Shown here piece by piece: positions 1-38,511 of a stretch of 38,511 nt of DNA (positions are counted from its first letter, which is position 1; every line of letters begins with the position of its first letter). The stretch is from assembly GCA_902788735.1 (NCBI GenBank), contig CADALJ010000005.1:1-38511 (forward strand). The letters are read 5' to 3'. Made by a program: the position numbers and the translations under genes. The stretch is from an uncultured Erysipelotrichaceae bacterium. Lineage in GTDB: Bacteria; Bacillota_I; Bacilli_A; RF39; UBA660. A model generated the notes under the pieces. That model worked only from the letters and a program-made list of their open reading frames with translations, had not been told where the DNA came from and made no database searches.

Positions 1-62
1 TGTCTATTGACTTGATATTTACATAAGACTTGTATATTCTAATAATAGGGAGTGTGATATTA

Positions 63-266
63 ATGATCTATCCATCTATTGATAAATTACTTAACATAGT
101 TGATTCAAAATATGAACTTGTTCATATCGCAGCAAGAAGAAGTAAAGAAATTGCTAGAGACGGATTTCTACAAATGCCTGAATCTGAATATACTTCTAAA
201 AAGAATATAGGAAGGGCCCTTGAAGAGGTCGCTGAAGGCTTAATCGAGGTTAAAAAAAGAGGCTAA
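63..266 (+). CDS. rpoZ: RNA polymerase omega subunit
   Basis: Small subunit that helps assemble and stabilise RNA polymerase. The 67-residue product begins MIYPSIDKLL, followed by the family-typical segment in which a Ser-Lys-Tyr-x-Leu-Val core leads into an Ala-Ala-Arg-Arg-Ser-Lys-Glu-Ile helix that packs on beta-prime. I chose ATG 63 because AGGGAG at 47-52 sits ten bases upstream; a TTG at 30 in the same frame has no ribosome site and would add an atypical hydrophobic leader. Length fits the short omega of Firmicutes. In Bacillus this gene follows gmk, which would lie just outside the window. It ends at a hairpin terminator, so it is the last gene of its transcript. Confidence 0.93.
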   Translation: MIYPSIDKLLNIVDSKYELVHIAARRSKEIARDGFLQMPESEYTSKKNIGRALEEVAEGLIEVKKRG

Positions 267-280
267 TTGCTTCTTTTTTT
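252..280 (+). terminator. Rho-independent terminator after rpoZ
   Basis: A 12-bp stem (252-263 with 269-280, one G-U pair) closes a five-base loop and its 3' arm ends in seven T. The rpoZ stop codon lies in the loop. Confidence 0.85.
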
Positions 281-281
281 A

Positions 282-290
282 TGGTATAAT
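282..290 (+). promoter_or_regulatory. Extended -10 promoter for recX
   Basis: TGGTATAAT directly follows the rpoZ terminator U-tract. No good -35 box is seen at the right distance; the TG extension may compensate. It starts transcription a few bases before the recX ribosome site. Confidence 0.6.
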
Positions 291-309
291 TTTTATAGAG
301 GTGATAATC

Positions 310-1059
310 ATGAAAGTTATTAAATATAAAAAACTTGCTAATAGTAGATATAAAGTATATTTAGAAGATTCTCATGAATTATTACTATATGAAGATGTTA
401 TATTAAAATATAATTTGTTAATTAGAAAAGATATAGATGAAAAATTAATAATAGAGATGGATAAATATAATCAAGAATGTGATGTATATTATGTAGCTCT
501 TAATAGTATTAAAAATAGATTTAGAAGTATTTATGAACTTAGGGGTATTTTATTAAAGAAAGAATATCCTAGCGATTTAGTAGAATCCGCTATTGAGAAA
601 CTTATTAAACAGGGTTATTTGAATGATAGAAGTTATTGTAAGAGTTTTATTAATAATCAAATGATTACTACTAATAATGGTCCTTTTAAGATAATTAGAG
701 AATTAAATGAAAAGAAAGTTGATTCGGAAATAATAGATGAAGAGATTAGTATATTTTCTTGTGAAGAACAAATTTCTAGAATTAAGAAATTGATTGATAA
801 AGGTATTAGATCTAATCATACTAGGGGTGGAGTAGTATTAAAACAAAAAATTTATAATGATTTAAAGAATCTTGGATATGATATATCTATAATAAATAAT
901 ATTATTAGTTCATATGATTTTGGAAATAATAATGATATAGCTAAAAAAGAGTATGATAAGTTATATAGAAAATATAGTAGAAAGTATAGTGGGGAAGAAT
1001 TAAAATATAAAATACGTGAAAAGATGTATTTGAAAGGATTAAGTTATGAAGAAGACTAA
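310..1059 (+). CDS. recX: RecX family regulatory protein
   Basis: RecX proteins are three-helix-repeat proteins that bind RecA and modulate its filaments. The 249-residue product has an N-terminal beta-rich lead, then tandem helical repeats; the clearest family signature is a basic helix followed by LIKQGYLNDRSYCKSF (about residues 96-111), the 'L-x-x-x-G-(Y/F)-L-(D/N)-D' RecX motif. I start at ATG 310, six bases after GAGGTG (298-303), not at the GTG of 301, which is part of that ribosome site. The final 14 bases overlap the next gene, a membrane protein, so the two are probably co-translated. recA is not in the window. Confidence 0.82.
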   Translation: MKVIKYKKLANSRYKVYLEDSHELLLYEDVILKYNLLIRKDIDEKLIIEMDKYNQECDVYYVALNSIKNRFRSIYELRGILLKKEYPSDLVESAIEKLIKQGYLNDRSYCKSFINNQMITTNNGPFKIIRELNEKKVDSEIIDEEISIFSCEEQISRIKKLIDKGIRSNHTRGGVVLKQKIYNDLKNLGYDISIINNIISSYDFGNNNDIAKKEYDKLYRKYSRKYSGEELKYKIREKMYLKGLSYEED

Positions 1060-2449
1060 GATTTTTGTAATACTATTACTTGTCAGTATTTCTATATTTT
1101 TAGTATCTAGATTTGTTTTAGATACTGATTATTTTTGGCATATAAAAGCTGGATGTGAGATGTTTAAGAATGGAGTTCTTACTCATGATATATTTTCTTG
1201 GTTTGTTTTAGGTAAGTATTGGATGAGTCATGAATGGTTATTTGAAATATACTTATATATTTATAAAATAATATTTGGTAATTATCATACTATTGCGTAT
1301 GTAGGAACTAGTATATTTTTATTAATATTTATATTATATATCTTTAATAAAGATAATTTTTCTAAGAATATATTTTATACATTATTTTATTTTGTATTAT
1401 TTGCGACTATGGGATTAGCTTTTATACAAGCTAGACCTCATATGATTAGTTATTCTTTTATAGCGCTAACTATTTATTTGTGTTTTGATTTATATAAGAA
1501 TAAAGATTCTAAAAAAATATACTTCTTACCATTAATTAGTATTTTATGGAGTAATGTTCATGGTGGTAGTAGTAATTTAAGTTATATATTATGTATTATA
1601 TTTTTAGTATGTGGATTATTTAGTTTTAAATTTAAAAAGATAGAGTCTGATAGAATAAGTAAGATGCAAATTTATAGATATTTATTAGTAATTGTTTTAT
1701 GTATGATTGGAATATGTATAAATATTCATGGTGTTAAGATGTTTATATATCCATATATAAATATGTTGGATACTACTATGATAAATAATATTAATGAATG
1801 GCAACCTACTTCATTAGGAGTTTTATATCACTATGTTTATTATATTTATTTATTATTTATTATTATGACTATGTTGGTTAGTTCTAAAAAGATTAAATTA
1901 ATTGATTTTGTTTTATTATTATTTGTATCTTATTTAGGATTAAAAAGCGTACGTTTTTGGTTGTATTCACCAATTGTTATGAGTTTCATTATATTCGATT
2001 ATGTTAAGGAAATAAGAGTATCTAATTTACCAATATATATTCTATCTAGTTTGATAGTTTTAATATTAGGTGTAAGTATATATAATTCTAAATATATTAA
2101 TATTACTAATCATTTAAATTTAGATGATGAAGTTATTAAAATTATAAAGAAAGAAAATCCTAAAAGATTATTCAATATGTATGAATATGGTGGAGAATTA
2201 ATATATAATGATATTTCTGTATTTATAGATGGTAGAGCTGATTTATATAGTAAATATAATTTTAAAGATTATTTGGATATAGCTAATTTAAATAATGATT
2301 ATAAGAAGCTTATAGATAAATATGATTTTGATTATTTATTAATTAATAAAAAAGCAAATATATATTATTATTTAAAGGATAATGATGGATATAATAATAT
2401 ATATGAAAATAAGAATTTAATTTTATATAAAAAAACAGTTAATTATTAA
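1046..2449 (+). CDS. Polytopic membrane protein, GT-C glycosyltransferase-like
   Basis: A 467-residue protein with roughly ten hydrophobic helices. The first extracytoplasmic loop after helix 1 reads D-T-D-Y-F-W-H-I-K-A-G, then a 'MSHEWL' motif; the C-terminal soluble part carries YEYGGELIYND followed by FIDGRADLYSKY. This pattern (Asp-x-Asp-x-x-W-H early; His-Glu-Trp-Leu; Gly-Gly-x-Leu; Asp-Gly-Arg-Ala-Asp late) is one I know from large bacterial membrane proteins generally annotated as uncharacterised or GT-C/PMT-like. The acidic motif after the first helix fits lipid-phosphate-sugar transferases, but that function is inference. It overlaps recX by 14 bases and ends inside a terminator shared with prsA. 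Confidence 0.6.
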   Translation: MKKTKIFVILLLVSISIFLVSRFVLDTDYFWHIKAGCEMFKNGVLTHDIFSWFVLGKYWMSHEWLFEIYLYIYKIIFGNYHTIAYVGTSIFLLIFILYIFNKDNFSKNIFYTLFYFVLFATMGLAFIQARPHMISYSFIALTIYLCFDLYKNKDSKKIYFLPLISILWSNVHGGSSNLSYILCIIFLVCGLFSFKFKKIESDRISKMQIYRYLLVIVLCMIGICINIHGVKMFIYPYINMLDTTMINNINEWQPTSLGVLYHYVYYIYLLFIIMTMLVSSKKIKLIDFVLLLFVSYLGLKSVRFWLYSPIVMSFIIFDYVKEIRVSNLPIYILSSLIVLILGVSIYNSKYINITNHLNLDDEVIKIIKKENPKRLFNMYEYGGELIYNDISVFIDGRADLYSKYNFKDYLDIANLNNDYKKLIDKYDFDYLLINKKANIYYYLKDNDGYNNIYENKNLILYKKTVNY

Positions 2450-2456
2450 CTGTTTT
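2432..2456. terminator. Bidirectional terminator between convergent genes
   Basis: A perfect 11-bp palindrome (2432-2442 with 2446-2456) with a three-base loop, flanked by A-runs and T-runs on both sides. The TAA stops of the membrane protein (2447-2449) and of prsA (2446-2448, minus strand) both lie within one arm. Confidence 0.85.
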
Positions 2457-3444
2457 CTTTTACACTATTAATTAATTCTTGCATATAGTTTTCATATGCA
2501 TTTTTTAATTCATCATCATTCCATTTAATTTTATTTTCTTCTCTAATTTCTTTTAATGTTTCATAATATAAAGTTTTATCTTCATTTAGTTTGTTTTCTC
2601 TTATTTTTTCTTTAATATCATCTTTAACATCTTCTAATTTAGCTTTATCTTTTTCTCCAGTTCTTAAAATTATATGATATCCATATTGAGTTTTAACTGG
2701 TTCTTTAGTATATTCGTTTTTCTTTAATTCTTTTACGGCATTACTAAAGTCTACAACCATATCTCCTAATTGGAAATATCCTAAATCACCACCATTAGAT
2801 GATGTGGCTTTATCATCTGAATATTTTTTAGCAAGATCTTTAAATTTTTTACCTTTATTTAATTCTTTAATTACTTTTTTAGCTTTTTCTAAAGCTTCTT
2901 TTTCAGCCTTAGCTTTTTCCTCGTCTGTTGCATCAGCTTTTGTATTTGTGGAAATTAGAATGTGAGATGCTTTTATTTCACCAAAAATATTTTCATTATA
3001 GTATTTTTCTATTTCATCATCTTTAATATTTTTTTCTATATATTCATTAACTGCTTTTTCTCTTTTATATTCTAAAGCAATCATTTCTTTTAATTCTTCT
3101 TCACTATCAACACCAAAATATTGTTTAATTACTTTTTTGTATGTTTCATCATCTTCGCCATAATATGATTTAATTTGTTTTATTTGATTTTCTATGTATT
3201 CTTTTTCTTCTTCATCACTTTTATATTTTTTATCTAAAATACTGTGATCAATCATTTCTACTATAGTGTGAATATTATCTTTTTTTATTTTTTGATAATA
3301 CTCTGTAGCTGTGAATTTATCACCTTTGATTGATACTGCTACTTTAGAACCATTTTTAACTTCTATTTTCTTTCCACATCCTGTCATTATTAGTGATACT
3401 ACTAATAAAGCACTAATTCCCATAACTATTTTACTTTTTTTCAT
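2446..3444 (-). CDS. prsA: Foldase lipoprotein PrsA (parvulin PPIase)
   Basis: Membrane-anchored peptidyl-prolyl isomerase that folds secreted proteins outside the cell. The 332-residue product has a lipoprotein signal with lipobox SLIMTGC (lipidated Cys23), a helical chaperone region, then a parvulin domain at about residues 155-262 with the hallmark KASHILIS, GGDLGYF and TQYGYHIIL motifs. A lysine- and glutamate-rich helical C-terminus completes the bowl-like chaperone module. Size and order match Bacillus PrsA. AGGAGGA lies just upstream of the ATG, and a good promoter precedes it on the minus strand. The substrates may include the many secreted cell-wall proteins further along the window; that link is inference. 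Confidence 0.93.
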   Translation of the reverse strand: MKKSKIVMGISALLVVSLIMTGCGKKIEVKNGSKVAVSIKGDKFTATEYYQKIKKDNIHTIVEMIDHSILDKKYKSDEEEKEYIENQIKQIKSYYGEDDETYKKVIKQYFGVDSEEELKEMIALEYKREKAVNEYIEKNIKDDEIEKYYNENIFGEIKASHILISTNTKADATDEEKAKAEKEALEKAKKVIKELNKGKKFKDLAKKYSDDKATSSNGGDLGYFQLGDMVVDFSNAVKELKKNEYTKEPVKTQYGYHIILRTGEKDKAKLEDVKDDIKEKIRENKLNEDKTLYYETLKEIREENKIKWNDDELKNAYENYMQELINSVKENS

Positions 3445-3468
3445 AATTAATCCTCCTGTACATAATTA

Positions 3469-3497
3469 ATGATAACAAATATTTCTTTTTCTTGCAA
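3469..3497 (-). promoter_or_regulatory. SigA-type promoter for prsA
   Basis: Read on the minus strand: TTGCAA (3492-3497), 17-bp spacer, TATCAT (3469-3474), with TGT giving an extended -10. Confidence 0.6.
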
Positions 3498-3506
3498 ATA
3501 ATATGA

Positions 3507-3533
3507 ACACATTTTTTATTTTGCCATAAAATA
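3507..3533 (+). promoter_or_regulatory. Possible mother-cell sigma (SigK/SigE-like) promoter
   Basis: CATAAAATA at 3525-3533 matches CATAnnnTA, and an AACA containing the AC typical of SigK -35 boxes (3506-3509) lies 16 bases upstream. It precedes two YjcZ-like mini-genes. In such AT-rich DNA the match alone is weak evidence. Confidence 0.35.
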
Positions 3534-3564
3534 CTTTGAAGACCATAGAGAAGGAGGAATATTC

Positions 3565-3654
3565 ATGACTAATTGTGGATCTAATACATCTGGTGGAGCT
3601 ATCGTACTTGTTTTATTTATACTTTTAATCATTATTCTAGGCGTACGTATTTAA
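3565..3654 (+). CDS. YjcZ/SscA-like small hydrophobic protein
   Basis: A 29-residue protein preceded by an excellent AAGGAGGA (3551-3558). It consists of a short polar lead (MTNCGSNTSGG) and one hydrophobic helix containing IVLVLFILLIIILG. This closely resembles the YjcZ/SscA family of sporulation mini-proteins in Bacillus, whose core reads approximately FALIVVLFILLIIVG. SscA supports spore coat assembly; transfer of that role here is inference. It is followed directly by a second gene of the same size, and it may be read from a mother-cell-type promoter upstream. It is short enough to be missed by most gene callers. Confidence 0.72.
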   Translation: MTNCGSNTSGGAIVLVLFILLIIILGVRI

Positions 3655-3667
3655 GGAGGTGAATTAA

Positions 3668-3757
3668 ATGGAAAAATCTAATTTTAACGGAGGATTAATA
3701 GTTATAGTACTTTATATATTATTAGCTATTTTATTTACTAATACACTAACTTATTAA
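3668..3757 (+). CDS. Second YjcZ-like 29-residue membrane mini-protein
   Basis: Another 29-residue reading frame, 13 bases after the previous stop, with AAGGAGGTG (3653-3661) overlapping that stop and spaced six bases from its ATG. The product has a polar start (MEKSNFNGG) and a single hydrophobic helix (LIVIVLYILLAILF). The shared layout of polar head, Gly-Gly hinge and aliphatic helix suggests it arose by duplication from its neighbour or belongs to the same YjcZ-like family. The strong ribosome site and tight spacing argue that it is a real gene. Function is unknown beyond a probable membrane location. Confidence 0.65.
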   Translation: MEKSNFNGGLIVIVLYILLAILFTNTLTY

Positions 3758-3789
3758 AAATAAAAATACCTTTTAAGGTATTTTTATTT
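3758..3789. terminator. Bidirectional terminator, mini-genes versus HIT gene
   Basis: A perfect 15-bp stem (3758-3772 with 3775-3789) with a two-base loop. It serves the mini-gene pair on the plus strand and the HIT gene on the minus strand. Confidence 0.85.
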
Positions 3790-4180
3790 ATTTATTTAAT
3801 TTATCATATATTTCATCTAGGCTAGATAGCATGTCTTTATTATAGTTAAAGTCTAATAAATCACTATTATATCTAGGTGTTAAATGAATATGAAAATGTT
3901 TTATTTCTTGACCTAATTCATTGTTTTGTGAAATAGTTAATCCTTCACAATTTAATTTTTCTTTTAATGTTGGATATAATTTTCTAATAACTTTTATTGA
4001 GTGCATTATTACTTCATCTGTTGTATCCATTATATTAACCATATGTTCTTTAGGTAGTACTAATAAATGACCATTAGTAGCTGGGTTAATATTCATAATA
4101 ATTTTTATTAAATCATCTTCATAAATAGTTTTTGAAGGTAGTTCTCCTTTTATTATTTTACAAAAAATACAATCTTCCAT
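3788..4180 (-). CDS. HIT family nucleotide hydrolase
   Basis: Histidine-triad proteins hydrolyse nucleoside phosphoramidates or dinucleotides through a covalent His-nucleotide intermediate. The 130-residue product begins MEDCIFCKII (Cys4 and Cys7, metal-site cysteines typical of the Hint branch), has the nucleotide-binding region NPATNGHLLVLPKEH, and the HxHxH triad HFHIHLTPR at residues 95-103. Slightly shorter than the usual 135-145 residues but complete. It lies eight bases after the gene for an anchored unknown protein on the same strand, so they are likely one transcript. The physiological substrate cannot be told from sequence. Confidence 0.9.
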   Translation of the reverse strand: MEDCIFCKIIKGELPSKTIYEDDLIKIIMNINPATNGHLLVLPKEHMVNIMDTTDEVIMHSIKVIRKLYPTLKEKLNCEGLTISQNNELGQEIKHFHIHLTPRYNSDLLDFNYNKDMLSSLDEIYDKLNK

Positions 4181-4188
4181 AAATCCTC

Positions 4189-4917
4189 CTAATTTAAATA
4201 TTTATAAGTAATTTTATTTTCTTTTAATAAATCACTTTTCTTATTATTAATTATATCACTTATTATTTCTTTAGATACTTTATTAGTTATATTTTTTATT
4301 TCAATAGACTCTGTTATATCTTCTTGATTAGTTATTGTGATAGTATAACTTTTAGGTGTTATACCAGTAAATTTATCTAAGAAGTTATTTATTTTATTAG
4401 CAATAATTTCTTCATCCCATTTATCTATTATTAATTCTTTTTTTATTATAAAGAATTTTAATTCTAGTAAGTTATCTTCTTTAATTATTTTTTCTTTTAC
4501 TAAATCTGTATATTTATCTAGAGTAGATGTTATTTCTATATCACAATTTGTATTAGTTTTATTATTAATTTCTTTTTTTAATTTCTTTTTAATATGTGTT
4601 AGTAGATTTTTACCTTCTAAATAATCTTTTTTATATGTATCAGTTATTTTTCTATTGTAATAGTTTATATAAAAATAATGGTTTTTGTTTTCTTTAGATT
4701 CTACTTTCATAGTGTAAGTAGTATTTTTAAAAATTACTTTATTTTCTTTTAAATTTAATTTTTTATATTTATTTTCTATATAAGTTTCTATTTTTTTTGT
4801 AGCTTGAGGAATCATTATACTACCAAATTTTTCTGTGATTACTATTACTCCTAAAAGGACAAATACTATAAGTATGAATATTCCTCTTTCTAATAATAGT
4901 TTTTTCTGTTTATTCAT
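4189..4917 (-). CDS. Membrane-anchored protein of unknown function
   Basis: I do not recognise this family. The 242-residue product has a short basic head, one hydrophobic helix at about residues 12-29, and an extracytoplasmic part rich in Lys, Asn, Thr and Ile, with alternating beta strands (a YTMKV and an HYFYINYY strand) followed by helical stretches. There are no obvious catalytic motifs and only one cysteine. The gene is first in a two-gene minus-strand operon with the HIT gene and has a promoter with good boxes. Its base composition is like its surroundings. Confidence 0.6.
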   Translation of the reverse strand: MNKQKKLLLERGIFILIVFVLLGVIVITEKFGSIMIPQATKKIETYIENKYKKLNLKENKVIFKNTTYTMKVESKENKNHYFYINYYNRKITDTYKKDYLEGKNLLTHIKKKLKKEINNKTNTNCDIEITSTLDKYTDLVKEKIIKEDNLLELKFFIIKKELIIDKWDEEIIANKINNFLDKFTGITPKSYTITITNQEDITESIEIKNITNKVSKEIISDIINNKKSDLLKENKITYKYLN

Positions 4918-4932
4918 AAAATCACCAATTTT

Positions 4933-4961
4933 ATTTTAACTTATAAACAAAAAGAATGCAA
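4933..4961 (-). promoter_or_regulatory. SigA-type promoter for the HIT operon
   Basis: Read on the minus strand: TTGCAT (4956-4961), 17-bp spacer, TAAAAT (4933-4938). Confidence 0.5.
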
Positions 4962-4976
4962 TTTTTAATAAATATA

Positions 4977-5004
4977 TTGTTTTGATTTTTTTTTGTGATA
5001 TAAT
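4977..5004 (+). promoter_or_regulatory. SigA-type promoter with extended -10
   Basis: TTGTTT (4977-4982), 16-bp spacer, TGATATAAT (4996-5004), reading into the two-gene operon at 5040. Confidence 0.6.
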
Positions 5005-5039
5005 TAATAGTAGATTATAGTAGATAGTAGGTGCATAGT

Positions 5040-5291
5040 ATGGAAATTAAAAATGGATTAGTTCAATGGAATGGTAGAAATGATATTCCATGTTCATATG
5101 TTGATATGGAAGATGGGTCTAGATACTATATTAAACAAGATCTTTCTAATGGAAATCATATTGTTACTACTTCATTACTTGAAGCAGTAGATCCAATGAC
5201 AAAAGCACAAAATATTGGACTATTAGGTGCAGATGGTACTTTGCTTATACCATGCAATAATAGATCAATTAAGGTAGTTGAGGAGGTATAG
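5040..5291 (+). CDS. Small WG-like beta protein, unknown
   Basis: An 83-residue protein that I cannot assign to a named family. Its C-terminal part, NIGLLGADGTLLIPCNNRSI, resembles one WG repeat (G-L-x-x-x-x-G-x-x-x-I-P-x-x-x-x-x-I), and the first half has strands such as LVQWNGRNDIPCSYVDM. The start at ATG 5040 follows AGTAGGTG by six to seven bases; an in-frame GTG at 5031 overlaps that site. The stop at 5289-5291 overlaps the next gene's ribosome site and lies one base before its ATG, so the two are coupled. The end of this protein and the start of the next read like adjoining parts of one ancestral chain. Confidence 0.62.
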   Translation: MEIKNGLVQWNGRNDIPCSYVDMEDGSRYYIKQDLSNGNHIVTTSLLEAVDPMTKAQNIGLLGADGTLLIPCNNRSIKVVEEV

Positions 5292-5292
5292 C

Positions 5293-6558
5293 ATGGATGA
5301 TATATTGTTGGTAGAACCAGCTGAAGCTGTTTCAGAAAATGTAAAAGAAGCAATTAAGTTAAGAACAGATCCATTATCAGCTACTAGATTAGTTACTACA
5401 CCTGCTCAAATAAAAGAAAAAATAAATGCTAAAATGAGTACTGAAGGAAGATATCTTTATAATGATCAGTTTTCTGAAGTTACTGTCTGTGATGTTAATG
5501 GAAATAACTTAGTAAATAATGAATATTATAGTTTTATAGCTAGAGATAAAGATAAATTATTTATGGCTAAAAACAATGCTGATACTGATGTTTTAGAGTT
5601 TTCTATTTCAAATAAAAAGTTTGTTGAAGATGCAAAAGAAGAAACAATTACTCCAGAAGCAGTTCCTGTTCAAGAAAGTGCTGTGGAAGATATACCATAT
5701 GAATTTAATTTTGTATATGATAATGAAGATGATTTAGGAGAAGAAATATCTATTCCAGTAGAAGAAAATGATATAGCAGATAACTTCTCATTTAATGAAA
5801 TAACAAGTGAAACTCCTCAAGAAGAAGTAGATACGGGAGAAGAAGAAGTAGAAGAAATAAAAAATGATAATGACGAATCAGATCTTGAAAGAAGATTAAA
5901 TGAATTGAATGAAAAATTTACTAATATGAATTCATATATTAGTCAATATGAACCTAAGAGTGAAAAAGTTACAACACCTGAAGATAGATTTGATGATTCA
6001 GAAGTTCAAATAGATAGTATTGATAAATACGCAGACGAAGATGAGTTCGGTTCAGATTATAATGATGTAGATGATAATACTATTTCAGAAGAAGATACAA
6101 CTTATTCAGATGCAGCTAATGTTATTAGAAGTTTAATGCAAAATAATTCTGAACAAAAAGAAGAATTAAATAGAACAAATGAAGAATTAAATATTGCAAA
6201 GGAAGAATTAGATAAAGTTAAGGCTTCAAGAAAAGCTCTTTCAGAAAAATATAAGTCTCAGACTCGTGAATTAGAAACTAGAAATGATGAAATTCGTGAT
6301 TTAAGGGCAACTGTTTCAAAGATAGAAGCTGAACGTGATTCATTTGAAGGAAAATATAATGATTTAAGAAGAGTTAGTGATTTACAAAAACGTGAATTTG
6401 AAAAAGAAAAATTAGAAAATCAAAAATTACGTGCAGAATTAGCTAGAAAAGATGCTGATAGAGAAGAGTTAGGACAATTAGTTAGAGATGCTAGAGCACT
6501 AGTTAATGAAAATAGTTATTATAATGAAGATAATTATTCTTATAGGAGAGTAGCTTAA
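5293..6558 (+). CDS. Acidic coiled-coil protein of unknown function
   Basis: A 421-residue soluble protein in three parts: a compact N-terminal segment to about residue 115 with mixed strands and helices (begins MDDILLVEPAEAV), a long acidic low-complexity linker rich in Glu and Asp (about 115-275), and a charged coiled coil (about 275-400) with heptad-like Glu/Lys/Leu spacing, ending in a Tyr/Asn-rich tail. No membrane helix or signal peptide. AGGAGG at 5281-5286 lies six bases before the ATG. The architecture suggests a scaffold or cell-organisation role, but no function can be assigned. It is the second gene of the operon with the WG-like protein. Confidence 0.68.
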   Translation: MDDILLVEPAEAVSENVKEAIKLRTDPLSATRLVTTPAQIKEKINAKMSTEGRYLYNDQFSEVTVCDVNGNNLVNNEYYSFIARDKDKLFMAKNNADTDVLEFSISNKKFVEDAKEETITPEAVPVQESAVEDIPYEFNFVYDNEDDLGEEISIPVEENDIADNFSFNEITSETPQEEVDTGEEEVEEIKNDNDESDLERRLNELNEKFTNMNSYISQYEPKSEKVTTPEDRFDDSEVQIDSIDKYADEDEFGSDYNDVDDNTISEEDTTYSDAANVIRSLMQNNSEQKEELNRTNEELNIAKEELDKVKASRKALSEKYKSQTRELETRNDEIRDLRATVSKIEAERDSFEGKYNDLRRVSDLQKREFEKEKLENQKLRAELARKDADREELGQLVRDARALVNENSYYNEDNYSYRRVA

Positions 6559-6563
6559 TATAT

Positions 6564-6590
6564 AAAAAATCAACATTAGTTGATTTTTTT
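6564..6590 (+). terminator. Rho-independent terminator
   Basis: An 11-bp stem (6564-6574 with 6579-6589), loop ATTA, and a T-rich 3' arm. Confidence 0.88.
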
Positions 6591-6611
6591 ATTTATAATT
6601 ATTATTTTTTG

Positions 6612-6620
6612 TGATAAAAT
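6612..6620 (+). promoter_or_regulatory. Extended -10 promoter for sufSU
   Basis: TGATAAAAT follows the preceding terminator; a weak TTTATA lies 17 bases upstream of the -10. This leaves an untranslated leader of about 75 bases before sufS in which I see no clear structure. Confidence 0.42.
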
Positions 6621-6702
6621 AAGGGTGATTTTTGATTAACTAGTTTAATTTAATGGTTATATAAAATTATTTAGAATACATTATATAAATGGAGGTGAAG
6701 TT

Positions 6703-7896
6703 ATGAACCGTGAAGATTTTCCTATATTAAATAATGGAAAAATATATTTTGATAATGCAGCAACTACTTTAAAACCTAAGTGTGTTATAGATGCTATGGA
6801 TAAGTATTATTTAGAATATACATCTAATATACATAGAGGTGATTATGATTCTGCAGTAATTACTAATAAATTATATGATAATGTTAGAAATATAGTTAGT
6901 GAATTTATTAATTGTGATGCTAATACTGTTATATATACTAGTGGTGCTACTCATTCTTTAAATATGGTTGTATTTGGGTTTATGAGATATTTCTTAAAAC
7001 CTGGTGATGAAGTTTTACTTAATAAAGCAGAACATGCATCTAATATACTTCCATGGATTAAACTTCAAGAAGAAATTCCTTTTACAATTAAATATATACC
7101 ATTAAATGAAGATTATTCTCTTACATTAGACAATATTAAAAAATGCGTAACTCTTAAAACAAAGGTAGTTAGCCTTGCGATGATTAGTAATGTTATTGGT
7201 GATTTACGTGATATTAAGTCTATTGGAGAGTATTGCCATCAAAATAATATTATATTTAATGTTGATGGTGCTCAAGGTATACCTCATATGAAATTTGATT
7301 TTAAAGATAGTAATGTAGATTTTTTAAGTTTTTCAGGACATAAGATGTGTGGACCTACAGGAGTGGGAATACTTGTTGGTAAATATGAATTATTAGAAAA
7401 GATGAAACCAATAATGTATGGTGGTGGAATGAATAGTTTCTTTGAAGAAGATAATTCATATGAATTAAAATCTATTCCAACTAGATTTGAGGCTGGAACT
7501 CCTGCTATAGCTGAAGTTATTGGACTAGGTGAAGCTATTAAATATTTAATGAATATTGGTATGGATAATATTCATAAACAAGAGATTAATCTAAAGAAAT
7601 ATTTTCTTGAAAAGGTTAAAGATATAAATAATATTATTGTTTATAATAAAAATATTAATAGTGGTATTATTGCATTTAATATAGATGGTGTTTTTGCCCA
7701 AGATACATCAATGTATTTAAATCATTATGGTATTGCGGTGCGTGCTGGAAATCATTGTGCTAAGATGCTTAAAGATGAAATGAATATTAAAAATACTGTT
7801 AGAATTAGTATGTATTTTTATAATAGTTTTGAAGAAATTGATAAGTTAATTGAAGTATTAAAAAATAGTAAAGATATATTTAAGGTGGTTTTATAA
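6703..7896 (+). CDS. sufS: Cysteine desulfurase SufS
   Basis: PLP enzyme that takes sulfur from cysteine as a persulfide and passes it to SufU for Fe-S cluster assembly. The 397-residue product has FDNAATT near the N-terminus, the PLP Lys214 in SGHKMCGPTG, and the persulfide Cys352 in VRAGNHCAKM, the arrangement of group II (SufS-type) desulfurases. Length is normal. GGAGGTGA precedes ATG 6703. The next gene, sufU, starts the base after this stop, so stoichiometric expression is likely. No sufB, sufC or sufD genes are adjacent, unlike the sufCDSUB operon of Bacillus. Confidence 0.95.
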   Translation: MNREDFPILNNGKIYFDNAATTLKPKCVIDAMDKYYLEYTSNIHRGDYDSAVITNKLYDNVRNIVSEFINCDANTVIYTSGATHSLNMVVFGFMRYFLKPGDEVLLNKAEHASNILPWIKLQEEIPFTIKYIPLNEDYSLTLDNIKKCVTLKTKVVSLAMISNVIGDLRDIKSIGEYCHQNNIIFNVDGAQGIPHMKFDFKDSNVDFLSFSGHKMCGPTGVGILVGKYELLEKMKPIMYGGGMNSFFEEDNSYELKSIPTRFEAGTPAIAEVIGLGEAIKYLMNIGMDNIHKQEINLKKYFLEKVKDINNIIVYNKNINSGIIAFNIDGVFAQDTSMYLNHYGIAVRAGNHCAKMLKDEMNIKNTVRISMYFYNSFEEIDKLIEVLKNSKDIFKVVL

Positions 7897-8319
7897 ATGA
7901 ATAGTGACTTAAAAAGAGAAATTATATTTGATAATTATAAGGAACCTATGAATAAAGGATTAGTAGAAGATGAAAGTTATTTAAAGGCTAATACTAAGAG
8001 TGATAGTTGTATAGATAATTTAGATTTCATGATGAAAATAGAAGATGGAATAGTAAAAGATATTCGTTTTGATGGAGAGGCTTGTGCTATTAGTACTTCA
8101 GCAGCTTCTATTATGATTAGAAGTTTTATTGGTAAGAGTGTAGAAGAAGTTAAAAATATTTTAGAAAATTATGTTGCTATGATAGAGGAAAAAGAATATA
8201 ATAGTGAACTACTAGGTGAATTAAATGTTTATGATGAAATAAGTAAGCAACCTAATCGTAAGAACTGTGCATTACTTCCAATGCAAGCAGTAGAAAAGAT
8301 GTTAAATAGTTTAAAGTAG
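7897..8319 (+). CDS. sufU: SufU sulfur acceptor / Fe-S assembly protein
   Basis: Zinc-containing sulfurtransferase partner of SufS. The 140-residue product keeps the metal ligands and sulfur-accepting residues: Cys38 and Asp40 in SDSCID, Cys63 in GEACAIS, and Cys124 in RKNCALLP, matching Cys41/Asp43/Cys66/Cys128 of the Bacillus protein. The usual Cys-Gly-Asp is Cys-Ile-Asp here, a mild change. It follows sufS with no gap and uses AAGGTGG at the end of that gene as its ribosome site. Followed eight bases later by an unknown gene in the same operon. Confidence 0.93.
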   Translation: MNSDLKREIIFDNYKEPMNKGLVEDESYLKANTKSDSCIDNLDFMMKIEDGIVKDIRFDGEACAISTSAASIMIRSFIGKSVEEVKNILENYVAMIEEKEYNSELLGELNVYDEISKQPNRKNCALLPMQAVEKMLNSLK

Positions 8320-8327
8320 GAGATATT

Positions 8328-8831
8328 ATGGAAAAATATAAAATAGCAGTAGAGAATTTAAGAAAGGCTAAAATAAGATATTATGAGATTGATAAAGGGT
8401 GTGAAATACCTGAAGTAGAGGCATATGCATTACTTATAAAAATAGGTGATGAATATAGAAATGTAGTTCGCCCTTTAGAAGAATGTAATGTCTATGATAG
8501 ATTACCATATAGTAATCGTACTCAAAATGGTGAAGATTTTGGTAGTAAGATAATTTTAGCAAGTGGAAAAGAAGAAGATGGTATTTGCTATATTATGGAG
8601 AAAAAACTTGGAGCTTTTGAAGGTAAAGATTATGTTACTGTAGACGAAATAGATGATGAAATTATTAATAATTTAGATGTTTTTTATTTTGATAGATGGG
8701 ATTTATGTTTTGATGGTGTAGTACCAATTAATAAGCGCTCTAAAGTAGTTAAAAAAGCTGATAAAGAACGTCGTAATAAATTTATTGAGTTTTTAAATTC
8801 TAAACAAAAACAAAAAAAATTCATAAAGTAG
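8328..8831 (+). CDS. Conserved-looking soluble protein of unknown function
   Basis: A 167-residue protein I do not recognise. It has no membrane segment or signal peptide, several aromatic-rich segments (VFYFDRWDLCF), an acidic middle (TVDEIDDEIINN) and a strongly basic C-terminal helix (KADKERRNK followed by a Lys/Gln-rich tail). It is third in the sufSU transcript with AGGAGAT before its ATG, so it may act with Fe-S assembly, but that rests on position only. It is not SufB, SufC or SufD. A hairpin terminator follows some 40 bases downstream. Confidence 0.55.
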   Translation: MEKYKIAVENLRKAKIRYYEIDKGCEIPEVEAYALLIKIGDEYRNVVRPLEECNVYDRLPYSNRTQNGEDFGSKIILASGKEEDGICYIMEKKLGAFEGKDYVTVDEIDDEIINNLDVFYFDRWDLCFDGVVPINKRSKVVKKADKERRNKFIEFLNSKQKQKKFIK

Positions 8832-8870
8832 TAAACTTGTTTTTTGAATAGTATATATGATTAGAAAAAT

Positions 8871-8900
8871 GAAAATTCGTTATAGGGTTTTCTTTTTTTT
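8871..8900 (+). terminator. Rho-independent terminator of the suf operon
   Basis: An 8-bp stem with two G-U pairs (8871-8878 with 8885-8892), six-base loop, then eight T. Confidence 0.75.
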
Positions 8901-8936
8901 ATGCGTTTTTCTTTATGAAAAATAAGAAATGGTAGT

Positions 8937-8965
8937 TTGCGTAAGTTTCTTTTATTTATTAATAT
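8937..8965 (+). promoter_or_regulatory. Weak candidate promoter for the SSB gene
   Basis: TTGCGT (8937-8942), 17-bp spacer, TAATAT (8960-8965). If used, its start point would fall at the beginning of the hairpin described next. Confidence 0.3.
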
Positions 8966-8983
8966 ACCTCTTCGAAAGGAGGT
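8966..8983 (+). promoter_or_regulatory. Hairpin that can mask the SSB ribosome binding site
   Basis: ACCTCTT (8966-8972) pairs with AGGAGGT (8977-8983) across a CGAA loop, one G-U pair. The 3' arm is the complete Shine-Dalgarno sequence, five bases before ATG 8989. Confidence 0.45.
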
Positions 8984-8988
8984 GATCT

Positions 8989-9324
8989 ATGCTTAATCAA
9001 ATTATTTTAGTTGGTAGGTTAACTAGAGATATTACTGTTAATAAAGCGGAGAATGGAGTTAAGGTTGCTACTATTCCTATTGCTGTTCCAAGAAGTTTTA
9101 AGAATGTAGAAGGCGTGTATGATACTGATTTTATTGATTGTGTTGCTTTTGATATTATTGCTGAAAATACAAGTGAATACTGTAGTAAAGGAGATATTGT
9201 AGGTATAAAGGGTAGAATTCAAACAAAAGTAATTGAATTAGAGGATGGAAAGAAAGAAAATAAATTAGAAATAATATGTGAGAAAATAACATTTTTATCT
9301 AGTAAACCTAAAGAAGAAGAGTAA
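8989..9324 (+). CDS. ssb: Single-stranded DNA-binding protein, short paralog
   Basis: OB-fold protein that coats single-stranded DNA. The 111-residue product opens with MLNQIILVGRLTRD, the canonical SSB start, and continues through IPIAVPRSF and DTDFIDCVAFDIIAENTSEYC, the expected strands, ending the OB fold near residue 100. The tail is very short and ends in EEE; the usual Gly/Gln-rich linker and the acidic DDDIPF-type tip are absent. That resembles competence-type SsbB or accessory paralogs rather than the essential SsbA, which normally sits between rpsF and rpsR. The ribosome site can be folded into a hairpin. Confidence 0.87.
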   Translation: MLNQIILVGRLTRDITVNKAENGVKVATIPIAVPRSFKNVEGVYDTDFIDCVAFDIIAENTSEYCSKGDIVGIKGRIQTKVIELEDGKKENKLEIICEKITFLSSKPKEEE

Positions 9325-9337
9325 TCTTCTTTTTTTT
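9311..9337 (+). terminator. Terminator with stop codon in the loop
   Basis: Stem AAGAAGA/TCTTCTT (9314-9320 with 9325-9331), extendable by three pairs, around a GTAA loop that contains the SSB stop codon. A 24-base identical copy lies at 11000-11023. Confidence 0.85.
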
Positions 9338-9364
9338 GACTAAATCTCTATTTTGTGGTATAAT
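9336..9364 (+). promoter_or_regulatory. Strong promoter of the repeat-protein operon
   Basis: TTGACT (9336-9341), 17-bp spacer, TATAAT (9359-9364), with TGG just before the -10. The -35 overlaps the end of the preceding U-tract. The start point near 9371 excludes the in-frame GTG at 9367 as initiator. Confidence 0.8.
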
Positions 9365-9387
9365 ATGTGCCCAATGAGGTGGATAGT

Positions 9388-10605
9388 GTGTTAAAAGAAT
9401 TATTTTTAAAATTTGGATATACAGAAGATGAATATGAAAGAATTAGAAATAGTTATTCAATAAAAAATTATCATGATGAAACTTTAGTTATAAAATTTAA
9501 TGAAATTACTAATTATTTAATTAGTGTTGGATATGATAAAAATGACATTATAAGAACTGGAAAAATATTACCTCAAATTTTTGGATTAAGTGTAAGTAAT
9601 ATTAGTAAAAAAATAGTTGATATGATGTCCTTAGGATATACAAGAGATGAAGTTGTTGAAATTTCTAAATCATTTCCTAAAATATTTAGTTATACAGCAG
9701 AAACTAATAAAAAACAAATTGATGTTATAGAATCATATAGTTATACTAAAAAACAAGCTTTAAAATTAATAAAAGCATCTCCTAGGATATTAGCTAATGC
9801 TGAAACTTATATCGAAGCTAAAATTAAAAATATTACTTCTTTAGGATTTAGTAGAGATGATGTTATAAAAATGAGTAAAGCTTATCCAATCTTATTTCGT
9901 TTGAGTTTTAAACATATAAAAAATTCATTTGAGGGTATTATGAAATTAGGATATTCATTCGAAGGTACTATAAAGATAGGAAGAGAATATCCACAAATAT
10001 TTGGTTTTAATGGTGACAAATTAAATGAAAAAATAAATGAACTTGTTGATTTAGGTTATACTCGTGAAGATGTATTAAGAATAACAAAATCTTCTCCATC
10101 TATTTTAGGTCTTAATATAGATAGTATAAAAACAAAGATAGAAGAAATAAGGTCAATTGGTTATTCACGAGAAGAAGTATTAGAAATTACTAGAGTATCA
10201 CCACCTATTTATACATATAGTACGACGAGTATGATGAAAAAAGTTCACGGTATAATTAATTTAGGTTATACACGAGAAGAAGTATTAGATATGACTATTA
10301 GTTTACCTTCTATTTATGGATTTAATATTGAAAATATTAAAGAAAAAGTAGAATTCTATGATTCTATAGGTATGCATGATCTTTTAGTAGTAAATACAAA
10401 AAATTTAATGCAAAGTGTTGCTCTTTCATACGCAAGATATAAGTTTTATTTATCTTTAGGTATTAATATTTCTATGGATAATTATGAAAAATTGTTTATA
10501 AGCAACAAAGTTTTTGAAAAATTATATGGAATAAAAAAAGAAGAATTATTAAATAGATATAGTTATGAAGAATATATAGAATCAAAAGAAAAGGTGAAAA
10601 AATAA
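9388..10605 (+). CDS. mTERF-like helical-repeat protein, putative nucleic-acid binder
   Basis: A 405-residue solenoid protein. Residues 48-327 (bases 9529-10368) are eight gap-free repeats of exactly 35 residues. Typical units start GYTREDVLRITKSSPSILGL; consensus G-(Y/F)-(S/T)-x-x-(D/E)-V at the start, Pro at position 15 in all eight, and (I/L)-K-x-K-(I/V) late. Position 12 is Lys or Arg in seven of eight, a possible phosphate-contact ladder, while positions 13-14 vary. The pattern resembles mTERF repeats of organelle transcription factors and, in length, TALE-like repeats; binding of DNA or RNA is inference. A degenerate repeat precedes and a helical tail follows. Start GTG 9388 follows GAGGTG by six bases and fits the promoter. 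It overlaps the next gene by one base. Confidence 0.75.
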   Translation: MLKELFLKFGYTEDEYERIRNSYSIKNYHDETLVIKFNEITNYLISVGYDKNDIIRTGKILPQIFGLSVSNISKKIVDMMSLGYTRDEVVEISKSFPKIFSYTAETNKKQIDVIESYSYTKKQALKLIKASPRILANAETYIEAKIKNITSLGFSRDDVIKMSKAYPILFRLSFKHIKNSFEGIMKLGYSFEGTIKIGREYPQIFGFNGDKLNEKINELVDLGYTREDVLRITKSSPSILGLNIDSIKTKIEEIRSIGYSREEVLEITRVSPPIYTYSTTSMMKKVHGIINLGYTREEVLDMTISLPSIYGFNIENIKEKVEFYDSIGMHDLLVVNTKNLMQSVALSYARYKFYLSLGINISMDNYEKLFISNKVFEKLYGIKKEELLNRYSYEEYIESKEKVKK

Positions 10606-11000
10606 TGGATGAATTATTTGATTTAGGATTAAGTGATGAAACGTTAAAAAATATGATTGAATTAAATCCATTAATAATGAAATTATCAAATGAAGAAGTA
10701 TTAGATAAAATTAATTTATTAAAAAGTATTAATTGTAGTAGTAATCAGATTAGTAATATTATTGGTAGTAATTCAATGCTTTTAACTAGAAGTAATACTG
10801 ATATCATTAAGTTAATTAATTATTTAAATGGATTAGGTTTTAGTTCATTAAATATATTATTTGATTCTAATCCATATATATTAAACTTAGATATATTTGA
10901 GGTTAATAATTATATTGAAGATAGAATAAGTAATGGTGAATTATTAGAAGATATTATTGATGATTTAGATAGTAATACTTATTTATTTAATGAAATTTAA
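10605..11000 (+). CDS. Short mTERF-like repeat protein, partner of the upstream gene
   Basis: A 131-residue protein with about three repeats of the same class: residues 8-42 fit the 35-residue unit with Pro at position 15 (GLSDETLKNMIELNPLIMKL), 43-77 is a second 35-residue unit with Ser in place of Pro, and a third, shifted unit starts at 78 (GFSSLNILFDSNPYI). Compared with the large partner it is acidic, ending in an Asp-rich helix, so it may be a partner or a decoy rather than a nucleic-acid binder; that is inference. ATG 10605 shares its A with the upstream TAA (TAATG), implying translational coupling. It might also be a C-terminal piece split off from a longer ancestor. Confidence 0.65.
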   Translation: MDELFDLGLSDETLKNMIELNPLIMKLSNEEVLDKINLLKSINCSSNQISNIIGSNSMLLTRSNTDIIKLINYLNGLGFSSLNILFDSNPYILNLDIFEVNNYIEDRISNGELLEDIIDDLDSNTYLFNEI

Positions 11001-11023
11001 AGAAGAGTAATCTTCTTTTTTTT
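10999..11023 (+). terminator. Terminator of the repeat-protein operon
   Basis: Stem AAGAAGA/TCTTCTT around a GTAA loop (11000-11006 with 11011-11017), then T-run. Bases 11000-11023 are identical to 9314-9337. Confidence 0.85.
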
Positions 11024-11025
11024 AT

Positions 11026-11053
11026 TTGTAATTTTATATTATTTTGGTATAAT
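11026..11053 (+). promoter_or_regulatory. Promoter for GNAT-pdp operon
   Basis: TTGTAA (11026-11031), 16-bp spacer, TATAAT (11048-11053) with TGG just before it. Confidence 0.65.
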
Positions 11054-11074
11054 AAAAGAAAAGTAGGTGTTAAT

Positions 11075-11488
11075 ATGGAAATTAAAGTAAGAGAATATGA
11101 GAAAAAGGATTTTGATGGTGTTAATCTGATGCTTTATGAAGCATTTCGTAGATTAAAGAAGACTGATCTTTCTGAAAATCCTAATTTCCATGAGGTAGTG
11201 GCTGAATGTAATGGACGTGTTGTTGGTTATTTACTTCTTACAAAGGTATTAAATCCTATTAGAAATAGACATTATTACATAATAGATTATGTATGTGTAG
11301 TTAGAGATTTTAGGGGTTATGGTGTTGGTGAAAAAATGATGGAATATGCTGAAGAATATGCTAGACACTGTGGTGGAATGTATTTACAGCTTACTTGTAG
11401 ATGGACTAGAATTGAAGCTCATAAATTATATGAAAAATGTGGCTTTGTTAAGAGAGAGTCTGATATATTTAGGAAGGAACTTATATGA
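11075..11488 (+). CDS. GNAT family N-acetyltransferase
   Basis: Acetyl-CoA-dependent acyltransferase of unknown substrate. The 137-residue product shows the GNAT order: N-terminal VREYEKKDFDGV, strand GRVVGYLLLTKV, central strand YYIIDYVCVVRDFRG, the acetyl-CoA pyrophosphate loop R-D-F-R-G-Y-G-V-G (about residues 86-94), and the C-terminal EAHKLYEKCGF motif seen in small-molecule and protein acetyltransferases. Complete and of normal length. Its TGA overlaps the ATG of the nucleoside phosphorylase gene by four bases (ATGA), so both are translated together. The pairing does not define the substrate. Confidence 0.88.
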   Translation: MEIKVREYEKKDFDGVNLMLYEAFRRLKKTDLSENPNFHEVVAECNGRVVGYLLLTKVLNPIRNRHYYIIDYVCVVRDFRGYGVGEKMMEYAEEYARHCGGMYLQLTCRWTRIEAHKLYEKCGFVKRESDIFRKELI

Positions 11489-12711
11489 TACTAGATATAA
11501 TTGATAAAAAAAGGGTTGGCAAAGAATTAAGTTATAAGGAATTAGATTACTTATTTAATGGTTATTTAAATGGGGATGTTTGTGATTATCAAATGTCTAG
11601 TTTTTTGATGGCTGTTTGTATTAATGGAATGACTGATGAAGAAGTGTTTGCTTTAACTAAGATATTTATTGATAGTGGTGATTCATTAGATTTTTCTAGT
11701 ATTCCTGGAATAAAAGTTGATAAACATTCTACTGGTGGAATAGGTGATAAAACTACTTTTGTAGTGGCACCCATCGTAGCTAGTTTAGGTATACCAGTTA
11801 TTAAGATGAGTGGTAGAGGGCTTGGTTATACAGGTGGTACTATTGATAAATTAGAAAGTATTAAGGGATATAAAGTTGATCTTTCTGAAAAAGAAATAAT
11901 GAAACAAGTTAAAGATATTAATTTTGTATTAACAGGACAGTCTCATGATTTAGTACCTATGGATAAAGTTATCTATGCTTTAAGAGATGTAACAGCTACT
12001 GTTAAATCTATTCCGTTAATTGCCTCTAGCATTATGAGTAAAAAAATAGCTAGTGGTGCTGATAAAATATTAATAGATATAAAAGTTGGTAATGGGGCAT
12101 TTTTAAGTAATAAAGAGGAAGCTAAAAAATTAGGTGATTTAATGGTTCGTATTGGTAATATATATGGACGTGAAGTTAGATATGTTATTAGTGATATGAA
12201 CACTCCATTAGGTTATTCTGTTGGTAATGGTTTAGAAGTAATAGAAGCATTAGATGTATTAAAAGGAAAAGAAACTTCAAATAATTTTGTTAATTTGTGT
12301 ATAGATTTATCTAGTGAAATGGTAAGTATGGGTCTTAATATTTCAAAAGACGAGGCTAGAAAGTTAGTTGTTAAAAGTATTGAAGATAAAACTGCATATA
12401 ATAAATTTTTAGAGTTAGTTAGTTATCAAGGTGGAGATATTAATAATATAAGTATTAGTAATAAGAAATGTATTATTAAATCTAATAAAAATGGAGAAAT
12501 TACTAAAATTAATGCTTTAGAAATTGGTAAATTAGCTTTGGAATTAGGTGCTGGTAAGAAAAATATAAAGGACAAAATAGATTATGGTGTAGGAGTAAGG
12601 CTTAATAAGTTAATTGGTGAAAAAGTTAAAAAAGGTGACACTTTAGCTACTCTTTACGTAAATAATAAAGTTCCTAATATAGATATAGATAAGATTTTTA
12701 CTATTTGTTAA
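11485..12711 (+). CDS. pdp: Pyrimidine-nucleoside / thymidine phosphorylase
   Basis: Cleaves pyrimidine (deoxy)nucleosides with phosphate to free base and (deoxy)ribose-1-phosphate for salvage. The 408-residue product follows the family throughout: phosphate-binding KVDKHSTGGIGDKTT, the signature SGRGLGYTGGTIDKLES, YALRDVTATV, IPLIASSIMSKKIASGA and VGNGAFL. Length is a little below Bacillus Pdp (about 434) with a shorter C-terminal domain. One oddity: the His of the usual GLGHTGGT, implicated in catalysis in thymidine phosphorylases, is Tyr here. It is translationally coupled to the GNAT gene. No clear terminator follows; the next promoter begins within 10 bases of the stop. Confidence 0.9.
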   Translation: MILDIIDKKRVGKELSYKELDYLFNGYLNGDVCDYQMSSFLMAVCINGMTDEEVFALTKIFIDSGDSLDFSSIPGIKVDKHSTGGIGDKTTFVVAPIVASLGIPVIKMSGRGLGYTGGTIDKLESIKGYKVDLSEKEIMKQVKDINFVLTGQSHDLVPMDKVIYALRDVTATVKSIPLIASSIMSKKIASGADKILIDIKVGNGAFLSNKEEAKKLGDLMVRIGNIYGREVRYVISDMNTPLGYSVGNGLEVIEALDVLKGKETSNNFVNLCIDLSSEMVSMGLNISKDEARKLVVKSIEDKTAYNKFLELVSYQGGDINNISISNKKCIIKSNKNGEITKINALEIGKLALELGAGKKNIKDKIDYGVGVRLNKLIGEKVKKGDTLATLYVNNKVPNIDIDKIFTIC

Positions 12712-12718
12712 AAAAGTG

Positions 12719-12746
12719 TTTGAAAATATTGAAATTATGGTATAAT
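12719..12746 (+). promoter_or_regulatory. Promoter of the thioester-protein cassette
   Basis: TTTGAA (12719-12724), 16-bp spacer, TATAAT (12741-12746) with TGG just before the -10. Confidence 0.65.
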
Positions 12747-12773
12747 ACAAGTATAAGGTAAGGTGATTTATTC

Positions 12774-13964
12774 GTGGAAAAAATTTATATGGAAGAGAAT
12801 AATAACAAGAAAGGTAAAAAGAGTGTTGTTAATGCATCTGTAGTTTTATCATTTGCAGTAGCAATCTTTGCAATTTTCTCAATTGCAATGGCTGGTTTAT
12901 CAATGAATCAAAAATCTGGAATCAGTTATGCTGCTCCAACAACATTACCAGATAATTTTACATTTAATTTATTAGATGGAGGAACAGATATTGTAGGTAC
13001 TGATGGTACTAGTAATTTCAGTGCTCCAATGTATGTAGCAAATAATGATGAAAGTAATCCAGTATTCTGTGTTGAACATAATACTAATGTTAATGATGGT
13101 GAAAGTTATACAAGTGGAGAAGAAATAGTTGATTATGGACTTTTATATTTATTAAATAATAGTTATGCAAATGGTATTAAAATAACTAAACTTAGTGGAG
13201 AAAATGCTAAATATGTTGAAGGATGGATTACTCAAGTAGCAATTTGGATGTATTTATATGAAACAGATCCTACTGCTACACAATCAACTTCAAAGAATTA
13301 TATAGTACCAGAAGATGTAGAGACAATTAAGAATGCAGTTAAGTTAATAAAATTTAATGCAGATCGTTCTGAATCTGTAGAAGTATATAAAGGACAAAAT
13401 TTATATACTGCATTTATTAAACCATTAGTAGATAAAGCAAAAACAGCTAGTGATGTTGCAATATTAAATGTTTCAAAAGCTAGTGATGAAATTAGTATGT
13501 CTGAAGATAAAAAATTCTATTTCTCAGCATTAATTACAGTAACTGGTGATCCATCAAGTGCATTAAAGAATTATGCAATTTCATTAAATGGAATTGAAGG
13601 AGCTAAGGCTGTTGATGAAGATGGTAATGAATTAACTGGTACAGTTACTCCAGGAACTAAGTTCTATGTTAGAATTCCTGCTGAAAAAGTTACTAAAAAT
13701 GTTCAAAAAGTAGTAGTATCAGTTGATGGTAAATTTGATACATTAGAAGGAAAATACTATAACGCTGCTGGTGACTTTCAAAGAGTTGTTTCAGTAAAAA
13801 CTGGAGAAAAAACAATTTCTAAAGGTACTGAAGTTGAATTTGTTGGTACAGATGATACAGGTATGAATACAGTTCAAACAATTTACTTTATCGGTTTAAT
13901 AGTATTATTATGTGGTGTAGGTATTGTTTATGCGAATGCTAAACCTGTTCAAGTTAAACAATAA
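12774..13964 (+). CDS. Thioester-domain (TQXA-type) surface protein
   Basis: A 396-residue secreted, wall- or membrane-anchored protein. After a signal sequence (hydrophobic core about 23-46) comes a thioester domain: Cys99 in NPVFCVEHN and Gln154 in WITQVAIWMYLY, the Cys and TQxA(I)W motifs whose side chains form an internal thioester able to bond covalently to host targets. A beta-rich stalk follows (about 225-350). The end has TDDTG (359-363), a hydrophobic helix and a short tail, a layout like a sortase signal but with TDDTG instead of LPxTG. GTG 12774 is chosen because AAGGTGA lies eight bases upstream; ATG 12789 is too far. Its A-, C- and T-using codons (gca, cca, aca, tca) look adapted for high expression compared with its neighbours. 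The next gene is a sortase. Confidence 0.85.
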   Translation: MEKIYMEENNNKKGKKSVVNASVVLSFAVAIFAIFSIAMAGLSMNQKSGISYAAPTTLPDNFTFNLLDGGTDIVGTDGTSNFSAPMYVANNDESNPVFCVEHNTNVNDGESYTSGEEIVDYGLLYLLNNSYANGIKITKLSGENAKYVEGWITQVAIWMYLYETDPTATQSTSKNYIVPEDVETIKNAVKLIKFNADRSESVEVYKGQNLYTAFIKPLVDKAKTASDVAILNVSKASDEISMSEDKKFYFSALITVTGDPSSALKNYAISLNGIEGAKAVDEDGNELTGTVTPGTKFYVRIPAEKVTKNVQKVVVSVDGKFDTLEGKYYNAAGDFQRVVSVKTGEKTISKGTEVEFVGTDDTGMNTVQTIYFIGLIVLLCGVGIVYANAKPVQVKQ

Positions 13965-14586
13965 GATTAAAAAGAGCCATATCTTACTAATTGGCTCTTT
14001 CTTTATTTTTGTAGGTATTATCTCTTTGTCATGGAGTTATCTTTCTAAAATTAAGAGAGATGTATATGAAGATATGAAAATTGCTATGATGACTTCATTA
14101 GAACGTGAAGAAAAGGTTGTTGAAGATGTACCTATAGTTGAAGAAGTTTCAAAAGAGGAAAATAATAATAGTTATGTAGTTGATTATAGTAAATATTTGG
14201 GTGTGTTAGAAATACCAAGAATTGGATTAAAAAGAGGGTTCTATAATACAGATTCTAAATATAATAATATACAATATAATGTGACAATGATAGGAGGTTC
14301 TCAACTTCCAGATGTAGAAAATGGAAATTTAATACTTATGGCTCATTCTGGAGATGCATATATTTCATATTTTGCATATTTATGGATGCTAGGAGTTGGA
14401 GATCATGCATATGTCACATATAATGGAAGAAAATATGATTATCAAGTAGTTAATATATATAATGTAGAGAAAAATGGTGTAGCTGTTATTCGTAGGAATA
14501 AAGAAAAAAATACCCTTACATTAATTACTTGTACAAAGAATAATGATTTTTCTCAAACAATTTATATTTTAGAACTTGTTGGATAG
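13930..14586 (+). CDS. Sortase paired with the thioester protein
   Basis: Membrane transpeptidase that cleaves a sorting signal and joins surface proteins to an amine acceptor. The 218-residue product has an N-terminal membrane helix (about 19-37), a linker, then the sortase barrel from about 82: LGVLEIPRIGL, catalytic His in LILMAHSGDAY, and catalytic Cys in TLTLITCTKN. The usual downstream Arg is not evident; that strand reads SQTIYILELVG. The reading frame overlaps the end of the thioester gene by about 35 bases; ATG 13930 or 13936 are both possible, and neither has a strong ribosome site. A terminator hairpin lies inside the early coding sequence, so sortase should be made at a lower level than its substrate. 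Confidence 0.85.
   Translation: MRMLNLFKLNNKIKKSHILLIGSFFIFVGIISLSWSYLSKIKRDVYEDMKIAMMTSLEREEKVVEDVPIVEEVSKEENNNSYVVDYSKYLGVLEIPRIGLKRGFYNTDSKYNNIQYNVTMIGGSQLPDVENGNLILMAHSGDAYISYFAYLWMLGVGDHAYVTYNGRKYDYQVVNIYNVEKNGVAVIRRNKEKNTLTLITCTKNNDFSQTIYILELVG
13971..14010 (+). terminator. Terminator-like hairpin inside the sortase reading frame
   Basis: AAAGAGCC (13971-13978) and GGCTCTTT (13993-14000) form a perfect 8-bp stem with a 14-base loop, followed by a T-rich stretch. It begins seven bases after the thioester-protein stop and encodes part of the sortase membrane anchor. Confidence 0.6.
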
Positions 14587-14607
14587 TTAGGCTAAGAAGG
14601 TGATAAA

Positions 14608-15180
14608 ATGAATTTATCTTTAATTGATAAGATTGGAACTATATTTAAATATATATTTTCATCTTTTCTTTCTATAGAAATGTTCATTATGTCACTTCTT
14701 TTATTTATCATTTTAGTTGTAAATTTAAAAAGAAAAAATACTTTTGTTCAAATGTTGGCAATTGGGGTTTATATAGGATTTATTATAGGTATATTTGTTA
14801 GTTATACTACTTATGTTAAAACGTGTGTTGATTCTTTTATTAAGGGAGTTATGAATTATATATATTTTCCTTCTCCAATAGTATATTTTTTTATAATAGT
14901 CTTTGTTACTGTTATGATATTAATTACTTTATTTAGTAAAAAACTAACTATGTTTAAGAAAGTAATTAATTATTTGTTTTTTAGTACTTTATATTTCTTA
15001 TTTATGTCTTTTATTGCATTAGGGGCATATCATGGAGTAGATTTAGTTGATACTTCAGTTTTATATCAAAATGATACGATATTATCTATAGTACAAATTA
15101 GTAATTTCTTATTACTTATATGGTTAATATATACTGGTTTTTATCATTTGTATAAACATTTTAAAAAGAAGTATGATTAA
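14608..15180 (+). CDS. Polytopic membrane protein of the sortase cassette
   Basis: A 190-residue protein with about five hydrophobic helices and short charged loops; no family recognised. AAGGTGAT lies just before ATG 14608, 21 bases after the sortase stop. It ends with a basic tail (HLYKHFKKKYD) that should be cytoplasmic. As third gene of the thioester protein-sortase unit it might help secretion or anchoring of the adhesin, or form a complex with the sortase; position is the only evidence. A bidirectional terminator closes the cassette. No conserved catalytic residues are visible apart from a GAYHGVD loop. Confidence 0.62.
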   Translation: MNLSLIDKIGTIFKYIFSSFLSIEMFIMSLLLFIILVVNLKRKNTFVQMLAIGVYIGFIIGIFVSYTTYVKTCVDSFIKGVMNYIYFPSPIVYFFIIVFVTVMILITLFSKKLTMFKKVINYLFFSTLYFLFMSFIALGAYHGVDLVDTSVLYQNDTILSIVQISNFLLLIWLIYTGFYHLYKHFKKKYD

Positions 15181-15181
15181 A

Positions 15182-15207
15182 AAAAGATTGGTTTTTACCA
15201 ATCTTTT
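15182..15207. terminator. Bidirectional terminator
   Basis: An 11-bp stem (15182-15192 with 15197-15207) with a TTTT loop separates the plus-strand cassette from the minus-strand VanY-type gene. Confidence 0.88.
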
Positions 15208-16115
15208 ATTATGGTTGCATAATACTCTTCAAATGATATATTATGTTCTTTTATATATTTAGCTATTTCTTTTCCTACATATCTATAATGCCATGATTCA
15301 TAAGTATATCCTGTTTCGTTTACTTTATCTTTTGGAAATCTTAATATAAATCCAAATTCGTGAGCATGATTATTCATCCAAATAAATTCTTTTGTTTTTT
15401 CAAAATTAGTATAATTTTCTTTTCCATTATATACATCGACAGCTAGACCAGTTTGATGTTCGGAGTGTCCTGGGCGTCCTGAGTATGTGTCTGCAGCATC
15501 TTTTCCATCTGCTTTTACATATCTGTTATATAAATTAACTTGATAATCATAACTTCTATATGTTGACATAGCTATAATACTTAAATTTTCTTTTTTTGCT
15601 TCTTGAGCCATTTCTTCAAAAGCATTTTTTGCGGTATTAACCATTTTCATATTACTTAAAGCAAATCTTGTGCTTATTGATTCTAGATTATCTGGTACAT
15701 AGTTATTATCTAAATAATAGTATTTATTTACTAGAATTTTTTCTGTATTTAAATTTTTAGCTTTTAATGTGTTTGTATAAAAATCATTATCTAGATTCAT
15801 ATTGACATTTTTAATTACTTGCTTACTTGGCATTTCGCTATTTTTTTCTTTATAAGCTACATATCTATCTAAATAATTCATATTAAAATAATCTATTTCT
15901 TTATCTATATTGTCTAGTTTATTTAATTTTATGTCTTTATTTGTATTAGTTTTTTTAGCTACTACTTGTTTTTCTTTTATAACTTTAGGTGGGTTTAATA
16001 CTTTTACTATACATATTACTAATTCTATTAATCCAAAGATTAGTAATCCTATGAATATTAAGAAGGCTAATAAGTTTTTCCATTTTATCTTTAATTTTCT
16101 TTTTATGGTAGTCAT
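15195..16115 (-). CDS. VanY/LdcB-type D-alanyl-D-alanine carboxypeptidase (M15B)
   Basis: Zinc peptidase that trims the C-terminal D-Ala of peptidoglycan stem peptides. The 306-residue product has one N-terminal membrane helix (about 13-40), a low-complexity stalk, and an M15B catalytic domain from about 145: STYRSYDYQ, GRPGHSEHQTGLAVDV with zinc ligands His220 and Asp227, and YESWHYRYVG with Glu273 and zinc ligand His276. All catalytic residues are present. AGGTGAT precedes the ATG on the minus strand. It lies back to back with a DacA-type enzyme, so the two D,D-carboxypeptidases diverge from a 90-base control region. Whether it acts on tetra- or pentapeptides cannot be told here. Confidence 0.9.
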   Translation of the reverse strand: MTTIKRKLKIKWKNLLAFLIFIGLLIFGLIELVICIVKVLNPPKVIKEKQVVAKKTNTNKDIKLNKLDNIDKEIDYFNMNYLDRYVAYKEKNSEMPSKQVIKNVNMNLDNDFYTNTLKAKNLNTEKILVNKYYYLDNNYVPDNLESISTRFALSNMKMVNTAKNAFEEMAQEAKKENLSIIAMSTYRSYDYQVNLYNRYVKADGKDAADTYSGRPGHSEHQTGLAVDVYNGKENYTNFEKTKEFIWMNNHAHEFGFILRFPKDKVNETGYTYESWHYRYVGKEIAKYIKEHNISFEEYYATIIKDW

Positions 16116-16131
16116 ATTATCACCTAATTCT

Positions 16132-16140
16132 ATAATAGCA
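16132..16140 (-). promoter_or_regulatory. Extended -10 promoter for the VanY-type gene
   Basis: Read on the minus strand: TGCTATTAT (16140 to 16132), upstream of the peptidase start; no convincing -35. Confidence 0.38.
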
Positions 16141-16202
16141 AAAAAAATTAAAATTATGAATAAAATATTTCTACTTTACATAAAAAATGATAGGAGGATA
16201 AA

Positions 16203-17339
16203 ATGAAAAAAATAGTATTTTTACTTATATTATTATGTATACCTTTTAGAGTATTTGCAGAAGAATTAATACCTAATGCAGCAAGTGGTATATTACTTGA
16301 GCCATATAGTGGAAAAATAATATATTCTAAAGAAATGGATAAAGAAGTTAGTGTAGCTTCATTAACTAAGATGGTTGCACAAATAATAATACTTGAGGAG
16401 ATAGAAAAAGAAAAGATTAAGTGGAATGATGTTGTTACTGTTAGCAAAAATGCTGCTGATATGGGTGGAAGTCAAATATATTTAAGTGATGGAGAAAAAA
16501 TGACAGTAGAGGATTTGATGAAGGGTATTAGTGTTGCTAGTGGTAATGATGCAACTGTTGCTATGGCTGAATATATTAGTGGTAGTGAAGAAAAGTTTGT
16601 TAAAAGAATGAATAAGAAAGTTAAAGATTTAGGTCTTAAGCATACTAATTTTGTTAATTGTACAGGTTTAGATGAGAAGGGACATTATTCTAGTGCTTAT
16701 GATATGGCAATTATTGCTCGTGAATTAATTGTTAATCATCCTGAGATACTTAGATTTTCTTCTATATATGAGGATTATTTAAGGGAAGATACTCCTAATA
16801 AGTTTTGGTTAGTTAATACTAATAAATTAATTAGTCAATATGAAGGTACTGATGGATTAAAGACGGGACATACTGATGATGCAGGCTATTGTTTATCAGC
16901 TACTGTAAAACGTGGTGATTTAAGATTGATAGGTATAGTTTTAGGAGAAAATGATAGTAAAGTAAGAAATAAAGAAACTATAGATTTACTTGATTATGGG
17001 TTTAATAATACTAAATTAAAAACTTTAAAGAAAAAAAATAGTATTATTCAAAAAATTAATTTAGATAAATCTAATAAAAAAACTATTAATCTTATACTAA
17101 AAGATAATTTAAATGTTGTAGAAGAACCTGGTACTAATAATAAATATTCTTATGATATTAAAATAAAAGAGATAAATCTTCCTATACAAAAGGGTGATGT
17201 TTTAGGAAGTATTACTGTCAAATTAAAAGATAAAATAATAACTACAGGTGAACTTATTAGTGATAGGGATGTTTCAAAGCTTAAGTTATTTGATTTATTT
17301 AAAAATAGTATTGTTGGGATAATTACTGGAAATATATAG
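16203..17339 (+). CDS. D-alanyl-D-alanine carboxypeptidase (PBP5/DacA-DacF type)
   Basis: Serine penicillin-binding protein that removes the terminal D-Ala of peptidoglycan pentapeptides. The 378-residue product has a cleavable signal peptide (MKKIVFLLILLCIPFRVFA), the active-site Ser53-Leu-Thr-Lys56, Ser113-Gly-Asn115 in VASGNDA and Lys220-Thr-Gly222 in DGLKTGHT, then a C-terminal beta domain and a final hydrophobic segment near 362-376 that may anchor it to the membrane. All catalytic motifs are intact. AGGAGG (16193-16198) precedes the ATG. In Bacillus the homologues act in vegetative wall maturation (DacA) or in spore cortex formation (DacB, DacF); the sequence does not settle which. Confidence 0.93.
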   Translation: MKKIVFLLILLCIPFRVFAEELIPNAASGILLEPYSGKIIYSKEMDKEVSVASLTKMVAQIIILEEIEKEKIKWNDVVTVSKNAADMGGSQIYLSDGEKMTVEDLMKGISVASGNDATVAMAEYISGSEEKFVKRMNKKVKDLGLKHTNFVNCTGLDEKGHYSSAYDMAIIARELIVNHPEILRFSSIYEDYLREDTPNKFWLVNTNKLISQYEGTDGLKTGHTDDAGYCLSATVKRGDLRLIGIVLGENDSKVRNKETIDLLDYGFNNTKLKTLKKKNSIIQKINLDKSNKKTINLILKDNLNVVEEPGTNNKYSYDIKIKEINLPIQKGDVLGSITVKLKDKIITTGELISDRDVSKLKLFDLFKNSIVGIITGNI

Positions 17340-17366
17340 AAAGTATAGAATACTTTCTCTTTTTTT
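17338..17366 (+). terminator. Terminator overlapping the carboxypeptidase stop codon
   Basis: A 9-bp stem (17338-17346 with 17350-17358) with a three-base loop and a T-run; the TAG stop forms the base of the stem. Confidence 0.88.
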
Positions 17367-17374
17367 GTTATAAT
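17366..17374 (+). promoter_or_regulatory. Extended -10 promoter for the SGNH-VanW operon
   Basis: TGTTATAAT begins in the last base of the preceding U-tract. No clear -35 at 16-18 bases. Confidence 0.55.
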
Positions 17375-17403
17375 ACTTATATATTTGAAGTGAGGTTGGT
17401 AGT

Positions 17404-18264
17404 ATGAAGTCAAAAAATACTAAAAAAGTAGTAGAAGATACAACAAGAATTAGAATTACTGAGGATAGAATAAATGATGCTGATAGTATAGATGTTAGTT
17501 TTATAGATGGTAATAAAAATAAAATAAATAAAGAAAAAATATTAAAGGAAAAGAAAGACCATTCATTTTTATATGGCATTTTAAAAACTTTAGTATTATT
17601 TTTAATAGTTGCTGTATTATTTATTTTTGCTTTTATGTATGCTAGAGATAATAATTTATTAGAAAATGTTTTTCATATTAAACCTCAAGTGAAAGTAAAA
17701 GTAGAAGAAAAAGAAGTTAAGACTATGGATTATAATTATGTATTTATAGGTGATTATCATACGGAAGGATTAGAGTTTGATAATTTTTATAAACCATATG
17801 TAAAAGTTAGTAATGATAGTTATACTACTGTAGATATATTAGATGATTTAAAAGATCATATATATGTATATAATCCTACACATGTATTTATAGAGTTAGG
17901 GTCTAATGATTTAGTCGATGAGAATTCTATAAGTGAATTAGTTAATAATTTAAAAAGAATAGTAAGAGGAATTCAAAATAATAGAAGTTTAGCTACTATA
18001 TATGTAGAATCTTTATATCCAGTTAATGATACTGTAGATGATTTTAATAGTGATATTTCTATTGAATTAATAAAGAAAACTAATATTGAAATTAAGTCTA
18101 TGTGTAAGGATTTAGATATTAATTATATAGATATGTATGATGAATTAGTAGAAGATGATTTATTAAAAAAAGAATATACTGATGATGGTATTAAATTAAA
18201 TAGTGATGGATATAAAAAGGTATTTAAAGTAATAAATAGGTATATAGAAAATGAAAGAAATTAA
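17404..18264 (+). CDS. Membrane-anchored SGNH-like protein lacking catalytic Ser and His
   Basis: A 286-residue protein with a charged cytoplasmic head (1-53), a membrane helix (about 56-80) and an extracytoplasmic SGNH/GDSL-fold domain from about 108. The block I strand reads YVFIGDYHTEG, so the usual GDS nucleophile Ser is Tyr118. Block III keeps ELGSNDL (Asn168). Block V reads DDGIKLNSDGY, so the catalytic His of D-x-x-H is Lys264. With both Ser and His gone it should not act as a normal esterase or acetylhydrolase; a binding or scaffold role is inference. The fold assignment rests on the spacing and hydrophobic patterns around these blocks. It overlaps the VanW-family gene by 14 bases, so the two are coupled. 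Confidence 0.75.
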   Translation: MKSKNTKKVVEDTTRIRITEDRINDADSIDVSFIDGNKNKINKEKILKEKKDHSFLYGILKTLVLFLIVAVLFIFAFMYARDNNLLENVFHIKPQVKVKVEEKEVKTMDYNYVFIGDYHTEGLEFDNFYKPYVKVSNDSYTTVDILDDLKDHIYVYNPTHVFIELGSNDLVDENSISELVNNLKRIVRGIQNNRSLATIYVESLYPVNDTVDDFNSDISIELIKKTNIEIKSMCKDLDINYIDMYDELVEDDLLKKEYTDDGIKLNSDGYKKVFKVINRYIENERN

Positions 18265-19483
18265 AAATAGTAAAGAAAGATTAGTTGTTTTATTCTCATT
18301 ATTATTCTTATTAATTATATCTTATATAGGATTAGTAATATATAATAATAGATCTTTAAAAGAATATGATAATACATTTCTTCCTAGTACTTATATAGAT
18401 GATTTTGATATGAGTTATTATACTTATAATAATGCAGAAGAAAAGATTAATTATATTAAAGATTATGTTTTAGAAACAAAGATAAAAGTAAATATTGATT
18501 CTAAAGAATATGAATATAGTTTAAAAGATTTAGGACTTAGTATTAATATAGATGAAACATTAAATAGTATTAAGAAAAATCAAAAGAAATTAAATTATAG
18601 TACTAAACTTATGATGATTAATGGATCTCGAAAGGGTAAATATAAATTTATTTATAATATAGATGAGAATAAATTAAGAGATACTTTAAATAATTTAAAA
18701 GGACAAGTTGATTATAATGCAGTAAATGGTTATTTTGATACTAGTAGTGGTGTTAGTTATAAAGAAGGGACTAATGGTTTTGCACTTAATGTAGATAATA
18801 GTATTAATAATATTAAAAATAGTATAACTAATGGTATAAATAAAAAAACTAATATATCTTTAAGTGGAGATGTAATAGAGGCTTATACTAACGATAATTA
18901 TAAAAGTATTGATGCTAAAACATCAGAGTTTTCTACAGTATTTATACCTTATACTTGGGCTAGAAATATTAATTTAAACTATGCTTTAAGTTTAATAAAT
19001 GGAACTGTGGTAGAACCTGGTGAGGTATTCAGTTATTGTGATACAGCTGGACCATTTACTAGATATGGATATGTATTTTATTATGAGTTTGTGGGTAATG
19101 GAGTATGTCAGATTGCTACTACTACATATAATGCAGCATTACTTGGAGGACTTGAAATAGTAAAACGTTATCCTCACGCTAAGAAGAGTTTATATGTACC
19201 AGGTGGGCTTGATGCTACTGTTGCTTCATACTCTAGTGGTTGGTGTGTTGATATGCAATTTAAAAATACTTATAAGTATCCTATATATATAAAAGCTTGG
19301 TCAAATGATGGTATAGCTTATGTTGAATTTTGGTCTAATCATGATGCTAAAGAGGGGTATGAATATACAACTTCTTCTGTTCAAATAGGACAAAGAGGAT
19401 ATAAAACATATTTACATAAATGGAAAGATGGAGAAGAAGTTGATGTTTCTTTAATAGATACTACTTGGTATATAGAAGATTAA
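18251..19483 (+). CDS. VanW family protein with YoaR-like N-terminal region
   Basis: A 410-residue cell-surface protein. After a membrane helix (about 10-31) comes a region resembling the peptidoglycan-binding-like domains of YoaR proteins, with repeats of an Ala-Glu-Glu-Lys helix and a SLKDLGLSINI strand. From about 235 there is a VanW domain with its signatures: VVEPGEVFSYCDTAGPFT, GNGVCQIATTTYNAALLGG and ERYPHAKK-like VKRYPHAKKS, then YSSGWCVDMQFKNTYKYPI. VanW occurs near glycopeptide resistance genes and in many Gram-positives, but its biochemical role is not established. Start overlaps the SGNH-like gene. The TAA stop sits in a strong terminator stem. No van resistance genes are present. 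Confidence 0.88.
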   Translation: MKEIKNSKERLVVLFSLLFLLIISYIGLVIYNNRSLKEYDNTFLPSTYIDDFDMSYYTYNNAEEKINYIKDYVLETKIKVNIDSKEYEYSLKDLGLSINIDETLNSIKKNQKKLNYSTKLMMINGSRKGKYKFIYNIDENKLRDTLNNLKGQVDYNAVNGYFDTSSGVSYKEGTNGFALNVDNSINNIKNSITNGINKKTNISLSGDVIEAYTNDNYKSIDAKTSEFSTVFIPYTWARNINLNYALSLINGTVVEPGEVFSYCDTAGPFTRYGYVFYYEFVGNGVCQIATTTYNAALLGGLEIVKRYPHAKKSLYVPGGLDATVASYSSGWCVDMQFKNTYKYPIYIKAWSNDGIAYVEFWSNHDAKEGYEYTTSSVQIGQRGYKTYLHKWKDGEEVDVSLIDTTWYIED

Positions 19484-19508
19484 AATATGAATATTTTAAT
19501 CTTTTTTT
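19476..19508 (+). terminator. Strong terminator with the VanW-gene stop codon in its stem
   Basis: A perfect 13-bp stem (19476-19488 with 19491-19503), two-base nominal loop, and seven T. Confidence 0.9.
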
Positions 19509-19516
19509 CATAGTAT
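19489..19516 (+). promoter_or_regulatory. SigE-like promoter for spoVS
   Basis: GAATATT (19489-19495) is a full match to the SigE -35 consensus KMATATT; 13 bases later CATAGTAT (19509-19516) matches CATACAMT at six of eight positions. The -35 lies in the 3' arm of the preceding terminator. Confidence 0.5.
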
Positions 19517-19535
19517 TAACTGAAAGCGAGGAATT

Positions 19536-19796
19536 ATGGAAATATTAAAAGTTAGTAGTAAATCTAATCCAAATAGTGTAGCAGGTGCTTTAGCAAATGT
19601 TTTTCGTGAAAAGGGCCGTGTTGAAATACAAGCAGTAGGAGCTGGAGCAATAAACCAAGCAATTAAAGCTATCGCTATAGCAAGGGGTTTTGTAGCACCT
19701 AGTGGAAAAAATTTAATTTGTATACCAGCTTTTTCAGATATTACTATTGAGGGTGAAGAAAAAACTGCAATTAAATTAATAGTAGAAGCTAAATAA
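19536..19796 (+). CDS. spoVS: Stage V sporulation protein S
   Basis: Small dimeric protein with an Alba-like fold that influences sporulation and septation in Bacillus. The 86-residue product begins MEILKVSSKSNPNSVAGALA and continues with EIQAVGAGAINQAIKAIAIA and PAFSDI, nearly the full SpoVS pattern with no insertions. Length matches the family exactly. GAGG precedes ATG 19536. It stands alone between two terminators, with a SigE-like promoter upstream. SpoVS also occurs in non-sporulating bacteria, so on its own it does not prove sporulation; with cotE and the YjcZ-like genes in this window it adds weight. Confidence 0.95.
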   Translation: MEILKVSSKSNPNSVAGALANVFREKGRVEIQAVGAGAINQAIKAIAIARGFVAPSGKNLICIPAFSDITIEGEEKTAIKLIVEAK

Positions 19797-19812
19797 CTTC
19801 TATTATTTTTTT
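19778..19812 (+). terminator. Terminator after spoVS
   Basis: An 11-bp stem with one G-U pair (19778-19788 with 19797-19807), eight-base loop containing the stop codon, and a T-run. Confidence 0.85.
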
Positions 19813-19850
19813 ATTTATTATGGTAAACTATAAATAATAGAGGTGTTAAT

Positions 19851-21047
19851 ATGAATCAAGATAATGGTTTTAAGACATTTTGCCCTAGATGTGGTAGTGA
19901 AATGAATATTAACTCTAGATATTGTATGAAATGTGGTTATTTAAATCCAACTAATCAAGCCAATCAAGGTATGAATAAATTTATGTCTAATGATAAATCT
20001 CAAGTATATCAAATTGGTTCAGGGCAAAATATTGTTCAAAGTAATAATCAAATAACTACAAGTATTGCTTCTAATACTGGAAATAGGTTGATATGTTTTT
20101 TACTTAATTATTTAATTTATATTGGAATTATTATATTAAGTTTTTTCTTAATAGTTGGAAGTAATATAACTGATTTTAATATGATTAAAAATTCATTTTT
20201 TCCAGATGTAGTATTTATTAGTTCTATTATATTTATATATATTTACTCATTACAATTAATATTTATAAAAGCTAATCAGAAGTGGTGGTATGCTTTAATA
20301 CCTTTTTATAATTTATTTGTATTATGTGATATTACTTATAGAAAAAAATGGTTAGGAATTATCTTGTTAATACCAGTTATTGGGCAAATATTTTTATTAG
20401 TTGTTTTATATAAATTAGCTACTAAATTTAAATGTAATGGATTACTTACTATTTTATTTCCAATTATATTTATACCTTTAATGGGATTTGGAAGTAGATT
20501 GTATGAAGGTGTTAGTTATATTTCTAATGATAAAACTATGGAAAATGATTATAGAAGAAAGAAAATATTCTTTATAACGTTAATGGTGTTTTTAATATTG
20601 AGTGGAGTTTTATTGTTTTGGAGTAATATAATAGAAATACGTGGAAAAACTACAAAAATTAGGAATTATTACTATGTATATGCTACTAGACAAATAGTTG
20701 ATAAAACTAAGCAATTAGCAAAAGAGAATTACTTACAATGTAGTGATTATAAATATAATCCAGAAAGTGGAATTTATTATATATGGTATGCTGATATAGG
20801 AGATGTTAGTTATATACCACTACACTCATATATGGATGTAATAAGTGGATATGTAATAATTGATAATACTACAGGTAGTAGTAAGTATTATGTTACTTTA
20901 AGTGATGGTAGTTTTGGATATCCTGAAATGTTATATAGTGATGTTAAATTGGATAGTATAATTCCATATGGTGAATTAAAAGAAAAAGATGATGTTAATT
21001 TTTGTATTAATACTAAACAAAAATTAACTACAAATGGGACAATTTAA
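19851..21047 (+). CDS. Zinc-ribbon polytopic membrane protein, DUF5684-like
   Basis: A 398-residue protein with a cytoplasmic zinc ribbon at the N-terminus (CPRCG at 11-15 and CMKCG at 26-30), a Gln/Asn-rich linker, then several membrane helices. The stretch with WWYALIPFYNLFVLCDI, KKWLGIILLIPVIGQIF and YKLATKFKCNG resembles the DUF5684 membrane module found in many Gram-positive proteins. A last helix near 240 leads to a C-terminal extracytoplasmic domain containing YYIWYADIGDVSYIPLHS and VIIDNTTGSSKYYV. Function unknown; zinc-ribbon membrane proteins of this layout are often linked to envelope stress or signalling, which is only a suggestion. AGAGGTG precedes ATG 19851. Confidence 0.7.
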   Translation: MNQDNGFKTFCPRCGSEMNINSRYCMKCGYLNPTNQANQGMNKFMSNDKSQVYQIGSGQNIVQSNNQITTSIASNTGNRLICFLLNYLIYIGIIILSFFLIVGSNITDFNMIKNSFFPDVVFISSIIFIYIYSLQLIFIKANQKWWYALIPFYNLFVLCDITYRKKWLGIILLIPVIGQIFLLVVLYKLATKFKCNGLLTILFPIIFIPLMGFGSRLYEGVSYISNDKTMENDYRRKKIFFITLMVFLILSGVLLFWSNIIEIRGKTTKIRNYYYVYATRQIVDKTKQLAKENYLQCSDYKYNPESGIYYIWYADIGDVSYIPLHSYMDVISGYVIIDNTTGSSKYYVTLSDGSFGYPEMLYSDVKLDSIIPYGELKEKDDVNFCINTKQKLTTNGTI

Positions 21048-21050
21048 TAC

Positions 21051-21079
21051 TTGAAATAAGTTTAATAATTTTATATAAT
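21051..21079 (+). promoter_or_regulatory. Promoter of the serS T-box operon
   Basis: TTGAAA (21051-21056), 17-bp spacer, TATAAT (21074-21079). It predicts a transcript start near 21086, just before the T-box stem I. Confidence 0.8.
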
Positions 21080-21085
21080 AAATGA

Positions 21086-21269
21086 GAAGTCGATGATTAG
21101 AACTAATAATAAGAATATTTAATTTTAGAGAATGTGTGGTTGGTGAAAACACTATTAAATACTTATTTATCTACTCTATAGATGGATTTTTCCCGGGTAA
21201 TACCGTTATCTAATTAAGTTAAATAAAGGATGGTACCGTCGTAATGACTCCTTGTACTATTCTTTTTTT
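21086..21269 (+). ncRNA. T-box riboswitch, serine type by context
   Basis: A leader that senses uncharged tRNA. It has a long stem I (AATAAG..TATTTAAT at about 21105-21122 pairing with ATTAAATACTTATT at 21154-21167), an apical region with AGAGA and GGTTGGTGAAAA, and the T-box AGGATGGTACCGTCG at 21227-21241. UCU triplets followed by A lie at 21170-21172 and 21175-21177, just 3' of the stem I helix, and are candidate serine specifiers. In the terminated form GGATGGTAC (21228-21236) pairs with GTACTATTC (21254-21262) ahead of seven T. The downstream serS supports serine as the amino acid. Confidence 0.88.
21225..21269 (+). terminator. T-box-controlled terminator
   Basis: A 12-bp stem with two G-U pairs (21225-21236 with 21254-21265), then T-run; its 5' arm is the T-box sequence itself, so tRNA binding blocks it. 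Confidence 0.8.
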
Positions 21270-21285
21270 GTTTATAGGAGGCACT

Positions 21286-21531
21286 ATGAGAAAAATAAAA
21301 CCAAATACAATTTATAAACATTTTAAAGGAGATTTATATTTAGTTATTGATATAGCAACTCATTCTGAAACTAGAGAAAAACTTGTTATATATAGAGCTT
21401 TATATGGTGAATGTGGATTATATGCAAGACCATATGATATGTTTAACTCGGAAGTTGATCATGAAAAATATCCAAATGTTAAACAAAAATATAGATTTGA
21501 AGAAACAAATATAGAATCATTAAATAAATAG
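21286..21531 (+). CDS. DUF1653 family protein
   Basis: An 81-residue protein. It carries the DUF1653 pattern: [20 protein letters not shown], then [16 protein letters not shown], then [12 protein letters not shown]. Members are small, beta-rich and of unknown function. ATG 21286 is chosen because TAGGAGG (21275-21281) sits four bases upstream; an in-frame upstream ATG at 21244 lies inside the T-box terminator. It is the first gene behind the T-box and 11 bases before serS, so its expression should rise when charged tRNA-Ser is scarce. That suggests a link to serine or translation, but I know of no demonstrated role. Confidence 0.87.
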
Positions 21532-21542
21532 GAGAGATAATT

Positions 21543-22829
21543 ATGATAGATATAAAATTAATAAGAGAAAATAGAGATTTAGTAAAAGAAAATATTAAAA
21601 AGAAATTTCAAGATGAAAAATTACCTTTAGTAGATGAAGTGTATGAATTAGATAAAAAAGTACGTGAAGTACAAGTAAAAGCAGATAACTTAAAAGCAGA
21701 AAAGAATAGAGTTAGTGGAGAAATTGGTAAATTAATGCAACAAGGATTAAGAGATGAGGCCGAAGAAGTTAAAAAGAAAGTTGCTAACTACGGAGAAGAA
21801 ATTAAAGCTTTAGAAGAAGAACAAGCAAAACTTTCTAGTGAAATCAAAGATAAGATGATGGTTATTCCACAAATAATAGATGCAAGTGTTCCTATTGGAA
21901 AAGACGATACTGAAAATGTTGAAGTACAAAGATTTGGGGAACCAGTAGTACCTAGTTATGAAATTCCATATCATGCTGATATTATAGAAAGAGTTGGTGG
22001 TATGGATAAAGATGCTGCAGGTAGAACAAGTGGACAAGGATTCTATTATTTATTAGGTGATATTGCTCGTCTTCATGAAGCAATGATTGCTTATGCAAGA
22101 GACTTTATGATTGATGCAGGATTTACCTATGCAATTCCACCATTTATGATTCATTCTGATGTAGTAACAGGAGTTATGAGTTTTCCTGAAATGGAAGCAA
22201 TGATGTATAAAATTGAAGGTGAAGACTTATACTTAATTGGAACTAGTGAACACTCTATGATTGGTAAGTTTAAAGATCAAATAATTAATAAAAATGAATT
22301 ACCAATTAGTATGACAAGTTATTCTCCTTGTTTTAGAAAAGAGGGAGGAAGTCATGGACTTGAGGAACGTGGTCTTTATAGAGTTCATCAATTTGAAAAA
22401 CAAGAGATGATTGTTATATGCGAACCTGAAGAGTCTATGAAATGGTATGAAAAAATGTGGAAACTAACAGTTGAAATATTTAGAAATTTTGATATACCAG
22501 TAAGACAATTAGAATGTTGTTCAGGTGACTTAGCAGATTTAAAAGTTAAATCATGTGATATTGAAGCATGGAGCCCTCGTCAACAAAAATACTTTGAAGT
22601 GGGAAGTTGTAGTACATTAGGAGATGCTCAAGCAAGACGACTTGGAATTCGTGCTAAAGGAGAAAAGGGAACATACTATTTACATACTTTAAATAATACA
22701 GTAGTAGCTACACCACGTGGGTTGATTGCATTAATTGAAAATAATTATCAAGAAGATGGATCTATTAAGATTCCAAAAGCTCTTCAACCATATATGGGTG
22801 GAAAGACACTAATTGTTCCAAAGAAATAG
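21543..22829 (+). CDS. serS: Seryl-tRNA synthetase
   Basis: Class II aminoacyl-tRNA synthetase that charges tRNA-Ser. The 428-residue product has the N-terminal long antiparallel coiled coil that holds the tRNA long arm (about 30-100), then the catalytic core with motif 2 SPCFRKEGGSHG and RGLYRVHQFEKQEM, and motif 3 TPRGLIALIENN near the C-terminus. Length and motifs are complete. AGGAGAG lies before ATG 21543. It is governed by the T-box leader together with the DUF1653 gene. The stop codon overlaps the ribosome site of the next gene. Confidence 0.97.
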   Translation: MIDIKLIRENRDLVKENIKKKFQDEKLPLVDEVYELDKKVREVQVKADNLKAEKNRVSGEIGKLMQQGLRDEAEEVKKKVANYGEEIKALEEEQAKLSSEIKDKMMVIPQIIDASVPIGKDDTENVEVQRFGEPVVPSYEIPYHADIIERVGGMDKDAAGRTSGQGFYYLLGDIARLHEAMIAYARDFMIDAGFTYAIPPFMIHSDVVTGVMSFPEMEAMMYKIEGEDLYLIGTSEHSMIGKFKDQIINKNELPISMTSYSPCFRKEGGSHGLEERGLYRVHQFEKQEMIVICEPEESMKWYEKMWKLTVEIFRNFDIPVRQLECCSGDLADLKVKSCDIEAWSPRQQKYFEVGSCSTLGDAQARRLGIRAKGEKGTYYLHTLNNTVVATPRGLIALIENNYQEDGSIKIPKALQPYMGGKTLIVPKK

Positions 22830-22836
22830 GTGAGTT

Positions 22837-23553
22837 ATGTTTGGATTATTAATGTTAGTAGGGGGAGTTGTTTTACTAATAGGTGTAATTGCTGCAGTAA
22901 GTGTATTTTTGTATTTCAAGATAAAGCTTAGAAAGATGCTTGATGATGCTGGATTCGAAGGACAAAATATAGGTAGTATTATACGTGAAGCTCGACTACA
23001 AGATGAAGTGGAACCTAAGAGTTTGGCTAGTATGGATAGAATTTATTTAAGTCAAATTAAAGAAGATTTTCCAGGTATTAATATAAGTGAAATTAAACGT
23101 CAATCGGAAGAAGTTATATTAGATTGTTATAGTTGTGTTGAAAGACATGATAGTAAAAAACTTAAAGGTAAAATTAAAAGTTTTGTTGATAAAATGATTA
23201 GTGAGTATGAAGGTAAGAATGTTAAATTTAATGATTTTAAGATTCATAATACTGTACTTTCTAATTATAAAAAAGATGGTAAAACTGCAAGTATATTTTT
23301 TGCTTCAGCATATGAATATAATTTAATAGTAGATGGTAAAGAGAAGAAAATACAAGATAGGGCAAAAACAGAGTTTATCTATGTATTAGATGAAGCAGAA
23401 CTTTCTGATAAACAAAATGTTATTGATATACATTGTCCTAATTGTAATAGCCCAATTACTAATTTAGGTAATCATAAGTGTAGTTATTGTGGTACTGCGG
23501 TTGTGTTAGTACTAGGCAGAGTATTTGCATGTAATGATATTAAAAGGTATTAA
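22837..23553 (+). CDS. Membrane-anchored protein with C-terminal zinc ribbon
   Basis: A 238-residue protein: one N-terminal membrane helix (about 5-27), a helical segment, a middle domain of about 120 residues (from MDRIYLSQIKEDFPG to an aromatic beta region ending near FIYVLDEAEL) that recalls NTF2/Tim44-like domains, and a zinc ribbon with CPNC at about 205 and CSYC at about 221. Comparable proteins occur beside SPFH proteins of the YdjI type in Bacillus (ydjGHI). Here a YdjI-like gene follows 69 bases later, so an envelope-stress role is plausible. The family call for the middle domain is tentative. It begins seven bases after serS and may be read through from the T-box operon. Confidence 0.62.
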   Translation: MFGLLMLVGGVVLLIGVIAAVSVFLYFKIKLRKMLDDAGFEGQNIGSIIREARLQDEVEPKSLASMDRIYLSQIKEDFPGINISEIKRQSEEVILDCYSCVERHDSKKLKGKIKSFVDKMISEYEGKNVKFNDFKIHNTVLSNYKKDGKTASIFFASAYEYNLIVDGKEKKIQDRAKTEFIYVLDEAELSDKQNVIDIHCPNCNSPITNLGNHKCSYCGTAVVLVLGRVFACNDIKRY

Positions 23554-23558
23554 AAATA

Positions 23559-23587
23559 TATACAAAAATTGTAATATATTGTATAAT
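23559..23587 (+). promoter_or_regulatory. Promoter for the SPFH gene
   Basis: TATACA (23559-23564), 17-bp spacer, TATAAT (23582-23587). Confidence 0.55.
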
Positions 23588-23622
23588 ATAAGTATAAATT
23601 AATTTTAGATAGGAGATGTATT

Positions 23623-24705
23623 ATGGGATTAATTAAAGCTGCTGTAGATGCTGTTAAGGGTACTCTACATGATCAATGGAAAGATTATATTAAATGCGAT
23701 GATCTAGGAAATGAAATTTTAATGAAAAAGGTAACTACACCTAATGGAATTATTTCAAAAGATAGTGCTATTCAAGTTGCACCTGGACAAATCGCAGTAA
23801 TATTTCAAAGTGGTCAAATTTTAGATGCTACTGCTGAAGAAGGAATTTATACATTTGATCAATCTAGTTCACCAACTTTCTTTGCTGGACAATTTGGTGA
23901 AGTATTTAAAGAAATGTGGACACGTTTCGTTTATAATGGAGGAGTTAGTAAAGAACAAGCTGTTTTCTATATCAATGCTAAGGAAATTATTGATAATAAG
24001 TTTGGAACACCTGCACCAATTCCATTCCAAGATTGGTCACATCCAATTCCAAATCAAATGACTGGAAGCTTAACTCCATTAAGAGTTGAAGTTAAATGTT
24101 TTGGTAAGTATACATTCACTATTAGTGATCCTGCTGTTTTCATGAGTAAGATTGCTGGTACTGCTGATGTATATACAAAAACAGATATTACTGAACAAAT
24201 GAGAAGTGAAGTTATTGGAGCATTCCAAAACGTATTAAATGAATTAGGAAATAGTGAGCATAAAACTCCAGTATTAGAATTACCTAGTGCTACTGATGAA
24301 ATTAAAGCAATGATGGATGAAAAAGTATTCGATCAACCAATTAGAGATCGTGGTATGAGTATCAAAGGTTTCGTTGTTGAATCAGTTACATTAGATGATG
24401 AATCTAACAGAAAAATTGATGATTACGAACTTGCTGGAAATACTGCAATGCAACGTGGAAAACTTGTTGGTTCTTATGGAACAGCTGTTGTTGATGCTGC
24501 AAACAATCCTAATGGAGCTGCAAATGGTCTATTCGGTGTTGGTATGATGAATATGGCATCAGGTGGAGTTCTAGGTGGAGCTGCTATGGGTGCATTCCAA
24601 GATGGAAATAATCAAGCTGCTGCTGCTAATGGATATTGCTCTAAATGTGGAGCACCACTTTCTGGACCATTCTGTTCTAAATGTGGAGCTAAAGCAGGAG
24701 AATAA
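23623..24705 (+). CDS. SPFH-domain zinc-ribbon protein, YdjI-like
   Basis: A 360-residue protein of the YdjI class (often labelled 'virion core protein-like'). It begins with the amphipathic MGLIKAAVDAVKGTLHDQW, has an SPFH/band-7 domain (about 40-270; SAIQVAPGQIAVIFQSGQI, LRVEVKCFGKYTFTI, GMSIKGFVVESVTL), a Gly/Ala-rich linker, and a C-terminal zinc ribbon CSKCGAPL..FCSKCG. In Bacillus YdjI helps recruit the PspA paralog YdjF to membranes under stress; no pspA gene is in this window. Codon choice (more C-ending codons) suggests strong expression. AGGAGATG precedes ATG 23623. Preceded by a zinc-ribbon membrane protein that may be its partner. Confidence 0.85.
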   Translation: MGLIKAAVDAVKGTLHDQWKDYIKCDDLGNEILMKKVTTPNGIISKDSAIQVAPGQIAVIFQSGQILDATAEEGIYTFDQSSSPTFFAGQFGEVFKEMWTRFVYNGGVSKEQAVFYINAKEIIDNKFGTPAPIPFQDWSHPIPNQMTGSLTPLRVEVKCFGKYTFTISDPAVFMSKIAGTADVYTKTDITEQMRSEVIGAFQNVLNELGNSEHKTPVLELPSATDEIKAMMDEKVFDQPIRDRGMSIKGFVVESVTLDDESNRKIDDYELAGNTAMQRGKLVGSYGTAVVDAANNPNGAANGLFGVGMMNMASGGVLGGAAMGAFQDGNNQAAAANGYCSKCGAPLSGPFCSKCGAKAGE

Positions 24706-24707
24706 TT

Positions 24708-24732
24708 AAAAGATGCTTAGGCATCTTTTTTT
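24708..24732 (+). terminator. Terminator of the SPFH gene
   Basis: A 9-bp stem (24708-24716 with 24721-24729), TTAG loop, and T-run. Confidence 0.9.
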
Positions 24733-24809
24733 GTTATACATTTTATTTATTACTAGTATAAATACTCGATTCTAAAATTATTGACTTGGTAATTTTTTCC
24801 TTTATTTAC

Positions 24810-24876
24810 AATACTTTTTCAGCGATAAGTATTTTTTATAACTGTCGAATTTTGTAATTTGACAGTTATTTTTTTT
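24810..24876 (+). other. Two stacked hairpins in an intergenic gap; possible small RNA end
   Basis: First hairpin AATACTT/AAGTATT (24810-24816 with 24827-24833) is followed by TTTT; the second, ATAACTGTC/GACAGTTAT (24838-24846 with 24861-24869), is followed by eight T and looks like a true terminator. The SPFH gene already has its own terminator 80 bases upstream, so something short may be transcribed here. TTGACT at 24781 with TATTTA 16 bases on, or TTGGTA (24786) with TACAAT 15 bases on, are weak promoter options. There is no open reading frame with a ribosome site. Confidence 0.4.
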
Positions 24877-24886
24877 GTGATAGAAT
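24859..24886 (+). promoter_or_regulatory. Strong promoter for the ankyrin-like gene
   Basis: TTGACA (24859-24864), 16-bp spacer, TAGAAT (24881-24886) with TGA just before the -10. The -35 is part of the 3' arm of the second hairpin. Confidence 0.72.
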
Positions 24887-24918
24887 AGTGAATTGTCCCG
24901 TGTAAAGAGGTGTAATTT

Positions 24919-25593
24919 ATGAATAATGAAATAATAGAAAAGAGTAAAGAAGACCCGACCCTCGTATTTTCATATATTAGACGTGGTAAATATGAATTAG
25001 CTTTTGAATTGGTTGATAAGAATATTGTAAGTATAAATACTCTTGATTCTATTGGTAATGATGTAGTTACAAAACTTTTAAAGAATAAACAATATGAATA
25101 TGTAATTAGGTTAATGAAAAAGAAAAATTGGAATGTTAATAATCAAAATGATGAAGGTAATACTTTTGGACATATCTTAGCTATGGATAATTCACCAATG
25201 GCTGTTAAAGTAGTAGAAGCATTAACTAAGAAAAGTAATTATATTCCAAATTTAAAAAATAAACGTCATGAAACTGCTATGGATATAGCACTTAATAATA
25301 ATTATTTATGTACTGCATTTAAATTATTAGAAGATAAGAGATTTAATGAAATAGATTTTTCTTCATTTAAAAATTTATTTATGATTAGTATAGAAAATAA
25401 AGATTATGGAAAATATTCTAAGATAAATAATCTAGAAATAATAGTAGATACTTTAGAGAAAAAAGATTTAAGTGATGCTATGAGAGATTTAATTAATTGT
25501 ATAATTGAGAATCTTGAGAGAATAAAAAATGATATTATGAATAATAGGAATTATACAATAGATTTTATTATTAATAGTTATGAAAGAGCTTAG
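24919..25593 (+). CDS. Ankyrin-repeat-like protein
   Basis: A 224-residue soluble protein. Residues about 70-145 carry two to three ankyrin-like units: NWNVNNQNDEGNTFGHILAM and YIPNLKNKRHETAMDIALNN, with the D-x-x-G-x-T-x-x-H/A-x-x pattern and following helix pairs; the N-terminal part (LVFSYIRRGKYELAFELVDK) looks like a degenerate unit. The C-terminal third is helical without a recognised domain. Such proteins mediate protein binding; no partner is evident. AGAGGTG precedes ATG 24919, and the stop codon is within the loop of the terminator. The next gene encodes another repeat-type protein but has its own terminator boundary. Confidence 0.72.
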   Translation: MNNEIIEKSKEDPTLVFSYIRRGKYELAFELVDKNIVSINTLDSIGNDVVTKLLKNKQYEYVIRLMKKKNWNVNNQNDEGNTFGHILAMDNSPMAVKVVEALTKKSNYIPNLKNKRHETAMDIALNNNYLCTAFKLLEDKRFNEIDFSSFKNLFMISIENKDYGKYSKINNLEIIVDTLEKKDLSDAMRDLINCIIENLERIKNDIMNNRNYTIDFIINSYERA

Positions 25594-25603
25594 GCTCTTT
25601 TTT
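25583..25603 (+). terminator. Terminator with stop codon in the loop
   Basis: AAAGAGC (25583-25589) and GCTCTTT (25594-25600) around a TTAG loop holding the TAG stop, then T-run. Confidence 0.85.
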
Positions 25604-25650
25604 ATTGAAAAATGTGGGGGAGATGTACTATTATCATAGGAGAGTTGTAT

Positions 25651-26700
25651 ATGAAGAGTGAAGAACAATTAGCTAAATTAAGACAAGATGCAGAGAATAT
25701 GCTTAAAGAAGGTCCCGAAGGAATAAAAGTAAAACTAAAAAAAGAATATATTGAAAAACTAATTTTTGATAAGGTAGTATTAAATGAAGAGTTGGGAATA
25801 GTTTTAAAAATTCCAGTATGGACAGGGCCATTTCTTTCAAAAATAGACTTAAGTGAAGTGAGTTTTGATGATGTATCATGGTCTATTAAAAGAAAACCAA
25901 TTGGTAGAGAAGTGGATAATATATTGCAATGGATTGATAATATGCAAGATGTAAATGCACCAGAACCATATGATGTTTGGTCTGATATTGGTAATTTTCA
26001 ATTAGCAGGTAACTCAAATAATAATGTATTAGATTTTTCTAATACTAATGCTGTCATAGATTTTTCAAAATCATTTGAAGCTAAATATTTTGATGCGATA
26101 AATATAGTAGGTGTAAATTTGGCAAATGTTGATTTGTCGAATAATGATTTTGCAGTTAGTTTTTTACAAATTTGTGCTTCAGATTTATCTAATACTAAGG
26201 CAAATATAAGTGCAGCTAGGAGTTTTTGCCTAGAACGTTCAAATTTTGAAAATGCTGATTTATCGCAAATTACTTTAAATGCAGGTACTTTTGGTGGAGA
26301 TTTGAGTTTGGTTGCTAAACCCAGAGGAGATGAAGATGAAGAATCTTTAGATGGATACTATTTTGAAATTTGCATAGACACTGAATCAAATTATCGTAAT
26401 ACAGGAATAAATATAGTTTATGATGCAATGTGTGAAATGGCTTATTCCGAAATAGAAGATAATGAGTATGAAAGTGGTTATACTGAAGATTCTAAATATG
26501 AGTTTTTTGATATAAAAGATAATGTATATAAAAATAGGAAAAAGGAATCAGAAAAAGTAGCTTATAGAACCTATCACGATTTGCTTATGCAAAGCGGTAT
26601 TTTTGATGGATGCAAATTAAATGGAGTTGTAATTGGTGATGGAATAGATTCGGAAGATATATTAGGGGAAATAAGAAAACAAATACCAGGAGCTAAATAA
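25651..26700 (+). CDS. Pentapeptide-repeat-like protein, unknown function
   Basis: A 349-residue soluble protein. The middle (about 135-220) has degenerate pentapeptide repeats of the A(N/D)LxN type: NLANVDLSNNDF, SDLSNTKANIS, SNFENADLSQIT, and a late CKLNGVVIGD. The N-terminal 100 residues are mixed helix and strand (MKSEEQLAKLRQDAENMLK), and the region 230-310 is acidic with many Tyr. Right-handed beta-helix proteins of this kind can bind proteins or mimic DNA, but nothing here shows a specific role. I start at ATG 25651 after AGGAG (25638-25642); ATG 25612 in the same frame lacks a ribosome site. Confidence 0.6.
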   Translation: MKSEEQLAKLRQDAENMLKEGPEGIKVKLKKEYIEKLIFDKVVLNEELGIVLKIPVWTGPFLSKIDLSEVSFDDVSWSIKRKPIGREVDNILQWIDNMQDVNAPEPYDVWSDIGNFQLAGNSNNNVLDFSNTNAVIDFSKSFEAKYFDAINIVGVNLANVDLSNNDFAVSFLQICASDLSNTKANISAARSFCLERSNFENADLSQITLNAGTFGGDLSLVAKPRGDEDEESLDGYYFEICIDTESNYRNTGINIVYDAMCEMAYSEIEDNEYESGYTEDSKYEFFDIKDNVYKNRKKESEKVAYRTYHDLLMQSGIFDGCKLNGVVIGDGIDSEDILGEIRKQIPGAK

Positions 26701-26712
26701 AAGCTCTTTTTT
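26690..26712 (+). terminator. Short terminator
   Basis: GAGCT (26690-26694) and AGCTC (26702-26706), loop containing the stop codon, then six T. The stem is short. Confidence 0.6.
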
Positions 26713-26713
26713 A

Positions 26714-26742
26714 TTGTATTATTTGCTAGTATTTGTTAAAAT
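26714..26742 (+). promoter_or_regulatory. Promoter for miaB-ymcA
   Basis: TTGTAT (26714-26719), 17-bp spacer, TAAAAT (26737-26742) with TGT just before it. Confidence 0.55.
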
Positions 26743-26767
26743 ATATGAGAATGAATGGAGGGATACT

Positions 26768-28156
26768 ATGCGTATACCTGATTTTAATGAAGCTAGAACT
26801 AGGGATAAGAGAGAATATAAGAGATTAGTAGGGAAATATAATGGTAAAAAGTATTTTATTAAAACTTATGGATGTCAAATGAATGAGCATGATAGTGAAG
26901 TTATTTCTGCTTTACTAGAAAAGTTAGGTTTTGAAAGAGTAGATAATTATTTAGATGCAGATTTAGTTTTACTTAATACTTGTAGTATAAGAGAAAATGC
27001 TCATAATAAAGCTTTTGGGATGCTTGGTAGACTTAAACATTTGAAACTAGATAAGAAAGATTTAATTATCGGTTTAACTGGATGTATGGCACAAGAAGCT
27101 AGTGTAGTAGATGAAATACTTAGAGATTATAAATTTGTTAATTTTGTATGTGGAACACATAACTTGAATGAATTACCTAGTATTATAGATAAATCTATAG
27201 AATCAAATAAACAACAAATAGAAGTATATTCAAGAGAAGGTGATCTATATGAAGGATTACCTGTAGTTAGAACTAATAATTATAAAGCTTATGTTAATAT
27301 AATTTATGGTTGTGATAAATTTTGTACATACTGTATAGTTCCTTATACTAGAGGAAGAGAGCGAAGTAGAGAAAAAGAAGATATATTAGCTGAAGTAGAT
27401 GAGTTAATAAAGGATGGTTATAAAGAGATAACTTTATTAGGGCAAAATGTTAATGCTTATGGTAAAGATTTATATGATGATTATAATTTAGGTAATTTAC
27501 TTGAAGATATAGCTCTTAAAGACATTCCTCGTGTTAGATTTATGACAAGTCACCCTTGGGACTTTAATGATAAGATGATTGAAGTAATTGGTAAATATAA
27601 AAATATTATGCCTAGTGTACATTTACCTGTTCAAAGTGGAAGTAATAAAATATTAAAACTTATGGGTAGACGTTATACTAGAGAAAGCTATTTAGAATTA
27701 TTCCATAAAATAAAAGATACAGTACCTGGTGTAGCAATAAGTACTGATATTATTGTAGGATTTCCGGGAGAGACTGAAGAAGATTTTCTTGAGACTATGA
27801 GTTTAGTAGAAGAATGTAAGTATGATAATGCATTTACTTTTATATTTAGTGTAAGACGTGGAACTCCTGCAGAAAAGATAAAAGATAATACTAGTTTATC
27901 TGAAAAAGAGGAAAGACTTCAAAGATTAAATGAGGTAGTTAATAAATATTTCTTAGAAAATAATCAAAAATTAGTTGGAACAGTTTTAAATGTATTAGTA
28001 GAAGGTGTATCAGAGAAAAAAGATATGTATTATGGATATAGCGATACTAATAAATTAATAAACTTTACTAGTTCTAAAGAATTAATGCCTGGTGATTTAG
28101 TTGATGTAGAGATTACTTCTGCAAAGACATGGAGTTTAGATGGAAAAGTTAAATAA
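26768..28156 (+). CDS. miaB: tRNA-2-methylthio-N6-dimethylallyladenosine synthase MiaB
   Basis: Radical-SAM methylthiotransferase that modifies A37 of tRNAs reading U-starting codons. The 462-residue product has the N-terminal UPF0004 domain with cluster ligands Cys36 (TYGCQMNEHDS), Cys72 (LLNTCSIREN) and Cys106 (GLTGCMAQE), the radical-SAM motif Cys182-x3-Cys186-x2-Cys189 (YGCDKFCTYCIVPYTRGRER), and a C-terminal TRAM domain. Complete. ATG 26768 follows GGAGGGA; the in-frame TTG at 26714 would lie within the promoter. The 3' end overlaps ymcA by 17 bases, as in the Bacillus ymcB-ymcA order. Confidence 0.96.
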   Translation: MRIPDFNEARTRDKREYKRLVGKYNGKKYFIKTYGCQMNEHDSEVISALLEKLGFERVDNYLDADLVLLNTCSIRENAHNKAFGMLGRLKHLKLDKKDLIIGLTGCMAQEASVVDEILRDYKFVNFVCGTHNLNELPSIIDKSIESNKQQIEVYSREGDLYEGLPVVRTNNYKAYVNIIYGCDKFCTYCIVPYTRGRERSREKEDILAEVDELIKDGYKEITLLGQNVNAYGKDLYDDYNLGNLLEDIALKDIPRVRFMTSHPWDFNDKMIEVIGKYKNIMPSVHLPVQSGSNKILKLMGRRYTRESYLELFHKIKDTVPGVAISTDIIVGFPGETEEDFLETMSLVEECKYDNAFTFIFSVRRGTPAEKIKDNTSLSEKEERLQRLNEVVNKYFLENNQKLVGTVLNVLVEGVSEKKDMYYGYSDTNKLINFTSSKELMPGDLVDVEITSAKTWSLDGKVK

Positions 28157-28469
28157 GAGTCTAAATGAAGTAGTAGATTGTATTAAAAATTCTAAGGAAT
28201 ATAAAAAGTGTATAGAGTTAAAAGAAAAAATGAATTCTAATGATGAGATTAATTCATTAGTAAAAGAGATTAAGATAAAACAAAAAAAATATATTAGAAG
28301 TAATGATTCTAATATACTTAGTGAATTAAAAGAATTAGAAAATAAACTTAATTCTATACCAATTTATCATATATATTTAGATAATTTAGAAGAAGTAAAT
28401 AATATGATTAATTATGTAAAAGATGAATTAAATGATTATTTTGATAATTTATTAAATAAAAAATACTAG
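28140..28469 (+). CDS. ymcA: YlbF/YmcA (RicA-like) family protein
   Basis: A 109-residue all-helical protein with two long helices (LNEVVDCIKNSKEYKKCIEL; EINSLVKEIKIKQKKYIR) and a C-terminal helix, the shape of the YlbF/YmcA family. In Bacillus YmcA (RicA) forms the Ric/Y complex with YlbF and YaaT, carries Fe-S clusters and guides RNase Y cleavage, affecting sporulation, competence and biofilm. Position directly after miaB matches Bacillus and supports RicA rather than RicF. Cys13 and Cys20 are present, but whether they ligate a cluster is unknown. It overlaps miaB by 17 bases with GGAG as ribosome site, and its stop is paired in a bidirectional terminator. Confidence 0.8.
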   Translation: MEKLNKSLNEVVDCIKNSKEYKKCIELKEKMNSNDEINSLVKEIKIKQKKYIRSNDSNILSELKELENKLNSIPIYHIYLDNLEEVNNMINYVKDELNDYFDNLLNKKY

Positions 28470-28486
28470 ATAACTAGTATTTTTTT
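28458..28486. terminator. Bidirectional terminator joining two TAG stops
   Basis: A perfect 12-bp stem (28458-28469 with 28474-28485), ATAA loop. The TAG stops of ymcA and of the minus-strand gene pair with each other at the top of the stem. Confidence 0.9.
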
Positions 28487-29097
28487 AATTCTTCTTTAAT
28501 TCTTTCTTTTGTTTCTTTTATGAAGTCTTTTATTGCGTATATATCAAATATATATTGTTTTTCTGATTTAGAATTTTCTATTATAATGCCTATTTTATTT
28601 AGTAATATATCTAATTTATTAATAGGTATTTCATTTAATGGTGTATTTGGAGTTTTAAATTCTTCATAAAATAATGATAAGTCTAAATTGTATTCTTCTA
28701 TAACTTGAATATTTAAATTAGTATAGTCTGAATAAATTAAATTTCTTAAATCATTTTCATTTAAATTTAGTATTGTACCGTCTAGTAATTTTATTATATC
28801 TTTATTAGTTATTTTAGGTATAAATTCTTCTTCCCATAGTTTATCTGTGTATAAGTGAATGAAATAACCTAAATTAAATGAATTATATTTAAATGTTGGG
28901 TATCTCTTTGCAAATAAATCTATATCAGGTATCTCATTTCTCATATTACTTGAAAAGTGAGATATATTTTTATCTAATCCTATTTGTCTTGCTATATCAG
29001 GAGCAATTGATCCTAGATAATAATCATAATAGTTATCTATATCTAAATCATCTTTTAGTTCTTTAGCAATGGCTAAATGAATAATTACTGATGCCAT
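28474..29097 (-). CDS. Putative metal-dependent hydrolase (phospholipase C/nuclease-like fold)
   Basis: A 207-residue helical protein. The pattern MASVIIHLAIAKEL (His7), YYLGSIAPDI (Asp33), a following His (KNISHFSS), then NLGYFIHLYTDKLW (His and Asp) resembles the zinc-dependent phospholipase C family (PF00882-like), whose members share the H..D-x-x..H..H-x-x-x-D ligand spacing. No signal peptide, so a cytoplasmic enzyme. Substrate unknown. AGGAGGAGT precedes its ATG on the minus strand. It lies between ymcA and cotE, interrupting the Bacillus-like ymcA-cotE order in the opposite orientation, so it may be an insertion into that block. Confidence 0.6.
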   Translation of the reverse strand: MASVIIHLAIAKELKDDLDIDNYYDYYLGSIAPDIARQIGLDKNISHFSSNMRNEIPDIDLFAKRYPTFKYNSFNLGYFIHLYTDKLWEEEFIPKITNKDIIKLLDGTILNLNENDLRNLIYSDYTNLNIQVIEEYNLDLSLFYEEFKTPNTPLNEIPINKLDILLNKIGIIIENSKSEKQYIFDIYAIKDFIKETKERIKEELKKY

Positions 29098-29160
29098 AAA
29101 ACTCCTCCTTATTCTATAATTATTATAACATTATTTTTAATTAGATAAATACTTTTTAGT

Positions 29161-29188
29161 ACTTTTTATTTTGCTTTTACATATATTA
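29161..29188 (+). promoter_or_regulatory. Possible mother-cell sigma promoter for cotE
   Basis: CATATATTA (29180-29188) matches CATAnnnTA, with AC at 29161-29162, 17 bases upstream, as in SigK promoters. Weak on its own; the gene behind it is a spore coat gene. Confidence 0.42.
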
Positions 29189-29203
29189 TGTTAGGAGGAT
29201 ATT

Positions 29204-29731
29204 ATGTCTAATTATAAAGAAATTGTTACTAAAGCAGTTGTTTCTAAAGGAAAAAAATTATTTACTACTAACCATAGTGTAGAAGTAAGTAATCCTTCTA
29301 CTGTATTAGGTTGTTGGGTTATTAATCATAATTTTAAAGGTGTTAAAAATTCTAATAATATCGTTATAGACGGAAGTTACGATGTTAATATATGGTATTC
29401 TTATGATAATGATACTAAGACTGATGTGGTAAAAGAAACAAATACTTATCATGAAGTTGTTCATATGAGAAATGTAAGTGATGTAGAGGGAGAAGAAATA
29501 ATAGTTAGAAGTTTAAAACAACCTAATCCTTTGAAAGTAGAAATTAATGGTAATAATATTAATTATGTAATTGAAAAAGAATTAGGTATTGAATTAGTAG
29601 GAGATGTTAAAGTAAAAATAGAGGCTAATGAAGAAGACGATAATTGGGATGAAATAGTAGAAGAAGAAAAAGTAGAGGAAGAAATAGATAAAAATATAAA
29701 AGAAGATTATATAAATGAAGAAATTATATAA
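29204..29731 (+). CDS. cotE: Outer spore coat morphogenetic protein CotE
   Basis: Organises the outer spore coat in Bacillus. The 175-residue product aligns throughout with the family: MSNYKEIVTKAVVSKGKK at the start, then NPSTVLGCWVINHNFKG, the DGSYDVNIWYSYDNDTKT core, LKQPNPLKVEI, and a strongly acidic tail of Glu and Asp. Length is close to Bacillus CotE (about 181). AGGAGGA precedes ATG 29204. It sits near miaB-ymcA, as in Bacillus (ymcB-ymcA-cotE), though mutS does not follow. Presence of CotE is the best evidence in the window that this organism, or its recent ancestor, makes coated spores. Its stop is inside a terminator. Confidence 0.93.
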   Translation: MSNYKEIVTKAVVSKGKKLFTTNHSVEVSNPSTVLGCWVINHNFKGVKNSNNIVIDGSYDVNIWYSYDNDTKTDVVKETNTYHEVVHMRNVSDVEGEEIIVRSLKQPNPLKVEINGNNINYVIEKELGIELVGDVKVKIEANEEDDNWDEIVEEEKVEEEIDKNIKEDYINEEII

Positions 29732-29740
29732 TCTTTTTTT
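29703..29740 (+). terminator. Terminator within the 3' end of cotE
   Basis: A perfect 12-bp stem (29703-29714 with 29724-29735), nine-base loop, T-run to 29740. Most of it is coding sequence; the TAA is in the 3' arm. Confidence 0.85.
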
Positions 29741-29755
29741 GTTAACAAAAAAAGG

Positions 29756-29784
29756 TTGACATATATATTATTATTTGATATGAT
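29756..29784 (+). promoter_or_regulatory. Strong promoter for rpsP
   Basis: TTGACA (29756-29761), 17-bp spacer, TATGAT (29779-29784) with TGA just before it. Start point near 29791 excludes an in-frame ATG at 29785. Confidence 0.85.
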
Positions 29785-29814
29785 ATGTATGCATTTAGAA
29801 ATGGAGGGATATTA

Positions 29815-30084
29815 ATGGCAGTTAAATTAAGATTAACAAGAATGGGAGCTAAAAAAAGACCAACTTATAGAATCGTTGCTACTGATAGTAGAAGACCTAG
29901 AGATGGTGAGTATTTAGAATTAATCGGTACATATGCACCACTTGATTCAGTAACAAAAATCAATGAAGAAGTAGCTTTAAAATGGTTAAATAATGGAGCT
30001 ATTCCAACTGATACTGTTAAAAACTTATTTAGTAAAGAAGGAATCATGAAGAAATTTACTGATTCTAAAAAGAAAGGTAATTAA
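29815..30084 (+). CDS. rpsP: 30S ribosomal protein S16
   Basis: Ribosomal small-subunit protein. The 89-residue product starts [20 protein letters not shown], the conserved S16 opening, and continues [19 protein letters not shown] and [18 protein letters not shown]. Full length. ATG 29815 follows GGAGGGAT. A near-consensus promoter precedes it, as expected for a ribosomal gene. The khpA gene follows after two bases, matching the rpsP-ylqC pair of Bacillus; ffh, often upstream, is absent. Confidence 0.98.
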
Positions 30085-30086
30085 TC

Positions 30087-30335
30087 ATGGATTTAGTTAA
30101 ATTAACAGAAGAAATAGTTAAATCTTTAGTAGTTAATAAAGATAGTGTAAGTGTAAAAGAATTTCCTACAGAAGAAGAAAACGTTATGTTAATACAAGTA
30201 ATGGTTGATGATTCTGATATGGGAAGAGTTATTGGTAAAGAAGGACGTACTGCTAATGCTATTAGAACTTTAGTACAAGCTAGTTCTGCTTTAGTTGATA
30301 ATAAATATGTAAAAATTGATATAGATAAATTTTAG
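30087..30335 (+). CDS. khpA: KH-domain RNA-binding protein KhpA (YlqC)
   Basis: Small single-KH protein that pairs with KhpB in Gram-positives and binds RNA, with roles in cell elongation and division. The 82-residue product has the KH core with the Gly50-Lys-Glu-Gly53 loop in GRVIGKEGRTANAIRTL. Complete and of family length. It lies two bases after rpsP, with the end of rpsP (AAAGGTAAT) as a modest ribosome site. Its TAG stop begins the following terminator. Confidence 0.94.
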   Translation: MDLVKLTEEIVKSLVVNKDSVSVKEFPTEEENVMLIQVMVDDSDMGRVIGKEGRTANAIRTLVQASSALVDNKYVKIDIDKF

Positions 30336-30359
30336 AAAGTCTTAGACTTTCTTTTTTTT
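30334..30359 (+). terminator. Terminator after rpsP-khpA
   Basis: AGAAAGTC (30334-30341) and GACTTTCT (30345-30352) around a TTA loop, then a T-run. Confidence 0.9.
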
Positions 30360-30370
30360 GTCTATTAGTA

Positions 30371-30376
30371 TATAAT
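30371..30376 (+). promoter_or_regulatory. -10 box for the uppS operon
   Basis: TATAAT 20 bases before ATG 30396; no good -35 seen upstream in the U-tract region. Confidence 0.4.
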
Positions 30377-30395
30377 TATTTATGAGGTATATAAT

Positions 30396-31106
30396 ATGAA
30401 TAATGATTTAATAATACCAAATCATATTGGAATAATTATGGATGGTAATGGTAGATGGGCTCAAGAAAAAGGTATGATTCGTACTATGGGTCATAAAAAG
30501 GCAATTGAAACTTTAAGAGAATTATTAATACATATGGCGGATGTTGGAGTTAAATATTGCTCATTATATGCTTTTTCTACGGAAAACTTTAAAAGAGATG
30601 TTAGTGAAGTAGAATTCTTAATGAATTTATTTATAGTAGCATTTCAAAAAGAAATTGAATTTTTAAAAAGTATGAAAGTAAGAGTAGTATTTTCAGGTAG
30701 AAAAAATCCTCTTCCAGAAAAAGTATTGGAAGTTATGGATAAGATAGTAGAAGATACTAAGAATAATGATAAATTAGTACTTAATATATGTTTAAATTAT
30801 GGTTCTCATGCTGAAATAGTAGATACTACTAAAAAGATTTGTGAGATGTATAAATCTGGAAAAATTAGTTTAGATGATGTAAATGAAGAATTATTTGAAA
30901 GTAATCTATATAATAATTTACCACCATTGGATTTTGTTATTAGAACTAGTGGAGAATTAAGACTTAGTAATTTTATGATGTGGCAAGCCAGTTATGCAGA
31001 GTTTTATTTTCCTAAAACTTATTTTCCTGATTTTGATAGTAAAGAATTTGATAAAGCTATTTTAGAGTTTAATAAGAGAAATAGAAGATTTGGAGGAGTA
31101 AAATGA
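30396..31106 (+). CDS. uppS: Isoprenyl transferase (undecaprenyl diphosphate synthase)
   Basis: cis-prenyltransferase that makes the C55 lipid carrier for wall synthesis. The 236-residue product has the substrate-binding IGIIMDGNGRWA (catalytic Asp16), AFSTENFKR, LNYGSHAEI and RTSGELRLSNF near the C-terminus with QASYAEFYF. All key motifs are present. First gene of uppS-cdsA-rseP, overlapping cdsA by four bases (ATGA). Slightly shorter than the Bacillus enzyme but complete. Confidence 0.96.
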   Translation: MNNDLIIPNHIGIIMDGNGRWAQEKGMIRTMGHKKAIETLRELLIHMADVGVKYCSLYAFSTENFKRDVSEVEFLMNLFIVAFQKEIEFLKSMKVRVVFSGRKNPLPEKVLEVMDKIVEDTKNNDKLVLNICLNYGSHAEIVDTTKKICEMYKSGKISLDDVNEELFESNLYNNLPPLDFVIRTSGELRLSNFMMWQASYAEFYFPKTYFPDFDSKEFDKAILEFNKRNRRFGGVK

Positions 31107-31903
31107 CAAAGAGAGTTATAAGTGCAGTTATTTTAGTTTTAATATTTGTACCATTTCTAATAATAGGAGAACTTCCTTTTACTATATTTATGTCTGTACT
31201 TAGTATATTTGGTTTATATGAATTATTAAAGGTACGTGAAACTAAAAAGAAATTTCCAATTGTTTTAAAAATATTTGCTTATTTATTAACATGTTATTTT
31301 TGTTTATATAATACTAGTTCAATTGAATTTATTAATAAGTTTGATTATAGAGTAATGGCTTTTATTATATTTTTATTTATAAGTCCTATGGTGTTTATAA
31401 ATAATAATGAAAAATATAATTTAAATGACGCATTATTTTTAATAGGATCAGTATTATTTATTGGATTAAGTTTTAATTTAATTATTATTACTCGTAATTA
31501 TGATATTACTTATGTCATATATTTATTATTGATAACTACTATTACTGATACCTTTGCATTATTTACTGGTTCATTAATAGGTAAACATAAATTATGTCCT
31601 AAAATTAGTCCTAAGAAAACAATTGAAGGATTAGTTGGAGGAGTTATAATGGGTACTTTTGTGGCAACTGTATTTTATAATACACTTATTAGTAGTACAG
31701 TTCCTTTAGTTACAGTAATTATGTTAACATTTGTATTATGTTTAGTAGGACAACTTGGTGACTTGGTGTTTTCTTCTATTAAGAGATACTATGACGTTAA
31801 AGACTTTTCAAATTTAATTCCAGGACATGGTGGAATTTTAGATAGATTTGACAGTTTAATATTTGTTGTATTGGCATTTACAATTTTGATTGAAATATTA
31901 TAG
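31103..31903 (+). CDS. cdsA: Phosphatidate cytidylyltransferase
   Basis: Integral membrane enzyme forming CDP-diacylglycerol from phosphatidate and CTP for phospholipid synthesis. The 266-residue product has about eight hydrophobic helices and the family signature at the C-terminal end: SPKKTIEGLVGG, VGQLGDLVFSSIKR and KDFSNLIPGHGGILDRFDS, including the S-x(8)-D-R-x-D pattern. Overlaps uppS (ATGA) and lies nine bases before rseP. In most Firmicutes dxr lies between cdsA and rseP; here it is absent. Confidence 0.95.
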   Translation: MTKRVISAVILVLIFVPFLIIGELPFTIFMSVLSIFGLYELLKVRETKKKFPIVLKIFAYLLTCYFCLYNTSSIEFINKFDYRVMAFIIFLFISPMVFINNNEKYNLNDALFLIGSVLFIGLSFNLIIITRNYDITYVIYLLLITTITDTFALFTGSLIGKHKLCPKISPKKTIEGLVGGVIMGTFVATVFYNTLISSTVPLVTVIMLTFVLCLVGQLGDLVFSSIKRYYDVKDFSNLIPGHGGILDRFDSLIFVVLAFTILIEIL

Positions 31904-31912
31904 GAGGGATAT

Positions 31913-32962
31913 ATGTCAGTTATTATTAATATACTATTATTTATTTTAATACTTGGAATAATAGTATTTATACATGAATTTGGTCATTTTATATTGGCTA
32001 AATGGAATGGTGTTTATGTGTATGAATTTGCACTTGGAATGGGTCCTAAAATATGTGGATTCAAAAAAGGTGAAACAGAGTATAATTTAAGGGCTATTCC
32101 AATAGGTGGTTTTTGTCAATTAGCTGGAGAAGATTTAGATACAGATGATGATAAAAAAATACCTAAGGATAAGAGACTTCAAAATAAGAAAGCTTGGCAA
32201 AGATTTTTAATAATGTTATTTGGACCAATGAATAACTTTATACTTGCAGTATTACTTATATTTTTAATTGCTCTTGTTTGGGGTGGAGCTACAATGGATC
32301 CAGTTATTTATAAAGTGGAGAAAGATTCTGCTTGTGAGAAGGCTGGATTAAAGGCTAATGATAAAGTTATATCTATTAATAATAATAGAATAGATACAAG
32401 TGATGATATTTCTTTATATTTAGCAGTTGCTTCTCCTAAGAAAACAAATACTATTGTAGTAGAAAGAGATAGTAAAAAAGTAACTATTAAAGTTAAACCT
32501 AAAAAGGTTAAGGAAGATGGAAAAGAAACTTATAAATATGGTTTAAGTATAAAGAATAAGAAAACTAAAGGATTTGTTAATGCTATAGTTTATACTTTTA
32601 AAAAGACTGTATCGGTATTTAAACAAATGTTTATAACTATTGGATATTTATTTACAGGAAGAATTAGTTTAAATCAATTATCAGGTCCTGTTGGTATTTA
32701 TTCACTAGTAGGTCAACAAAGAAGTGCTGGACTTGCTAGTTTAATATATTTAACGGCATTTTTAAGTATTAATGTAGGAGTAATTAATTTACTTCCAATA
32801 CCAGCATTTGATGGAGGACATATCTTGTTTATAATTATAGAAAAGATTAAAGGATCTCCAGTAAAGCCAGAACTTGAAAATAAGATACATAGTATATTCT
32901 TAATATTATTAATGTTATTAATGGTAATAATAACTATTAATGATATTATTAGATTGTTTTAA
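31913..32962 (+). CDS. rseP: Site-2 intramembrane metalloprotease RseP/RasP
   Basis: Zinc protease that cuts membrane-embedded anti-sigma factors and signal-peptide remnants. The 349-residue product has HEFGH (21-25) in the first helix, a PDZ domain at about 130-200 (EKAGLKANDKVISINN), and the third zinc-ligand motif LLPIPAFDGGH in the C-terminal helices. Complete. GGAGGGAT precedes ATG 31913. Last gene of the operon; a terminator follows immediately after the stop. Confidence 0.95.
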   Translation: MSVIINILLFILILGIIVFIHEFGHFILAKWNGVYVYEFALGMGPKICGFKKGETEYNLRAIPIGGFCQLAGEDLDTDDDKKIPKDKRLQNKKAWQRFLIMLFGPMNNFILAVLLIFLIALVWGGATMDPVIYKVEKDSACEKAGLKANDKVISINNNRIDTSDDISLYLAVASPKKTNTIVVERDSKKVTIKVKPKKVKEDGKETYKYGLSIKNKKTKGFVNAIVYTFKKTVSVFKQMFITIGYLFTGRISLNQLSGPVGIYSLVGQQRSAGLASLIYLTAFLSINVGVINLLPIPAFDGGHILFIIIEKIKGSPVKPELENKIHSIFLILLMLLMVIITINDIIRLF

Positions 32963-32988
32963 GAAAGTATAATTACTTTCTTTTTTTT
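32961..32988 (+). terminator. Terminator after rseP
   Basis: A 9-bp stem (32961-32969 with 32974-32982) around TAAT, then T-run. Confidence 0.9.
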
Positions 32989-32996
32989 GATATAAT
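32988..32996 (+). promoter_or_regulatory. Extended -10 promoter for priA
   Basis: TGATATAAT begins at the last T of the terminator. No clear -35. It predicts a start point near 33003 and thus supports the TTG start at 33019. Confidence 0.6.
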
Positions 32997-33018
32997 ATAT
33001 TTGTATGGAGGTGATACT

Positions 33019-35184
33019 TTGATAGTAGGTGTTTTAGTAGAGTTATCCGCAAAAGCTGTTGATAAAGTTTTTGAGTATAATGTACCTTGTGAATTAATTA
33101 ATGATATTAAAGTTGGTATTAGAGTATCAGTTCCTTTTGGAAGAATGACTTTAGAAGGATTTGTATTAGAAATAAAAGATTCTAAAACTACATCTAAAGA
33201 TTTAAAAGATATTATTAGTATTGTTGATAAAGATATTGTTTTAAATAAGGAATTACTTGAATTAGGTAAGGTTATGAGAGATAAAACTTTATCTACTTTA
33301 ATTAGCTGTTATCAAGTGATGTTACCTAAAGCATTAAAAGCAGGAAGATGTGGTAATATCAAGTATGATACTTATTATAAATTAAATAATAATTATGATG
33401 ATATTAAGTTTAATGACAAACAAAAAGAAATAATTGAATTAGTTAAGAACGGGCCTGTTATTCGTAAAGAATTAGTTGATATTTCTTTAAGTAGTTTAAA
33501 TACATTAGTAAAGAAAGGTATTCTTGTAGAGGAGAAAAGTGAACATTATAGAGTTGATTATTCTGATGAGAAGTTTGTTAAACCTAAATTAACTGTAGAA
33601 CAGAAAAAAGTAGTAGATGAAGTTATTTCTAATAATAATAATAATACTTACTTATTATATGGTGTTACTGGTAGTGGTAAAACTGAAGTATACATGGAAA
33701 TTATTGAACACTTTTTATCTTTAGGTAAGACTAGTATTGTGTTAGTACCTGAAATTAGTTTAACTCCACAAATGATTAATAGATTTGAAAAAAGATTTGG
33801 TAAGAAAATAGCAGCTATTCATTCTGGACTTAGTGATGGGGAAAAGTATGATGAATATAGAAGAATATCTAGAAAAGAAGCAAGTATTGTAATTGGTGCT
33901 AGAAGTGCAGTGTTTGCGCCTCTTGAAAATATTGGAATAATCATTATAGATGAGGAACATAGTGATTCTTATAAACAAAGTGATCCAAGCCCAAGATATC
34001 ATGCTAGAGATATAGCTATATTAAGAAGTAAATATCATAATTGTAGTGTACTTTTAGGAAGTGCAACACCGTCACTTGAATCTATGGCTAGAGCGGAAAA
34101 AGGTGTTTATAAACTACTTAGTCTACCTCATAGAGTAAATGGAAAAGAATTACCTTTAGTTAATATAGTTGATATGAATAAAGAAATTAGAAAAGTAAAG
34201 GGACATTTTTCTTTAGAATTAATAGATGCTATTAGAAGTAGATTAGACAGAAAAGAACAAGTAATTCTTCTTCTTAATCGTCGTGGGTATTCTTCTTTTG
34301 TAACTTGTAAGAATTGTGGCTATACATTTAAATGTCCTAAGTGTGATATTACGTTAACTTATCATAAGAGTAGTAATACCCTTCGTTGTCATTATTGTGG
34401 ACACGGAGAAAAAGTATATGATATATGTCCTAGTTGTAAGGAAAAAGCTTTAAATAATTTAGGTGTAGGTACACAAAAAATAGAAGAGGAATTAAATAAG
34501 TTATTTCCCAATAGTAAAGTACTTAGAATGGATTTTGATACTACAAGTCGTAAAGGTATGCATGAGAAAATGATAGAATCATTTAAAAATCAAGAATATG
34601 ATATTTTACTCGGTACACAAATGGTTGCTAAGGGATTAGATTTTTCTAATGTAACGCTTGTTGGTGTAATTAATGCAGATACATCTTTAAATATTCCTGA
34701 TTTTAGAAGCAGTGAAAATACATTTTCTTTACTTAGTCAAGTTGCTGGTAGAAGTGGTAGAAGTTCTAAGGAAGGTCAAGTCATTATTCAAACATATAAT
34801 CCAGAACATTATGCAATAAGTCTATGTAAGAAGCATGATTATATCTCATTTTATAAGCAAGAAATGATGATAAGAAGAGACTTAAAGTATCCACCATATT
34901 ATTATATTTGTAATATAAGAGTAAGTGGAAAAGATTCTAATTATATACTTAGTGAAGCGTTGAAAATTAAAAATAGTTTAGAAAGAAATTTATACTCAAC
35001 TATAATACTAGGACCTAGCAGTTCTAGTCTGTTTAAAATGAATAATATTTATAGATATAATATAATTTTAAAGTATAAAAGGGAAGATAATTTATATGTA
35101 GCTCTTTCTAAGATTATAGAACATTATATCTCTAATAATAAAATAAAAGTTGATATAGATTTTAATCCTAGTCAAATGATTTAA
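33019..35184 (+). CDS. priA: Primosomal protein N' (replication restart helicase PriA)
   Basis: DNA helicase that reloads the replisome at stalled forks. The 721-residue product has the N-terminal DNA-binding domain, Walker A GVTGSGKTEVY, DEEH Walker B (IIDEEHSDSYKQ), GSATPSLES, the eight-cysteine zinc region (CKNCGYTFKCPKC, CHYCG, CPSCK) and LLGTQMVAKGLDF with QVAGRSGR of the C-terminal helicase lobe. TTG 33019 is the start: GGAGGT (33007-33012) is six bases upstream, while the upstream in-frame TTG 33001 lies before the predicted transcript start. As in Bacillus, fmt lies a little downstream, but def and coaBC are missing from the cluster. Confidence 0.95.
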   Translation: MIVGVLVELSAKAVDKVFEYNVPCELINDIKVGIRVSVPFGRMTLEGFVLEIKDSKTTSKDLKDIISIVDKDIVLNKELLELGKVMRDKTLSTLISCYQVMLPKALKAGRCGNIKYDTYYKLNNNYDDIKFNDKQKEIIELVKNGPVIRKELVDISLSSLNTLVKKGILVEEKSEHYRVDYSDEKFVKPKLTVEQKKVVDEVISNNNNNTYLLYGVTGSGKTEVYMEIIEHFLSLGKTSIVLVPEISLTPQMINRFEKRFGKKIAAIHSGLSDGEKYDEYRRISRKEASIVIGARSAVFAPLENIGIIIIDEEHSDSYKQSDPSPRYHARDIAILRSKYHNCSVLLGSATPSLESMARAEKGVYKLLSLPHRVNGKELPLVNIVDMNKEIRKVKGHFSLELIDAIRSRLDRKEQVILLLNRRGYSSFVTCKNCGYTFKCPKCDITLTYHKSSNTLRCHYCGHGEKVYDICPSCKEKALNNLGVGTQKIEEELNKLFPNSKVLRMDFDTTSRKGMHEKMIESFKNQEYDILLGTQMVAKGLDFSNVTLVGVINADTSLNIPDFRSSENTFSLLSQVAGRSGRSSKEGQVIIQTYNPEHYAISLCKKHDYISFYKQEMMIRRDLKYPPYYYICNIRVSGKDSNYILSEALKIKNSLERNLYSTIILGPSSSSLFKMNNIYRYNIILKYKREDNLYVALSKIIEHYISNNKIKVDIDFNPSQMI

Positions 35185-35221
35185 AATATGGTATTCTTAT
35201 TATAGAATAGAGGTATATGCT

Positions 35222-35422
35222 ATGAATGAAGAAAAAGATGAATTAGAAGTAAATAAGAAAAATAGAGAAGATTTTGAAAATTTAATGGAAGAATCTTCTA
35301 TTAAAAAAGATGGTTATTGGGATAAGAAAAATCCTATAGTAAGATTATTATTAATTTTACTTGGACTTATTATACTTTGTGGGGCAGCTTATTATATAAC
35401 TATGTATTTTCTTAATCGTTAA
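35222..35422 (+). CDS. Small single-pass membrane protein
   Basis: A 66-residue protein with a highly charged cytoplasmic N-terminal half (many Glu and Lys) and one hydrophobic helix near the C-terminus (about 42-64). AGAGGT lies upstream of ATG 35222. No family recognised. It sits between priA and a large C-terminally anchored protein, all on the same strand with no terminator between them. Confidence 0.6.
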   Translation: MNEEKDELEVNKKNREDFENLMEESSIKKDGYWDKKNPIVRLLLILLGLIILCGAAYYITMYFLNR

Positions 35423-35451
35423 TTCATTCTTTATTCATAGGAGGTGATAAA

Positions 35452-36624
35452 GTGTTAGATGAATATTTTATTAAAACTAGTGTTTTAAGAATTCTCAAAG
35501 AAATAAAAAATAATGAAAGATATTTTAAAAAGAGAAGTGATTTGTCTTTAGATTCGTTTATTTCTATTAGTAATGAAGCAGCACTTTATATTTTTTATGA
35601 TGCATTATATAAATATAAAATTATAATTGATGATGAATTTTTATTTGATGATTATCTAGACCAAATAGAAAAACTTTATCGTAAATTAGATAATTTTGAA
35701 GATATTAAATATGGTATTAATAAATTAATATGTAGTAGTTTAATAACTAAATTAGATGTAAGAGATCCTGAATCAAAAGAAGGAAAAGAAAAGATTATTA
35801 AACATGTATATGATAAATACATTCGAAATGGATATTTTATTCATGGATTTAATTATACATATATAGATGATATAAAGAAAAATGGATTTACTCCAGAAGT
35901 TTATGAGAATTATTATGATAGATTTATTGAAGTAAATAATATATTTGAAAAATATAATTGTTCTAATATAATTAATAAGGATTTTAATAGTAAAGATGTA
36001 TATTTCACAGATGATTTAGTAATGGGATGTTTCTATTCTAATTATGCACCACTTTTTTATTATAAGTTTTTATTTAATGAAGAAGCTTTTGGAAATAGAA
36101 TTAGAAAAGATAATTGTTTGATAAGTGAGTATAATGAAATTATTAGACATTTGAAAAGGTTTATGAATAATAATAATTTTAGCGTTGATGATAAGAAATA
36201 TATATTAGATTTAGTAGAAGATGAATACAAGTTATTGCATAGAAAGAATAATAAGATTAGTTTATTACTTGTAAGAAGAGATAGAATATTTAGTAAAGAT
36301 GCTAAAGAAATAGATTTTTTAAATGATAAGAATGATTTATATGAAGTTGTTGACAGAATGTTAAGCTCTAAATATAATAATTTAGAATTTAATGAGTTTA
36401 TATCTAAAGATGATTTTAAAATATTAGAGTTAGATTGTTATTATGATATAGAAATGGAAAAGAAGAAAGTTAAAAAAGAAGAAGAAAAACTTTTAAAAAA
36501 ACAAAAAGAAGTTAATGATGATTTTTCTAATAGATATGGTAATGTTTCGTTATTTTTATTATTAGGGGCATTATTTATTAGTTTAGGAGTTATTATAATG
36601 ATTATTAATATTTTGAGAGGATGA
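35452..36624 (+). CDS. Membrane-anchored protein with possible ADP-ribosyltransferase-like core
   Basis: A 390-residue protein: an N-terminal helical region (1-115), a central part, a Lys/Glu-rich coiled segment (about 335-362) and a C-terminal membrane helix (368-388), so most of it should face the cytoplasm. GTG 35452 follows AGGAGGTGAT. The central sequence GYFIHGFNYTYIDDIKKNGF (His131) and then VYFTDDLVMGCFYS (from 183) recalls the H-G-(T/S)-x(n)-I-L-x-x-G and Y-F/L-T/S strands of ADP-ribosyltransferase folds (H-Y-E/H type). That reading is tentative; no close family is recognised. In operon with fmt, four bases downstream. Confidence 0.5.
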   Translation: MLDEYFIKTSVLRILKEIKNNERYFKKRSDLSLDSFISISNEAALYIFYDALYKYKIIIDDEFLFDDYLDQIEKLYRKLDNFEDIKYGINKLICSSLITKLDVRDPESKEGKEKIIKHVYDKYIRNGYFIHGFNYTYIDDIKKNGFTPEVYENYYDRFIEVNNIFEKYNCSNIINKDFNSKDVYFTDDLVMGCFYSNYAPLFYYKFLFNEEAFGNRIRKDNCLISEYNEIIRHLKRFMNNNNFSVDDKKYILDLVEDEYKLLHRKNNKISLLLVRRDRIFSKDAKEIDFLNDKNDLYEVVDRMLSSKYNNLEFNEFISKDDFKILELDCYYDIEMEKKKVKKEEEKLLKKQKEVNDDFSNRYGNVSLFLLLGALFISLGVIIMIINILRG

Positions 36625-36628
36625 TTAA

Positions 36629-37555
36629 ATGAAAGTAGTTTTTATGGGTACACCAGATTTTGCAGTTAATGTACTTCAAAGTTTAATTGATAATTATGAT
36701 GTTTCTTTAGTAGTTAGTCAACCTGATAAAAGAGTTGGAAGACACTTGGAATTAAGAAATACTCCTGTTAAAGAGTTAGCTAATAAATATAATATAGAAG
36801 TATTTCAACCAGAAAAAATAAAATTAGATTATCAAAGAATATTAGATGAAAAGCCTGATATTATTATTACTTGTGCATATGGGCAAATTATTCCTCAAGA
36901 AATACTTGATTGCCCTAAATATGGTTGTATTAATGTACATGCATCACTTCTTCCTAAATATAGGGGAGGCGCTCCTATTCATTGGGCTATTATTAATGGA
37001 GATAAAAAAACTGGTATTACTATTATGTATATGGATAAGGGTATGGATACAGGAGATATTATTTCACAAGAAGCTATAGAAATACTAGAAAGTGATAATC
37101 TTGAAAGTGTTCATGATAAATTAAGTGTATTAGGAGCTAAACTTTTAATAGAGACATTACCTAGTATATTTGATGGTACTAACGATAGATTAAAGCAAAA
37201 TGAAGATGAAGTAACATTTGCTTATAATATTAAAAGAGAAGAAGAACATATTGATTTTAATAAGACTAGTAGAGAAGTATTTAATCTAATTAGAGGATTA
37301 TCTCCTATACCTAGTAGTAATGCAATTATAGATAATGAGGAAATGAAAATACTTGAGAGTAAGATAGGACCTAGTATTTCTTCAGGTAAATGTGGAGAAA
37401 TAGTAGATACTACTAAAGAGGGAATTATTGTTAAGACTTTAGATGGTAGTATTATACTTACTAAAGTTAAACCATTTGGTAAAAAGTTAATGGATGCTAA
37501 TAGTTATGTTAATGGAGTAGGTAAAGAAAAGATAATTGGTAAGGTGTTTGAATGA
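36629..37555 (+). CDS. fmt: Methionyl-tRNA formyltransferase
   Basis: Formylates Met-tRNA for initiation using 10-formyl-tetrahydrofolate. The 308-residue product has VVFMGTPDFAV at the start, the catalytic triad Asn102, His104 and Asp140 within INVHASLLPKYRGGAPIHWA and MDKGMDTGDII, and the C-terminal OB-like domain. Complete. AGAGGATGA precedes ATG 36629. The last four bases overlap the next gene (ATGA). def (peptide deformylase), usually adjacent, is not in this cluster. Confidence 0.96.
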   Translation: MKVVFMGTPDFAVNVLQSLIDNYDVSLVVSQPDKRVGRHLELRNTPVKELANKYNIEVFQPEKIKLDYQRILDEKPDIIITCAYGQIIPQEILDCPKYGCINVHASLLPKYRGGAPIHWAIINGDKKTGITIMYMDKGMDTGDIISQEAIEILESDNLESVHDKLSVLGAKLLIETLPSIFDGTNDRLKQNEDEVTFAYNIKREEEHIDFNKTSREVFNLIRGLSPIPSSNAIIDNEEMKILESKIGPSISSGKCGEIVDTTKEGIIVKTLDGSIILTKVKPFGKKLMDANSYVNGVGKEKIIGKVFE

Positions 37556-38184
37556 AAAAAGTAATAGAGTTTTTTAAAGAATTAAGAAAAAAACCTTATG
37601 GTAAAGCAGTAATGTTTTTTGGATTTTATTTAATATTTTTTATAGTTATATTTATAATTTTAGGTATAGGTGGAACTAATAAGAAGAGTAATAATAAAGA
37701 TTCATCATATAAATCTTTATTTAATGATAATTATTCTTTTACTTATAAAGTAGTATTGGATGGAGAAAACTATTTATATAATATTAATAAGAATTCTAAT
37801 GTTTATAGTTTTATCCATGATAATAAACAATATACAACTAATGGTAAGAATACATATAATGATGAAGTTGAAGTAGAAAGCCCTATAAAGTTTAGTGATT
37901 TTTATAAAGAAGATTTATTAATGAAAATATTAGAAAATTCTTATCGTGTGGCTAAGACTACATATGATAATGGAGATGAAGTATATAATTTATTAGTATC
38001 TAGTAATGTATTGTATAAATTAGTATATAGTAAAGATACTGATTATGAGGAAACTCCTAATAAATTTAAGATGTCTATTAGTAATAAAAAAATTAAAGAA
38101 CTTGAGTTTAATTTGGATAGTTATTGTAAGTTAGATAATTTATGTAAGAAGAGTTTAAATATTACTATAAATTATAATAATTGA
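37552..38184 (+). CDS. Membrane-anchored extracytoplasmic protein, unknown
   Basis: A 210-residue protein with a basic head, one membrane helix (about 17-38), a Ser/Asn/Lys linker and a beta-rich outer domain (NYSFTYKVVLDGENYLYNIN; then strands with many Tyr). Two Cys near the end (YCKLDNLCKK) might form a disulfide. No family recognised. Its ATG overlaps the fmt stop, so translation is coupled; it is the last gene before a terminator. Confidence 0.6.
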   Translation: MKKVIEFFKELRKKPYGKAVMFFGFYLIFFIVIFIILGIGGTNKKSNNKDSSYKSLFNDNYSFTYKVVLDGENYLYNINKNSNVYSFIHDNKQYTTNGKNTYNDEVEVESPIKFSDFYKEDLLMKILENSYRVAKTTYDNGDEVYNLLVSSNVLYKLVYSKDTDYEETPNKFKMSISNKKIKELEFNLDSYCKLDNLCKKSLNITINYNN

Positions 38185-38186
38185 TT

Positions 38187-38220
38187 AAAAGCTAATACTT
38201 GTCGGTATTGGCTTTTTTTT
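38187..38220 (+). terminator. Terminator upstream of rlmN
   Basis: A 12-bp stem with one G-U pair (38187-38198 with 38205-38216), six-base loop, and a T-run. Confidence 0.88.
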
Positions 38221-38227
38221 GTATAAT
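38199..38227 (+). promoter_or_regulatory. Promoter for rlmN with its -35 in a terminator loop
   Basis: TTGTCG (38199-38204) is exactly the terminator loop; 17 bases on is TATAAT (38222-38227). Confidence 0.6.
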
Positions 38228-38245
38228 TATATTGGATGTGATCAT

Positions 38246-38511
38246 ATGAAAAATATATATGGGTTAACTGTTGAAGATATTGAAGAATACTTTTTAAGTA
38301 TAGGTTCTAAAAAGTTTCATGCTAAACAATTATTTTCGTGGTTATATGAGAAAAGAATAGAATCATACGATGAAGTTACAGATATAAAAAAAGAAGTAAT
38401 TGAAAAATTAAAAGAAGATTATTCTATAGATAGATTAAAAATAGTAGATGTACAAAATGATATTGATGTTTCTAAATATTTATTTGAACTTAGTGATAAT
38501 GAACATATAGA
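38246..38511 (+). CDS. rlmN: 23S rRNA / tRNA (adenine-C2)-methyltransferase RlmN, 5' part
   Basis: Radical-SAM enzyme that methylates A2503 of 23S rRNA and A37 of some tRNAs. Only the first 88 residues are in the window. They show the RlmN N-terminal domain: MKNIYGLTVEDIEEYFLSIG, then KKFHAKQLFSWLYEKRIESYD and LKIVDVQNDIDVSKYLFELSD, the lead-in to the catalytic barrel. The ribosome site (GGATGTG) is imperfect. In Bacillus rlmN lies downstream of fmt and rsmB; here rsmB is missing between them. The catalytic Cys motifs lie beyond the window end. Confidence 0.9.
   Translation, partial: MKNIYGLTVEDIEEYFLSIGSKKFHAKQLFSWLYEKRIESYDEVTDIKKEVIEKLKEDYSIDRLKIVDVQNDIDVSKYLFELSDNEHI

Follow-up and report, generated by a model that had tools for sequence, protein, structure and literature searches.

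A bacterial operon encoding an mTERF-family tandem-repeat protein and a small acidic mTERF-like partner

Results

The window, which is the whole stretch of 38,511 nucleotides that was analyzed, contains an operon of two overlapping genes, and this pair is a real and well-defined feature. The large open reading frame extends from a GTG at 9388 to a stop ending at 10605 and encodes 405 amino acids; an alternative in-frame GTG at 9367 sits 5' of the best ribosome-binding site (GAGGTGG, 9376-9382). The small open reading frame (10605-11000, 131 amino acids) overlaps the stop of the large one by a single base (TAATG). The features of the locus are as follows.

9314-9337, no strand: left-hand member of a 24-bp direct repeat found on both sides of the inserted pair, AAGAAGAGTAATCTTCTTTTTTTT, terminator-like
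9359-9364, + strand: TATAAT, probable -10 box for the two genes, as read from the sequence
9388-10605, + strand: large mTERF-repeat protein, 405 aa, pI 9.0 (PF02536 1.8e-41, pLDDT 92.3, MTERF1 Z 20)
9388-9528, + strand: helical N-terminal part of the large protein, residues 1-47, preceding the array (repeat register and predicted model)
9529-10368, + strand: eight gap-free 35-residue repeats, residues 48-327, with Pro15 in each (repeat analysis)
10369-10602, + strand: C-terminal segment of the large protein, residues 328-405, with the LMQSVxLSYARYxF motif common to family-wide relatives
10605-11000, + strand: small acidic mTERF-like protein, 131 aa, pI 4.1 (PF02536 3.3e-10, pLDDT 90.6, MTERF3 Z 15.9, rmsd 2.1)
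11000-11023, no strand: right-hand member of the direct repeat (24 bp), matching 9314-9337

The repeats of the large protein begin at residues 48, 83, 118, 153, 188, 223, 258, and 293. An initial sequence-only reading had described them as eight exact, gap-free units with Pro at position 15 throughout, a basic residue at position 12 in seven of the eight, and variable residues at positions 13 and 14. The register was confirmed by a self-similarity signal (11.9 at lag 35 and 15.0 at lag 70) far beyond the best of 500 shuffles (-6.9), and a listing of the residues bears out the remainder, with K, K, K, K, R, K, R, and I at position 12 and IL, SF, AS, AY, EY, SS, VS, and SL at positions 13/14. 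Mutually, the repeats are only 30% alike. The classical mTERF motif places hydrophobic residues at +3, +10, and +17 from a Pro (quoted in PMC11417379), and this spacing is present in the large protein: Pro in 8/8 repeats, hydrophobic residues at +3 in 8/8 (FFLFFLYY), at +10 in 7/8 (INIILIMI), and at +17 in 8/8 (MIIILIIY).

Both proteins exceed the curated cut-off of the Pfam mTERF family (PF02536, 23.1 bits), the large one with 142.5 bits and the small one with 39.8 bits. The AF2 models are confident, and the predicted large model consists of three-helix repeats stacked as the mTERF superhelix. It superimposes on human MTERF1-DNA structures with a Z of 20.0 over 307 residues (rmsd 5.8), on MTERF3 with a Z of 17.1 over 250 residues and the lowest rmsd (3.6), and on mitoribosomal MTERF4 with a Z of about 13; the best match of the small model is MTERF3. 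The mTERF affinity that had been proposed from the sequence thus withstood profile search and structure prediction, as Pfam, Foldseek, and VIA-align all point to MTERF1 and MTERF3. A single-sequence search scores the designed 35-residue toroid dTor_6x35L and MTERF1 about equally, which means that homology is overstated by raw E-values of PDB sequence matches; the homology claim is carried by profile, motif, and fold. On these grounds, the large protein is assigned to the mTERF family, from which nucleic-acid binding may be expected. Matches to UBA, RuvA_C, and StbA_2 covered short bits of one repeat helix pair or fell far under the family cut-off and were judged spurious.

A likeness to TALE repeats had also been put forward. 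Homology was rejected, since no TAL family appears among the Pfam matches up to an E-value of 10, and TALE chains superimpose poorly on the large model (rmsd 14-18 Å) with a Z of 8-10, which is far under the mTERF values and may reflect a common repeat arrangement. Neither is there a TALE-type adjacent hypervariable 12/13 pair: the relatives vary at positions 13, 14, 16, 19, and 20, and K12 is nearly constant. The comparison holds as an analogy, in that the relatives vary at few positions, and fails for both the superposition and the 12/13 pair. By predicted fold and profile, the window protein is an mTERF and not a TALE.

The small protein has a pI of 4.1 and a net charge of -15. Its lag-35 signal is barely over that of shuffled sequences (4.5 vs 4.2), and it is the Pfam match and the predicted mTERF fold that support the earlier statement that it carries the same repeat in acidic form. 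All small proteins examined are acidic (pI 4.1-5.3), and array-type large proteins are basic or weakly basic (pI 7.5-9.4). The small gene is absent beside some large genes (L085, L086, L087, L091, and L092) and solitary in other loci (L100/L126 and L130), and is therefore a frequent but non-obligatory partner. The coupling is conserved across the genus at the locus between cvpA and rnhC and does not extend to every locus; the small protein, consistently acidic and of mTERF fold, may be the inhibitor or partner that was initially suggested.

Most genomes of the genus carry a large-small pair between divergent cvpA and rnhC, neighbors whose identities we presume from their sequences. The genome of the window also has this pair (contig C35, L002), and the window pair is its second; in G016 (94% complete, L119), cvpA adjoins rnhC and the pair is missing. 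A second pair turned up in just one further genome of the genus (G032), in which the small gene precedes the large one. A tree of the C-terminal 150 residues places the window protein among the proteins scattered across the family, opposite the cvpA-rnhC proteins at a 100/99 split. The large proteins of the cvpA-rnhC locus are near neutral and have acidic residues at several Pro-flanking positions, so that this pair may serve a different purpose. Large and small distances are correlated within this set, with a partial r of 0.61 after allowing for RnhC and CvpA, calculated over pairs that are not independent. The short divergent promoter region between cvpA and the large gene (L023-L044, e.g. 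L023:4722-4793) is strongly conserved, CATTATAAACTATTT...TATGCTATAAT, and includes two -10 boxes about 28 bp apart with no clear -35; it is a possible autoregulatory site. A conserved operator was considered here and dropped, as the conservation is dominated by the two divergent -10 boxes.

The window pair itself is located between ssb and a GNAT gene. In G017, the iscU-like, u8328, ssb, gnat, and deoA-like genes follow one another in unbroken order without the pair, and window positions 8812-9362 and 11008-11993 align to adjoining DNA. Since these flanks are adjacent in G017, the pair was inserted separately into the ssb-gnat junction of the window, unless G017 lost it. This junction (window 9340-11075) is a variable insertion site elsewhere as well, being empty in L143 and L149 and occupied by a 159-aa ORF in L144 and a 253-aa ORF in L152.

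With regard to distribution, the PF02536 model yielded zero matches in 14 control genomes, and in class-wide (395 genomes) and phylum-wide (392 genomes) samples its matches came only from the family of the window; a single genome of another family had a sub-threshold match of 19.5 bits. Within the family, 25 of 386 genomes encode mTERF proteins and come from 22 of 150 genera, and 31 of the 39 genomes of the window's genus match the large protein. Contigs matched by a search profile built from the small-protein alignment are gut and rumen Bacilli MAGs. A phage or plasmid origin was set aside, as phages, plasmids, and viral contigs gave no match, as was membership in a defense system, as neither protein matches PADLOC. 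Eukaryotic contamination was dismissed in view of the bacterial flanks (NifU-like, SSB, GNAT, and deoA-like) and of relatives in syntenic bacterial loci.

Several further mTERF-like loci were observed. L109:4755-6860(-) and L110:3842-6963(+) each encode a short acidic mTERF-like protein of another type (147-151 aa; PF02536 1.7e-11 and 2.6e-7) directly 5' of a 551- or 884-aa protein; these two proteins are 31% identical to each other and have a common N-terminal HNH-like domain (HNH_4 8e-4, below the cut-off). The L110 copy adjoins AbiEi/AbiEii genes, and the arrangement is possibly an mTERF-HNH nuclease module. A third short mTERF-like protein (L111:3174-5311(-), 137 aa) is followed by a 568-aa protein with no Pfam match and no similarity to the HNH-like protein of L109/L110. 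In L112:5567-9132 (G326:C35), three large mTERF-repeat genes in a row (267, 405, and 372 aa) precede a small acidic gene (135 aa). Proteins of about 100 aa with weak matches to the small-protein profile (4e-9 and 4e-10) are encoded at L135:1435-1737(-) and L136:1441-1740(-), near an apparent methyltransferase gene and a likely rpoB gene.

Nearly identical repeats are found in the family members L088, L089, L092, L093, L094, L096, and L114. With the final repeat of every array omitted, mismatches cluster at positions 13, 14, 16, 19, and 20 (0.56-0.63 vs a mean of 0.19 over all positions), and these five hold 47% of all mismatches. A permutation count of these mismatches is no independent test, as the positions were first noticed in the same data. 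In a leave-one-array-out analysis, which excluded L114 (from the genome that also carries L093), every round picked these same five positions, and in each round they were the more variable ones in the left-out array. At the codon level, pN/pS came to 1.01 at the five positions and 0.15 elsewhere, pS itself being similar (0.39 and 0.35); the repeat pairs were pooled and are not independent, and relaxed and diversifying selection cannot be told apart by a ratio near 1 alone. Functional diversification is favored because nearly all other positions are conserved and many residue combinations occur. Near-identical arrays (L089, L090, L093, L096, and L114) often reach contig ends, and repeat numbers in draft genomes are therefore probably underestimated.

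Human MTERF1 reads bases directly with R162, R202, R251, R350, and R387, and its conserved prolines line the major groove (PMC4705650). Counted in sequence alignments, R162 falls at repeat position 13, R202 and R350 at position 16, and R251 at position 24. This register (chain position + 53 = residue number) was checked against the Arg at 162 (wild type), 202, 251, 350, and 387, as well as against the residues mutated in 3mvb (162, 243, and 288). Thus, three of the four in-repeat reading arginines lie on two of the five variable positions, and position 24 is mildly variable (0.22). A nearly constant repeat in which the residues expected to touch DNA vary suggests that these relatives are natural modular DNA readers.

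Discussion

Proteins of the mTERF family are known mainly from organelles, and bacterial reports have appeared only since 2024. The best explanation of the window pair, to which we give a probability of roughly 0.6, is a pTERF-like DNA-reading superhelix that acts on transcription and is modulated by a small acidic partner of the mTERF fold. The large protein would wind along the major groove of duplex DNA and read its sequence through the side chains that neighbor the Pro in each repeat (13, 14, 16, 19, and 20). On its site, the large protein would most likely act as a transcription regulator or road-block. The co-translated small protein may modulate this activity, either as a competitor for the basic groove or by binding to an end of the superhelix. 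In favor of this explanation are the PF02536 match, the fold match to MTERF1-DNA and MTERF3, and the mTERF motif spacing; the placement of MTERF1 base-reading residues at positions 13, 16, 24, and 16, and the nanomolar affinity of pTERF1 and pTERF2 for specific DNA; the variation of the five Pro-flanking positions in relatives; and the basic charge of window-type large proteins beside acidic small ones. A DNA rather than an RNA ligand, the effect on transcription, and the role of the small protein are inferred. Against this count the 30% mutual likeness of the window repeats, the near-identical logic being seen in relatives; the near-neutral cvpA-rnhC paralogues, with acidic residues at several variable positions; the RNA- and ribosome-directed action of MTERF3 and MTERF4; and the inconstant presence of the small gene. 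Only tentatively would we propose a modular DNA-recognition system on an mTERF scaffold, in which five Pro-flanking positions under diversifying selection in near-identical 35-residue repeats encode the target and the acidic mTERF-fold mini-protein of the same operon is a dedicated antagonist or end-cap.

Other explanations were weighed against the same evidence. A protein that, like MTERF3 or MTERF4, binds rRNA or recruits a modification enzyme and does not read DNA would fit the MTERF3 matches, which have the lowest rmsd for both proteins, the mitoribosomal MTERF4 matches, and the near-neutral cvpA-rnhC paralogues. However, a fixed rRNA target would not predict hypervariable base-reading positions, scattered presence and an insertion history are unlike a housekeeping ribosome factor, and the published pTERFs bind DNA (PMC11417379); we therefore consider this unlikely. 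About equally improbable is a regulator/anti-regulator or addiction-like module, a selfish or stress-response cassette in which the acidic small protein, as a DNA mimic, is a dedicated antagonist. The overlapping genes, the opposite charge in every pair checked, the 24-bp repeats on either side of an insertion at a variable junction, and the correlated large and small distances all speak for such a module, but unpaired large and small genes occur, gene order varies, no toxin domain or match in phages, plasmids, or PADLOC was found, and the genus stably retains the cvpA-rnhC pair.

Helical repeats are common scaffolds, and the sequence match to designed 35-residue toroids would allow for a protein-binding solenoid without nucleic-acid function, in which case the mTERF match would stem from a generic helical repeat of 35 residues. 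Given the specific mTERF match by profile and fold, the Pro-centered motif, the basic charge, and the overlap of variable positions with MTERF1 base-reading residues, this is very improbable. For the DNA-reading superhelix, if the Pro-flanking positions do set specificity, the natural near-identical arrays would provide a data set for learning an mTERF-DNA recognition code, and a compact programmable DNA binder could be built. For binders of this type, the acidic partner might serve as a natural regulator.

Among known systems, MTERF1 resembles the window protein in fold, in the mTERF motif, and in Pro residues lining the groove, and its base-reading arginines coincide with variable positions 13 and 16 of the bacterial repeats. 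In contrast, the window protein is bacterial, has exact 35-residue gap-free repeats, is 18% identical, lacks Arg at position 13, and has an acidic operon partner. MTERF3 and MTERF4 share the fold, MTERF3 being the best match of the small protein, but both are eukaryotic, act in organelles, and work on RNA or the ribosome, whereas the window pair is bacterial and shows no sign of ribosome or NSUN4-like partners. TALE, BurrH, and other TALE-like proteins also have helical repeats of 33-35 residues, and the relatives of the window protein likewise have near-identical units varying at few positions; the difference lies in five variable positions around the Pro rather than a two-residue RVD loop.

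The closest comparison is with pTERF1 and pTERF2, bacterial mTERF-like tandem-repeat proteins that bind DNA sequence-specifically with nanomolar affinity and different motifs (PMC11417379). Proteins of this kind come mostly from Bacillota gut MAGs, have 3-11 three-helix mTERF-like repeats with annotated mTERF motifs, and may be reprogrammable, as their authors suggest (PMC11417379, Hu et al. 2024). The window protein is likewise bacterial by its flanks, with eight tandem mTERF-like units, and, judging from the published description of pTERFs, is very probably of this kind. Hence the initial suggestion of an undescribed system is not supported, as prokaryotic mTERF-like proteins with specific DNA binding appeared in print in 2024 (PMC11417379). 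The window protein differs in having the Pro/hydrophobic features of the mTERF motif that pTERF1 is described as lacking (PMC11417379), and the main text of that paper makes no mention of an operon or acidic partner for pTERF. What is new here is the arrangement of a basic and an acidic protein in one operon, the history of the locus, and a diversification focused on particular sites, which links the bacterial repeat to DNA reading of the MTERF1 type.
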